Below are positions 1-42,512 of a stretch of DNA of 42,512 bases, piece by piece (position 1 is the stretch's first letter; each line of letters starts with the position of its first letter). Below the pieces are notes generated by a model. That model worked only from the letters and a program-made list of their open reading frames with translations. It was not told the DNA's origin and ran no database searches. Origin of the DNA: Elusimicrobiota bacterium (GTDB lineage Bacteria; Elusimicrobiota; Elusimicrobia; Elusimicrobiales; UBA9959); the NCBI GenBank assembly GCA_009773155.1, contig WOVA01000019.1, positions 1 to 42,512 of the forward strand, in the 5' to 3' direction. Both the position numbers and the translations under genes were made by a program.

Positions 1-1
1 C

Positions 2-127
2 ATCCTGCGCAGCCTGGCGGAGAACGGCGGCGTACGGACCAGAACGATGGCCGATCTGAAGATATCCACGCGGCTGCTTTATTCGGTGATAAAGAAGACC
101 GGGGAGAACGGGGGCGACGATGACTGA
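2..127 (+). CDS. C-terminal end of a Fis-type HTH regulator (5' truncated)
   Basis: An open frame enters from the left edge and ends in TGA at 125-127. The 41 visible residues begin ILRSLAENGGVRTRTMADL and continue into ISTRLLYSVIKKTG. This matches the Fis-like helix-turn-helix that closes NtrC-type sigma-54 activators: a helix ending in E-x-G-G-x-R-T, then a recognition helix followed by a K-K run. The role, DNA binding by a response regulator or enhancer-binding protein, is inferred from this domain alone, because the receiver and AAA+ parts would lie outside the window. The gene overlaps the next start codon by 8 nt, so the two are probably translationally coupled. Confidence 0.6.
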   Translation: MLRSLAENGGVRTRTMADLKISTRLLYSVIKKTGENGGDDD

Positions 128-302
128 CGAAAGATCTTCAAAACTGCTGCATGACCTGCGATCAAAATGCGCCAGCCTCAAAAGCGCGGCGGAACTTTAC
201 AAGGACTGTTCGCCGGCCGAGAAAAAAGAAATGCTCGCGTTGATGAAGCAGGCCGCGGCGGAGATAACGGGCACCCTTGGGAAACTGGAAAACGGGGCCT
301 GA
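120..302 (+). CDS. 60-aa protein resembling a stand-alone DHp (HisKA-like) helical hairpin
   Basis: This is a small acidic/basic helical protein whose ATG lies inside the end of the upstream regulator gene. Residues 9-28 read LLHDLRSKCASLKSAAELYK, which resembles the H-box of histidine kinases (HDLRNPLASIKSAAELL type), including the His followed by Asp-Leu-Arg. A short turn (CSPAEKK) and a second amphipathic helix follow, so the whole protein would be just the two-helix dimerisation and phosphotransfer hairpin with no ATPase domain. Being coupled to a Fis-type regulator fits a role in a two-component pathway, as a phosphoacceptor, phosphatase or decoy. That role is inference. It could equally be an unrelated coiled coil. 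Confidence 0.6.
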   Translation: MTDERSSKLLHDLRSKCASLKSAAELYKDCSPAEKKEMLALMKQAAAEITGTLGKLENGA

Positions 303-422
303 GAATAAAAAAAGGGACCGGAACGCCGCCCTACCGTCCGGCGCCCGGTCGAAAAGAACGAAGCAATTTTACTGCCAGCGCGGGCGGCGTCCTCGCCATA
401 AAAGCGGATATATTTAACTTAG

Positions 423-428
423 TATAAT
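423..428 (+). promoter_or_regulatory. -10 box before the M16 peptidase pair
   Basis: A perfect TATAAT lies in the AT-rich stretch between the 60-aa gene and the peptidase operon, 43 nt before the ATG at 471. No convincing -35 box is visible 16-18 nt upstream. The Shine-Dalgarno GGAGGA at 461-466 lies between this box and the ATG. Confidence 0.4.
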
Positions 429-470
429 TACGGCGGGGACCGGCTGGTCTACCTGTTTATGGAGGAAATA

Positions 471-2042
471 ATGAATCTTTCAGCCTTTTTGCCCGGAGTG
501 CTGCTCCTGGCCGCCCCTCTGTCGGCCGGTGCCGCGGATCTGCAGGCCCTTAAAAAGCTGGGTGCCGCCATTGAGACCGACCCCAAATATCCCCCGGTAG
601 TCTCATACACGCTCAAGAACGGCCTCAAGGTCCTGGTGCTGGAAAAAAAATTCGCGCCCACGGTATCCTTCGCGATGACTTTCAAGGTCGGAAATGTCGA
701 CTGCCCCTCCGGCAAGACCGGCCTGGCCCATGTCTTCGAGCATATGGCTTTCAAGGGCACGAAGACGATGAACACCCGCAATTACGCCAAAGAGAAGAAG
801 GTCCTGGATAAGATAGAACTGACGGCGCGGGAACTGATAGGCGAGGAATCCAAAGGCTCCGCCGCCGACAAGATCAGGGTAGAGGAGCTGACCAAGAGGC
901 TGACCGCCCTGGAAAAAGAGGCCGGCGAGCTCTCGGTCTCGGGCGAATTTTTCGGCACCTATGAGAAGCTGGGCGCCAACGGCCTCAACGCCGCCACCGC
1001 GGTGGACTACACCGTCTACCAGGTCTCGCTGCCGGCCGACCGGGCCGAGGCCTGGATGATAATGGAGTCCGACCGGTTCAAGAACCCGGTCCTGCGCGAG
1101 TTCTACAAAGAGCGCAGCGTGATAATGGAGGAGCTGCGCATGGGCGAGAGCAAGCCCGGCAATGTGCTCTTCGAGAACCTCTCCGCGGCGGCCTTCAAAG
1201 CCCACCCCTATCACAATCCCACGATAGGCTGGATGGACGACCTGAAGAAACTGACGCGCACCGACGCCGAAGAATTCTACGCGCGCTTCTATGTCCCCAA
1301 TAACGCGACGCTGGCCATAGTGGGCGACGTGGACGCCGCCGCGATGCTGCGCATGACCGAGAAATATTTCGGCGGCTGGAAGCGCGGCGAGCTGCCTTCG
1401 GACTCCTACACGGTGGAGCCGGAACAGGACGCCGAGAGGCGAGTGAACGTATTCTTCGACGCCCAGCCGGCCTTCTACATGGGCTTCCATAATCCCGGCG
1501 AATCCCACCCGGATACCCCGGCGCTCATAATACTCAGCGAGGTGCTTTCCGGCGGCAAGACCGGCCGGTTCTACCGGAACCTCGTCGAAGGGAAGAGCCT
1601 GGCGCTCTACGCGGGCTCGCATCACTCGCTGCCGGGCAGCCGCTATCCCTCGCTCTTCCTGGTGGTCGGCTATCCCAAGGCCCCCCACACCAGCGCAGCC
1701 CTGGAGGCCGCCATCTGGGAGGAGCTGGAGGCGGTAAAGAAGGCGCCGCCGAGCGAATGGGAAATGGAAAAAATAATCAACAACTACGAGTCCGAAATGG
1801 TCCGGGGCCTGGAGAGCGATCTCAATTTCGCCAAGAACATCTCTCACAGCGACAGGATAATGGGCGACTGGAAATACGACTGGGCGACGCTGGAACGCCT
1901 CAAGCTCGTGAAGCCGGCCGACGTCTCCGCCGCCGCCGCCAAATACCTGAAGCGCTCCAACTACACGATAGTGTCGCTCGCATCAGCGGGGGACACCATG
2001 CCGCATGGCGTCCCCGTACCGTCCGGGGGAGCCGGGAAATGA
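471..2042 (+). CDS. M16 family zinc peptidase, catalytic subunit, secreted
   Basis: This is a periplasmic or secreted metallopeptidase of the pitrilysin/processing-peptidase family (523 aa). I chose ATG 471 because GGAGGA at 461-466 is a strong ribosome site; the in-frame ATG at 459 overlaps that site. Residues 1-22 form a Sec signal peptide (LLLAAPLSAGAA). The inverted zinc motif H87-V-F-E90-H91 is intact. The third ligand is probably E221 in ERSVIMEELR, seven residues after E214. A charged helical insert lies between these elements (about 100-160). The C-terminal tail after YTIVSL is encoded by a 45-bp palindromic repeat (1980-2024), so it may not be ancestral. The stop overlaps the ATG of the inactive partner, so the two subunits are coupled and likely form a heterodimer. 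Confidence 0.93.
   Translation: MNLSAFLPGVLLLAAPLSAGAADLQALKKLGAAIETDPKYPPVVSYTLKNGLKVLVLEKKFAPTVSFAMTFKVGNVDCPSGKTGLAHVFEHMAFKGTKTMNTRNYAKEKKVLDKIELTARELIGEESKGSAADKIRVEELTKRLTALEKEAGELSVSGEFFGTYEKLGANGLNAATAVDYTVYQVSLPADRAEAWMIMESDRFKNPVLREFYKERSVIMEELRMGESKPGNVLFENLSAAAFKAHPYHNPTIGWMDDLKKLTRTDAEEFYARFYVPNNATLAIVGDVDAAAMLRMTEKYFGGWKRGELPSDSYTVEPEQDAERRVNVFFDAQPAFYMGFHNPGESHPDTPALIILSEVLSGGKTGRFYRNLVEGKSLALYAGSHHSLPGSRYPSLFLVVGYPKAPHTSAALEAAIWEELEAVKKAPPSEWEMEKIINNYESEMVRGLESDLNFAKNISHSDRIMGDWKYDWATLERLKLVKPADVSAAAAKYLKRSNYTIVSLASAGDTMPHGVPVPSGGAGK
1980..2024 (+). repeat. Palindromic 45-bp repeat, copy A, inside a gene
   Basis: This copy starts GCATCAGCGG and ends GTACCGTCC. It contains a hairpin with 12-bp arms (1989-2000 and 2004-2015, one mismatch) around a 3-nt loop. 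Near-identical copies lie at 27838-27882 (same strand) and 31548-31592 (opposite strand). Here it is translated as SAGDTMPHGVPVP at the C-terminus of the M16 peptidase. It ends 14 nt before the next gene's ATG, and the GGGGGA preceding that ATG abuts the repeat. Confidence 0.85.
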
Positions 2043-3445
2043 AAAAGCGAATGTCCGCCATCCTGTTCTCAGGAGCAATCATGATGACCGCAGCCGCCTA
2101 TGCCGCCGATCACCCCGTACTGTCCAGGTTCGGGGCCCTGGACTTCAAGCCCGGAAAACCGGAACGCTATGTCCTGGACAACGGCCTGACCGTCTACATC
2201 CTCAGGGACAATACGCTGCCCATAGTGCATATCTCGGCCTTCATCAGGGCCGGCAACGCCCACGACCTGCCCGGCAAGGCCGGCATAGCCCAGATGACCT
2301 CCTACCTGGTCAAGGACGGCGGCAGCGCGCGCTACAAGGCGGACGAAATAGACCGCGAGCTTGAATACCTCGGCGCCTCCATCTCCGGAGACGCTTTTTC
2401 CGAGGAAACCCGCCTGGAGATGACGGCCCTCAAGAAGGACCTCGGCAAGATCCTGGACATCTACTCCGACGTGGTCATGAACCCGGTCTTCGAGGAAGAG
2501 AAGGTGAAGACCGCGCGCGAAGCGGAACTGGAAGTGATAAGACGCCGCAACGACAAGCCCGACGAGAGCGCCGTGCGGGAGGCCAAGCGGATGTTCTACG
2601 GCCCCGCCCATCCGTACGGCGTCCGCACCGAACTGGACACCGTCGGATCGATAACCCGCGCGGACCTGCTCGCCTTCCACGGCGCTTTCTACCGCCCGAA
2701 CAACGCGATACTGGCGGTAAGCGGCGATTTTCAGTCGGACGAGGCGATGCTGAAGATGCTCCGGGAAAAGTTCGGGGGCTGGAAAAAAGCGGAGGTCGGC
2801 GCGCCCGCCATACCCCCCGCCCCGGAGCTGGCCGGCCGCAGGGTCTACCTGATAGACAAAAAAGTCACGCAGGCTTTCCTGGTGGTGATGCAGAAGGGAA
2901 CGGACTACCTCACGCCGGACAATTACCCGCTGGCGGTGATGACCGATATAGTCGGCGGCGGCTTCCAGTCGCGGCTTTTCAGGGAAGTGCGGACGAACCG
3001 CGGCCTGGCCTATTCAGTTTATTCCGCCAATGCCCGCCGCAAGAGCGGGGGGTTCCTGTTCAGCTCCTGCGGGACCAAGCCCGAGACCTACTCGCAGGCC
3101 CTCTCCGAAATCCTGAAACAGCTGGAGCTGGCCGGCGCGGCGCCGCCGGCCACGGACGAGATATCGCGCAGCAAGGGCTCGATAGTCAACCCTTTCGTCT
3201 TCAAGTTCTCTACCCCGCACAAGCTGGTCTCCGAGCGCGCGCTAGAGGAGTTCTACGGCTTCAAGCCGGGCCACCTGGACGGCTTCGTCGCCGACGTCTC
3301 GGCCGTTTCGGCGGGAAGCGCCATGAAAGCGGGGAAAAAATATTTCGACCCGTCGCGGGCGGTGATCTTCGTCATCGGCGACAAGTCGAAGTTCGACCGG
3401 CCGCTCTCCGACTTTGGCCCGGTCACGGAACTGAAAGAAGATTGA
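2039..3445 (+). CDS. M16 family peptidase, non-catalytic partner subunit
   Basis: This is a 468-aa secreted M16 protein with a signal peptide at residues 1-22 (ILFSGAIMMTAAAYAA). It has the usual M16 layout: an N-terminal domain starting YVLDNGLTVYILRDN, and a second domain containing the GGGFQSRLFREVRTNRGLAY segment typical of the family. The zinc motif is absent: where the partner has GLAHVFEH this protein has GIAQMTSYL, so it should be catalytically inactive. Active/inactive M16 pairs encoded side by side are well known in bacteria, and the inactive half helps bind substrate. The ATG overlaps the upstream stop (ATGA). A hairpin terminator follows the stop. Confidence 0.9.
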   Translation: MKKRMSAILFSGAIMMTAAAYAADHPVLSRFGALDFKPGKPERYVLDNGLTVYILRDNTLPIVHISAFIRAGNAHDLPGKAGIAQMTSYLVKDGGSARYKADEIDRELEYLGASISGDAFSEETRLEMTALKKDLGKILDIYSDVVMNPVFEEEKVKTAREAELEVIRRRNDKPDESAVREAKRMFYGPAHPYGVRTELDTVGSITRADLLAFHGAFYRPNNAILAVSGDFQSDEAMLKMLREKFGGWKKAEVGAPAIPPAPELAGRRVYLIDKKVTQAFLVVMQKGTDYLTPDNYPLAVMTDIVGGGFQSRLFREVRTNRGLAYSVYSANARRKSGGFLFSSCGTKPETYSQALSEILKQLELAGAAPPATDEISRSKGSIVNPFVFKFSTPHKLVSERALEEFYGFKPGHLDGFVADVSAVSAGSAMKAGKKYFDPSRAVIFVIGDKSKFDRPLSDFGPVTELKED

Positions 3446-3448
3446 ATC

Positions 3449-3472
3449 CTGGAACCGTCCTCCAGCCTTTTT
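3449..3472 (+). terminator. Intrinsic terminator of the M16 pair
   Basis: CTGGA and TCCAG arms (3449-3453, 3461-3465) with a 7-nt loop are followed by CC and five T. The hairpin lies just after the M16 stop and runs into the 3' end of the convergent thioesterase gene. Confidence 0.6.
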
Positions 3473-3848
3473 ATCGCAGGCGTCCGGAAAGATCAGGGGC
3501 CATCTCCCTGATCTTCAGGTCCGGGCCTACGCAGACCATGTCCGTTACTGCCTTCGCCAGCGGGCGGCCTTCCTGGTTCTTTAGGTCGTACTCAAAGCGG
3601 GCCCGGAACGGGGTCACCTCCGTCACGCGGGTATCTATCTCCACGATGTCGCCGTAGCGCGCCGGATACTTGTAATCTATCTCCTGGCGCTTGACCACGA
3701 AACCGAACCCCTCGTCCAGCAGCGCCTTCACCGAAAGGCCGCGCTCCTCCATGTACTCGGTACGGGCCTCCTCCAGGAATTTCAGGTAATTGCCGTAGTA
3801 TACGACGCCGGCGCAGTCGGTATCGTGATAGTAAACGCGTCTCTTCAT
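3471..3848 (-). CDS. YbgC/FadM-type acyl-CoA thioesterase
   Basis: This 125-aa hotdog-fold protein hydrolyses acyl-CoA thioesters in the cytoplasm. The N-terminus RRVYYHDTDCAGVVYYGNYLKF carries the family signature with its catalytic Asp (in HDTDCAGVVYYGNY). The rest, including ARTEYMEERG and a final MVCVG strand, matches the single-domain length of about 130 residues. In proteobacteria ybgC sits with tol-pal, but no tol genes are present here. It starts 2 nt after the yjbQ-like gene and is probably cotranscribed with it. The exact substrate cannot be read from the sequence. Confidence 0.88.
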   Translation of the reverse strand: MKRRVYYHDTDCAGVVYYGNYLKFLEEARTEYMEERGLSVKALLDEGFGFVVKRQEIDYKYPARYGDIVEIDTRVTEVTPFRARFEYDLKNQEGRPLAKAVTDMVCVGPDLKIREMAPDLSGRLR

Positions 3849-3850
3849 GC

Positions 3851-4267
3851 TTATTCCCCTATTATCTTGACCATGACCCTCTTCTTCCGGCGGCCGTCGA
3901 ATTCGCCGTAGAAGATCTGCTCCCAGGGCCCGAAATCCAGGCGCCCTTTCGTGACGGCCACCACCACCTCGCGCCCCATGACCGTGCGCTTCAGATGGGC
4001 GTCCCCGTTGTCCTCCCCGGTGCGGTTATGGTTATAGCCGTCGCGGGAATAAGGGGCCAGCCTCTCCAGCCATTCCAGGAAATCCCTGTGCAGGCCGGTC
4101 TCATTGTCGTTTATGAAGACGCTGGAGGTTATGTGCATGGCGTTGACCAGGCACAGCCCCTCTTTTATGCCGCTCTTGGCCAGTTCGTCCTCGACTTCGG
4201 CGGTTATGTTGACGATCGCGCAGCGGTCGCGGGTATTCATCCAGAGGTGGACGGTATGGGATCTCAT
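3851..4267 (-). CDS. YjbQ family (UPF0047) protein
   Basis: This is a 138-aa member of the conserved YjbQ family, which forms trimers; some members have weak thiamine-phosphate synthase activity. The visible family blocks are [14 protein letters not shown] near the N-terminus, [47 protein letters not shown] and the C-terminal [10 protein letters not shown]. The conserved His and Glu residues that line the putative metal site are present. A TAAAAT box lies only 6 nt before the ATG with no Shine-Dalgarno, so the mRNA may be leaderless. The gene is divergent from rpmB across 48 bp and first in a two-gene unit with the thioesterase. Confidence 0.88.
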
Positions 4268-4273
4268 GCCTCT

Positions 4274-4279
4274 ATTTTA
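4274..4279 (-). promoter_or_regulatory. -10 box of yjbQ-like gene (leaderless)
   Basis: TAAAAT on the minus strand sits 6 nt upstream of the ATG at 4267. Transcription would start at or within a few bases of the start codon. No Shine-Dalgarno is present. Confidence 0.45.
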
Positions 4280-4300
4280 CAAAGAGGCGGGGCTTTTTGC

Positions 4301-4306
4301 TATAAT
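4301..4306 (+). promoter_or_regulatory. -10 box of rpmB (leaderless)
   Basis: A perfect TATAAT is followed by 9 nt and then the rpmB ATG at 4316. The predicted transcript starts about 0-4 nt before the ATG, and there is no Shine-Dalgarno. The same TATAAT-N9-ATG spacing recurs before the genes at 21295 and 34081. Confidence 0.6.
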
Positions 4307-4315
4307 AGCCTTACT

Positions 4316-4510
4316 ATGGCATTCAAATGTGAACTTTGCGGTAAGGGCCCCAAGGCGGGCAACTCCTACAGCCACTCCCACGTGGCCACCAAGAGACTCT
4401 TCAAGCCCAACCTTCAGAAGCAGAAGATCGTCCTCAAGGGCGCCGTCAAGTCGGTCTACGTCTGCACGACCTGCATAAAGAGCGGCCGCGCGGTAAGACC
4501 GGCCCGCTGA
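4316..4510 (+). CDS. rpmB: 50S ribosomal protein L28
   Basis: This is a 64-aa large-subunit ribosomal protein. The N-terminus MAFKCELCGKGPKAGNSYSH is diagnostic, followed by the TKRLFKPNLQ block and VYVCTTCIKSGR. Four cysteines in two CxxC pairs (5/8 and 50/53) make this the zinc-binding (C+) form. The start is fixed by homology; upstream frame extension would run through the divergent yjbQ promoter. The gene is monocistronic, with a leaderless-type promoter in front and an intrinsic terminator behind. In many bacteria rpmB neighbours rpmG, which is not seen here. Confidence 0.96.
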   Translation: MAFKCELCGKGPKAGNSYSHSHVATKRLFKPNLQKQKIVLKGAVKSVYVCTTCIKSGRAVRPAR

Positions 4511-4540
4511 AAAGCCTCCCCCGGGGCGCCCTGGCTCTCC

Positions 4541-4566
4541 AGCCGGCCTCGCGGTTGGCTTTTTTT
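4541..4566 (+). terminator. Intrinsic terminator of rpmB
   Basis: AGCCGGC pairs with GTTGGCT (two G-U pairs) around CTCGCG, followed by seven T. It lies 30 nt after the rpmB stop. Confidence 0.75.
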
Positions 4567-4624
4567 GCGTCCTTCGGCACTTTCCTCTTAACAACTATTT
4601 AATATTTCCTCAATACGCCGCCTG

Positions 4625-4630
4625 TATAAT
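4625..4630 (+). promoter_or_regulatory. -10 box of the coiled-coil operon
   Basis: TATAAT lies 93 nt before the first coiled-coil ATG, in an AT-rich stretch directly after the rpmB terminator. This implies a leader of about 85 nt. No clear -35 hexamer is seen at the usual spacing. Confidence 0.4.
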
Positions 4631-4723
4631 TATCCTTGAATCGGGGAACGTAGTCTGCTATTTTATCCGTTGGAGCCCTAATAGGGGCCGGCGTTCGCTT
4701 CAAAGTCAGCGGAGGAAGTTCAA

Positions 4724-7700
4724 ATGGAACAAGAGCCTAAGCTCGACCCGGCGGCGATAAACGACATAGAGACCGCCAAACTGGCCCTGCGCTGGGCGGT
4801 GGAGAAGATCCACACCCTGCAGGACGACAATTCCCGCCTGAAAGAGGACGCGCGGAACAAGACCTCCGCCGTCCGCGCTCTGACTTCCCAGATCGAGCAG
4901 AAGGAAGAGGTGCTCAAGAAGTGGCAGGGCACCATCCGCACCTGGGAAGAGAACTGGAAGACCCAGACGGCCATGGAGGCCGACCTCAGGGGCAAGATCC
5001 GCGAGCAGATACTCAACGAGGAGACCGCCAACTGGCGCCAGGCGAGGGCCCAGCTCGAGAAGGAGATACAGGCCCTCAAGCAGGAACTCTCCGACAAAGA
5101 GGGCGAGATCGGCCGGATAAAGCTTTCCGCGATAGACGAGTCCAGGAAAACCCAGGAACTTAAGCAGGAGGAGCTCGAGGCCGTACTCAGGCGTCACGAG
5201 GACAATTTCGCCGAGCGGGAGAACACCCTGCGCCTGAAGTTCGAAGCGCTGGAGAAAGAACTGATCGAGAAATCCAGGATCGAGACAGAAAGAGCCGACC
5301 TGGAGGCGCGCGGGCGCCTGGAACTGCGCGAGCGCGAGCTCTCGGCGCTGCACGCGGCCAAGGAAGAGCAGCTCGAGAAGTTCCGCCGCCAGTTGGAAGA
5401 CGAGCACCTGGCCAGGATGGCCGAACTTTCCGACAAGGAAGCGGTCGCGGGACGCGAGTCCCGGCTCAGGCTGGAGGAAGAGCGCACCCGCATCCTCGAG
5501 GAGCTGGAGAAAGAACATGACTCCCGCCTCAGGAAGATAGAAGAACTTTTCTCCGGCCGCCACACGGACGCCCTCAACAGGCTGGAAGAACGGGAAACAG
5601 ACCTCAAGCAGGAAAAGGAAGCCGAGATGGAGGCGATGAAGGCCGCCCATCAGCGCGAGCTTTCCGAGATACGCGGGCGGCTGCAGGGCTACATCCGGCA
5701 GCGCGAGCAGGAATACGTCGAGATGCGCCTGGAAATGGAGCGGCAGGTGGTCGAGCTGGTAAAGAAGCACGACGAGGAGACCAACGCCGCCTACGAGAAG
5801 GCCGTCGAGGAGAGCCGGGAAAAATGGCGCGAGACCGCGCTCTCCCAGCGCAAGGAAATGGAGACCGCCGTCGAGGAGAACAACCGCCGCTGGGAGGCCG
5901 ACTGGCGCAGGCGCGAGAAGGCGGCCGAAGAGTCCGCCGAGTCCCGCCTCAGGTCGGAAACGGACCGCCTCCGCCAGGAGAACAAGCTTAAGGAAGAGTC
6001 GCTGCGCGGCGCGCTGCTGCGCGAGCAGAACGAGTGGGTCCAGCACCACTCGCAGACACAGGAAGACTCCCGGCGCGAGCTGGAGCTGCATTATGAGGAG
6101 CGCCTGCAGTCCTCCCGCCGCTCGCTGGAGGACTCCTACGGGGCCAAGGAAAAGGCGCTGGAGGAGCGCGCCGCCGCGGAGACTAAGCGCTCGACCGCGG
6201 CCTGGCAGGCCAGGGAAGAGGAATGGCTGCTGGAGAAAGAGCGGGTGACGCTGTCGGAGCGGGAGCGCCTGAAGGACGAGTTCCGCAAGTACCGCGGGGT
6301 GCTCAAAGAGAAGTACGACCATTTCGAGGACGAGCTGCGGCTGAAATACGCGCAGCAGGAGCTGGAGGCGTCGGCCGGGCTCAAGGAGCGGCTGGCCGCC
6401 AGGTCGGCCGAGCTGGAAGAGGCCGCCAGGCAGGAGCGCGAGAAGGTCAAGGCCGAGCTGGACGCCCAGCGCCAGGCCCTGCAGGCCAGGGAAGCGCGCC
6501 GGGAAGAGACGCTCAAGGACGTACGCCGCGGCCATCAGCAGGAGCTGCTGGCGGCGGAGAAAGCGGCGGCGGAGAAGCTCCTCGCCTGGAAGGAAGAGCA
6601 GGGGAAACTTTTCGCCGAGAAACTGGCGCAGCGCGAGGAAATGCTCAAGGGCGAATACTCGGACCGGGCCGCCCGGCTGGAGGACGAGAAAGCCTCCTTC
6701 CTGAGGGAACTGGCCGGCAGGGAGAAGGACCTGGAGGCCCGGCTGGAGCAGGCGAAGGCGGAATACGCGCGCCGGCTGGCCGAGGAGAAGCGCCTGCTCT
6801 CGGACTCGCTGAAGCCCAGGGAGCTGGCGATAAAGAACCGCGAGGCGGAGATAGACGCGGCCAAGGCCCGCCTGGAACAGGAGCTGGGCGAAGCCAAGAT
6901 AAAACTGCTGCAGGACGCGCAGGGTAAGGACCACGAAAATTTCGAGAAGCTGGCCCGCGCCCGCGAGGAGATGTACAGGGCCCTGGATACCCACCGGGCA
7001 GCGCTCGAGCAGGAGCATGACAAGCGGCTGGATGAACTGCGCGGCAAGGAAGCCTCCATGCAGAACCATTTCGAGGAGAAGGCCGCCGAACTGGCCGCCG
7101 CGATGCGGCGCCAGCGCGACGAGGAGCGGGAAAAAGCTTCCCTTGAGACCGAGGCGAGGAAAGCCGAGCTGGACACGGCCCTTCAGGAAAAGGTCAAGCG
7201 GCTGGAAGCCGAATCCGCCGACAGGACCGCCCGCCTGGAAGCGTCGATGGACGCCAGGGCCAGGGAGCATCTCTCGGCCCAGGAAGCGTCCCTCAACCGC
7301 CGCCGAGAGGAGCTGGAGGCGGGGGCGCGACAGAAGGAGATGGAACTCGAACGCCGCTACCTGGCGCTCGGACAGAAGATCTCCGCGGACGGCGAGAAGG
7401 ACCACACCGCCTGGGAGGCGCAGAAAGCGGAGCTGATCAGCCGCGAGCGGCAGGCGCTGCGGGCGGAATTCGAGAAAAAAGAGGCCCTGCTCAATCAGAA
7501 GCTCGACGAGGAACTTTCGCGCGCCAAGCAGGCGAGGCTCAAGCTGGAGGAGGAAATCTCCAAGCGCAAGGACGAACTGGAGCGCCACTACCATTCCGAG
7601 ATGGAAAAGGCCCGCGCCGGAATGGACAAGCTGCGCAAAGAGCTCGAAGACGCGCTCCGCGCCAGGCTCAAGGAAGCGGAGGAGGAGAAGAACCGCCTCA

Positions 7701-7846
7701 CGCTGCTGGCCTGCCAGAAAGAGGAAGAATACCTCGACCGTTACCAGAAGAAGGAAGAGGAACTTATGGCCTTCTGGGGGAAAAAGCAGAAAGAGCTGGA
7801 AGAGCGCTACGACAAATTAAAGAAGGAGAAAGGCGGGGCGGCCTGA
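4724..7846 (+). CDS. Giant coiled-coil rod protein 1 (1040 aa), function unknown
   Basis: I do not recognise a named family. The start has a strong Shine-Dalgarno (GGAGGA, 4711-4716). After a short N-terminus (IETAKLALRWAVEKIHTL, residues 16-33) the protein is one continuous E/K/R/A/L-rich heptad sequence to the end. Only three prolines are visible (residues 5 and 9, and one near two-thirds of the length in SLKPRELA). There is one cysteine near the C-terminus and no signal peptide, membrane segment, ATP-binding motif or globular domain. Tryptophans recur along the rod. A single helix of this length would be about 150 nm. It looks paralogous to the next gene: the N-terminal caps (AKLALRWAVEKI / AKMILRLTSELR) and C-terminal caps (KKEEELMAF / RKEAELAKEF) resemble each other. 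The rod is probably a filament, scaffold or spacer, which is inference. Confidence 0.85.
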   Translation: MEQEPKLDPAAINDIETAKLALRWAVEKIHTLQDDNSRLKEDARNKTSAVRALTSQIEQKEEVLKKWQGTIRTWEENWKTQTAMEADLRGKIREQILNEETANWRQARAQLEKEIQALKQELSDKEGEIGRIKLSAIDESRKTQELKQEELEAVLRRHEDNFAERENTLRLKFEALEKELIEKSRIETERADLEARGRLELRERELSALHAAKEEQLEKFRRQLEDEHLARMAELSDKEAVAGRESRLRLEEERTRILEELEKEHDSRLRKIEELFSGRHTDALNRLEERETDLKQEKEAEMEAMKAAHQRELSEIRGRLQGYIRQREQEYVEMRLEMERQVVELVKKHDEETNAAYEKAVEESREKWRETALSQRKEMETAVEENNRRWEADWRRREKAAEESAESRLRSETDRLRQENKLKEESLRGALLREQNEWVQHHSQTQEDSRRELELHYEERLQSSRRSLEDSYGAKEKALEERAAAETKRSTAAWQAREEEWLLEKERVTLSERERLKDEFRKYRGVLKEKYDHFEDELRLKYAQQELEASAGLKERLAARSAELEEAARQEREKVKAELDAQRQALQAREARREETLKDVRRGHQQELLAAEKAAAEKLLAWKEEQGKLFAEKLAQREEMLKGEYSDRAARLEDEKASFLRELAGREKDLEARLEQAKAEYARRLAEEKRLLSDSLKPRELAIKNREAEIDAAKARLEQELGEAKIKLLQDAQGKDHENFEKLARAREEMYRALDTHRAALEQEHDKRLDELRGKEASMQNHFEEKAAELAAAMRRQRDEEREKASLETEARKAELDTALQEKVKRLEAESADRTARLEASMDARAREHLSAQEASLNRRREELEAGARQKEMELERRYLALGQKISADGEKDHTAWEAQKAELISRERQALRAEFEKKEALLNQKLDEELSRAKQARLKLEEEISKRKDELERHYHSEMEKARAGMDKLRKELEDALRARLKEAEEEKNRLTLLACQKEEEYLDRYQKKEEELMAFWGKKQKELEERYDKLKKEKGGAA

Positions 7847-7862
7847 AAGCCCCGCGGCCCAT

Positions 7863-10772
7863 ATGCCCGGAAACGGCGACTACGAGGAGATACTGAGGGA
7901 GACCGAGCTCGACTCGGCCAAGATGATCCTCAGGCTCACCTCCGAGCTCAGGGAAAAGGAGACGGAGCTCTCCTCCCTGCGCTCCCGCTCTTTCGAGGAG
8001 ATACAGCGCAGCCACAAGGCCAAGGACGCCGAATATGAGGCCCTCATGCGGGGCCACGAGGACCGCATCAAGAAGCGCGAGCAGGAAGTAGCGCAGCTCC
8101 TGGTGGAGAAGGAGTCTTCGCTCTGGCAGAAATACCAGGAGATGCTCGACGAGGCGATCTCCCTCCACCGCGGCGAGCTCGAAGAGGAGCGCGACCGCCT
8201 CAGGGCCGAGATAGTCCGGAAGGAAGAGGAGATCTCCGAGCAGAAGCGCAAGCTGCGCTCCGAGATGGAGCAGGTCTTCCGCCAGTGGCAGGGGGAACGC
8301 GAGGCGGAATTCAAGGCCGAAAGGGAAACTTTCATAGAGCAGCTGAAGCTCGGCAGGGAACTGGCCAGGAAAGAGGCCGCCGAACAGATGAAAAGGCTGG
8401 AGGCCATCTGGGAGCAGCGCCTGCTGCAGGCCGGGGAAGAGCAGGACGCCCGGCACCGGCTGGAGACGGAGGCGGCGGCCAGGGACCTGGGAGAAAAGCA
8501 CCTGGCGGAGAGCAAGGGCCTCTCGGAAAAACTCTCGGCGGAATTCACGGAGAGGGAAAAACAGCTCTACGCCACCTATTCCGGCTGGCTGGAAGAGAAC
8601 AAAAAACTCGCGGACAGGACCCTGACAGAGCGGCTCACGCAGATCGAAGCCGATTTCTCCTCCCGGCTTTCCAGGACGGAGAGCCTCCTGGCCGAAGCGG
8701 GCCGGGAACTCGCGCGCAGGCAGCAGGACTGGGCCGACGAAAAAGAGCAGTTCCGCCGCAGGCAGGAAGAGCGCGACCTGGAACTGCTGGCCCGCCAGAA
8801 AGAACTGGAGGAGGAGGCGATAGCCGCCGAGAAGGCCGTGGCCGAAAAGGCCGCCAGGCTGGAGGAAGAGTCACGCCGCGCCCTGGCCGCGGGCCGGGCT
8901 GAACTTGAGGCGAGGGAGAAGCGCCTCGCGCGGGAACTGGGCGCCCGCAAGAACGAATTCACGGCGGAAATGGAGAAGGCCGAAGCCGAAGCCGCGGAAA
9001 AGAAGAAAGAGCTGGCCGCGGAGCAGGCCCGCCTCCAGTCCTACAGGACGCAGATGTCAGAACAGCTTCGCCGGCGGGAAGCGGAACTGGCCGCCTCTTT
9101 CGAGGAGCAGCTGGCGCTGCACAAGAGCTCGCTGGAAGAGGGGCTCGCGATCAGGGAGAAGGCCCTGTCCGCCAAATACGCGGAGGTGGAAAAACGCAGC
9201 GAGGCGGCCAGGAAGCTGCTTGAGCTCCGCGCCGCGGAGAACGCGAAACTTAAGAACGACAACCTGTTCCTCTCGGCCCAGATAGCCGAAAGGGAGAAAG
9301 CCTTTGAATCCTTCTCCGCCTCGGAAAGGGCCAGGCTGGAAGGGCTCAAGAAGAAGCTGGAAGATTCATACCGCGCCCGCACCGCGGAGCTTGAAGCCGC
9401 TTTCTCCGCGCGGGAGAAAGCGGCCGAAGCCGAATTTGAGCGCCGACTGGCTTCTGAAAGGACCAGGTTCGAGGCCAGGGATCTCAACCGGGAACAGGCC
9501 TTCCGGGCCAGGCAGGAGGAACTCCTCGCGAGAGAAGCCGGCTTCGAAAAACGATTCATAGACGAGGTAAAGGACCGCGAGGCGAGGATAGAAGCCGGGT
9601 TCAAGGGGATCGTGGAAGACCTCAACCGCAAACTGGGGGAAAGCGCGGAAGCGGCGGACCGTGCCCTCGCGGCGGAAAAGGCCTCGGCCCGCGCCGAACT
9701 CGAAACACTGCGCGCACGCTACGAAACCCTGCTGGAGGAACGCGCCGCCGCCCAGTCTTCCGCCATACACTCCGCCCGCGAAGAGGCGGCGAAACGGGCG
9801 GTAGAACAGGCGGAAATAGAGAAGCAGACACTGCGGGAAGCCCTGGAGTCCAGGGCGGAAGAGGCGTTGTCCCGCGCCCGCATCATGGAGGAGCAGGCGC
9901 GGCTGGCTGCCAAGGGCCGCGAACAGGCGCTGGAGACCTCCAACCTCGCCAAGCAGGAACTGGAAGCCGTCAATATCCGGCTCGAAGAGCTCGAGCATGA
10001 AAAGCAGCTGCTGATACAGGAGAACATAAACAAGTCCCGCGACCTCAGGCAGGTCATGGAGAAGGATTACCTACAGAAGCTGGAAAAGGTGGAGCAGAAC
10101 TACCTAAGACAGATGGCCGAGGTCGTAAAGAACTCGGGAGTTACCGAGCGGTCGCAGCAGGAGGACTTCTTCGGCAAACTGGAGTTCCTGCGCAAGGAGC
10201 TGACCTCCCGCTACCAGGCCCAGTCCGCCGACCTGGAAAAAGCCTACCTGGAGCGCGAGCGCAAGATAGCGGCCTCGCTGGAAGGGACTTTCTCGCTGAA
10301 GGAGAAAACCCTGCAGACCCGCTACGAGCAGCTTGAAAGGAACTACCAGTCCATCATGTCCGGCAAGCTGATGGAGATAGAAAAGGACCGGGCGGCCGCC
10401 GAGGGCGTGGCCCGGCTGCAGGCCGAGCTGGAGGAAAAGAACCGCGAGCTGGAGGCGAAGGTCCGCACGCAGGACGACAAGCTGCGCGGCCTGGCCGAGA
10501 GGCTGGAGTCCGCCTTCGCCGAACGCCAGAAGGAGATGGAGGCCTCGGTCAGGCTCAAGCACTCCCAGCTGGAGACCGACCGGGCCAAGCTTAAGACCCT
10601 CCTGGAACAGGAGCAGCAGATAGTGGTGAATCTCCAGAAGCGCGAGGTGGCGCTGCAGGACGCCTACACCCGCAAGGAAGCGGAACTGGCCAAAGAATTC
10701 AGGGAGACCCGCGAACGCCTGGAGAAGGAATACCAGAGAAAGCTGGGCGAAAGCGGGCCGGGCGGCGCCTGA
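7863..10772 (+). CDS. Giant coiled-coil rod protein 2 (969 aa), function unknown
   Basis: This is the second member of the tandem rod pair, 16 nt after the first. No good Shine-Dalgarno precedes the ATG, so translation probably depends on the upstream gene. The short N-terminus contains DSAKMILRLTSELREKE, matching the AKLALRWAVEKI segment of protein 1. Everything else is heptad-like and charged. The only prolines are at residue 2 and in the final SGPGGA, and there is no cysteine, so the helix is unbroken for about 955 residues. The C-terminal KEAELAKEFRETRERLEKEY parallels the end of protein 1. No catalytic or membrane motif is present. A paired or heteromeric filament is the simplest inference. 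An intrinsic terminator closes the operon. Confidence 0.85.
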   Translation: MPGNGDYEEILRETELDSAKMILRLTSELREKETELSSLRSRSFEEIQRSHKAKDAEYEALMRGHEDRIKKREQEVAQLLVEKESSLWQKYQEMLDEAISLHRGELEEERDRLRAEIVRKEEEISEQKRKLRSEMEQVFRQWQGEREAEFKAERETFIEQLKLGRELARKEAAEQMKRLEAIWEQRLLQAGEEQDARHRLETEAAARDLGEKHLAESKGLSEKLSAEFTEREKQLYATYSGWLEENKKLADRTLTERLTQIEADFSSRLSRTESLLAEAGRELARRQQDWADEKEQFRRRQEERDLELLARQKELEEEAIAAEKAVAEKAARLEEESRRALAAGRAELEAREKRLARELGARKNEFTAEMEKAEAEAAEKKKELAAEQARLQSYRTQMSEQLRRREAELAASFEEQLALHKSSLEEGLAIREKALSAKYAEVEKRSEAARKLLELRAAENAKLKNDNLFLSAQIAEREKAFESFSASERARLEGLKKKLEDSYRARTAELEAAFSAREKAAEAEFERRLASERTRFEARDLNREQAFRARQEELLAREAGFEKRFIDEVKDREARIEAGFKGIVEDLNRKLGESAEAADRALAAEKASARAELETLRARYETLLEERAAAQSSAIHSAREEAAKRAVEQAEIEKQTLREALESRAEEALSRARIMEEQARLAAKGREQALETSNLAKQELEAVNIRLEELEHEKQLLIQENINKSRDLRQVMEKDYLQKLEKVEQNYLRQMAEVVKNSGVTERSQQEDFFGKLEFLRKELTSRYQAQSADLEKAYLERERKIAASLEGTFSLKEKTLQTRYEQLERNYQSIMSGKLMEIEKDRAAAEGVARLQAELEEKNRELEAKVRTQDDKLRGLAERLESAFAERQKEMEASVRLKHSQLETDRAKLKTLLEQEQQIVVNLQKREVALQDAYTRKEAELAKEFRETRERLEKEYQRKLGESGPGGA

Positions 10773-10776
10773 AAAT

Positions 10777-10815
10777 GCCGTCGGGGGGCGCCCCGGCGGG
10801 CCTCTCCTCTTTTTT
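10777..10815 (+). terminator. Intrinsic terminator of the coiled-coil operon
   Basis: GCCGTCGGGG (10777-10786) pairs with CCCCGGCGGGC (one bulge, one G-U) around GGCG, followed by a CT-rich run ending in T's. It starts 5 nt after the stop. Confidence 0.7.
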
Positions 10816-10816
10816 C

Positions 10817-10845
10817 TTGACTGCCGGTATGAAATTTTAAATAAT
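10817..10845 (+). promoter_or_regulatory. Promoter of pdaD-speB (leaderless)
   Basis: TTGACT (10817-10822), 17 nt, then AATAAT (10840-10845), ending 7 nt before the pdaD ATG. No Shine-Dalgarno is present. The -35 box abuts the T-run of the preceding terminator. Confidence 0.6.
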
Positions 10846-10852
10846 AGTCCAC

Positions 10853-11401
10853 ATGTCAACTCTCGTTCCCAAAGAAGTTTTCCTTACCAAAGGCCTGGGC
10901 CGCCACAAGGAAAAACTCGCCAGCTTCGAAGAGGCCCTCCGGGACGCCAAGATAGCCAAATACAACCTTGTCCACGTCTCCAGCATCTTCCCCCCTCACT
11001 GCAAGGTGATACCGAGGCACAAGGGCGTGGAGAAGCTCAAGCCCGGCCAGATCCTGCACTGCGTGCTGAGCCGCAACACGGTAAGCGAGAACCACCGGCT
11101 GATCGCCTCGTCCGTCGGCCTCGCGCTGCCCAAGGACAGGAGCCATTACGGCTACATCTCGGAGCATCACTCTTTCGGAGAGACGGACGGGCAGACCGGG
11201 GAGTACTCCGAGGACCTGGCGGCGCTGATGCTCTCCACCATACAGGGCATCGAGTTCGGCTGCGAGACCACCTGGGACCAGAAGGAAGAGATCTGGAAGC
11301 TCAGCGGCAAGATAGTCAAGACCACCAATATCACCCAGTCCGCCATAGGCTCTGAAGGCGTCTGGACCACTACGGTGGCCGCGGCCGTCTTCCTGTTCTG
11401 A
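10853..11401 (+). CDS. pdaD: Pyruvoyl-dependent arginine decarboxylase
   Basis: This enzyme converts arginine to agmatine with a self-generated pyruvoyl cofactor, the first step of putrescine synthesis (182 aa). The proenzyme cleaves itself between two serines, here S43-S44 in LVHVSSIFPPHC, the same context as the characterised archaeal enzyme. Other family blocks are SVGLALP, GYISEHHSFGET and the C-terminal WTTTVAAAVFLF. The gene is immediately followed by agmatinase (TGA then ATG with no gap), which confirms the pathway. The promoter ends 7 nt before the ATG and there is no Shine-Dalgarno, so a leaderless mRNA is likely. Confidence 0.95.
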   Translation: MSTLVPKEVFLTKGLGRHKEKLASFEEALRDAKIAKYNLVHVSSIFPPHCKVIPRHKGVEKLKPGQILHCVLSRNTVSENHRLIASSVGLALPKDRSHYGYISEHHSFGETDGQTGEYSEDLAALMLSTIQGIEFGCETTWDQKEEIWKLSGKIVKTTNITQSAIGSEGVWTTTVAAAVFLF

Positions 11402-12280
11402 ATGGACATTAAACCCAACAAGGTCCAGTTCGTCACGGCGGACAGCTCGCCGCTGGAGACAGCCAGTTTCGCGGTGGTCCCGGTTCCCTGGGAGAAGACG
11501 ACCTCCTACGGCCACGGCACGGCCAGGGGACCGGCGGCCGTCATAGACGCGTCCTGGCAACTGGAGTTCCTGGACGAGGAGACCGGCCGCGAGACCTGGA
11601 AAGACGGCATTTTCACGGCGGCGCCGGTGAACTGCTCCCTCAGCGAAAAGAAGTTCTTCCCTTACCTGGAGGACTACGTCGGCGGCCTGCTCGCCGCGAC
11701 CAAGGCGGTCCCCTTCTTTATAGGCGGAGAACACAGCGTCACCCAGGGGTTTCTCCCCCCCTTCCAGAAAAAATACGGGGACCTCTCTATACTTCATTTC
11801 GACGCCCACGCGGACCTGCGTCCGGAATACGAAGGGACTCCGCGCAGCCACGCCTCCGCGGTTTACCCCGCCTCGCGGACCACGCCGACCGTGCAGGTGG
11901 GCATACGCAGCGTCTCGCACGACGAGAAGGTCTACATGAACGCCGGTAAAGTGAAGACCTTCCTGGCTCATGACCACCGCGACAACCAGGCGCTGATACG
12001 CAAGGTGCTCGCCTCCCTGACCGGCACCGTTTATATCACCATAGACGTGGACGGCTTCGATCCGCACGTCATGCCGGCTACCGGAACCCCGCAGCCGGGC
12101 GGCTTCGGCTGGTACGAGGCGCTGGACCTCTTCCGCGCCGTCTGCTCTAAAAAGAAAGTCGTAGGCGTCGACATAGTGGAAGTGGCGCCACGCAAGGCCG
12201 ACGCCGTGACCGAGTTCAACGCGGCCAAGCTGGCCTACCGCCTGATGGGCTACATTTCCGCCGGAGGCCGGCGGAAATGA
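11402..12280 (+). CDS. speB: Agmatinase (ureohydrolase family)
   Basis: This enzyme hydrolyses agmatine to putrescine and urea using two Mn ions (292 aa). The metal ligands are visible in GGEH111, FD134-A-H136-A-D138 and in DVDGFDP, followed by the TGTPQPGG substrate loop of the ureohydrolase fold. The C-terminal VVGVDIVEVAP and FNAAKLAYRLMGYI are also family blocks. Arginase is an alternative from fold alone, but direct coupling to pdaD makes agmatinase much more likely. The ATG follows the pdaD stop without a gap, and the stop overlaps the ATG of the lipoprotein gene. Confidence 0.93.
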   Translation: MDIKPNKVQFVTADSSPLETASFAVVPVPWEKTTSYGHGTARGPAAVIDASWQLEFLDEETGRETWKDGIFTAAPVNCSLSEKKFFPYLEDYVGGLLAATKAVPFFIGGEHSVTQGFLPPFQKKYGDLSILHFDAHADLRPEYEGTPRSHASAVYPASRTTPTVQVGIRSVSHDEKVYMNAGKVKTFLAHDHRDNQALIRKVLASLTGTVYITIDVDGFDPHVMPATGTPQPGGFGWYEALDLFRAVCSKKKVVGVDIVEVAPRKADAVTEFNAAKLAYRLMGYISAGGRRK

Positions 12281-12834
12281 AGACGGCCGGCGCGCTGCAC
12301 CTGGCCTGCGCAGCCGTCCTGCTGTCCGCCTGCGCCGCCCCCTCTTTCATCAAGGGAACCGGCGGGGTGGAGTATTACGGCGGCACGACGGGTTTTTTCT
12401 CCCCCGACGGCAGGCTGCCTTACGGCAGCAGCGATTCCGCGGTGAAGCGGGAGGTAGCGGAAGGCGGCGGAATGATAATCGAGACCTTCACCCAGCCAGG
12501 CGTCTCCCCGGGCATGCCCCCCGAAGAGCACATAACGACCCTCACCAGGATAGGACGCTCCCTCTCCTACAGCGTATCTGAATACGGCAGCGAGCTAAGC
12601 GGCACGGTCACTTTTTCCGGCCGGGGGCTGGATAAATGGACATACGACCTGGCCCTCGAAGGCCGCGGTTATCTCACCGGCACCGGGGAAATAAAGGGTG
12701 ACGCGCTGGTCACCGAAAAGAAGCTCGACCAGCCTGGCAGGCCGATGCTGATCAGGGACAGCCTTAAAAAAGTTTCAAGAGAAAGTTACTCCCGCCAGGT
12801 GGCGGGGATGAAGCCCCTCCCGGGAACGGAGTAG
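12277..12834 (+). CDS. Hypothetical lipoprotein
   Basis: This is a 185-aa predicted lipoprotein. Residues 1-19 are a signal peptide ending in a lipobox (VLLSAC), with lipidated Cys at 19. The mature part is glycine-, serine- and beta-rich (YYGGTTGFF, SYSVSEYGSELSGTVTFSG, YLTGTGEIKGDALVTEKK), suggesting a small beta-sandwich or barrel exposed in the periplasm or at the outer membrane. I recognise no family. It overlaps the speB stop by 4 nt (ATGA), so it is expressed with polyamine synthesis, although nothing in the sequence links it to polyamines. It ends 12 nt from the convergent M3-like gene, with no obvious terminator. Confidence 0.75.
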   Translation: MKTAGALHLACAAVLLSACAAPSFIKGTGGVEYYGGTTGFFSPDGRLPYGSSDSAVKREVAEGGGMIIETFTQPGVSPGMPPEEHITTLTRIGRSLSYSVSEYGSELSGTVTFSGRGLDKWTYDLALEGRGYLTGTGEIKGDALVTEKKLDQPGRPMLIRDSLKKVSRESYSRQVAGMKPLPGTE

Positions 12835-12846
12835 GAGCGCGACCGC

Positions 12847-14031
12847 TTACTCCAGGCCCGAGAGCGTATCGAGCGCTCCGGCCGACAGGGCGGACCAGCC
12901 GCCGGGAGAGCGCTTGGCGATCCAGCCCCTTAGATCAAGCGTGCGGGCATCCGAGACCGCCTCCTCCAGGCCGCCAGCCCCGAGGCGGCCGCCGGCGGCC
13001 AGGCCCAGGGAAAGGAACCGCCGCGCCAGCCGGGCGAAGCCGCCGGACGGCTCCGGCCTGAAAAGTCCCGCCGACCTCATCCAGAAACCGGCCCCCTCCG
13101 CGTCCGCGCCCAGCCATTCCGTAAATATTTTTTTCTCCATATCCTGTATAGCCGCGGAGATCAGCGGCCCCCCGGCCGCCGCCGCCGTGGCCGCTTCCTC
13201 GAACTGCAGGAGCGCCGGGACGATCAGGAAATCGGCCGCCAGCCGGGGGAGCCTGTTGAAGGCCAGTTCGGCCGCGGCACCGGCGTCCGCCTCCGCCCTA
13301 AGGCCGGACCAGGCCAGTTCCTCGAAAAAATAGCTCAGCAGCCCGGCGAAGACCGGGGAACCTTCCGCGCCGCCGCCCGCGCGCGACGCCAGGTCGCAAT
13401 GTATGGCGTAACCGAGCTCATGCGCTATCACCGGCAGGTCGGAGGGATAGACTCCCCTGAAGCTTTCGGGCAGACAGACCACGGCCGGGGACGAAGCGTC
13501 CGGCCGCAGGCAATGGGGACGGTCCCCTTGCAGGAGCAGGCGGTTGCCCGGGAAGAATTCCATTATCAGGCCGCGCCCGCCCTCCACGGACTTTTCAAAT
13601 ATTACGCCGAGCAGCCGCAGGCCCTCGGCCAGCGGCATCTGCGCGTCCGCCGGCGCCGGCAGACGGGCCCACAGGTCGCAACAGCGAAAACCCGGGGCTC
13701 CCACCCGGCCGGCCTTCAACTCCAGCGCCCGCCTCAGCGGCGCGCGCAGCCGGCCCGCGGCCTCCAGCAGCGGAGCGCTGTCCTCGCCGAACACCTCCGC
13801 GGCTACGCGGGCCTTTCTCGCGGCGAAAGCACGTCCCAGCAGCTCCGCGAGCTCTCCCTCCAGACCCTCCCACCCGCCGCGCCGCATCTCCCACGCGCGC
13901 ACGCGCTCGAAAGGATCGGGAGAGCGCAGCAGCTCCTCCGTCTCCCCGTACGAATACTCCCGCCCGCCGGACAGGTACTTCACCCCGTCCCGTATCCTCT
14001 CGTATTCTTCGAATATCCCGTTTTCAGTCAT
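12847..14031 (-). CDS. M3-like (PepF/thimet-type) metallopeptidase homologue with altered zinc site
   Basis: This 394-aa helical protein resembles the C-terminal half of M3 oligopeptidases: residues 200-211 read PVIAHELGYAIH, preceded by a family-like VVCLPESF strand and followed by a helix with SYFFEELAW (candidate third ligand E237/E238). In active enzymes the motif is HExxH (HELGHALH). Here the second zinc His is Tyr208, so normal zinc catalysis should be lost unless H211 substitutes. It is shorter than typical M3 enzymes (about 560-680 aa). The foldback element at 14052-14490 separates it from fhs; a weak AAAGGA ribosome site lies 11 nt before the ATG, after a run of nine T. It is likely a pseudoenzyme. 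Confidence 0.65.
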   Translation of the reverse strand: MTENGIFEEYERIRDGVKYLSGGREYSYGETEELLRSPDPFERVRAWEMRRGGWEGLEGELAELLGRAFAARKARVAAEVFGEDSAPLLEAAGRLRAPLRRALELKAGRVGAPGFRCCDLWARLPAPADAQMPLAEGLRLLGVIFEKSVEGGRGLIMEFFPGNRLLLQGDRPHCLRPDASSPAVVCLPESFRGVYPSDLPVIAHELGYAIHCDLASRAGGGAEGSPVFAGLLSYFFEELAWSGLRAEADAGAAAELAFNRLPRLAADFLIVPALLQFEEAATAAAAGGPLISAAIQDMEKKIFTEWLGADAEGAGFWMRSAGLFRPEPSGGFARLARRFLSLGLAAGGRLGAGGLEEAVSDARTLDLRGWIAKRSPGGWSALSAGALDTLSGLE

Positions 14032-14051
14032 TTAAAAAAAAATCCTTTAGA

Positions 14052-14490
14052 TAAATAAAAGGAGCAATTATTCCGGGGGCATGTCGGCGTGTCAGCACGC
14101 AGGACACGGACTCGCGCGCATAGCGCGTTGGTCCTCGGCTCTCGCTCCTCGCGCTTACGATGCTCGGAGCTCCGAGGCGGTCCTGCTTAGCTGACACGCC
14201 GCCTCCCCCGGTTGTCCCCTTATGGGTCACTTGAGGGGCAAGTCTCCCTCGCCGGGCCTTCCGAAGCCACATCGGAGGCTTTCCCCAAGCGGAGCTCGGG
14301 AACCGGCACTGCCGGACGGGCATGATTGTCTGAGGCCCGAGGCGCTATGCGCCCGGGCCGAGTTCGTGCCCGGCCGAGCGCAGCGCCGGGTGTATTCAAG
14401 AAAGCCGAACCCGTGGCGGAGTGAAGGCCCGGCGAGGGAGACTGAGGCGTCTTTGCGTAGTGCCGCCCCGCCATGCCCCCGGAATATTTC
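14052..14490. mobile_element. Non-coding foldback (MITE-like) element or large structured RNA
   Basis: This 0.44-kb intergenic insert has imperfect terminal inverted repeats (left arm about 14057-14088, right arm about 14465-14496; AAAGGAG, then TATTCCGGGGGCATG on both). Inside are two large hairpin domains: arms 14085-14105/14180-14201, and a perfect 20-bp pair 14241-14260/14424-14443. Smaller hairpins lie at 14113-14127, 14263-14282, 14302-14315, 14334-14359 and 14368-14389. The 9-mer TCCTTTAGA occurs at 14043-14051 and 14491-14499, consistent with a target-site duplication that includes the fhs stop codon. No plausible protein gene is present. The exact ends are uncertain because the terminal repeat and the possible duplication overlap. 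Confidence 0.65.
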
Positions 14491-14494
14491 TCCT

Positions 14495-16162
14495 TTAGAA
14501 CAAACCGGTGACGTTGCCGTCGGCGTCTATGTCCATGTTCTCCGACGCCGGATGCTCCGGCAGCCCGGGCATCCGCATGATATCGCCCGTGATCGGGATC
14601 AGGAACCCCGCCCCGGCCGCTACTTCTATCTCCCGCACCGTCACCACGAAATCCTTCGGCCGCCCTATCAGCTCCGGGTTGTCGGAGAGCGACTTCTGCG
14701 TCTTGGCTATGCAGACGGGCAGACCCTCCAGGCCAAGCCCCGCTATCTTCTCCAGGTCTTTCTTCGCGCGCGCGGTATAATCGATATGCTTCGCCCCGTA
14801 CATCTTGCCGGCTATGGCCTCTATCTTTTTCTTCACCGGCCAGCCCCAATCGTAGATCGGCTCGAAGCCGGGACAGCAGTCCGCGGCTTTGAGGACCAGC
14901 CGGGCCAGCTCTTCGGCGCCGCGCCCGCCCTGTCCCCAGACGTCGGCCACGGCCGCCGGCACGCCCAGCGCCGCGCAGCGCTCCCTGATGACCGATATCT
15001 CTTCTTCCGTGTCGTCGGCGAACCTGTTCACGGCCACGACCGGCGAGAGCTTGAACTGTTTCATGTTCTCGACGTGCTTCTCCAGGTTCTCCAGGCCCTT
15101 CGCCACGCGGGCCGGGTCGGGCTTCTTTATCTCTTTGAGGTCGGCGCCGCCGTGGTACTTGAGCGCGCGCACCGTGGCCACCAGCACGGCGGCGGCCGGC
15201 GCTATGCCGGCGTAGCGGCACTTGATGTCCAGGAACTTCTCGGCGCCCAGCTCGAAGGCGAAGCCCGCCTCGGTCACGACATAGTCGGACAGGGTCATGC
15301 CCATGCGCGTGGCGATGATCGAATTGCAGCCGTGGGCGATATTGGCGAAAGGACCGCCGTGTATGATGGCCGGCGTGCCCTCGCTGGTCTGCACCAGGTT
15401 GGGCATGAGCGCGTCCTTGAGCAGCGCGGCCATGGCCCCGTTGGCCTTGAGGTCGCGGGCGTAGACCGGCTTGCGGTCATAAGTGTAGCCGACGAAGATG
15501 TTGCCCAGCTTCTCCTTGAGGTGCGTGATATCCTCGGAAAGGCAGAGTATCGCCATCACTTCCGACGCGGCCACGATATCGAAGCCCGTCTCGCGCGGCA
15601 CGCCGCTCATCGTGCCGCCGAGGCCGACTATGATCTTGCGCAGCGACCTGTCGTTCATGTCCATCACGCGCCGCCAGGCGACGGTGCGCGGGTCGATGCC
15701 CAGGTTGCTCTTCTTGTTCTGTATATTGTTGTCTATCACCGCGGCGAGCAGGTTATGCGCTTTTTCTATGGCGGCGAAATCGCCGGTGAAATGCAGGTTG
15801 ATGTCCTCCATCGGCAGCACCTGCGACCAGCCGCCGCCGGTGGCTCCGCCCTTCACGCCGAAGACCGGGCCCAGCGACGGTTCGCGCAGCACCACCGTCG
15901 TCTTCTTCCCGATCCGGTTGAGGCCCAGCGACAGGCCGATGGAGACTGTGGTCTTGCCCTCGCCGGCCGGCGTCGGCGAAATGGCCGAGACCAGGATAAC
16001 TTTGCTCTTCCCGGCCTTTTCCCTGTCGATGAGGCGCAGCGGCAGTTTGGCCTTGTACTTGCCGTGGTAGTAGAGGTCCTCCTCGGGCACGCCGAGCCCT
16101 TCGGCTATCTCGCGTATGTGCCTGAGTTTTATCTTCCTGGCTATCTCGATATCGGTAGGCAT
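14495..16162 (-). CDS. fhs: Formate--tetrahydrofolate ligase
   Basis: This enzyme makes 10-formyl-THF from formate, ATP and THF, for one-carbon metabolism or the methyl branch of the Wood-Ljungdahl pathway. The length of 555 aa is the family norm. The ATP-binding P-loop TPAGEGKT is at residues 64-71, and the full family sequence follows (LREPSLGPVFGVKGGATGGG, DMNDRSLR, FANIAHGCNSI, FRTRYAG-like KCRYAGIAP, IPITGDIMRMPGLP). The start follows a purine-rich GGGGGGATAA ribosome site. The HADH-like gene lies 38 nt upstream on the same strand. The stop codon is at the very edge of the foldback element and may be part of its target duplication. Confidence 0.97.
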   Translation of the reverse strand: MPTDIEIARKIKLRHIREIAEGLGVPEEDLYYHGKYKAKLPLRLIDREKAGKSKVILVSAISPTPAGEGKTTVSIGLSLGLNRIGKKTTVVLREPSLGPVFGVKGGATGGGWSQVLPMEDINLHFTGDFAAIEKAHNLLAAVIDNNIQNKKSNLGIDPRTVAWRRVMDMNDRSLRKIIVGLGGTMSGVPRETGFDIVAASEVMAILCLSEDITHLKEKLGNIFVGYTYDRKPVYARDLKANGAMAALLKDALMPNLVQTSEGTPAIIHGGPFANIAHGCNSIIATRMGMTLSDYVVTEAGFAFELGAEKFLDIKCRYAGIAPAAAVLVATVRALKYHGGADLKEIKKPDPARVAKGLENLEKHVENMKQFKLSPVVAVNRFADDTEEEISVIRERCAALGVPAAVADVWGQGGRGAEELARLVLKAADCCPGFEPIYDWGWPVKKKIEAIAGKMYGAKHIDYTARAKKDLEKIAGLGLEGLPVCIAKTQKSLSDNPELIGRPKDFVVTVREIEVAAGAGFLIPITGDIMRMPGLPEHPASENMDIDADGNVTGLF

Positions 16163-16200
16163 TTATCCCCCCCTGCGGCCGGCCGGGCGCCGGGCCGCGG

Positions 16201-17310
16201 TCAGAAAGTGTCGAGGCGGTCGAACTCGGAGACCGCTTTCCTCGCGAAGAGGTCCGGCATGTCGCGGTGGTAGCCGAAAGGCCCCTTGGGCCAGCCCAGC
16301 CCCAGCTTCATCACCGTCTCTATGTCGTATTCTGAGGCCATGATCTCCGAAGCCAGCAGCCTAGCCTCCTCTATCACCGGGGCCATGAGTTCCCTGAACA
16401 GCTCCGCCTTCTCCACTTTCCTCAGGCCGAGGTATTTCAGGACATTGCCTAGTATGGGATTCTCGCCGGCTATCGCGCCGTCCTCGTAAATATAAAAACC
16501 GATGGTTGCTTTGCGGCCCAGCTGGCCGTACTGCACCAGCCGCGTCTCTATCGGCGAAGGCGCCAGGCGGTCCGGCCGGCCCAGCGCCTCGTACACGGTC
16601 TGGGCGGCCCGGAGGTCCGTGTCCAGCCCCCTCCTGTCCAGGGCCTCGAAAGGACCGCGGGGAGCCCCGGATATTTCGCGGAAAGCCGAGTCTATCTCGT
16701 GCGGACAGCCCTTGCCGGTCTCGAGGGCCCGCAGGGCGGCCAGCGAGAAGATGCGGAAGAGTCGCTCCAGTATCTGGCCGGGATTATCCTTGACCAGGAC
16801 CGGCGTGCGGCCGAGGCGGCGCATAAGGGCGGCGCAGGACTCCACGGCGTCGTCGGTGGTCTTATCGCCGCGCACTATCTCCACCAGGAGATTCTCCCGC
16901 ACCGGGGAGCCGAAGCGGAAACCGAGGGTGCCCGCCTCCGGCAGTTCGGTATTCCGCAGGATCTCTTTAAGCGTGGAGGCGGAAGTGTTGACGGCCGTAA
17001 GGGGAGGCCTGGACAGTTTCTTTAGCATCCTGGCGAAGCCGGCGCGGCGGTCCTCCATCTCCCGGTCCGGGGCCTCTATGACCAGATCGGCGCCTTCGAA
17101 AGTAGCGTAGTCCTGCACCGGCTCGATGCTGGCCAGCAGCCCGCTCTTCCCGTCGCGCGCCAGCGACCAGCTTATCTTCGCCATGGCCTGCGCGAGGCCA
17201 TCCTTGAAATCGTCGTAGAGGCGCACCTGCAGGCCGTTGCGGGCCATCAGCTCCGCCGCGCCGGCCCCGGCACTGTCGGCCCCTATTATCCCGACTGCCT
17301 TTATCTCCAT
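16201..17310 (-). CDS. 3-hydroxyacyl-CoA dehydrogenase-like protein, catalytic residues altered
   Basis: This 369-aa protein has the full HADH layout: an N-terminal NAD-binding domain (about 1-180) and two C-terminal 3HCDH domains (about 180-265 and 305-365). Several signature residues differ. The glycine loop reads GADSAG instead of GAGxMG. The catalytic His of the GxHFFNP motif is Arg132 (GFRFGSPV). The Asn of the PGFxxNR motif is Glu182 (PGQILERLF). Conserved context remains (LVIEA, NTSAS, LLVEIVRG, KDNPG). It may therefore be an inactive or repurposed homologue. The start has a GGAGAG ribosome site. It lies 19 nt after the membrane-protein gene and 38 nt before fhs. Confidence 0.8.
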   Translation of the reverse strand: MEIKAVGIIGADSAGAGAAELMARNGLQVRLYDDFKDGLAQAMAKISWSLARDGKSGLLASIEPVQDYATFEGADLVIEAPDREMEDRRAGFARMLKKLSRPPLTAVNTSASTLKEILRNTELPEAGTLGFRFGSPVRENLLVEIVRGDKTTDDAVESCAALMRRLGRTPVLVKDNPGQILERLFRIFSLAALRALETGKGCPHEIDSAFREISGAPRGPFEALDRRGLDTDLRAAQTVYEALGRPDRLAPSPIETRLVQYGQLGRKATIGFYIYEDGAIAGENPILGNVLKYLGLRKVEKAELFRELMAPVIEEARLLASEIMASEYDIETVMKLGLGWPKGPFGYHRDMPDLFARKAVSEFDRLDTF

Positions 17311-17329
17311 GGCGTTCTCTCCGGCCGGC

Positions 17330-18877
17330 TCAGGCCGCCCGGACCTCCTCCATCCGGACTATGCCCTGCTTATTGAGGACCACGCGTATGCGCTCGCGGT
17401 TGACGCGCTGCGCCCCGTCGCGGCCGCGATAGGAATAGCGCAGCACCAGGTTAAGCCGGTAGACGCGGGGGCAGGAGGAGGAGAGCAGCATCCCGTCCGG
17501 TGCGACGCGCGTGTAATCGGACTGCGGATCGTCGGCCTGCTTTATGAAATCGGTTATATTGAACCGGATGATATCGTTGAGGTCCTTGCGGCGGTCGTGC
17601 ATCCTGCCTATCAGCCGCGGCTTCAGCATCATTTCCTTCTTGTACTTGAAGACCCTCTCCGGCTTGCCGTCCTCGTCGATGGAGGTTATATTGTCTATAT
17701 TGCGCAGGTCCAGGATGTCGGCGGGGACGTCGCCCGGCTTGAGGAAGGTGAAGGCCTCGCGCATCTCGCCTATCCTGATATCGTCGCGGGGCGTGAGGAT
17801 CTCGCTCTTGCGGTCGTAGAGCCACTTGGCCATGCTGCGCGAGAAGAAGACCTTCAGCCAGTCCTTTATGCGGTCCTTGAAGACGTAGCTCACCACCACT
17901 ATCAGGACGAAGGCCGCGCTGTTGAGGGCGTAGCGGCTAGTAGCGTAGATGGTGGCGGCCACGGCGAAAAGCATGGCGACGCCGGCCGCTATCCCGGGCC
18001 CCAGCTGGGATATGGTGGTCCACTCCTCCACTTCGGCCTTGAGGTAAAGGGCGCTGGAAATGAATTTTTTGAGGACGCCGCGGCGGTAGATGAGCGTCTC
18101 GCCGCCGTCGGTCTTGTTGTAGACCGAAGGATAGCCCATGGCCCGGCGGTAGCCTTCCTGCTCCGAGGCCAGGGCGGAAAGCTTCTTCTCCGCGGCCGCC
18201 AGCCGCGGGTCGCCCGACGGGTTGTCCACGCCGGCGCCGCGCAGGGCGGAGACCAGGGCCGCCAGGTACTCCTCCAGCATCAGGCTGCGGTATTCGTCGA
18301 AATAGGCGGCGGTCTCGCGTATCTTCAGCGGAACCGAAGAGTCCGTGACTTCGCGCTTGAGTCCGGAGAGCGCGGAGGAGAGGGAATGCAGGTCCAGGAC
18401 GAAGTTATCCAGCCCCTCGGCGAGGAAGACGCCGGGCCGCGGGTTCTCCCCCCTGCCCAGCACCGAGATGAAGAGCCTGGCCCCGTCGCGCAGTTCGCCG
18501 CGTATGATGCAGCCCAGCAGCTTGAACTCGTCGTAGACGAGCGAGACCAGCCGCTGGTCGCGCTCTCCCGCCCGCAGACGGGAGAGGGCGGCCCTGATGC
18601 GGTAAAGAGGGGAGAGCGTGTTGGAATTGTCCGAGATCTTGGCCAGCGACATACGCGGTATCTGGAAACGGACGTAGCGCTGCAGGTCGCCGTAGAACTG
18701 CTCCTTGGAATAGGTCTGCGGGGAAATATTGAGGGCCTTGGGGACGAAGAAATAGGCCTCCATGTCGAACTCTGCCCTGGCGGTATCGGCCAGGTCCATG
18801 TCCAGCTTTATCTCGAAGCGGTGCCGGTCGTGGAACTTCACGCTGGCGTCGAATATATCTTCGGAGTCCTCTATCAT
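17330..18877 (-). CDS. Conserved membrane protein of unknown function
   Basis: I do not recognise a characterised family. The 515-aa protein has a long soluble N-terminal region (about 1-285) that is mixed alpha/beta and starts with a strand-rich segment (HRFEIKLDMDLADTARAEFDMEAYFFVP). Two adjacent membrane helices follow (GPGIAAGVAMLFAVAATIYA and AAFVLIVVVSYVF, about 295-340), then a soluble C-terminal region of about 175 residues ending in basic beta strands (LNLVLRYSYRGRDG, RIRVVLNKQGIVRMEEV). An AT-rich promoter with TATAGT lies 12 nt before the ATG. It sits between xerD and the HADH-like gene. Nothing in the sequence indicates a substrate or partner. Confidence 0.75.
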   Translation of the reverse strand: MIEDSEDIFDASVKFHDRHRFEIKLDMDLADTARAEFDMEAYFFVPKALNISPQTYSKEQFYGDLQRYVRFQIPRMSLAKISDNSNTLSPLYRIRAALSRLRAGERDQRLVSLVYDEFKLLGCIIRGELRDGARLFISVLGRGENPRPGVFLAEGLDNFVLDLHSLSSALSGLKREVTDSSVPLKIRETAAYFDEYRSLMLEEYLAALVSALRGAGVDNPSGDPRLAAAEKKLSALASEQEGYRRAMGYPSVYNKTDGGETLIYRRGVLKKFISSALYLKAEVEEWTTISQLGPGIAAGVAMLFAVAATIYATSRYALNSAAFVLIVVVSYVFKDRIKDWLKVFFSRSMAKWLYDRKSEILTPRDDIRIGEMREAFTFLKPGDVPADILDLRNIDNITSIDEDGKPERVFKYKKEMMLKPRLIGRMHDRRKDLNDIIRFNITDFIKQADDPQSDYTRVAPDGMLLSSSCPRVYRLNLVLRYSYRGRDGAQRVNRERIRVVLNKQGIVRMEEVRAA

Positions 18878-18916
18878 TTTTCGTCCCGTACTATATTTTA
18901 CTTATTATTATTAAAG

Positions 18917-19812
18917 TTATCCCTCAGGGTGGAAGCGCTTATGGGCCTTCTTGAGACCCGAACGCTCTATGTGCGTGTAGATCTGGGTGGTGTTGAGGCT
19001 GGCGTGGCCCAGCATCTCCTGTATGGAGCGCAGGTCGGCCCCCGACTGCAGCAGGTGCGAGGCGAAGGTGTGGCGCAGCAGGTGCGGATGCAGCGGGGCC
19101 TCCACGCCGGCCTTGCGGCCCAGCGCCAGCAGATCCTTCCACATCTGCACCCGGCTCAGCTTGCCGCCTGACTTATTAAGGAAAAGCTCTCCGGCGGGCG
19201 ACATCCCGCCGAACTTCAGCTGCCTGAACTCCATGTACGAGCGCAGCGCGTCCAGGGCCCGGGCGTGAACCGGAACTATCCGCTCCTTCCCCCCCTTGCC
19301 GAAGACGCGCACCCAGCCCTGGTCCAGGTTGACGGATTCCAGCCGCAGGGAAAGAAGCTCGGAAACCCGCAGCCCGCAGGCGTAGAGCAGCTCGGCCGCG
19401 GCGAGCGCGCGGTTCAGCGCGAAATCCTCTCCCGGCGGATAATCCAGCAGCAGCGCCATGTCCTCGCGGCTGACCGAAGGGGGAATGCGGCGCTCTATGC
19501 GGGGCGAGCGGAAATTGGCCGTCGGGTCCTTCTTTATCCTGCCTTCCAGCAGCAGGAAGCGGTAGAAGGACCGGATGGCCTCGGTCTTGCGGAATATGCT
19601 GGAGGCCTTGAGCCCGAGCTGGGACTTAAGGCGCCAGAGGTAAGCCTCTACGGCGTCGGCGCCGGCCGCCAGCGGATCGGCCTTGCGGCCCTCCAGCCAG
19701 GCCAGCCAGGCCGACACGTCGCCGGTGTAGGACTTGCAGGTGTTGCCGGCCAGCCCCCTCTCCGCCGACAGGTGGCGGAAGAAGGAGGCGGCCAGCGGGT
19801 GGCGCTTCGCCA

Positions 19813-19813
<1 letters not shown>
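18917..19813 (-). CDS. xerD: Tyrosine recombinase XerC/XerD
   Basis: This 298-aa site-specific recombinase probably resolves chromosome dimers at dif. An N-terminal SAM-like core-binding domain (1-95) is followed by the catalytic domain with all expected residues: Arg in CGLRVSELLSL, Lys in FGKGGKER, H-x-x-R in PHLLRHTFASHLL, the LGHASLNTTQIYTH block and its nucleophilic Tyr. The length is standard. I cannot separate XerC from XerD with certainty; the overall pattern favours XerD. The start overlaps the recA stop (TAATG), so it is translated with recA. As a housekeeping recombinase it gives no evidence of a mobile element. Confidence 0.92.
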
Positions 19814-20877
<1,064 letters not shown>

Positions 20878-20925
20878 GTTACCTCCGTTGAACCTTGTTT
20901 ACCGTCATGAATATCTTACGGGACC

Positions 20926-20949
20926 GGTGCGACAACGTAGTGTCGCACC
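20926..20949. promoter_or_regulatory. Palindrome in the recA leader (candidate operator or hairpin)
   Basis: GGTGCGACA and TGTCGCACC form perfect 9-bp arms around six bases. It lies 49 nt upstream of the recA start codon and about 20-44 nt after the predicted transcription start. No run of T follows on the minus strand, so it is not a normal terminator. It could be an SOS (LexA-type) operator or an mRNA hairpin. Confidence 0.6.
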
Positions 20950-20975
20950 CCCCTTGAAATATTATGTTAACCAAA

Positions 20976-21004
20976 ATTATAGTATATGCGGAATTGCGGG
21001 TAAA
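20976..21004 (-). promoter_or_regulatory. Promoter of recA-xerD
   Basis: On the minus strand TTTACC (20999-21004), 17 nt, then TATAAT (20976-20981). It lies directly after the terminator of the small basic-protein gene. The leader to the ATG would be about 90 nt. Confidence 0.55.
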
Positions 21005-21011
21005 GCGGCGG

Positions 21012-21048
21012 GCTAAAATAAGGACGGCGCCCTTGCGGGCGCCGTCTT
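21012..21048 (-). terminator. Intrinsic terminator of the small basic-protein gene
   Basis: A perfect 10-bp stem (GACGGCGCCC/GGGCGCCGTC, extended by two weaker pairs) with loop TTGC, followed on the minus strand by a T-rich run (TTATTTTA). It lies 20 nt after the stop codon of the 31-aa gene. Confidence 0.75.
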
Positions 21049-21068
21049 ACTGATCTTGGAAACCGCAA

Positions 21069-21164
21069 TTACTTGCGCTTCCCTTTGGTCGCCTTCTTAA
21101 CGGATTTCTTGGCTACCTTTTTCTTGGCCGCTTTCTTAGCGGCCTTCTTCTTGGCTTTAGGCAT
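21069..21164 (-). CDS. 31-aa lysine-rich histone-H1-like peptide
   Basis: This short gene has complete signals: promoter (TTGCAT-17-TACAAT), ribosome site AGGAG about 10 nt before the ATG, and a strong terminator. The product begins MPKAKKKAAKKAAKKKVAKK and ends GKRK. It has 16 Lys and 1 Arg in 31 residues, the rest mostly Ala and Val, with no acidic residue. The KKAAKK repeats resemble the tails of bacterial H1-like proteins (Hc1, AlgP type), so it probably binds DNA or RNA and may act in the nucleoid. Function is inferred from composition. It sits between recA (same strand, downstream) and the divergent ChaN-like gene. Confidence 0.75.
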   Translation of the reverse strand: MPKAKKKAAKKAAKKKVAKKSVKKATKGKRK

Positions 21165-21228
21165 TTTTCAGTTTTCTCCTTGGCCCATCAGGGCACGCAT
21201 AGATTGTAGATGATGAAAACTGAAAATG
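21161..21228. repeat. Inverted repeat bracketing the H1-like promoter
   Basis: GCATTTTTCAGTTTTC (21161-21176) and GAAAACTGAAAATGC (21214-21228) are reverse complements apart from one missing A. One arm covers the start codon and the space before it; the other covers the spacer and part of the -35 box. It is a candidate two-site operator. Confidence 0.55.
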
Positions 21229-21231
21229 CAA
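21203..21231 (-). promoter_or_regulatory. Promoter of the H1-like gene
   Basis: On the minus strand TTGCAT (21226-21231), exactly 17 nt, then TACAAT (21203-21208). Upstream is an AT-rich tract (21231-21260) that could act as an UP element and is shared with the divergent gene. Confidence 0.65.
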
Positions 21232-21279
21232 TACCTTTTTTAAAATATTTTCAAAAATTTTTCCGCGGCGCCCATTTTA

Positions 21280-21285
21280 TATAAT
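21280..21285 (+). promoter_or_regulatory. -10 box of the ChaN-like gene (leaderless)
   Basis: A perfect TATAAT is followed by 9 nt and the ATG at 21295, with no Shine-Dalgarno. It has the same spacing as rpmB. Confidence 0.6.
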
Positions 21286-21294
21286 TCTTAAATC

Positions 21295-22275
21295 ATGAAA
21301 ATAACCCTCGCCACGCTGTTCTTATCGCTCGCCGCCGCCCCGCTCGCCGGCCCGCTCGCCGCCCAGGGAAGCGGGCAGCCATCGCTCGACGCCCCCCCGA
21401 TCTTCGACGAGGGACCGGGCTTCGTGGTCCTGAACCCGGCGGCTAAGACGCGCCTCAGGACCGAAGCTTTCGCCGATATGGTCGCCGAAAGCGACGTGGT
21501 CTACGTGGGAGAATCCCACGACCAGAAGTTCGCGCACCTGGCCCAGCTCGAAGCGCTGAAAATAATGGCCCTCGCCAGGAAGAATAAAGTGGTGGTCGGA
21601 TTTGAGATGCTCAACTCGGGCCTGCAGCCGGTGCTGGACCGCTACGCCGCCGGGAAGATGACCGAGGAAGAATTCCTCTCCGGGGCGGACTGGAAGAAGG
21701 AATGGGGCTTCGACTTCGGCCTCTATAAGCCGCTCTTCGACTATATAAGGAAGAATAAATTAAAGGCGGCGGCGCTCAATGTCCCGCGCCCGGTGATAAG
21801 AAAGATCGCGCGCGGCGGCATCGGCGCGCTTTCGCCCGAGGAGAAGAAATTCCTCCCGGAGAAAGTGGAGATAAACCACGACCCCCTGTATGCCGCGTAC
21901 CTGCGCGCGACCTACGGCGGCCACGGCGACAACCCGATGGCGAAGATGATCACCTGGGATAATTACCTGCTCTCGATGGCGGCCTGGAACGAGGGCATGG
22001 CCGACAGCGCCGTTAAGGCGATGAGAAAGCACAAGGGTCACGCCATGCTGGTCATCGCCGGCAACGGCCACGTCATCTATAACGCCGGCATACCTTTCTC
22101 GATAAGGACCCGCATCCAGGGGCTGAAGCACCTCTCCATATACACCGAGGATATGGAGAAAACGGAGGCCTTCCGGGAAAACCCCTCTCCGCTGGCCGAC
22201 CTGGTCTGGTTCGTAAAGCACGAGCGGAAACCCGAGCCGCCCGCCGCCTCCACCGCCGCGGTTAAAGCGCAGTGA
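21295..22275 (+). CDS. ChaN-like (Tiki/EreA-fold) secreted protein
   Basis: This 326-aa exported protein has a signal peptide at residues 1-23 (LATLFLSLAAAPLAGPLAA) without a lipobox Cys. The mature part carries the ChaN family landmarks: VVYVGESHDQKFAHLAQLE near the start (GESHD block), VVVGFEMLN, the ALNVPRPVIRKIARGG segment, MITWDNYLLSMAAWNEGMADSAV and VIAGNGHVIYNAGIPFSI (GNGH block). ChaN proteins bind haem or act in iron handling; related Tiki proteins are metalloproteases with the conserved His and Glu seen here. The precise activity is unproven. It starts leaderless, and the STT3-like gene follows 15 nt after its stop. Confidence 0.82.
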   Translation: MKITLATLFLSLAAAPLAGPLAAQGSGQPSLDAPPIFDEGPGFVVLNPAAKTRLRTEAFADMVAESDVVYVGESHDQKFAHLAQLEALKIMALARKNKVVVGFEMLNSGLQPVLDRYAAGKMTEEEFLSGADWKKEWGFDFGLYKPLFDYIRKNKLKAAALNVPRPVIRKIARGGIGALSPEEKKFLPEKVEINHDPLYAAYLRATYGGHGDNPMAKMITWDNYLLSMAAWNEGMADSAVKAMRKHKGHAMLVIAGNGHVIYNAGIPFSIRTRIQGLKHLSIYTEDMEKTEAFRENPSPLADLVWFVKHERKPEPPAASTAAVKAQ

Positions 22276-22290
22276 ACGCGGCCTGAAACC

Positions 22291-24342
22291 ATGAACGGGA
22301 AAAAAGCGGCCGCCCTGCTGCTGCTGTTCACCCTCTTCGCCGCCTTCTCCCTGTTCAAGGTCCGGCTCTTCTCCCTCTCGCCCGGCTTCGACCGGGCCGA
22401 CGGCACCGCTTTTTTCTGGTCCGAATCCGCCTTCCAGTACCGCTATGCCAAAATGGTATCCGAAGGTCTGCCGGTACCGGAGATAGACGAGGCGGCGCAG
22501 TTCCCCGAGGGCGCGCGTCCGCGCGAAGAGTTCACGCTCGGCATGGAACTGCTGAGCGGCGGGCTCTACCGCCTCCTCTTCGGCGGCGGGCAGGGACCGC
22601 CTTTCCACGTCTACCTGACCTGGTTCATCTCCTTCTACACCTCCCTGACGCTGCTGGCGGTATACGGCCTGGGGCTGGCGCTGGGCGGAGGGCGGGCCGG
22701 CGGTCTTCTCGCCGCCTTCTTCTACGTCTCCGCCCGGATAAGCTGGGCGCGGGCCGTCAACGGCTTCAATTACGAGGACTTCGCCCTGCCGCTTCTCTTC
22801 GGCGGGCTCGCTTTTTTCATCGGGGCGATGAAAGAGGAAGGGCACAGGCGGACGGTCTATTCCGTTCTCTCCGCGCTGCTCACGGCGGCGGCCCTGGCCG
22901 GCTGGCATTTCTCCCGCTTCTACCTGCTGGTCTTCGCGGCGGCGGCCGCGGCCGTACTGCTGACGAGACGCGACGGGGACAGGGCGCTGGCCCCGCTGGC
23001 CGGGGCGCTGGCCGCCTCGGTCATCGCCGCGCTGTCGGTGCCGGTACTGCGGGCCGGCGGACTGCTGCTCTCTCCCCCGCTGATCCTGCTGGCGGCCCTG
23101 GCCGCCGCGCTGTACGCCGGACGGGCTTTCGGGCTGCCGCCGGGCCGCAGGGCGGTGGTCTTTCTCGGCGCCGCGGCGCTGCTGGCCGCCTCGGCCGCGC
23201 TGCTGCCCGGCGCGGACGCGCGGGAGTACTCTCATGTCTATTCTCTTTTCGCGGAGAAGGTCCGCTTCCTGCTGGCCAAGCCGGCCGACCCGCTGCTGCT
23301 GCCGTTCGAGGCGCGCGTGCTTTGGGTGGAGGCCCTGGAGACCCCCGGCCTGCACGACTGGTTCACCTGGCTCTCGGTGCTGCTCCCGCTGGGCCTGCCC
23401 CCCTTCCTCTACGAAGCCTGGCGGCTGCGCGGCGGCGCGCCGGCCCACCGCTTTCTTTTTTTCGCGCTGACCGCGGCTTTTCTGCTCGCCTCTTTCTTCG
23501 CGGTGAGGATGTTCCTCTTCGGCGCCTTCTTCCTGGCGGTCTGCTCGGCCGCCTGGCCGGAGATGCTCAAGCGAACGGCGGCGGCGCTGGGCCGAAAGAA
23601 GACCGCGGCCCTGGCCGCGGCCTGCCTGGCCCTGGCCCTGGCCTCCGACCTGCTCGCCTACGGGCTGAAACCGCGGCCGGGATCGCCGCCCACCTTCTAC
23701 CGCGGGGACGTTAAAACGCTGGTGGAATGGGCGCGGGCGAATACGGGGAAAGACGAACCCTTCCTGGGCAATCTCGGGGCCTCCGCCGCCCTGCTGGCCT
23801 ATGCGGACAGGCCGACGGTCATCAATCCCAAGTTCGAGACCAGGCGGCTCAGGGACAAATTCGAGCGCTTCGCCCGCGCGCTTTTTGAAAGCGAGCGGGA
23901 ACTGCACGCGCTCTGCCTGGAATACGGCGCGTCATACTTTATCCATGAGAACCATTTCGTGCTGGACGGATCGAAGAAGTCGTTCCGCTATCTCGCCGGG
24001 AACCTGCGCCTCCCCGCGGATTCCGCCGCCTACCGGATGCAGTTCGACCCCGGCAGCCTTAATCTTTTCGCGCCGGCGCACCAGACTTCCACTTTCCGGG
24101 TTTACAAGGTAGTGCGGCCGGGTGAAAAGGCCGCCGCGGCTCATCCTTTCCCGTACGACCCGATCTACGACCCGCGCGTCTTCGGCGCGGAGCCGGGCGA
24201 CGAGTTCTTCGACGATAGCCGCGTGATGCCCGCGGCCCTGCGGATACTTATCGAAAGAGAGACCGGGCGGAAGGGCCGGGCGGAGCGCCCGGCGGACCGT
24301 CAGATCGCGTTGGAATTGCGGGAACGGCCGGCGGCCGTGTAG
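22291..24342 (+). CDS. STT3-like GT-C fold membrane glycosyltransferase homologue
   Basis: This 683-aa protein has about ten to twelve membrane helices (from residue 5 to about 455) and a soluble periplasmic C-terminal domain. The first external loop reads SESAFQYRYAKMVSEGLPVPEID, resembling the acidic D-x-YYHYRYA motif of oligosaccharyltransferases (STT3/PglB, family GT66). After the last helix, LVEWARANTGKDEPFLGNLG and AYADRPTVINPKF match the region after WWDYG in STT3, but WWDYG itself is missing. It probably transfers a lipid-linked sugar to a protein or another envelope acceptor; this is inferred. Its last 43 bp overlap the convergent beta-lactamase-like gene. Confidence 0.7.
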   Translation: MNGKKAAALLLLFTLFAAFSLFKVRLFSLSPGFDRADGTAFFWSESAFQYRYAKMVSEGLPVPEIDEAAQFPEGARPREEFTLGMELLSGGLYRLLFGGGQGPPFHVYLTWFISFYTSLTLLAVYGLGLALGGGRAGGLLAAFFYVSARISWARAVNGFNYEDFALPLLFGGLAFFIGAMKEEGHRRTVYSVLSALLTAAALAGWHFSRFYLLVFAAAAAAVLLTRRDGDRALAPLAGALAASVIAALSVPVLRAGGLLLSPPLILLAALAAALYAGRAFGLPPGRRAVVFLGAAALLAASAALLPGADAREYSHVYSLFAEKVRFLLAKPADPLLLPFEARVLWVEALETPGLHDWFTWLSVLLPLGLPPFLYEAWRLRGGAPAHRFLFFALTAAFLLASFFAVRMFLFGAFFLAVCSAAWPEMLKRTAAALGRKKTAALAAACLALALASDLLAYGLKPRPGSPPTFYRGDVKTLVEWARANTGKDEPFLGNLGASAALLAYADRPTVINPKFETRRLRDKFERFARALFESERELHALCLEYGASYFIHENHFVLDGSKKSFRYLAGNLRLPADSAAYRMQFDPGSLNLFAPAHQTSTFRVYKVVRPGEKAAAAHPFPYDPIYDPRVFGAEPGDEFFDDSRVMPAALRILIERETGRKGRAERPADRQIALELRERPAAV

Positions 24343-25289
24343 GGAACGTCGATATTGTAGTAGCCGTAGGTCAGCCTGGCCATGCCGGCGATGAAGCGCT
24401 TGGCGCTGGCGTAGCTGGGCACCTCGCTGGTGAGCACGGCGATTATGTAGTCCCCCCTCGGCGAGAACACCACTCCCACATCGTGGCAGGACCGGCGCAG
24501 CAGGCCGGTCTTATGGCCTATCTCCCAGCCCATCGGCAGGCCTTTGCGCAGGCGCGTGCGGCCCTTGTTGTGCTTCATCAGGTCCAGCATCAGCTGGCTG
24601 GAGCCCTTGTCTATCATGGCGCCGGCGTAGATCCTGTCCACCAGCAGCGCCATCTCCCGCGGCGTGGTGTAGTTCTCGCGCGCCACCCGGCCCGAGGTGA
24701 GGCTCATGCCCTCGGGGGTTATATTGGTGTAGACCAGTCCTATCTTGCGGAAGGAGTACTCCAGATAGGAATAGCCCACGTGGTCGATGATCATCTGGGT
24801 CGCGGTGTTATCGCTCTCGGTGATCATCTTGTAGAGCAGTTCCATTACGCTGAGACTGGTGCCCTCCCGCGCCCATTTGAGCGAGCCGGAGCCGCCGCGG
24901 CGGTCCTTGCCGGTCAGGCGGATGCGGGCCTCTAGCGCGAGCTCTCCGCGCGCGATCTTGTCGAAGACCGCGGTCATGATGGGGACTTTTATCAGGCTGG
25001 CCGACGGGAAGAGGCGATCGGGCTGGTAGGCCCAGGAGCGGCCGGTGCGCAGGTCCTTGAGGTAGATACCCACCCGGCCGGGGTAGGCGATGGAAGCCTT
25101 GGACAAGGCCGAGACCATGGCGTCCCACTCCAGGTCGCTCAGCGGGGTCTCGGGGCTGTCGGCCTGCACGGCCCCGGCCGGCGGGGAGCCGGCCGGAGAG
25201 AACCTCGAGGCCGCCATGCCGCCCAGCAGATAGAACCCCCACATGGCGGCGGCCAGGAAGACCAGGGCGGCTGCGGCCTTCTTCTTCAT
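24300..25289 (-). CDS. Membrane-anchored class A beta-lactamase-fold serine hydrolase
   Basis: This 329-aa protein has an N-terminal membrane anchor (residues 5-26) and a beta-lactamase2-type domain. The three active-site motifs are present: S-x-x-K in PSASLIKVPI, SDN in ITESDNTATQ and KTG in GHKTGLL. The omega-loop glutamate motif of true class A enzymes (ExxLN) is not evident; the region reads TPEGMSLTSGRVARENYTTPREMA. It may therefore be a penicillin-binding or peptidoglycan hydrolase-like protein rather than a resistance enzyme. It follows clpC by 10 nt and is probably cotranscribed with it. Its 3' end overlaps the convergent STT3-like gene. Confidence 0.85.
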   Translation of the reverse strand: MKKKAAAALVFLAAAMWGFYLLGGMAASRFSPAGSPPAGAVQADSPETPLSDLEWDAMVSALSKASIAYPGRVGIYLKDLRTGRSWAYQPDRLFPSASLIKVPIMTAVFDKIARGELALEARIRLTGKDRRGGSGSLKWAREGTSLSVMELLYKMITESDNTATQMIIDHVGYSYLEYSFRKIGLVYTNITPEGMSLTSGRVARENYTTPREMALLVDRIYAGAMIDKGSSQLMLDLMKHNKGRTRLRKGLPMGWEIGHKTGLLRRSCHDVGVVFSPRGDYIIAVLTSEVPSYASAKRFIAGMARLTYGYYNIDVPYTAAGRSRNSNAI

Positions 25290-25299
25290 CCGGCCGGTA

Positions 25300-27789
25300 T
25301 CAGTCCGCGGCCAGGGTCAGGGCCTCGCCCTCGCCTTTGTAATCGACCCTTATAGTCGCGCCGGGTTTGGCGTTGGCGTTGAGGATGAACTCCGCTATCG
25401 GGTCCTCCAGCAGCCGCTGCACGGTGCGCAGTATCGGCCGCGCGCCGTAGTTGGCGTCGAAGCCCGTCTTGATCAGGAATTTCTTGGCCGCGTCGGTTAT
25501 CGTGAGCTTGAGTTTCCTGTCGTCGAGCTTCTTCTCCACCTTGCGCAGGTTGAGCTCCAGGATATGCACCATGTCGGACTCGGTGAGCGGCCGGAAGACG
25601 ATGATCTCGTCGATGCGGTTGATGAACTCCGGGTTGAAGACGCGCTTGACCTCGTCCATCACGGTGTCCTTCATCTCGCGGTAATCCTTCTCTTTGTCCT
25701 CGGCGGGCATGAAGCCCAGCGACTTGCCCTTGGAGATGAGGCGGGCGCCGACATTGGAGGTCATGATGAGGATGCAGTTCTTGAAGCTGACCTTGTGGCC
25801 CAGGCTGTCCGACAGGACGCCCTCGTCCATGATCTGCAGCAGTATATTGAAGACGTCCGGGTGGGCCTTCTCTATCTCGTCGAGCACCACGACGGAGTAG
25901 GGCTTGCGGCGCACCAGCTCAGTGAGCTTGCCTCCCTCCTCGTAGCCGACATAGCCGGGGGGCGCGCCGATCAGGCGGCTCACGGAGAACTTTTCCATGT
26001 ACTCGGACATGTCGATACGGACCATGGCTTCCTCGTTGCCGAACAGGAAGTCCGCCAGCACGCGGGCGAGCTCGGTCTTGCCGACGCCCGTCGGGCCCAG
26101 GAAGATGAAGTTGCCTATCGGGCGCTTGGGGTCCTTCATGCCCGTGCGGCTGCGCTTGATGGCCTGCGCGATTATCTTTACGGCCTCGTCCTGGCCGATG
26201 AGGCGCTTATGGATCTCGGCCTCCATGTTCTTAAGCTTGTCCACCTCGCTCTCGGTCATGCGGGTGACCGGGATGCCGGTCCACTTGGAGGCGATGGAGG
26301 CTATATCCTCCTCGGTGACCTCGGGGGTCTGCTTGTCGCGAGCCTCGCGCCATTTCTTGCGCGAGTCCTCTATGGCTTTCTTGAGTTCCTTTTCCTTGTC
26401 GCGCAGCTTGGAGGCCTTCTCGAACTCCTGCGCGTAGGAGGCCGCGTTCTTCTCCTTGGTGACCTCTTCGAGCTCCATCTCCTTCTGCTTGAACTCCGGG
26501 GGCACGACCGAGATCCTCAGCCGCGCGCGGCTGCCGGCCTCGTCGAGCAGGTCGATCGCCTTGTCCGGCAGCGCCCGGTCGGTTATATATTTATCGGACA
26601 GCACGACCGCGGCGAAGATGGCCGGGTCGGAGTACTTGCACTTGTGATGGGCCTCGTACTTGTCCTGGAGGCCTTTGAGTATCTCCACGGTCTCCTCGAC
26701 GGAAGGCGGGTCGACCACTACGGGCTGGAAGCGGCGCTCAAGAGCCGGGTCGCGCTCTATGTGCTTACGGTACTCGTCGAAGGTGGTGGCGCCTATGCAC
26801 TGCATCTCGCCGCGCGCCAGCGCCGGCTTGAGCATGTTGGAGGCGTCTATGGCGCCCTCGGCCGCTCCCGCGCCGATGACGGTGTGCAGCTCGTCGATGA
26901 AGGCGATGATGGAGTTCTTGGACTTGCGTATCTCCTCGATGATGCTCTTGAGGCGCTGCTCGAACTCGCCGCGGTACTTGGTGCCGGCTACGATGGACGC
27001 CAGGTCCAGCGAAAGCAGGCGCTTGCCGGCCAGCGTGTCGGAGATGTCGCCGGCGATTATCTTCTGAGCCAGGCCTTCCACGATGGCGGTCTTGCCCACG
27101 CCGGGCTCGCCTATCAGCACGGGGTTGTTCTTGGTGCGGCGGCCCAGCACCTGCACCAGGCGGTCTATCTCGTTGACGCGGCCGATTACCGGGTCCAGCT
27201 TGCCCTCGCGGGCCAGCTGCGTCATGTCGCGCGCGAACTCGTCGAGCGTGGGGGTCTTGGTCTTGCCCCTGGGCGCGGCGTGCGAGCGTGGCGCCGGCTG
27301 CTCGCGCTGCTCGCCCTTCTCGCCCTTGCCGCCCTCGGCGCCGGCCTGCTCGGTCTCGCCCAGCGTATTGAGGACCTCCTCGCGCACGGCGTCGAGTTTG
27401 AGCTCCAGGTTCTGCAGCACGCGGGCGGCCACGCCCTCCTCCTCGCGGATGAGGCCCAGCAGGATATGCTCGGTGCCGATATAGGTGTGCTTCATGTCGG
27501 AGGCCTCGGAGACGGCGAACTCCAGGACCTTCTTGGCGCGCGGGGTGAAGGGGATCTCGCCGAGCAGCATCATGTTGTCGCCGATGCCGACGATCTTCTC
27601 TATCTCGGCGCGCACCTTGCGCAGGTCCACGCCTATATTGGAGAGCACCTGGGCCGCGACGCCCTCGCCGAGGGCGATGAGGCCGAGCAGGATATGCTCG
27701 GTGCCGACGTAATCGTGATTGAGGCGCTTGGCCTCCTCCTGGGCGATAAGTATGACCCTCTGCGCGCGTTCAGTGAACCTGGTTCCCAT
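25300..27789 (-). CDS. clpC: ATP-dependent Clp protease ATPase subunit ClpC
   Basis: This is the AAA+ unfoldase that feeds ClpP (829 aa). Two N-terminal Clp repeats ([14 protein letters not shown] and [19 protein letters not shown]) are followed by a low-complexity linker, AAA-1 with Walker A GEPGVGKT, a middle coiled-coil/UVR-like segment ([26 protein letters not shown]), and AAA-2 with [12 protein letters not shown] and the arginine-rich sensor region. The N-terminal doublet and middle segment point to ClpC rather than ClpA or ClpB. The start has AAGGAG 7 nt before the ATG. The leader carries palindromic repeat copy B. No mcsA/mcsB or ctsR is adjacent. Confidence 0.95.
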
Positions 27790-27837
27790 GGGCAGTCTCC
27801 TTCGTCGTATGAAAAGCGAAATCCGTAAAAGCCGGCC

Positions 27838-27882
27838 GCATCAGCGGGGGACACCATGCGGCACGGCGTCCCCGTACCGTCC
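27838..27882 (+). repeat. Palindromic 45-bp repeat, copy B, in the clpC leader
   Basis: This copy differs by only two bases from copy A through GTACCGTCC. The 12-bp arms lie at 27847-27858 and 27862-27873. It is bracketed by GGCCGC and GCGGCC sequences, so the clpC leader RNA can form a two-tier hairpin. It is the only one of the three copies outside a gene. Confidence 0.85.
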
Positions 27883-27972
27883 ACGCGGCCGGCCGGGATT
27901 GAATCTATATGATATTATGACACAACGGGGGCGGGGTTTTCAATTTCCCCCCGCGCGGCCCCGTCGGAAGGG

Positions 27973-29310
27973 TCAGGGCCTGCGGACGGTGATGTGGAAG
28001 CCGTTAACCTTCTCCACCACCAGCTCGTCTCCGTCTTCGGCGGAACCCGAGACCATTTCCGCGTCCCAGAGCTCACCCTCCACCAGGACCTTGCCCTTCG
28101 GGGTGAGGGCGGTTTTAGCCAGCGCCTTCTTGCCCTCCAGGCTCTCTATGCCCGTGACCACCTTGCGCATATGCGCCCTTACCACTATCCAGGCGAGCAG
28201 CGCGGTGACCGCGACCACGCCTATAACGTTGGCTAGTATGGTTTCCATGGATATCGACAGACCTCCCAGCGACGGACCTCTGAACAACATCAGTGAGCCC
28301 AGCGTCATAGCGATGACGCCGCCCACGGTAAGCAGGCCGTAACTCATTACCTTTATCTCGGCTATGAAAAGAACGAAAGCCAGCAGTATCAGGCCCACGC
28401 CGGCGAAGCTGGCCGAAAGCGTCTGGAAAGAGTAGAAGGCCAGCAGCATGGAAATGCCGCCGACGACACCCGGCAGTATCAGGCCCGGATTGTAGAGCTC
28501 GATGAAAAGGCCGGCCGCGCCCAGGCTCATCAGTATCATCGCGATATTGGGGTCGGTCACGGCCGCCAGGAATTTCTGCCGGCGCGTCTGCTCGAAGCGG
28601 GTCACGGCGGGCTTCTTCACCGAAAGCTTCCCGAAATCGCCGGCCTTGAAGCCGTCGGCCTTCGCCAACAGTTCGTCGAGGTCTTTGGCCATGAAGTCGG
28701 CCACGCCGGCCTTGACGGCCTCCTCGGCGGAGATGGAATCGCTCTTCTTGACCGCGTCGACCGACCATTTCACGTTGCGGCCGGTCTTCTGCGTGATGGA
28801 TTTTATGTAGGCCGAGGCGTCGTTGAGGACCTTGTCCTCCATCGGAGAGCTCTTCTTTTTCCCCTTCCCGTCCTTGGCGCCCATATCCCCCGGCGAGGGC
28901 ACGGCGCCCAGCATGACGGGATGGGCGGCGCCGATATTGGTGCCCGGCGCCATGACCACCAGCGGCGAGGCCATGGCGATGAAGACGCCGGCCGAGGCCG
29001 CGCGCGCGCCCTGCGGCGAGACATAGACGGCGACGGGTTTTTTGGAGGCCAGCATCTCCTTGATGATATCGCGCATCGCCGCGTCCAGGCCCCCGGGCGT
29101 GTCCAGCGCGATGACCAGCAGGTCGGCGCCGCCCTCGGCGTTGAGGCGTCGGACGGCGTCGCCCAGGAATTCGGCCGAAACCGGGGTTATCGGCCCGGAA
29201 TACGGGGCGATCGTTACGCTGCGGACCTCGTATGTCTTTACGGGCGCCGCGTAGGCGGCGGGCGCCAGCGAGGCGGCCAGTATGAATGAGGCTGCGAGAC
29301 TTGTCTTCAT
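27973..29310 (-). CDS. NfeD-family membrane-bound serine protease (long form)
   Basis: This 445-aa protein begins with a signal peptide (about 1-21), followed by a ClpP/SppA-like protease domain (about 30-225). Its nucleophile is probably the Ser in ARAASAGVFIAMAS, in the usual context after LDTPGGLDAAMRDIIKEML. Next come four to five membrane helices (about 265-395) and an NfeD/OB-fold domain at the C-terminus (KALAKTALTPKGKVLVEGELWDAEM). Long NfeD proteins of this type normally pair with a stomatin/SPFH protein, but none is adjacent. A TATAAT lies upstream, and a GC-rich inverted repeat (29324-29342) lies in the leader just before the ribosome site. Confidence 0.9.
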   Translation of the reverse strand: MKTSLAASFILAASLAPAAYAAPVKTYEVRSVTIAPYSGPITPVSAEFLGDAVRRLNAEGGADLLVIALDTPGGLDAAMRDIIKEMLASKKPVAVYVSPQGARAASAGVFIAMASPLVVMAPGTNIGAAHPVMLGAVPSPGDMGAKDGKGKKKSSPMEDKVLNDASAYIKSITQKTGRNVKWSVDAVKKSDSISAEEAVKAGVADFMAKDLDELLAKADGFKAGDFGKLSVKKPAVTRFEQTRRQKFLAAVTDPNIAMILMSLGAAGLFIELYNPGLILPGVVGGISMLLAFYSFQTLSASFAGVGLILLAFVLFIAEIKVMSYGLLTVGGVIAMTLGSLMLFRGPSLGGLSISMETILANVIGVVAVTALLAWIVVRAHMRKVVTGIESLEGKKALAKTALTPKGKVLVEGELWDAEMVSGSAEDGDELVVEKVNGFHITVRRP

Positions 29311-29460
29311 GGGTTCTCCCCTGGAGCGGGCCGGGCCCGCTCTTTTCTTTCAAGGGTAATTATACATTTTGAAGGCCGTCCGGATGACAGGACCCGGCGG
29401 GATTTTGTAACATTCTTGCGCGGCATTTAAGGACGCAATAAGACGATAAGGGGAATTAAT

Positions 29461-29778
29461 ATGAAGAAATCGACCAAAGCCATAAGCACGGGCGTGGGCA
29501 TAGCGGCGCTGGCCGCCCTCGGCGCCTATTTCCTCACCGGCAAGCGCGGCGAGAAGAACCGGGAGCTCATCGCCGGCTGGACCCTCAAGATGAAGGGCGA
29601 GGTGCTCGAGAAGGCCGAGAAACTCAAGGAACTCAACAAGGAAGCCTACGAGAAGATCGTGGACGACGTTACCCGCCGCTACGAGCGCGTGGGCCGCGCC
29701 GGCGCCGCGGAGCTTAAAAACATCAAGTCGGAGCTCAAGGACGCCTGGAGGCATGTCGGCAAAGCGGCGCTCAAGTAA
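29461..29778 (+). CDS. YtxH-like small membrane-anchored helical protein
   Basis: This 105-aa protein has one N-terminal membrane helix (TGVGIAALAALGAYFLTG, about 10-27) followed by basic residues and a long charged helix, the layout of YtxH/gas-vesicle-type stress proteins. The AAGGGG ribosome site lies 7 nt before the ATG. Homologues are often stress-induced envelope proteins; that role is inferred from layout only. It is monocistronic, and its stop is 9 bp from the convergent DUF4404 gene. Confidence 0.75.
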   Translation: MKKSTKAISTGVGIAALAALGAYFLTGKRGEKNRELIAGWTLKMKGEVLEKAEKLKELNKEAYEKIVDDVTRRYERVGRAGAAELKNIKSELKDAWRHVGKAALK

Positions 29779-29787
29779 AGCGCACGC

Positions 29788-30120
29788 TCATATGCCCATG
29801 CGGGCCAGTATCATGCAGATCTCGTTGACCACGCCGGTCAGCGTGGGGTGAGTGGCCTCGAATCCTTTCACGGCCTGCTCCACCCCCTCTATGGAGAGTT
29901 CTTTCAGCCGGGCGCTGGCCTCCTCGCGCGTGGCCTCGTGGGCCGCGGCCTCCGTGAAGCGCCCCAGGCTGCGGGCCTCCTCGATGCGCTCCGGCGGCAG
30001 CGCCGCCAGCTCGGCCTTGAGCTTGTTAAGGAGCGCCACCAGTTCGGCCTTGTCCTTCGACTTGCCGGCCTCTATCCTGGCTATCGCCGATTCTATCCGC
30101 GCCAGAGTGTCCTTTATCAT
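29788..30120 (-). CDS. DUF4404 family protein
   Basis: This 110-aa protein matches the DUF4404 pattern as I know it: an N-terminal helix starting MIKDTLARIE, then ELVALLNKLKAELAALPPE, EEARSLGRFTEAAAHEATRE, and a C-terminal VKGFEATHPTLTGVVNEICMILARMGI. It is predicted to be fully helical and cytoplasmic, with no known activity. The ATG has a GGGAGG ribosome site 5 nt upstream, inside the end of the preceding gene. It is probably cotranscribed with the small membrane protein at 30026-30406. Confidence 0.82.
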   Translation of the reverse strand: MIKDTLARIESAIARIEAGKSKDKAELVALLNKLKAELAALPPERIEEARSLGRFTEAAAHEATREEASARLKELSIEGVEQAVKGFEATHPTLTGVVNEICMILARMGI

Positions 30121-30406
30121 TTTTCCTCCCGTCTTTCCTGAAAATTAAATACATCCGTCCCACGCAGAAGACCAGGGCCAGGCCGTTTACCAGCTTCCAG
30201 GCCAGCAGCCAGGCCGGCGCCCACCAGGCCCCGGTCTTCATCTCGGCCAGGTCCGACAGGCCGAACAGGATGAAGAGGGCGGCGGCCGCGGCCGTAAGGC
30301 CTTTCATCCGCGAGAACGGCTCGCCGTTGCGCGCCCCGGCAAGCGCCAGTCCCGCCGCGAACCAGACGGCGGCCTCCGCCAGGTTGAAGGCCCCGGAAAT
30401 ATCCAT
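30026..30406 (-). CDS. Small conserved membrane protein (C-terminus possibly frameshifted)
   Basis: I take the start at MDISGAFNLAEAAVWFAAGLA (ATG 30406), which gives 126 residues with three or four membrane helices. Conserved-looking features are the N-terminal helix, LFGLSDLAEMKTGAWWAPAWLLAWK and a basic tail. As written, the frame runs 95 nt into the DUF4404 gene and ends in an unlikely polar tail (GADRIGDSQDRGRQVEGQG). One extra A in the A5 run at 30121-30125 would instead end the protein after RKDGRKK, at a TGA overlapping the next ATG. The promoter overlaps that of arfB, with only 25 bp between the two start codons. Confidence 0.65.
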   Translation of the reverse strand: MDISGAFNLAEAAVWFAAGLALAGARNGEPFSRMKGLTAAAAALFILFGLSDLAEMKTGAWWAPAWLLAWKLVNGLALVFCVGRMYLIFRKDGRKNDKGHSGADRIGDSQDRGRQVEGQGRTGGAP

Positions 30407-30411
30407 GCCGC

Positions 30412-30427
30412 CTATATGATAATATTT
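30412..30427. promoter_or_regulatory. Overlapping divergent promoter core of arfB and the membrane gene
   Basis: This AT-rich core reads TATATGATAATATT on the plus strand and AATATTATCATATA on the minus strand, so each strand offers a -10-like hexamer. GATAAT (30418-30423) ends 8 nt before the arfB ATG. On the minus strand the box ends only a few nt before the ATG at 30406. The -35 positions must lie inside the opposite coding regions. Confidence 0.5.
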
Positions 30428-30431
30428 TGGC

Positions 30432-30848
30432 ATGGAAGGTGAAAGGAAGTCTTTCCGGGTCAACCCCGGCTCCATAGAGGAACGCTTCGTGCGCAGCGGC
30501 GGCCACGGCGGCCAGAACGTCAACAAGGTGGCCACCGCCGTGCAGCTGCGCTTCTCCCCGTCCCTCTCCGGTCTGCCCTACTGGGCGGCCGAAAGGCTGA
30601 AGACCCTGGCCGGATCCCGTCTCACCGACGGGAGCGAGGTGCTGATAGAGGCCAGCGAACACCGCACCCAGGAGCAGAACCGCCGCGCGGCGCGCGCCAG
30701 GCTCGACTCGCTGGTGTCCGCGGCTCTGCGCCCGCCGAAAAAACGCAGGGCGACCAGGCCCACCCACGGCTCCAAACTGCGCAGGCTCGACGAAAAGAAG
30801 CGCCGCTCGGGCCTCAAGCGCGAGCGGCGCGACGGCTGCGACGATTAG
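30432..30848 (+). CDS. arfB: ArfB-like peptidyl-tRNA hydrolase (RF-1 domain)
   Basis: This 138-aa protein rescues stalled ribosomes by hydrolysing peptidyl-tRNA without a stop codon. The GGQ catalytic motif is at residues 26-28 within RFVRSGGHGGQNVNKV. The RF-1 domain (about 5-100) is followed by a basic tail (PPKKRRATRPTHGSKLRRLDEKKRRSGLKRERR) that in ArfB lies in the mRNA channel. No codon-recognition domain is present, so it is not RF1 or RF2. It is probably leaderless: GATAAT ends 8 nt before the ATG and there is no Shine-Dalgarno. It is convergent with the Gre-factor gene across 3 bp. Confidence 0.9.
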   Translation: MEGERKSFRVNPGSIEERFVRSGGHGGQNVNKVATAVQLRFSPSLSGLPYWAAERLKTLAGSRLTDGSEVLIEASEHRTQEQNRRAARARLDSLVSAALRPPKKRRATRPTHGSKLRRLDEKKRRSGLKRERRDGCDD

Positions 30849-30851
30849 GCC

Positions 30852-31355
30852 TCAGCCTTCCGGGTAGGTCACCGAAATTATCTCCAGCGTCATGTCGCCC
30901 AGGCGGCGCTTCCACACGACCCGGTCCCCGGCCCTGGCGCCCAGCAGCGCGCCGGCCAGCGGCGAAGCCCAGTTTATGAGCCCGGCCGGGGCGTCGGCCT
31001 CGTCCTCTCCCACTATCACGTAATCCTTAAGGTCCCCGCCGGCCCCCCTGACGCGCACCGAAGCGCCGAAACGGGCGTCGGCATAGGAGGCGCCGCGGTT
31101 GTCCAGCAGGATGGCCTGCTTCAGCTTCCCCTCGTAATAGAGGAGGTCCAGCTCGGCCTGTCTAAGCTCCAACCCGCGCTCCGCGTCGCCCTTCTCGGCC
31201 AGCAGCGCGTCGCGGCGGCGGGCGAGGCCGGCGACCTTCTCCTCCAAAGCCTTCAGCCCCGCGGCCGTGACATAGTTGGGCCGCCCGCTGGGCCGGCGCT
31301 CCACCGGTTCCGCGGGGGCGCTTTCGCCCTCGTTCTTAACGAATGCCCTGCTCAT
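30852..31355 (-). CDS. GreA/GreB-type transcription elongation factor
   Basis: This factor stimulates RNA cleavage by backtracked RNA polymerase (167 aa). It begins MSRAFVKNEGE, as GreB proteins do, and has the N-terminal coiled-coil finger (LKALEEKVAGLARRRDALLAEKGDAERGLELRQAELDLLYYEGKLKQA) and the C-terminal FKBP-like domain (VRGAGGDLKDYVIVGEDEADAPAGLINWASPLAGALLGARAGDRV). The tip of the finger carries acidic residues (EKGDAE), as needed for cleavage. I chose ATG 31355 for its GGGGGG ribosome site. The leader is short and contains an attenuator-like hairpin (31371-31399). Confidence 0.88.
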   Translation of the reverse strand: MSRAFVKNEGESAPAEPVERRPSGRPNYVTAAGLKALEEKVAGLARRRDALLAEKGDAERGLELRQAELDLLYYEGKLKQAILLDNRGASYADARFGASVRVRGAGGDLKDYVIVGEDEADAPAGLINWASPLAGALLGARAGDRVVWKRRLGDMTLEIISVTYPEG

Positions 31356-31370
31356 TGTGATACCCCCCGT

Positions 31371-31399
31371 AAAAACATGCGCCCCTGGCGCGGGGGCAT
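31371..31399 (-). terminator. Attenuator-like hairpin in the Gre-factor leader
   Basis: On the minus strand ATGCCCCC pairs with GGGGCGCAT (one bulged C) around GCGCCA, followed by TGTTTTTA. The hairpin begins at the predicted transcription start and ends before the ribosome site. Confidence 0.5.
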
Positions 31400-31404
31400 A
31401 CGAT

Positions 31405-31433
31405 ATTGTAACCCGTCCCCGCCTCGAATTCAA
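31405..31433 (-). promoter_or_regulatory. Promoter of the Gre-factor gene
   Basis: On the minus strand TTGAAT (31428-31433), 17 nt, then TACAAT (31405-31410). The predicted start is near 31398. Confidence 0.65.
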
Positions 31434-31467
31434 GGCCTTACGGCTCAACCCCGCGGCGATAAAAGGC

Positions 31468-32097
31468 CTACGCCGGGTCCTTCAGGGCGGCGACCGCGGC
31501 TTCCAGGGCCGCGACCCGCGCCTCCAGGTCCGCCAGCCTGTCCGGCTGGAGCGGTACGGGGACACCATGCGGCATGGTGTCCCCCGCCGACGCGGCGGGC
31601 GCGCCGGAGAAAAGATGCGCGAAACGGGTCTCTTTCTGGCCGGCCTGCCGCGGCAGGCGCGCTGCCATCGGATCCGGCCTGGCCGCGAGCTCCTGCATAA
31701 GACCCTCCACCTCCGTCGTGCCGGCGAACCGGCAGAGCCGCTCGCTCCTGCCCTTTATCTCGCCGGAAGTCTGCGGTCCCCGCAGCAGCAGGACTATGAA
31801 TATTCCGGTGATCCTGGGATCGTCGGTGCCCAGCAGTTCGCTTATGCGATGGCGGAACTTGGGCACGCGGTCTCCGGGGGCCTGCACCCGCTCGGCCAGG
31901 CCCTTGTCGATAAGGGACTGCACGGCCCGTCCCATCGTATCGAGGTCCAGGTTCATTACCGGCTCGCGGCTGGTCTTCTGGTTGCAGGCGGCCAGCAGAG
32001 AATTAAAAGTGAGCGGGTACTGCTCCCGCACGGTAAGGGCCTTCTCGGCCAGCGAACCCAGCACCCTGGCCTCGACTTCATCGAGCTGTATCGGCAT
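31468..32097 (-). CDS. yceH: YceH family (DUF480) winged-helix protein
   Basis: This 209-aa protein matches YceH: IQLDEVEARVLGSLAEKALTVREQYPLTFNSLLAACNQKTSREPVMNLD at the N-terminus, VPKFRHRISELL and a second winged helix (LLLRGPQTSGEIKGRSERLCRF). E. coli yceH is a helix-turn-helix protein of unclear role. Between residues about 168 and 182 the protein contains SAGDTMPHGVPVP, encoded by palindromic repeat copy C, inserted just before the C-terminal coiled coil (LADLEARVAALEAAVAALK). The insert keeps the frame. It lies 9 nt after the FKBP gene, probably in one operon. Confidence 0.9.
   Translation of the reverse strand: MPIQLDEVEARVLGSLAEKALTVREQYPLTFNSLLAACNQKTSREPVMNLDLDTMGRAVQSLIDKGLAERVQAPGDRVPKFRHRISELLGTDDPRITGIFIVLLLRGPQTSGEIKGRSERLCRFAGTTEVEGLMQELAARPDPMAARLPRQAGQKETRFAHLFSGAPAASAGDTMPHGVPVPLQPDRLADLEARVAALEAAVAALKDPA
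31548..31592 (-). repeat. Palindromic 45-bp repeat, copy C, inside yceH
   Basis: This copy has perfect 12-bp arms (31558-31569, 31573-31584) around a 3-nt loop. It matches copy A in 40 or more of 45 positions when read on the minus strand. It is translated in the same frame and orientation as copy A. Confidence 0.85.
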
Positions 32098-32106
32098 GCC
32101 CCCTCC

Positions 32107-32454
32107 TCAGTCCACTTTCAGCAGTTCTACTTCGAAGTACAGCGTGGCGCCCGGGGGGATGACCTTCCCGGCCCCCCTGCTCCCGTAGCCCAGGTCCGGC
32201 GGGATGACCAGCAGGCGGCGGCCGCCGATGCGCATTCCCGGCACTCCCTCGTCCCAGCCCTTTATCACCATTCCCCCGCCCAGTTTGAATTCGAAAGGTT
32301 CGTCTCGGTCCCTGGAACTATCGAATTTTTTGCCGTTGGCCAGGGTCCCGGTATAATGCACCTTCACGGTCTTGCCGCTTACCGCGGCCGCCCCCTCGCC
32401 TTCCTCCAGGTCCTTGTATTTAAGTCCCGACTTAAGAGTCATCTCATCGCTCAT
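32107..32454 (-). CDS. FKBP-type peptidyl-prolyl isomerase
   Basis: This 115-aa cytoplasmic single-domain FKBP catalyses proline cis-trans isomerisation. All family blocks are intact: [57 protein letters not shown] and [16 protein letters not shown]. No signal peptide is present. I chose ATG 32454 for its GGAGGG ribosome site 3 nt upstream; a longer frame upstream has no such support. It is the first gene of an apparent pair with yceH. Confidence 0.94.
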
Positions 32455-32491
32455 TGTCCCTCCATTTTTACCGATAACACCGCGCTCCCGC

Positions 32492-34081
32492 TCAATGGGG
32501 CCGCGCCGGCAGCAGCCTGTAGAGCGCGGCGGGGTTTTCTCCGGCGCCCGCAAGCGCGGCCGCTTCCAGCCGGTATCCGCCCAGGAAGGCGTCCAGTCTT
32601 TCCCGGACGACACCCCAGCCCTCATAGGCGTCTTTGTTCCTGAGAACGTCGTCAAGCATGTAAACCGGCACGCCGCGGTCCAGGTACCCGTCCAGCCGGA
32701 ATTTCAGCGCGGCCAGCGGGTCCTGGCCGGTGCCGTGGAACTGTACTATCACCAGGTCCAGCGGGAACATCCTGCGCCTCGCGAAATAAGGGATGCCCAC
32801 TTTCAGGAAACCGTCGCTCACGCCGGATATCAATATGACGCTACCGGCAGGAGTGGCGCGGCCCAGATCCCGGCAGAACTCCACGGCGGCTTTATGCTCC
32901 AGCCCGCGCAGCGCGGGAAGTATGGCTCCCCTGAAATTCACTAAAGCGAAAACGGCGCCGAACACCGGGATAAATATCCGGGCGCGCGGCGGGGGCGGGG
33001 ACCGCAAGCGGTCCTTGAAAAGCAGCCCGGCGGACAGTACGAGAAAGACCAGCGGGCTGGCCCAGTAGAAGATATTGCCCGGTATCCAGACGAAGAAGAA
33101 GCCGGTTATCGCCATGAAGAATATCAGGGCGGGGGCCGCCGCCTCCCGGTCGAAGGCGGCCCGGGACCTGTCGAAAACGGCCCAGCCCAGCAGGGACACG
33201 GCCGCCAGCGCGGCCAGCCCCGTGACTAAAGGACCGCCCGCTTGGAAGGCGACCGCGCTCCGCGCCAGCGTGGCGAAGCCGGTCGGAAGATTCGCCAGGA
33301 AACGCAGGTCGAACTGTCCGCTCGCCGAAAGCCCCGGCAGAAAGCCGTTGACCTGCCCCGAGCCCCAGACCAGCCACTCGCGGAAGCCGGCGGGAGTCCA
33401 GAGTTCGTAGAAGAGAACATACGGCAGGAGCAGGAAAGCCGAGAGCGCCAGTATCACGGCCCCCTCCCGGCGCCCCTCCGGTCCGCGGCCCGGCACCGCG
33501 GCAAGAGCCGCCGCCGGGACCAGTATTATGTTGCCGAAATGAAAATAGGCGGCCAGCACCGCAAGCGGCGCGGCCAGCCAGAACAGCGGCAGGCCGCGCC
33601 AGGAAGGACGCACCGTCACAAAATAGCAGGCGGCGACCGAAAGCAGTGTTCCCGTCAGGTACGGGTCCCCGCTGGTGGCGCGCAGCCAGACCAGGTGGCT
33701 CACGCCGGCCAGGCAGGCCAGCGTCAGCGCCAGGCGCGCGTGGATATAGCGCGCCAGGAAGCGGAAGAGAAGTACGGCCAGCGCGGCGCCGACGACCGCG
33801 TTCCACCACTGGATGAACCGGTAGGCGTCGGGAGAGAAGCCCAGCGCTTCGAGCCCGGCGTAGACGGAGCGGAGAGCCGGAAACCACAGGAAATGATTCC
33901 AGCTCAGCAGCGAGGTAACGGGGCCGTCGAAAAGGGGCTGGCGTATCGACAGGGCGTAAAGCAGGGAATCGAAAACATAGGCCTTGTCCAGCGTCAGGCC
34001 GTATAGCAGCAGGAAGCCTAAAAACAGGCCCGCGGGAACCGCGGCGCCGGAACGCATGAACGTCTTTATCTTCTCCGTCAT
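32492..34081 (-). CDS. GT-C-like polytopic membrane protein (possible glycosyltransferase)
   Basis: This 529-aa protein has about ten or eleven membrane helices and a soluble C-terminal segment of about 130 residues. The first loop contains an acidic [17 protein letters not shown], and [25 protein letters not shown] and [19 protein letters not shown] follow, a layout seen in ArnT/PMT-like GT-C enzymes. No diagnostic motif settles the family, so the activity is uncertain. The start is leaderless: TATAAT then 9 nt then ATG, the same spacing as rpmB and the ChaN-like gene. The promoter lies directly after the terminator of the trypsin gene. The stop lies 37 nt upstream of the FKBP start. Confidence 0.7.
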
Positions 34082-34090
34082 CGGAACCCA

Positions 34091-34096
34091 ATTATA
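34091..34096 (-). promoter_or_regulatory. -10 box of the GT-C-like gene (leaderless)
   Basis: TATAAT on the minus strand with 9 nt to the ATG at 34081 and no Shine-Dalgarno. The -35 position falls in the T-run of the neighbouring terminator. Confidence 0.55.
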
Positions 34097-34114
34097 CACA
34101 ATGCGCGGCGGCAT

Positions 34115-34146
34115 AAAAAAAACCGGCCCGCGGTGAAGCGGGCCGG
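34115..34146 (-). terminator. Intrinsic terminator of the trypsin-like gene
   Basis: A perfect 9-bp stem (CCGGCCCGC/GCGGGCCGG) with a 6-nt loop is followed on the minus strand by eight T. It lies 23 nt after the stop. Confidence 0.9.
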
Positions 34147-34169
34147 CTGTTGTCACGCGGACGGGGTCC

Positions 34170-34988
34170 TTACTTCGTGTTGGACTCTATCCAGCCGATG
34201 ACGTGGTTCACCTTGGCGTAGACGCCGTACTTATTGGGGCGGGCGCAGCCGTAGCCCCAGCTGACGACGCCGACCAGGGAGCGGCTGGAGCCGGAGCCCA
34301 TGACGAGCGGGCCGCCGCTGTCGCCCTGGCAGGAATCCTTGCCGCCCTCTTCGAAGCCGGCGCAGATCATGCTGCCGTCTATCTTGCCCGGGTAGGCGCC
34401 GTCGCACTTCCCGGCGCTGACGAAGGGCACGTCGACCTTCATGAGAAGGTTCGAACCGGACCAGGCGCCCTCGGAGGTGGTGCCCCAGCCGGCGGTGGTG
34501 AAGCCGGCGGGACCGGCGATCTCGTTCTTATTGAGCTTCACGGGCGAGTACCTGGACTCGCCGGAGAGCTTGATCAGGGCGAAGTCGTTGGCCATGGTGT
34601 CGGTGTTATAGCCGGGGTGGGTGATGACCTTGGCGGGGGTGAAGCGCTCGGCCGCGCCCGCGTCGAGCTGGTTATGCAGGCCGATCACGATCGACTTGAG
34701 GTAGCCGCCCTCGACGCAATGCGCCGCGGTCAGGACCCAGTCCTTCTTGATCAGCGAGCCGCCGCAGAAATGGCTGGAGGCCTGCAGGGAGACTATGAAA
34801 GGGAACTCGCCTTTCTGGGCCTCCACGCCGCCGACTATCTTGCCGCCGGTCAGGACGGAGGGGACGATAGGCTCGTCCACCTGAACCATGCCGGTTACGT
34901 CTATGCCGCGCAGGCCGTTGAGGTCCGGAAGTTCGGACGCCACGGCGAAAGCAGGAACCATTAACGCTGCTGCCAACATTTTAAACAT
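34170..34988 (-). CDS. Secreted trypsin-like serine protease (S1A), zymogen form
   Basis: This 272-aa protein has a signal peptide (1-18), a propeptide to residue 50, then the activation site K50-IVGG. The catalytic triad is H90 (LTAAHC), D135 (NDFALIKL) and S224 (GDSGGPL). D218, six residues before the serine, predicts cleavage after Lys or Arg. Six cysteines fit three of the conserved trypsin disulfides (75/91, 195/209, 220/248). I chose ATG 34988 because AAGGAG is 7 nt upstream; the GTG two codons earlier is too close to it. Chymotrypsin-fold proteases this close to animal trypsin occur only in some bacteria. The gene is monocistronic with a strong terminator. Confidence 0.95.
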   Translation of the reverse strand: MFKMLAAALMVPAFAVASELPDLNGLRGIDVTGMVQVDEPIVPSVLTGGKIVGGVEAQKGEFPFIVSLQASSHFCGGSLIKKDWVLTAAHCVEGGYLKSIVIGLHNQLDAGAAERFTPAKVITHPGYNTDTMANDFALIKLSGESRYSPVKLNKNEIAGPAGFTTAGWGTTSEGAWSGSNLLMKVDVPFVSAGKCDGAYPGKIDGSMICAGFEEGGKDSCQGDSGGPLVMGSGSSRSLVGVVSWGYGCARPNKYGVYAKVNHVIGWIESNTK

Positions 34989-35084
34989 ACGCACTCTCCT
35001 TACCGGATTTTGAGGTCTTTTTAAGAACCTAACGGAAGCATAACATATTTTTGCTGACTTTAGTCAATAGGCCTAAAGGCCTTT

Positions 35085-35861
35085 TTACTGCACGGTCCTT
35101 TGGCCCGCGGCGAGGAAAGGCTGGGCGAAGATCCAGGCGGAGACCAGCGCCACGGCCAGGCCGCCCCATATATAGGAAGAGGCGGAGGAGCTCTTCCAGG
35201 AGATATAGTCGGAATAGGCCTGGTCGGCCACCACGGAAACGCCGCGGCCGTAGAAGCAGTGGATAGCGGCCCCGGCGGGATCCTTCGCCAGCCCGATCAG
35301 CTGCTCCAGGCCGGCGGCCGGCAGCGAAAGTTCGGGCGTAGCACGGACATAGTCCAGGAAAGCGGAGAGGGGCAGCGGGGAACCGAGCACCGTAACCTCT
35401 TCGCCCTGCAGGATGAGCTGTTCCGTGGTCCTGCGGTCCCCTTCGGCGGGGAAAAGGCCTCCGTCGCTTTCGGACGATTTTATGAGGTCCAGGCTGCCGC
35501 AAGTAGGGCAGACCAGCGCACGGCCGAAGGAGTCGTCCACGAAAAAAAAGCCGTATGATAGGTTTTCGGAGGGCACCCAGCGGATGCTGGCGCCCCCGCG
35601 CCGGCTTTGAACGAAGCGCGCGATATCTATCTCGGCCAGGAAAAACGCGCAGGGGCGGCCGCTGACGGGGGCCTTGAGCTCCACCGGCGCCGAAACCCTT
35701 CCGCTTATCACCTGCGGCACGCCTGGGGCCAGTCCCCCCGAGGGCCGCAGCGGCGCCGAAGTCACCGAAGAGACCTTCCGCTTCTTCAGCCAGCCGAAGA
35801 CAAGCATAGCCATCCCGGCCGCGGCTCCAAGCAGGGGGAAAAGGTTCACTTCATTGGACAT
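35085..35861 (-). CDS. Membrane protein with a GIDE-like domain and an inserted CxxC
   Basis: This 258-aa protein has a membrane helix at each end (about 8-24 and 230-248). The region between resembles the GIDE/BAM domain of the MUL1 family: ISGRVSAPVELKAPVSGRPCAFFLAEIDI, then RWVPSENLSYGFFFVDDSFGRALV. It then departs from that pattern with CPTCGSLDLIK, possibly half of a zinc site, and a longer loop before ELSLPAAGLEQLIGLAKDP. No RING domain is present. Bacterial GIDE-like proteins are of unknown function. The stop lies 10 nt downstream of nothing but a short palindrome; the next gene on this strand (35872) is 10 nt upstream, so the two are likely cotranscribed. Confidence 0.65.
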   Translation of the reverse strand: MSNEVNLFPLLGAAAGMAMLVFGWLKKRKVSSVTSAPLRPSGGLAPGVPQVISGRVSAPVELKAPVSGRPCAFFLAEIDIARFVQSRRGGASIRWVPSENLSYGFFFVDDSFGRALVCPTCGSLDLIKSSESDGGLFPAEGDRRTTEQLILQGEEVTVLGSPLPLSAFLDYVRATPELSLPAAGLEQLIGLAKDPAGAAIHCFYGRGVSVVADQAYSDYISWKSSSASSYIWGGLAVALVSAWIFAQPFLAAGQRTVQ

Positions 35862-35871
35862 GATATCTCCT

Positions 35872-36465
35872 TCATACGGCCGCGGCCCCCAGCGAGCGCC
35901 TGCGCGCCAGCAGGAACGCCCACATGGAGCCGTTGGTGAAGAACAATACCAGCGGGTAAAGCCAGGTCGACGGCGTGTATTCGACTATCGCCCCCAGCGA
36001 GAAGCCGGCCGCCAGGCAGGAGAGCAGGTAGCTCACCGCCTGCTCCGTGCCCGGCCTGCTCCAGGACTTTCGCACGGTAGGAATGTACCCGATAGTGTCT
36101 ATAAAGCAGACCAGCAGGACCGACCAGAACGGCGTTTTGGTAAGGGCCCAGAGCGGCAGCGAGGACATCGCCACGGCGAGGGTGATCCAGTCCGCCCGCT
36201 TTATGTCCCTCTCACCCACGGCCCAGCCCGCCCAGGCCAGCAGGAAGCAGGTGGCGGCCCCTATGCCGCGGGCCCAGGACCCGGGACCGGCCCCTTCGAC
36301 GGCCTGGGCGGCGAAGCCGATGATCGAGATCGTACCCCAGATGAACCAGGAGAACATATGCGGGCGGGTACGGCCGCGTATTATGTCCGTTATATAGCCG
36401 GCCCGGGAAAGCAGCATCATGGCGACAGAGAGCCAGCCGAAAAACAACTTATGATCGTGATCCAC
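35872..36465 (-). CDS. Conserved membrane protein, PQ-loop-like
   Basis: This protein of about 197 residues has six or seven membrane helices. Two similar blocks, SRAGYITDIIRGRTRPHMFSWFIW and FIDTIGYIPTVRKSWSRPGTEQAV, resemble the repeated PQ-loop/SWEET arrangement (helix, polar loop with Pro, helix), so a transporter or receptor role is possible but unproven. The start is uncertain. I prefer GTG 36465, because a TATCAT box ends 6 nt upstream and the gene would then be leaderless; the TTG at 36480 lies inside that box. It is divergent from gsk, with an 11-bp inverted repeat covering both -10 regions. Confidence 0.65.
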   Translation of the reverse strand: MDHDHKLFFGWLSVAMMLLSRAGYITDIIRGRTRPHMFSWFIWGTISIIGFAAQAVEGAGPGSWARGIGAATCFLLAWAGWAVGERDIKRADWITLAVAMSSLPLWALTKTPFWSVLLVCFIDTIGYIPTVRKSWSRPGTEQAVSYLLSCLAAGFSLGAIVEYTPSTWLYPLVLFFTNGSMWAFLLARRRSLGAAAV

Positions 36466-36470
36466 ACGCT

Positions 36471-36527
36471 TATGATACAAAATAGGCCTGGCCCGGCTTA
36501 CCCCCGGGCGCGCAACTTTGTATCATA
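36471..36527. promoter_or_regulatory. Inverted repeat forming the divergent -10 regions upstream of gsk
   Basis: TATGATACAAA (36471-36481) and TTTGTATCATA (36517-36527) are perfect 11-bp reverse complements, 35 bp apart. Each contains TATCAT in the right orientation to serve as the -10 of the gene it faces. Confidence 0.55.
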
Positions 36528-36548
36528 TAGGGGAAGCCTCGCACGACG

Positions 36549-37847
36549 ATGAAATTTCCCGGCAAAAGAAAGAACAAGCATTACTTCCCCGTCACCGAGA
36601 AGGGCCGGGAAAGCGCCGACCCGCACTATGTGCAGGACGAGCCCTTCTACCTGGTCGGCATAGACCAGCTCCTGGTGGATATAGAGTGCGGCGTCGAGCC
36701 GGATTTCCTGGCGAAGCACGGCCTGAAGAAGGGCGAGTCGCAGATACTGCCCGACGAGACCGCCGACAGGATCTACGCCGAGCTCAAGGCGGCGGGCAGG
36801 CTACGCGGCGAGTTCGCCGGCGGCTCCGTCGGCAACACGCTGCACAACTATTCCGTGCTCTCCGACGAGCGCTCGGTGGCGCTGGGCGCCATCAAGCGCA
36901 ATATCACGCTGGGCGACTACGCCTTCAAGTACATACGCAATACCAGCTCCAAGGTGGACCTGGCCTGGCTGCAGCCCTCCGACAACCCGATGGGGCGCGC
37001 GATGTGCTTTGTGACCGCCGAAGGCGAGAGGACGTTCGGCATCAGCAAGGGCTGCATGAACGATTTCAGGCCGGAGTCGGTGCCCGCCGGGGTGGTGGAG
37101 AAGGCCTCGGCGCTGCTGATCTCGGCCTACCTGCTGCGCTCGGAGGCGGACCCGATATTCGCCGCGACGACGCGCGCCTGCGAAATAGCCCTCAAGGCGC
37201 GCGTCCCCGTGGTCATGACGCTGGGTACAGCCTCCCTGATAGAGTCGGGGCGGGATTTCTTCCGGGAATTTATAAACAAGTACGTCTCCGTCCTGGCCAT
37301 GAACGACCAGGAGGCGCTGGCGCTGACCGGAGAGCGGGACCCGCTGCTGGCCGCCGACAGGGCGCTGGAGCTCGCCGACCTGGTCCTGCTCACGGTCGGG
37401 GAGCACGGCCTTTACCTGGCCGGCTGGGTGAACGAGAATTTCGCGCGGCAGACCACCTACGAGCTGCACAGCAAGTCGATAGCGGAGTACAACAAGTTCG
37501 AGTTCAGCCGGCCGATGCGCCGGTCGGACTGCGAAAAGCCGGTGCGCATCTACACGCACATCAACCCTTTTATGGGCGGGCCGGGGCTGATACGCAATAC
37601 CAACGGCGCGGGAGACGGCGCGCTGGCCGCCCTGCTGCACGACATGGGCGCGCGCAAATACCACCGGGTCAAGGTCCCTAACTCGCCCAAGGACCTGGAG
37701 AACGCGCTCACTTATTCCTCCCTCTCCCAGATCGCCAAGTACGCCAACCGCGTCAGCTACGAAGTGCTGGCCCAGAACTCGCCCCGCCTCAGCCGCGGCC
37801 TGCCGGAGCGCGAGGCCAGCCTGGAAGAGGCTTACTGGGACGCCTGA
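36549..37847 (+). CDS. gsk: Inosine-guanosine kinase (PfkB family)
   Basis: This enzyme phosphorylates guanosine and inosine to the 5'-monophosphates in purine salvage (432 aa). It matches my memory of E. coli Gsk almost end to end: MKFPGKRK-KHYFPV at the start, VGIDQ-LVDIE, FAGGSVGNTLHNYSVL, NTNGAGDGALAALLHD (the PfkB anion-hole and catalytic-Asp motif) and SPRLSRGLPEREASLEEAYWD at the end. The ribosome site is weak (GGGGAAG). Gsk of this long type is mostly known from gammaproteobacteria, so its presence here may reflect transfer. It is monocistronic. Confidence 0.93.
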   Translation: MKFPGKRKNKHYFPVTEKGRESADPHYVQDEPFYLVGIDQLLVDIECGVEPDFLAKHGLKKGESQILPDETADRIYAELKAAGRLRGEFAGGSVGNTLHNYSVLSDERSVALGAIKRNITLGDYAFKYIRNTSSKVDLAWLQPSDNPMGRAMCFVTAEGERTFGISKGCMNDFRPESVPAGVVEKASALLISAYLLRSEADPIFAATTRACEIALKARVPVVMTLGTASLIESGRDFFREFINKYVSVLAMNDQEALALTGERDPLLAADRALELADLVLLTVGEHGLYLAGWVNENFARQTTYELHSKSIAEYNKFEFSRPMRRSDCEKPVRIYTHINPFMGGPGLIRNTNGAGDGALAALLHDMGARKYHRVKVPNSPKDLENALTYSSLSQIAKYANRVSYEVLAQNSPRLSRGLPEREASLEEAYWDA

Positions 37848-37875
37848 GCCCGCCGCGGGGCCCGTAAAACCAGGC

Positions 37876-39159
37876 TCACTTCTTGGGAGGAGCCGGGTAA
37901 ACGTCGACAGAGCGGAAGCCGATGGCCGCCAGCAGGAAGCCGGGCCTGTGCCCGCCGGGCACGTCGCGCTCCCTGACACCGCGGAAGAACGGTATTATCG
38001 CCGCCAGCCTCAGGCCGGCGCTTATGTAGAGCAGGGTGATGAAAGCCTCTCCCGGCAGCGAGCCGTACAGGTAGCCGCCGGCCAGCGCGCCGGCGAACTG
38101 GCCCAGGCAGGCGGTGAACCCGAACAGCGCGTTATAGCGCGCCCGCAGAGAGATCCCTCCCAGTTCGTAGACGAAATTATTGGTCCCCATGCCGTAGGCG
38201 GCCCACACTATCCCCGAAAAAAGCTCGACGGCCAGCAGCCAGTGGAAGGACGGCGCCAGCGCCCACAGCAGCGGGATAAGGGGTATGCCGAGGAAAGCGA
38301 AACGCAGCACCCGCACGCTGCCGAAGGAATCCGCCAGCTCTCCCCAGCGCCGCATCACCAGGTAGGTCACCACCTGGCCGGAGGTCATTACGATCATGTA
38401 GCGCAGATAGTCGTACTGCAGGTCCCTGAGCAGGTACACGCTGAAATAAGGCGCCGCGAGGAAGGCCGAGAACATCACGGCGAAAATGCTCAGCAGGAAG
38501 GGAGTGAGCGACGGGTCGCGCGACGGGCCCGGCCCGGCCGCCGCGGGCCGCGGCATATGGCAGCCCGACGGGCGCTCGTACATGCCGCCGATGAAGCGGA
38601 ACGAGAGCAGCCGGAAAAGGCCGGCGGCGGCGAACAGCGCCGAGAAGGCCATGACGCCGGGATAGAATTTGAGGAACTTGGCCGCCGCCAGGCTGGCCGC
38701 GAAGAAAGTCACGCCGACCACCTGGTTGCGCAAGCCGAAGAAGGCGCCGCGGCGCGAGGCCGGGATGTATTCCCCCATCAGCGCGGCCCAGGGCGGGCCC
38801 GCCAGGTTGCCGGACACGGTATAGATTATCATGGCCGCCGCCAGGCAGGGGAAGGCCCAGCGCTCCGGCAGCAGGCCCGCGGCGGAGGCCGCGAAAAGCG
38901 AGAGGGCCTGCGCCAGCACGTCCAGCCGCACGGCCCGGCGGCAGCTGCCCAGGGCCATTATCATTTTTTCGTTGAGGAGCTGCGCCAGGGACGCCGCCAG
39001 CGGCGGCGCGGCGCGCAGAAAACCGATCGCGGGGTTGGACGCCCCGAGGGCCAGGGCGAAAGGTATCAGGTACGGCTCCACGAAGCCGGTCATGCCGGCC
39101 CAGGCCACGCCGTCCTTCATGGACGCGCGCACGCTCCGCCTGACCTTACCGTCCTTCAT
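37876..39159 (-). CDS. Major facilitator superfamily transporter
   Basis: This 427-aa protein has twelve predicted membrane helices, with the MFS pattern of two six-helix halves joined by a polar loop near GGMYERPSGCHMPRPAAAGPG. The loop after helix 2 has the MFS-like AQLLNEKMIMALG, and helix 8-9 has YLVMRRWGELADSFG. The substrate cannot be inferred. I chose ATG 39159: the TAGAAT box (39170-39175) ends 10 nt upstream and no Shine-Dalgarno is present, so a leaderless mRNA is likely. Longer upstream frames have low-complexity Arg/Pro-rich translations and are not credible. It is convergent with gsk (28 bp). Confidence 0.85.
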   Translation of the reverse strand: MKDGKVRRSVRASMKDGVAWAGMTGFVEPYLIPFALALGASNPAIGFLRAAPPLAASLAQLLNEKMIMALGSCRRAVRLDVLAQALSLFAASAAGLLPERWAFPCLAAAMIIYTVSGNLAGPPWAALMGEYIPASRRGAFFGLRNQVVGVTFFAASLAAAKFLKFYPGVMAFSALFAAAGLFRLLSFRFIGGMYERPSGCHMPRPAAAGPGPSRDPSLTPFLLSIFAVMFSAFLAAPYFSVYLLRDLQYDYLRYMIVMTSGQVVTYLVMRRWGELADSFGSVRVLRFAFLGIPLIPLLWALAPSFHWLLAVELFSGIVWAAYGMGTNNFVYELGGISLRARYNALFGFTACLGQFAGALAGGYLYGSLPGEAFITLLYISAGLRLAAIIPFFRGVRERDVPGGHRPGFLLAAIGFRSVDVYPAPPKK

Positions 39160-39223
39160 ACAGGACTCTATTCTAGCATTGCGGCCGGCGGCTCCCGGCG
39201 GAGGGAGCGGACAGGCCCGCGGT

Positions 39224-40744
39224 TCAGGTCTCGTCGTGGAAGGCGTTGTCGCCCACCACCTCGCAGCGCATCGTGTTGGTGGGCCTGCCCTTGCCGAACG
39301 GGCTCGACGCCATGAAGACCAGCTTGTCGCCATTGGCCATGAACCCCTTCTTCTTCAGCAGGTCCATGATGCGCTTGGCCGCGTCGCTGAAACGCTGGCC
39401 GTCGGGGTTCTCTATAAGGAAGGGGGCCACGCCCCAGTTGAGCGCCATCTGGTGGCAGACCTGCTCGTGATGCGTGAACGCGTAGATCGGGATTATCGGC
39501 CGGAACTTCGACAGCGCGCGCGCGCCTATGCCGCTGGCGGTCACCACGGCTATGGCCTTGGCGTTCCAGTCGTGGGCGGTGTCGACCGAACTGTAGGCCA
39601 TGATATTGGTGATATTGTCGCGCTCGACGTAGTCGTGCGTGATGCGGGCCAGCGTGCGGTAGTCTATGCCGGCCTCCGTGCGGTCGATGATGCGCCCCAT
39701 CATGTTGGCCACGCGCTCCGGGTGCGCGCCGTTGGCCGTCTCTCCCGAGAGCATGACCGCCGAGGTCAGCTCCAGCACGGCGTTGGCGATATCGGTCACC
39801 TCCGCGCGCGTCGGGTAGGGCTTGTCGGTCATCGACTCCAGCATCTGGGTCGCCACTATGACCGGCTTGCCGGCCAGGTAGCAGCGCTTGATGATGTTCT
39901 TCTGCAGGCCCGGCAGCTCCTCTATCGGCACCTCTATGCCCAGGTCGCCGCGGGCGATCATTATGCCGTCGGAATCGCGGATGATGTCGTAGATATTGGC
40001 CAGCGCCTGCTTGTCCTCGATCTTGGCGATGAGGCGGATGCCCGAGGCCGGGTCCACGGACTTTATCAGCTCTCGCACGTCCCCGATGTCGCGCGCCGTA
40101 CGGACGAACGACAGCGCGATGTACTCAAAATTATTCTCGACGGCGAAGCGGATATCGGCCCTGTCCTTGTCCGACATGAACGGTATCGGGTAGTCGGCGC
40201 CGGGCACGGCCAGGTGGGCCTTGTCCTTGAGCCGGCCCTCGTTGAGCACGCGCACGCTGACGGCGCCGGGGAAGGCCTCGTGCAGCTGCGTCACCTCGGC
40301 CTCGATGAAGCCGTCCTGCAGCAGCACGCGCGACCCGATCCGGCAGAGCTTGTTTATGCGCGGGAGATTGGTGTAGAAGCGGCGGTCCTCCGGGGGCAGC
40401 TCGGCCACCTGGTCCGGCTGCCTGTCGGTGCTCTCTATGTAGAGCGTGTCGCCCTGGGCCAGCAGGACCGGCCGGCTGTAGCCGAACATGCGCACCTCGG
40501 GGCCCTTGGTGTCGAGCATTATGGCCAGCGGCACGCCCAGTTCGGCGCGGGCCTCGCGCAGCATCTTCAGCCTGGCGAGCGCCTCGTCGTACTTGCAGTG
40601 GGAAAAATTTATCCTGGCCACGTTCATGCCTTCGCGGATAAGGCCGCGGATGCAGTCGGGGTTCTCGGAGGCGGGACCTATCGTGCAGATCATCTTGGTC
40701 CTGCGGAAGGTCTGGGTGACGGACGGCGTAGACACTTGTATCAT
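39224..40744 (-). CDS. pyk: Pyruvate kinase
   Basis: This enzyme converts phosphoenolpyruvate and ADP to pyruvate and ATP, the last glycolytic step (506 aa). Family blocks are complete: TKMICTIGPAS, GMNVARINFSHC, MLDTKGPEVR, the catalytic Lys region RLIAKIEDKQAL, MIARGDLGIEVP, KPVIVATQMLESM and MLSGETANGAHPE, followed by the C-terminal domain. I chose ATG 40744 because AAGGAG lies 4 nt upstream. A TATAAT (40828-40833) lies about 85 nt upstream, giving a leader of about 75 nt. It is divergent from glnA. Confidence 0.96.
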   Translation of the reverse strand: MIQVSTPSVTQTFRRTKMICTIGPASENPDCIRGLIREGMNVARINFSHCKYDEALARLKMLREARAELGVPLAIMLDTKGPEVRMFGYSRPVLLAQGDTLYIESTDRQPDQVAELPPEDRRFYTNLPRINKLCRIGSRVLLQDGFIEAEVTQLHEAFPGAVSVRVLNEGRLKDKAHLAVPGADYPIPFMSDKDRADIRFAVENNFEYIALSFVRTARDIGDVRELIKSVDPASGIRLIAKIEDKQALANIYDIIRDSDGIMIARGDLGIEVPIEELPGLQKNIIKRCYLAGKPVIVATQMLESMTDKPYPTRAEVTDIANAVLELTSAVMLSGETANGAHPERVANMMGRIIDRTEAGIDYRTLARITHDYVERDNITNIMAYSSVDTAHDWNAKAIAVVTASGIGARALSKFRPIIPIYAFTHHEQVCHQMALNWGVAPFLIENPDGQRFSDAAKRIMDLLKKKGFMANGDKLVFMASSPFGKGRPTNTMRCEVVGDNAFHDET

Positions 40745-40827
40745 AGGGCTCCTTGTGGGCTCTTTCAATGGTTCAAATTGTGAAGGTGAAGCTTCAGCGG
40801 GCGGTATGGGCGGTCATCTTTCCTTAT

Positions 40828-40833
40828 ATTATA
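40828..40833 (-). promoter_or_regulatory. -10 box of pyk
   Basis: TATAAT on the minus strand in an AT-rich stretch. The -35 position (TTGGTA at 40853-40858) would need a 19-nt spacer, so the match is partial. Confidence 0.4.
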
Positions 40834-40886
40834 ACTTATTCCAAGCTCTTTTTACCAAAACCCGGGTTGATTTAGAACAAGCCCCC

Positions 40887-40914
40887 TTGACTTTAAGATA
40901 TTTTATGCTATATT
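40887..40914 (+). promoter_or_regulatory. Promoter of glnA
   Basis: TTGACT (40887-40892), 16 nt, then TATATT (40909-40914), in an A/T-rich tract. The leader is about 35 nt and carries GGAGG 4 nt before the ATG. Confidence 0.6.
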
Positions 40915-40955
40915 TATACTATATTCAATATTTTTTAGTATAAACACGGAGGATT

Positions 40956-42407
40956 ATGAACAGGAATACCGGCGGCGAAGGCACAGAGATCAAGAAGTTC
41001 CTGGAGATACCTTACGACGAGCTGGAGGCGCTCAACCTGGAGGCGGCAGAAGCCGCGGAGCGGCTGTCCCCCGCCGCGCTGGAGAAGAAATACACCGACT
41101 ACCTGCGCAAAGAGAAGCATCTCAAGGCCGTCACTGTCTGCTTCACGGACATCGAGGGCCGCTTCCACATGCTGGACTATGACAAGCATTTCTTCCTCTC
41201 CGCCAACGATAATCTCACCTTCGACGGCTCGTCCATACGCGGCTTCTCCGCCCAGCGCGAGAGCGACCTGCGCCTGGGCATAGATTGGGGCAGCATCTTC
41301 TGGCTGCCGTCCGACGTCTTCGGCCCCGGCAAAGTCATAATATTCGGCACCGTCCTCAACCGCGACAAATCTCTCTACGAGTCGGACTTCCGCGCGCGCC
41401 TGGTGCGCCTTTCAGACGAGCTCAAAAAGAAGCGCGGCCTGACCGCCAACGTGGCGGCCGAGGTGGAGGGCTTCGTGATGCGCGGGCTCAACGCCGAGCA
41501 GAACTACGACGAGAGGCAGGGCTTTGAGCTGATCTCGACCGGCGGCTACTACCACTCGCTGCCGCTGGACCCGCTCAAGAAGTTCATCGACACCGCGGCC
41601 GAGGCGCAGCGCGCGATGGGCTTCCGCAACGAGAAGGACCATCCCGAAGTGGCCCCGGCGCAGTTCGAGCTCAACTTCTCGCACGCCCGCGCCGCGCGCG
41701 CCTGCGACCTGATACAGCTCTACAAGCTGGTCTGCCGGCAGGTGGCCGCCAATATGGGCATGACCGCCACCTTCCTGCCCAAGCCGGTCAGCGGCGTCAA
41801 CGGCAGCGGCATGCACCTCAACCTTTCCTTCTCGAAGGACGGCAGGAACATCTTCTACGACGGCAAGGGCGAGGAGGGGATCTCGAAGGCCGGCTGGGAC
41901 GCCGTCTCGCGCATACTCAACCACGCGCAGGAGCTCTCTCTGATCCTGAACTCCAGCGTCAACGCCTACCGCCGGCTGGACCCGCATTTCGAGGCCCCCA
42001 ACCAGATAAAGGTCTCCGCCGTGGACCGCGGCGCGATGATACGCATACCGGCCGGCAACGAGCGCAGCGCCCGCCTGGAGATACGCTCGGTCGGCCCGGA
42101 CTCCAATCCGTACCTGACGCTATACGCCCTGCTGAGCGCCGCGCTGGACGGCAAGCCGCTGACCAGGGACGAAGGGAAACGCGACCGCGTCCGCTATCTG
42201 CCCGGCAACATCCACGACGCGATACGCCTGTTCCGCGGCAGCGACTTCCTGAAGGGCGTCCTTGGAGAAGGGCCGCACGAGAAATACGCGGGCCACAAGC
42301 AGGCGGCCGCCGACCGCAGCCCCAAGGAACTCGGAACCATCGTCAAGACCTCGGAGGTGCTTTTCCACCACGACGTCACGACGCAGATGCTCTGGCATAA
42401 GTTCTGA
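40956..42407 (+). CDS. glnA: Glutamine synthetase type I
   Basis: This enzyme makes glutamine from glutamate, ammonia and ATP (483 aa). GS-I blocks are complete: FDGSSIRGF, the AEVEGFV metal ligands, FEL-N, the MTATFLPKP-GVNGSGMHLNLS segment, the SSVNAYRRL-P loop (glutamate flap) and the R-E-I-R ligands near ARLEIRSVGPDSNPY. It has an N-terminal extension of about 40 residues relative to short GS-I forms. Where adenylylated enzymes have NLYDLP this one has RVRYLPG, so the modified Tyr is not in register and adenylylation is doubtful. Its promoter is AT-rich with a strong ribosome site. Confidence 0.97.
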   Translation: MNRNTGGEGTEIKKFLEIPYDELEALNLEAAEAAERLSPAALEKKYTDYLRKEKHLKAVTVCFTDIEGRFHMLDYDKHFFLSANDNLTFDGSSIRGFSAQRESDLRLGIDWGSIFWLPSDVFGPGKVIIFGTVLNRDKSLYESDFRARLVRLSDELKKKRGLTANVAAEVEGFVMRGLNAEQNYDERQGFELISTGGYYHSLPLDPLKKFIDTAAEAQRAMGFRNEKDHPEVAPAQFELNFSHARAARACDLIQLYKLVCRQVAANMGMTATFLPKPVSGVNGSGMHLNLSFSKDGRNIFYDGKGEEGISKAGWDAVSRILNHAQELSLILNSSVNAYRRLDPHFEAPNQIKVSAVDRGAMIRIPAGNERSARLEIRSVGPDSNPYLTLYALLSAALDGKPLTRDEGKRDRVRYLPGNIHDAIRLFRGSDFLKGVLGEGPHEKYAGHKQAAADRSPKELGTIVKTSEVLFHHDVTTQMLWHKF

Positions 42408-42416
42408 GGAAGGCGG

Positions 42417-42512
42417 ATCGGGTAGGAGGCGGGTGATTAGTTCACCCGCCGTCCTCCCACACCACCGTACGTGCCGTTCGGCATACGGCGGTTCGGAAGT
42501 CTTCAGAGACCG
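42417..42512 (-). mobile_element. 3' end of a group II intron (domains V and VI), cut by the window edge
   Basis: Read on the minus strand, domain V (42459-42494) has the arms ACCGCCGT and ACGGTGGT (one G-U) around a TGCC/GGCA tip. Domain VI (42422-42456) has GGCGGGTGA/TCACCCGCC with the candidate branch adenosine region and a GGAGG/CCTCC base. The intron ends CCTACCCGAT at 42417, the usual bacterial group II 3' end. The rest, including any reverse-transcriptase gene, lies outside the window. It is inserted 9 bp after the glnA stop, in the opposite orientation. Confidence 0.85.

What the first reader, a model, noticed from the sequence alone, without database searches (positions are those of the whole stretch)
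4724..10772. Tandem pair of ~1000-residue, proline-free coiled-coil rods with no known domain
Two adjacent genes (1040 and 969 aa), with their own promoter and terminator, encode proteins that are almost entirely one heptad-like helix. Prolines occur only at residues 5, 9 and once in SLKPRELA in the first, and at residue 2 and the C-terminal SGPGGA in the second. The ends of the two proteins resemble each other (AKLALRWAVEKI vs AKMILRLTSELR; KKEEELMAF vs RKEAELAKEF), which suggests duplication followed by pairing. There is no ATPase, membrane or secretion signal, so SMC and MukB types are excluded. At about 0.15 nm per residue each rod would be about 150 nm, long enough to span or organise a cell compartment.
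Basis: partly seen in the sequence, partly recalled or inferred. Interest (0 to 1): 0.65.

Follow-up and report, generated by a model that had tools for sequence, protein, structure and literature searches.

The report
Capped long coiled-coil rods in Elusimicrobia
Two neighbouring genes encode very long, almost wholly helical rod proteins; the first belongs to a previously undescribed family, found so far only in Elusimicrobiota bacteria, whose other members sit beside, or are fused to, cell-division, signalling and sugar-export genes, so the rods are probably internal scaffolds of the cell.

Summary
Two conserved genes, A (1040 aa) and B (969 aa), encode nearly proline-free rods under protein-level selection, with no Pfam, NCBIfam or PHROG domain.

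The interpretation needs three corrections. (1) The repeat is not heptad: the hydrophobic period is 3.63-3.68 residues (hendecad type), and ortholog length changes keep that helical phase. (2) A's N-terminal cap is not shared with B. It is shared with two other rods of the same genome. B's start instead matches A from residue ~113, so B looks like a cap-less sister of A. (3) Length changes in A and B are not matched, which gives no support to full-length in-register A:B pairing.

The cap defines a rod family with a hit in 104 of 285 Elusimicrobiota genomes; the order rpmB-A-B is kept within one family. One paralogue lies 6-15.5 kb upstream of ftsZ in 24 genomes, beside a coiled-coil histidine kinase in several, and is fused to such a kinase in two other families. 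Another lies beside Wza/Wzc export genes.

Most likely a cytoplasmic scaffold family that works like FilP/Scy/DivIVA but is not a member (no GYDxxEVD motif, no alanine-rich core). Molecular function is inferred, not shown.

The parts
4724..7846 (+). Rod A, 1040 aa, nearly all helix, hydrophobic period ~3.67
4724..5008 (+). A residues 1-95: conserved N-terminal cap (LDPxxINDxETAKLALRWAVEKI...), the signature of the rod family; conserved W24, W67, W74
5060..7846 (+). A residues 113-1040: rod; residues 113-172 match the start of B
7863..10772 (+). Rod B, 969 aa, cap-less sister of A, 16 nt downstream; rod length between anchors (916 residues) identical in 13 of 22 compared genomes
4316..4510 (+). 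rpmB (ribosomal protein L28), directly upstream of A in nearly all f1 loci examined: conserved neighbour, not thought to be part of the rod function
4541..4560 (+). intrinsic terminator-like hairpin after rpmB
10778..10799 (+). 9-bp GC-rich hairpin after B with T6 at 10810-10815; possible terminator
   Evidence: sequence; not accepted by the scan
10853..11401 (+). pyruvoyl-dependent arginine decarboxylase, frequent downstream neighbour with its own promoter-like site 10817-10845; not part of the system
11402..12280 (+). arginase/agmatinase family gene, frequent downstream neighbour; not part of the system

Best explanation
A is the general member of a family of cytoplasmic scaffold rods: a ~95-residue N-terminal cap followed by a ~900-residue coiled coil with hendecad-type repeats (about 130-140 nm if straight). 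The cap is the shared module, presumably for docking or self-assembly; the rod spaces and multimerises. B is a sister rod that lacks the cap and is made from the same operon. Paralogues with the same cap are placed at the division operon (ftsQ-ftsA-ftsZ) with, or fused to, a histidine kinase, and at Wza/Wzc polysaccharide export. The likely mechanism is a nucleotide-free, intermediate-filament-like scaffold that positions envelope growth, division, signalling and export machines, as FilP, Scy and DivIVA do in Actinobacteria. Shown here: the anatomy, conservation, cap family, gene contexts and kinase fusions. Inferred: oligomerisation, filament formation, localisation and the function of A and B themselves.
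For: A-B order and rpmB linkage conserved over about 10 genera at 28-50% identity. Rod periodicity 3.60-3.68 in all rods tested, with seam occupancy 0.67-0.70 LIVMFYW vs 0.36-0.37 shuffled, and length changes in multiples of 3.63 (p ~1e-4 against jittered lengths). Cap profile in 104 of 285 Elusimicrobiota genomes, typically 4 hits per f1 genome. An A-only cap profile finds the C34- and C14-type rods. C34-type rod on the same contig as ftsZ, 6-15.5 kb upstream, in 24 genomes, with ftsA/ftsZ confirmed by Pfam. Kinase and response regulator adjacent or fused: 2262-aa and 2092-aa single ORFs. C14-type rod beside Wza/Wzc. No TM, signal or ATPase.
Against: A and B themselves have only housekeeping neighbours (rpmB, arginine decarboxylase), so their role rests on paralogues. 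Gene neighbourhood is weak evidence of function. All f1 genomes also have MreB and 49 of 51 have a detected FtsZ, so the rods do not replace a known cytoskeleton. No significant long-period charge repeat that would indicate staggered filament assembly. AlphaFold models are low confidence (pLDDT ~67, 2-3 sequences) and say nothing on oligomers. The C34-type rod is not linked to ftsZ in G013 (L073).
Confidence: 0.5

Rival explanations
1. The rods are shape-determining cytoskeletal filaments of the crescentin type: A and B co-polymerise into a cell-long filament, and the signalling or export contexts of paralogues are later side roles.
For: Long rods without enzymatic domains and with strict rod-length conservation of B; a conserved pair made from one transcription unit.
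Against: No significant charge repeat; A lengths vary independently of B; the wider family is single-rod and several members are tied to signalling and export genes.
Confidence: 0.2
2. The rods are mechanical spacers or signal cables: the cap docks at one site and the C-end carries or contacts a kinase or partner ~130 nm away, so length is a ruler.
For: Kinase fused to the far end of the rod in two families; exact length of B; length changes keep helical phase.
Against: C14-type rods range from about 913 to 2957 aa within family f1, which is not what a ruler needs; A and B have no kinase neighbour.
Confidence: 0.15
3. Single stable alpha-helices (charged ER/K helices) rather than coiled coils, acting as rigid monomeric arms.
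For: High E/K/R content and i to i+4 salt-bridge excess (63 observed vs 45 expected in A).
Against: A continuous hydrophobic seam with ~70% large hydrophobics predicts multimers; the i+4 excess is modest.
Confidence: 0.07
4. An exported or surface filament, or a phage tape-measure or tail fibre.
For: Length and low complexity only.
Against: No signal peptide or TM segment, no PHROG match, no phage or plasmid match, position beside rpmB conserved across genera.
Confidence: 0.03

Closest known systems
FilP and Scy (Streptomyces coiled-coil scaffold proteins; DivIVA-like superfamily, PMC9858780)
   Same: Short conserved N-terminal module followed by a very long rod with hendecad stretches; no enzyme domain; linked to growth and division.
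   Different: DivIVA-like motif GY[DN]xx[QE]V[DN] absent in A, B and the paralogues tested; cap unrelated by Pfam scan; FilP/Scy cores are alanine-rich (PMC9858780) whereas here alanine is not enriched in the seam, which holds large and aromatic residues.
Crescentin and other intermediate-filament-like coiled-coil-rich proteins
   Same: Rod-only cytoplasmic proteins without nucleotide binding.
   Different: No Pfam match; period 3.63-3.68 instead of heptads; a conserved cap family with kinase-fused members.
AglZ of Myxococcus (long coiled coil with a receiver-like N-terminus; from general knowledge)
   Same: A long cytoplasmic rod tied to signalling.
   Different: The cap is not a receiver domain by Pfam; here a kinase is fused at the C-end in some members.
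Mad20/23/25/26 magnetosome coiled-coil proteins (PMC12748827)
   Same: Coiled-coil scaffolds, considered because Elusimicrobiota include magnetotactic members.
   Different: That paper reports the chain-forming Mad proteins missing from Elusimicrobiota; no magnetosome context was seen here.
SMC, MukB, RecN
   Same: Long coiled coils.
   Different: No ATPase head domains.

Membership tests
DivIVA-like superfamily (DivIVA, GpsB, FilP, Scy) | N-terminal motif GY[DN]xx[QE]V[DN] before the coil | tested here: not met
   absent in 27 A, 23 B and 4 paralogue rods; no DivIVA Pfam hit for the caps at E <= 10
DivIVA-like superfamily (DivIVA, GpsB, FilP, Scy) | long rod with hendecad periodicity (FilP/Scy) | tested here: met
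DivIVA-like superfamily (DivIVA, GpsB, FilP, Scy) | alanine-rich core of the hendecad stretches (FilP/Scy, PMC9858780) | tested here: not met
   alanine 0.05 (A) and 0.08 (B) at the seam, enriched on the opposite face
Crescentin/intermediate-filament-like | self-assembly into filaments without nucleotide | not testable with these tools
   needs protein
Crescentin/intermediate-filament-like | sequence family membership | tested here: not met
   no Pfam or NCBIfam family
SMC/MukB | N- and C-terminal ATPase head | tested here: not met
   no domain hit, no head-like globular region
Capped-rod family described here | ~80-residue N-terminal cap at the start of a long rod (rod A) | tested here: met
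   met for A independently of B
Capped-rod family described here | ~80-residue N-terminal cap at the start of a long rod (rod B) | tested here: not met
   A-cap profile does not find the start of B
Phage tape measure or tail protein | PHROG family or phage gene context | tested here: not met

The most novel reading that the evidence does not exclude
Free-living Elusimicrobiota run a phylum-specific, nucleotide-free scaffold system: one cap module on several very long hendecad rods that assigns a separate rod to cell division plus two-component signalling, to polysaccharide export and to general cell architecture, with kinases built directly onto some rods, and it is absent from the small-genome family f2.
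Probability: 0.3. Interest if true: 0.75.

Novelty: new variant of a known kind. Interest (0 to 1): 0.58.

Why it matters
It would show that a little-studied phylum evolved its own counterpart of the DivIVA/FilP/Scy scaffolds, with a rod placed at the division operon and kinases adjacent or fused to rods. It gives a searchable signature (the cap) and a clear gene set to test in any culturable member, and adds a large natural family with hendecad-type repeats and large-residue cores, of use to coiled-coil structural work.

Tried and rejected
Heptad coiled coil: rejected by periodicity. Antisense gene of 962 aa: rejected by codon-position substitutions. A and B sharing the same N-cap: rejected; note that alignment A1 contains one B row, so its B hits are not independent. 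Alignment A4 contained a mistyped sequence and was discarded; A5 replaced it. In-register A:B heterodimer over the full length: not supported. Charge-repeat evidence for filaments: none significant. Solved-structure relatives of the cap: only generic coiled coils at E >= 0.19. ZapB-like Pfam hit of the A cap (E 1.9e-5, below the curated cut-off) judged to be coiled-coil background. Pairwise indel-length counts were noisy; only the anchored net lengths were used.

Full report
WHAT IS THERE. The window is a whole contig (G000:C41) of an Elusimicrobiales genome; the nearest named records are Elusimicrobia/Elusimicrobiales MAGs. ORFs A (4724-7846, 1040 aa) and B (7863-10772, 969 aa) are as reported, with three and two prolines. 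Both are under protein-level selection in the + frame: third-position changes dominate (78/39/309 and 107/63/321), so the 962-aa antisense ORF is an artefact. There is no TM or signal segment and no Pfam, NCBIfam or PHROG family. They form a unit between the terminator-like hairpin of rpmB (4541-4560) and the promoter-like site of the arginine decarboxylase gene (10817-10845); a promoter for A was not found by the scan and the hairpin after B is only a possible terminator.

HENDECADS, NOT HEPTADS. The hydrophobic period is 3.66-3.68 in A orthologs and 3.60-3.67 in B, with no peak at 3.5. In 77-residue windows the 3.56-3.74 band beats the heptad band in 100% (A) and 96% (B); at the seam 67-70% of residues are LIVMFYW against 36-37% after shuffling. 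Alanine is not enriched in the seam but on the opposite face, unlike the alanine-rich cores reported for FilP and Scy (PMC9858780). By that paper's reasoning, large core residues in hendecads favour oligomers above dimers; for A and B this is an inference. Net length changes between orthologs (A: -138, -83, -47, -18, -11, -7, +11, +18, +51; B: -69, -62, -45, -33, -29) cluster at whole multiples of 3.63 residues (R 0.80, p ~1e-4 against lengths jittered by +-3; the period was the best of three taken from the hydrophobic spectra; the B values alone are not decisive). B keeps exactly 916 residues between two anchors in 13 of 22 genomes, down to ~40% identity. AlphaFold gives nearly all helix at low confidence.

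THE PAIR. Orthologs of A or its cap relatives are found in 34 of 61 relatives, in 12 of 16 genera, none in family f2. The order rpmB-A-B is kept in nearly all f1 loci examined, usually followed by pyruvoyl arginine decarboxylase and agmatinase. B has its own N-terminal signature and occurs only in f1 (43 genomes with strong hits); genus g7 has A without B. In other families (f10, f12-f15) A-like rods of about 770-1340 aa stand alone.

A AND B ARE SISTERS WITH AN OFFSET. A profile of A residues 1-95 finds paralogue rods (iE 1e-15 to 6e-9) but not the start of B. A profile of B residues 1-95 finds A residues 113-172 in constant register (iE down to 3e-8; other rods >= 4e-3). The C-ends match more weakly. 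So B corresponds to A without its cap.

THE CAP FAMILY. The cap consensus includes ITDxETAKLALRWALEKI. A profile hit is present in 104 of 285 Elusimicrobiota genomes of at least 80% completeness: about 4 hits per genome in f1, 1-7 in f6 and f9-f15, and only three borderline hits (E 4e-4 to 1e-3) in the small-genome family f2. The profile contains one B row, so B counts in f1 are not independent. In the window's own genome a single-sequence search with the A cap finds two other rods, at C34 and C14.

CONTEXTS OF PARALOGUES. (i) The C34-type rod lies upstream of a small ftsQ-position gene (no Pfam match), ftsA and ftsZ: cap and ftsZ are on the same contig 6-15.5 kb apart in 24 genomes of genera g1, g4, g9 and g12 (positions; gene order; ftsA and ftsZ by Pfam). 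In g1 and g4 it is followed directly by a coiled-coil histidine kinase and a response regulator with a long C-terminal extension, and preceded by a PorV-like outer-membrane protein and a protein with a type IX-like sorting domain. In families f14 and f15 cap, rod and kinase are one ORF (2092 and 2262 aa) followed by the same kind of response regulator; linkage to ftsZ was not shown there. It is not linked to ftsZ in G013. (ii) The C14-type rod lies beside Wza/Wzc export genes and a small coiled-coil and a TM protein in f1 (g1, g13), and beside distant Wza/Wzc in f14; rods of this type reach 2957 aa.

INTERPRETATION. Rods sharing one cap are repeatedly found with envelope, division, signalling or export genes. 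The simplest reading is a family of cytoplasmic scaffolds, with A (and its cap-less partner B) as the general member. This works like FilP/Scy/DivIVA, but the defining motif is absent, so it is not filed there. What A and B do is inferred from paralogues; neighbours of A and B are housekeeping genes. MreB is present in all f1 genomes, so the rods add to, rather than replace, the usual cytoskeleton.

LIMITS. Other phyla could not be searched with the cap profile. Genomes are draft MAGs, so absences in single genomes may be gaps. Structure prediction could use only 2-3 sequences.

Noticed in passing
L152:7263-14051 (-) and L153:6547-12822 (+): Single ORFs of 2262 and 2092 aa with the rod cap at the N-end and a histidine kinase at the C-end, followed by a response regulator with a long C-terminal extension.
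   Followed up: partly
L142:7636-16509 (+) (G011:C26): A cap-bearing rod of 2957 aa, about 430 nm if one straight helix; same type as 913-aa and 1039-aa rods in relatives.
   Followed up: no
L146, L149, L151: The C34-type rod is syntenic with ftsA, ftsZ, a pilT-like ATPase and cmk-like genes in several genera.
   Followed up: yes
L150:736-4412, L039:5294-8736: PorV-like outer-membrane protein (with LysM) and proteins with CHU_C/type IX-like C-terminal domains just upstream of the C34-type rod in Elusimicrobiota.
   Followed up: partly
L040:5455-6779 (-): Conserved 239-aa coiled-coil protein and 201-aa membrane protein between the C14-type rod and Wza/Wzc; no Pfam family.
   Followed up: no
window 4706-7594 (-): 962-aa antisense ORF opposite A, also open (963 aa) in a same-genus genome; the codon-position test shows it is a by-product of codon usage.
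   Followed up: yes
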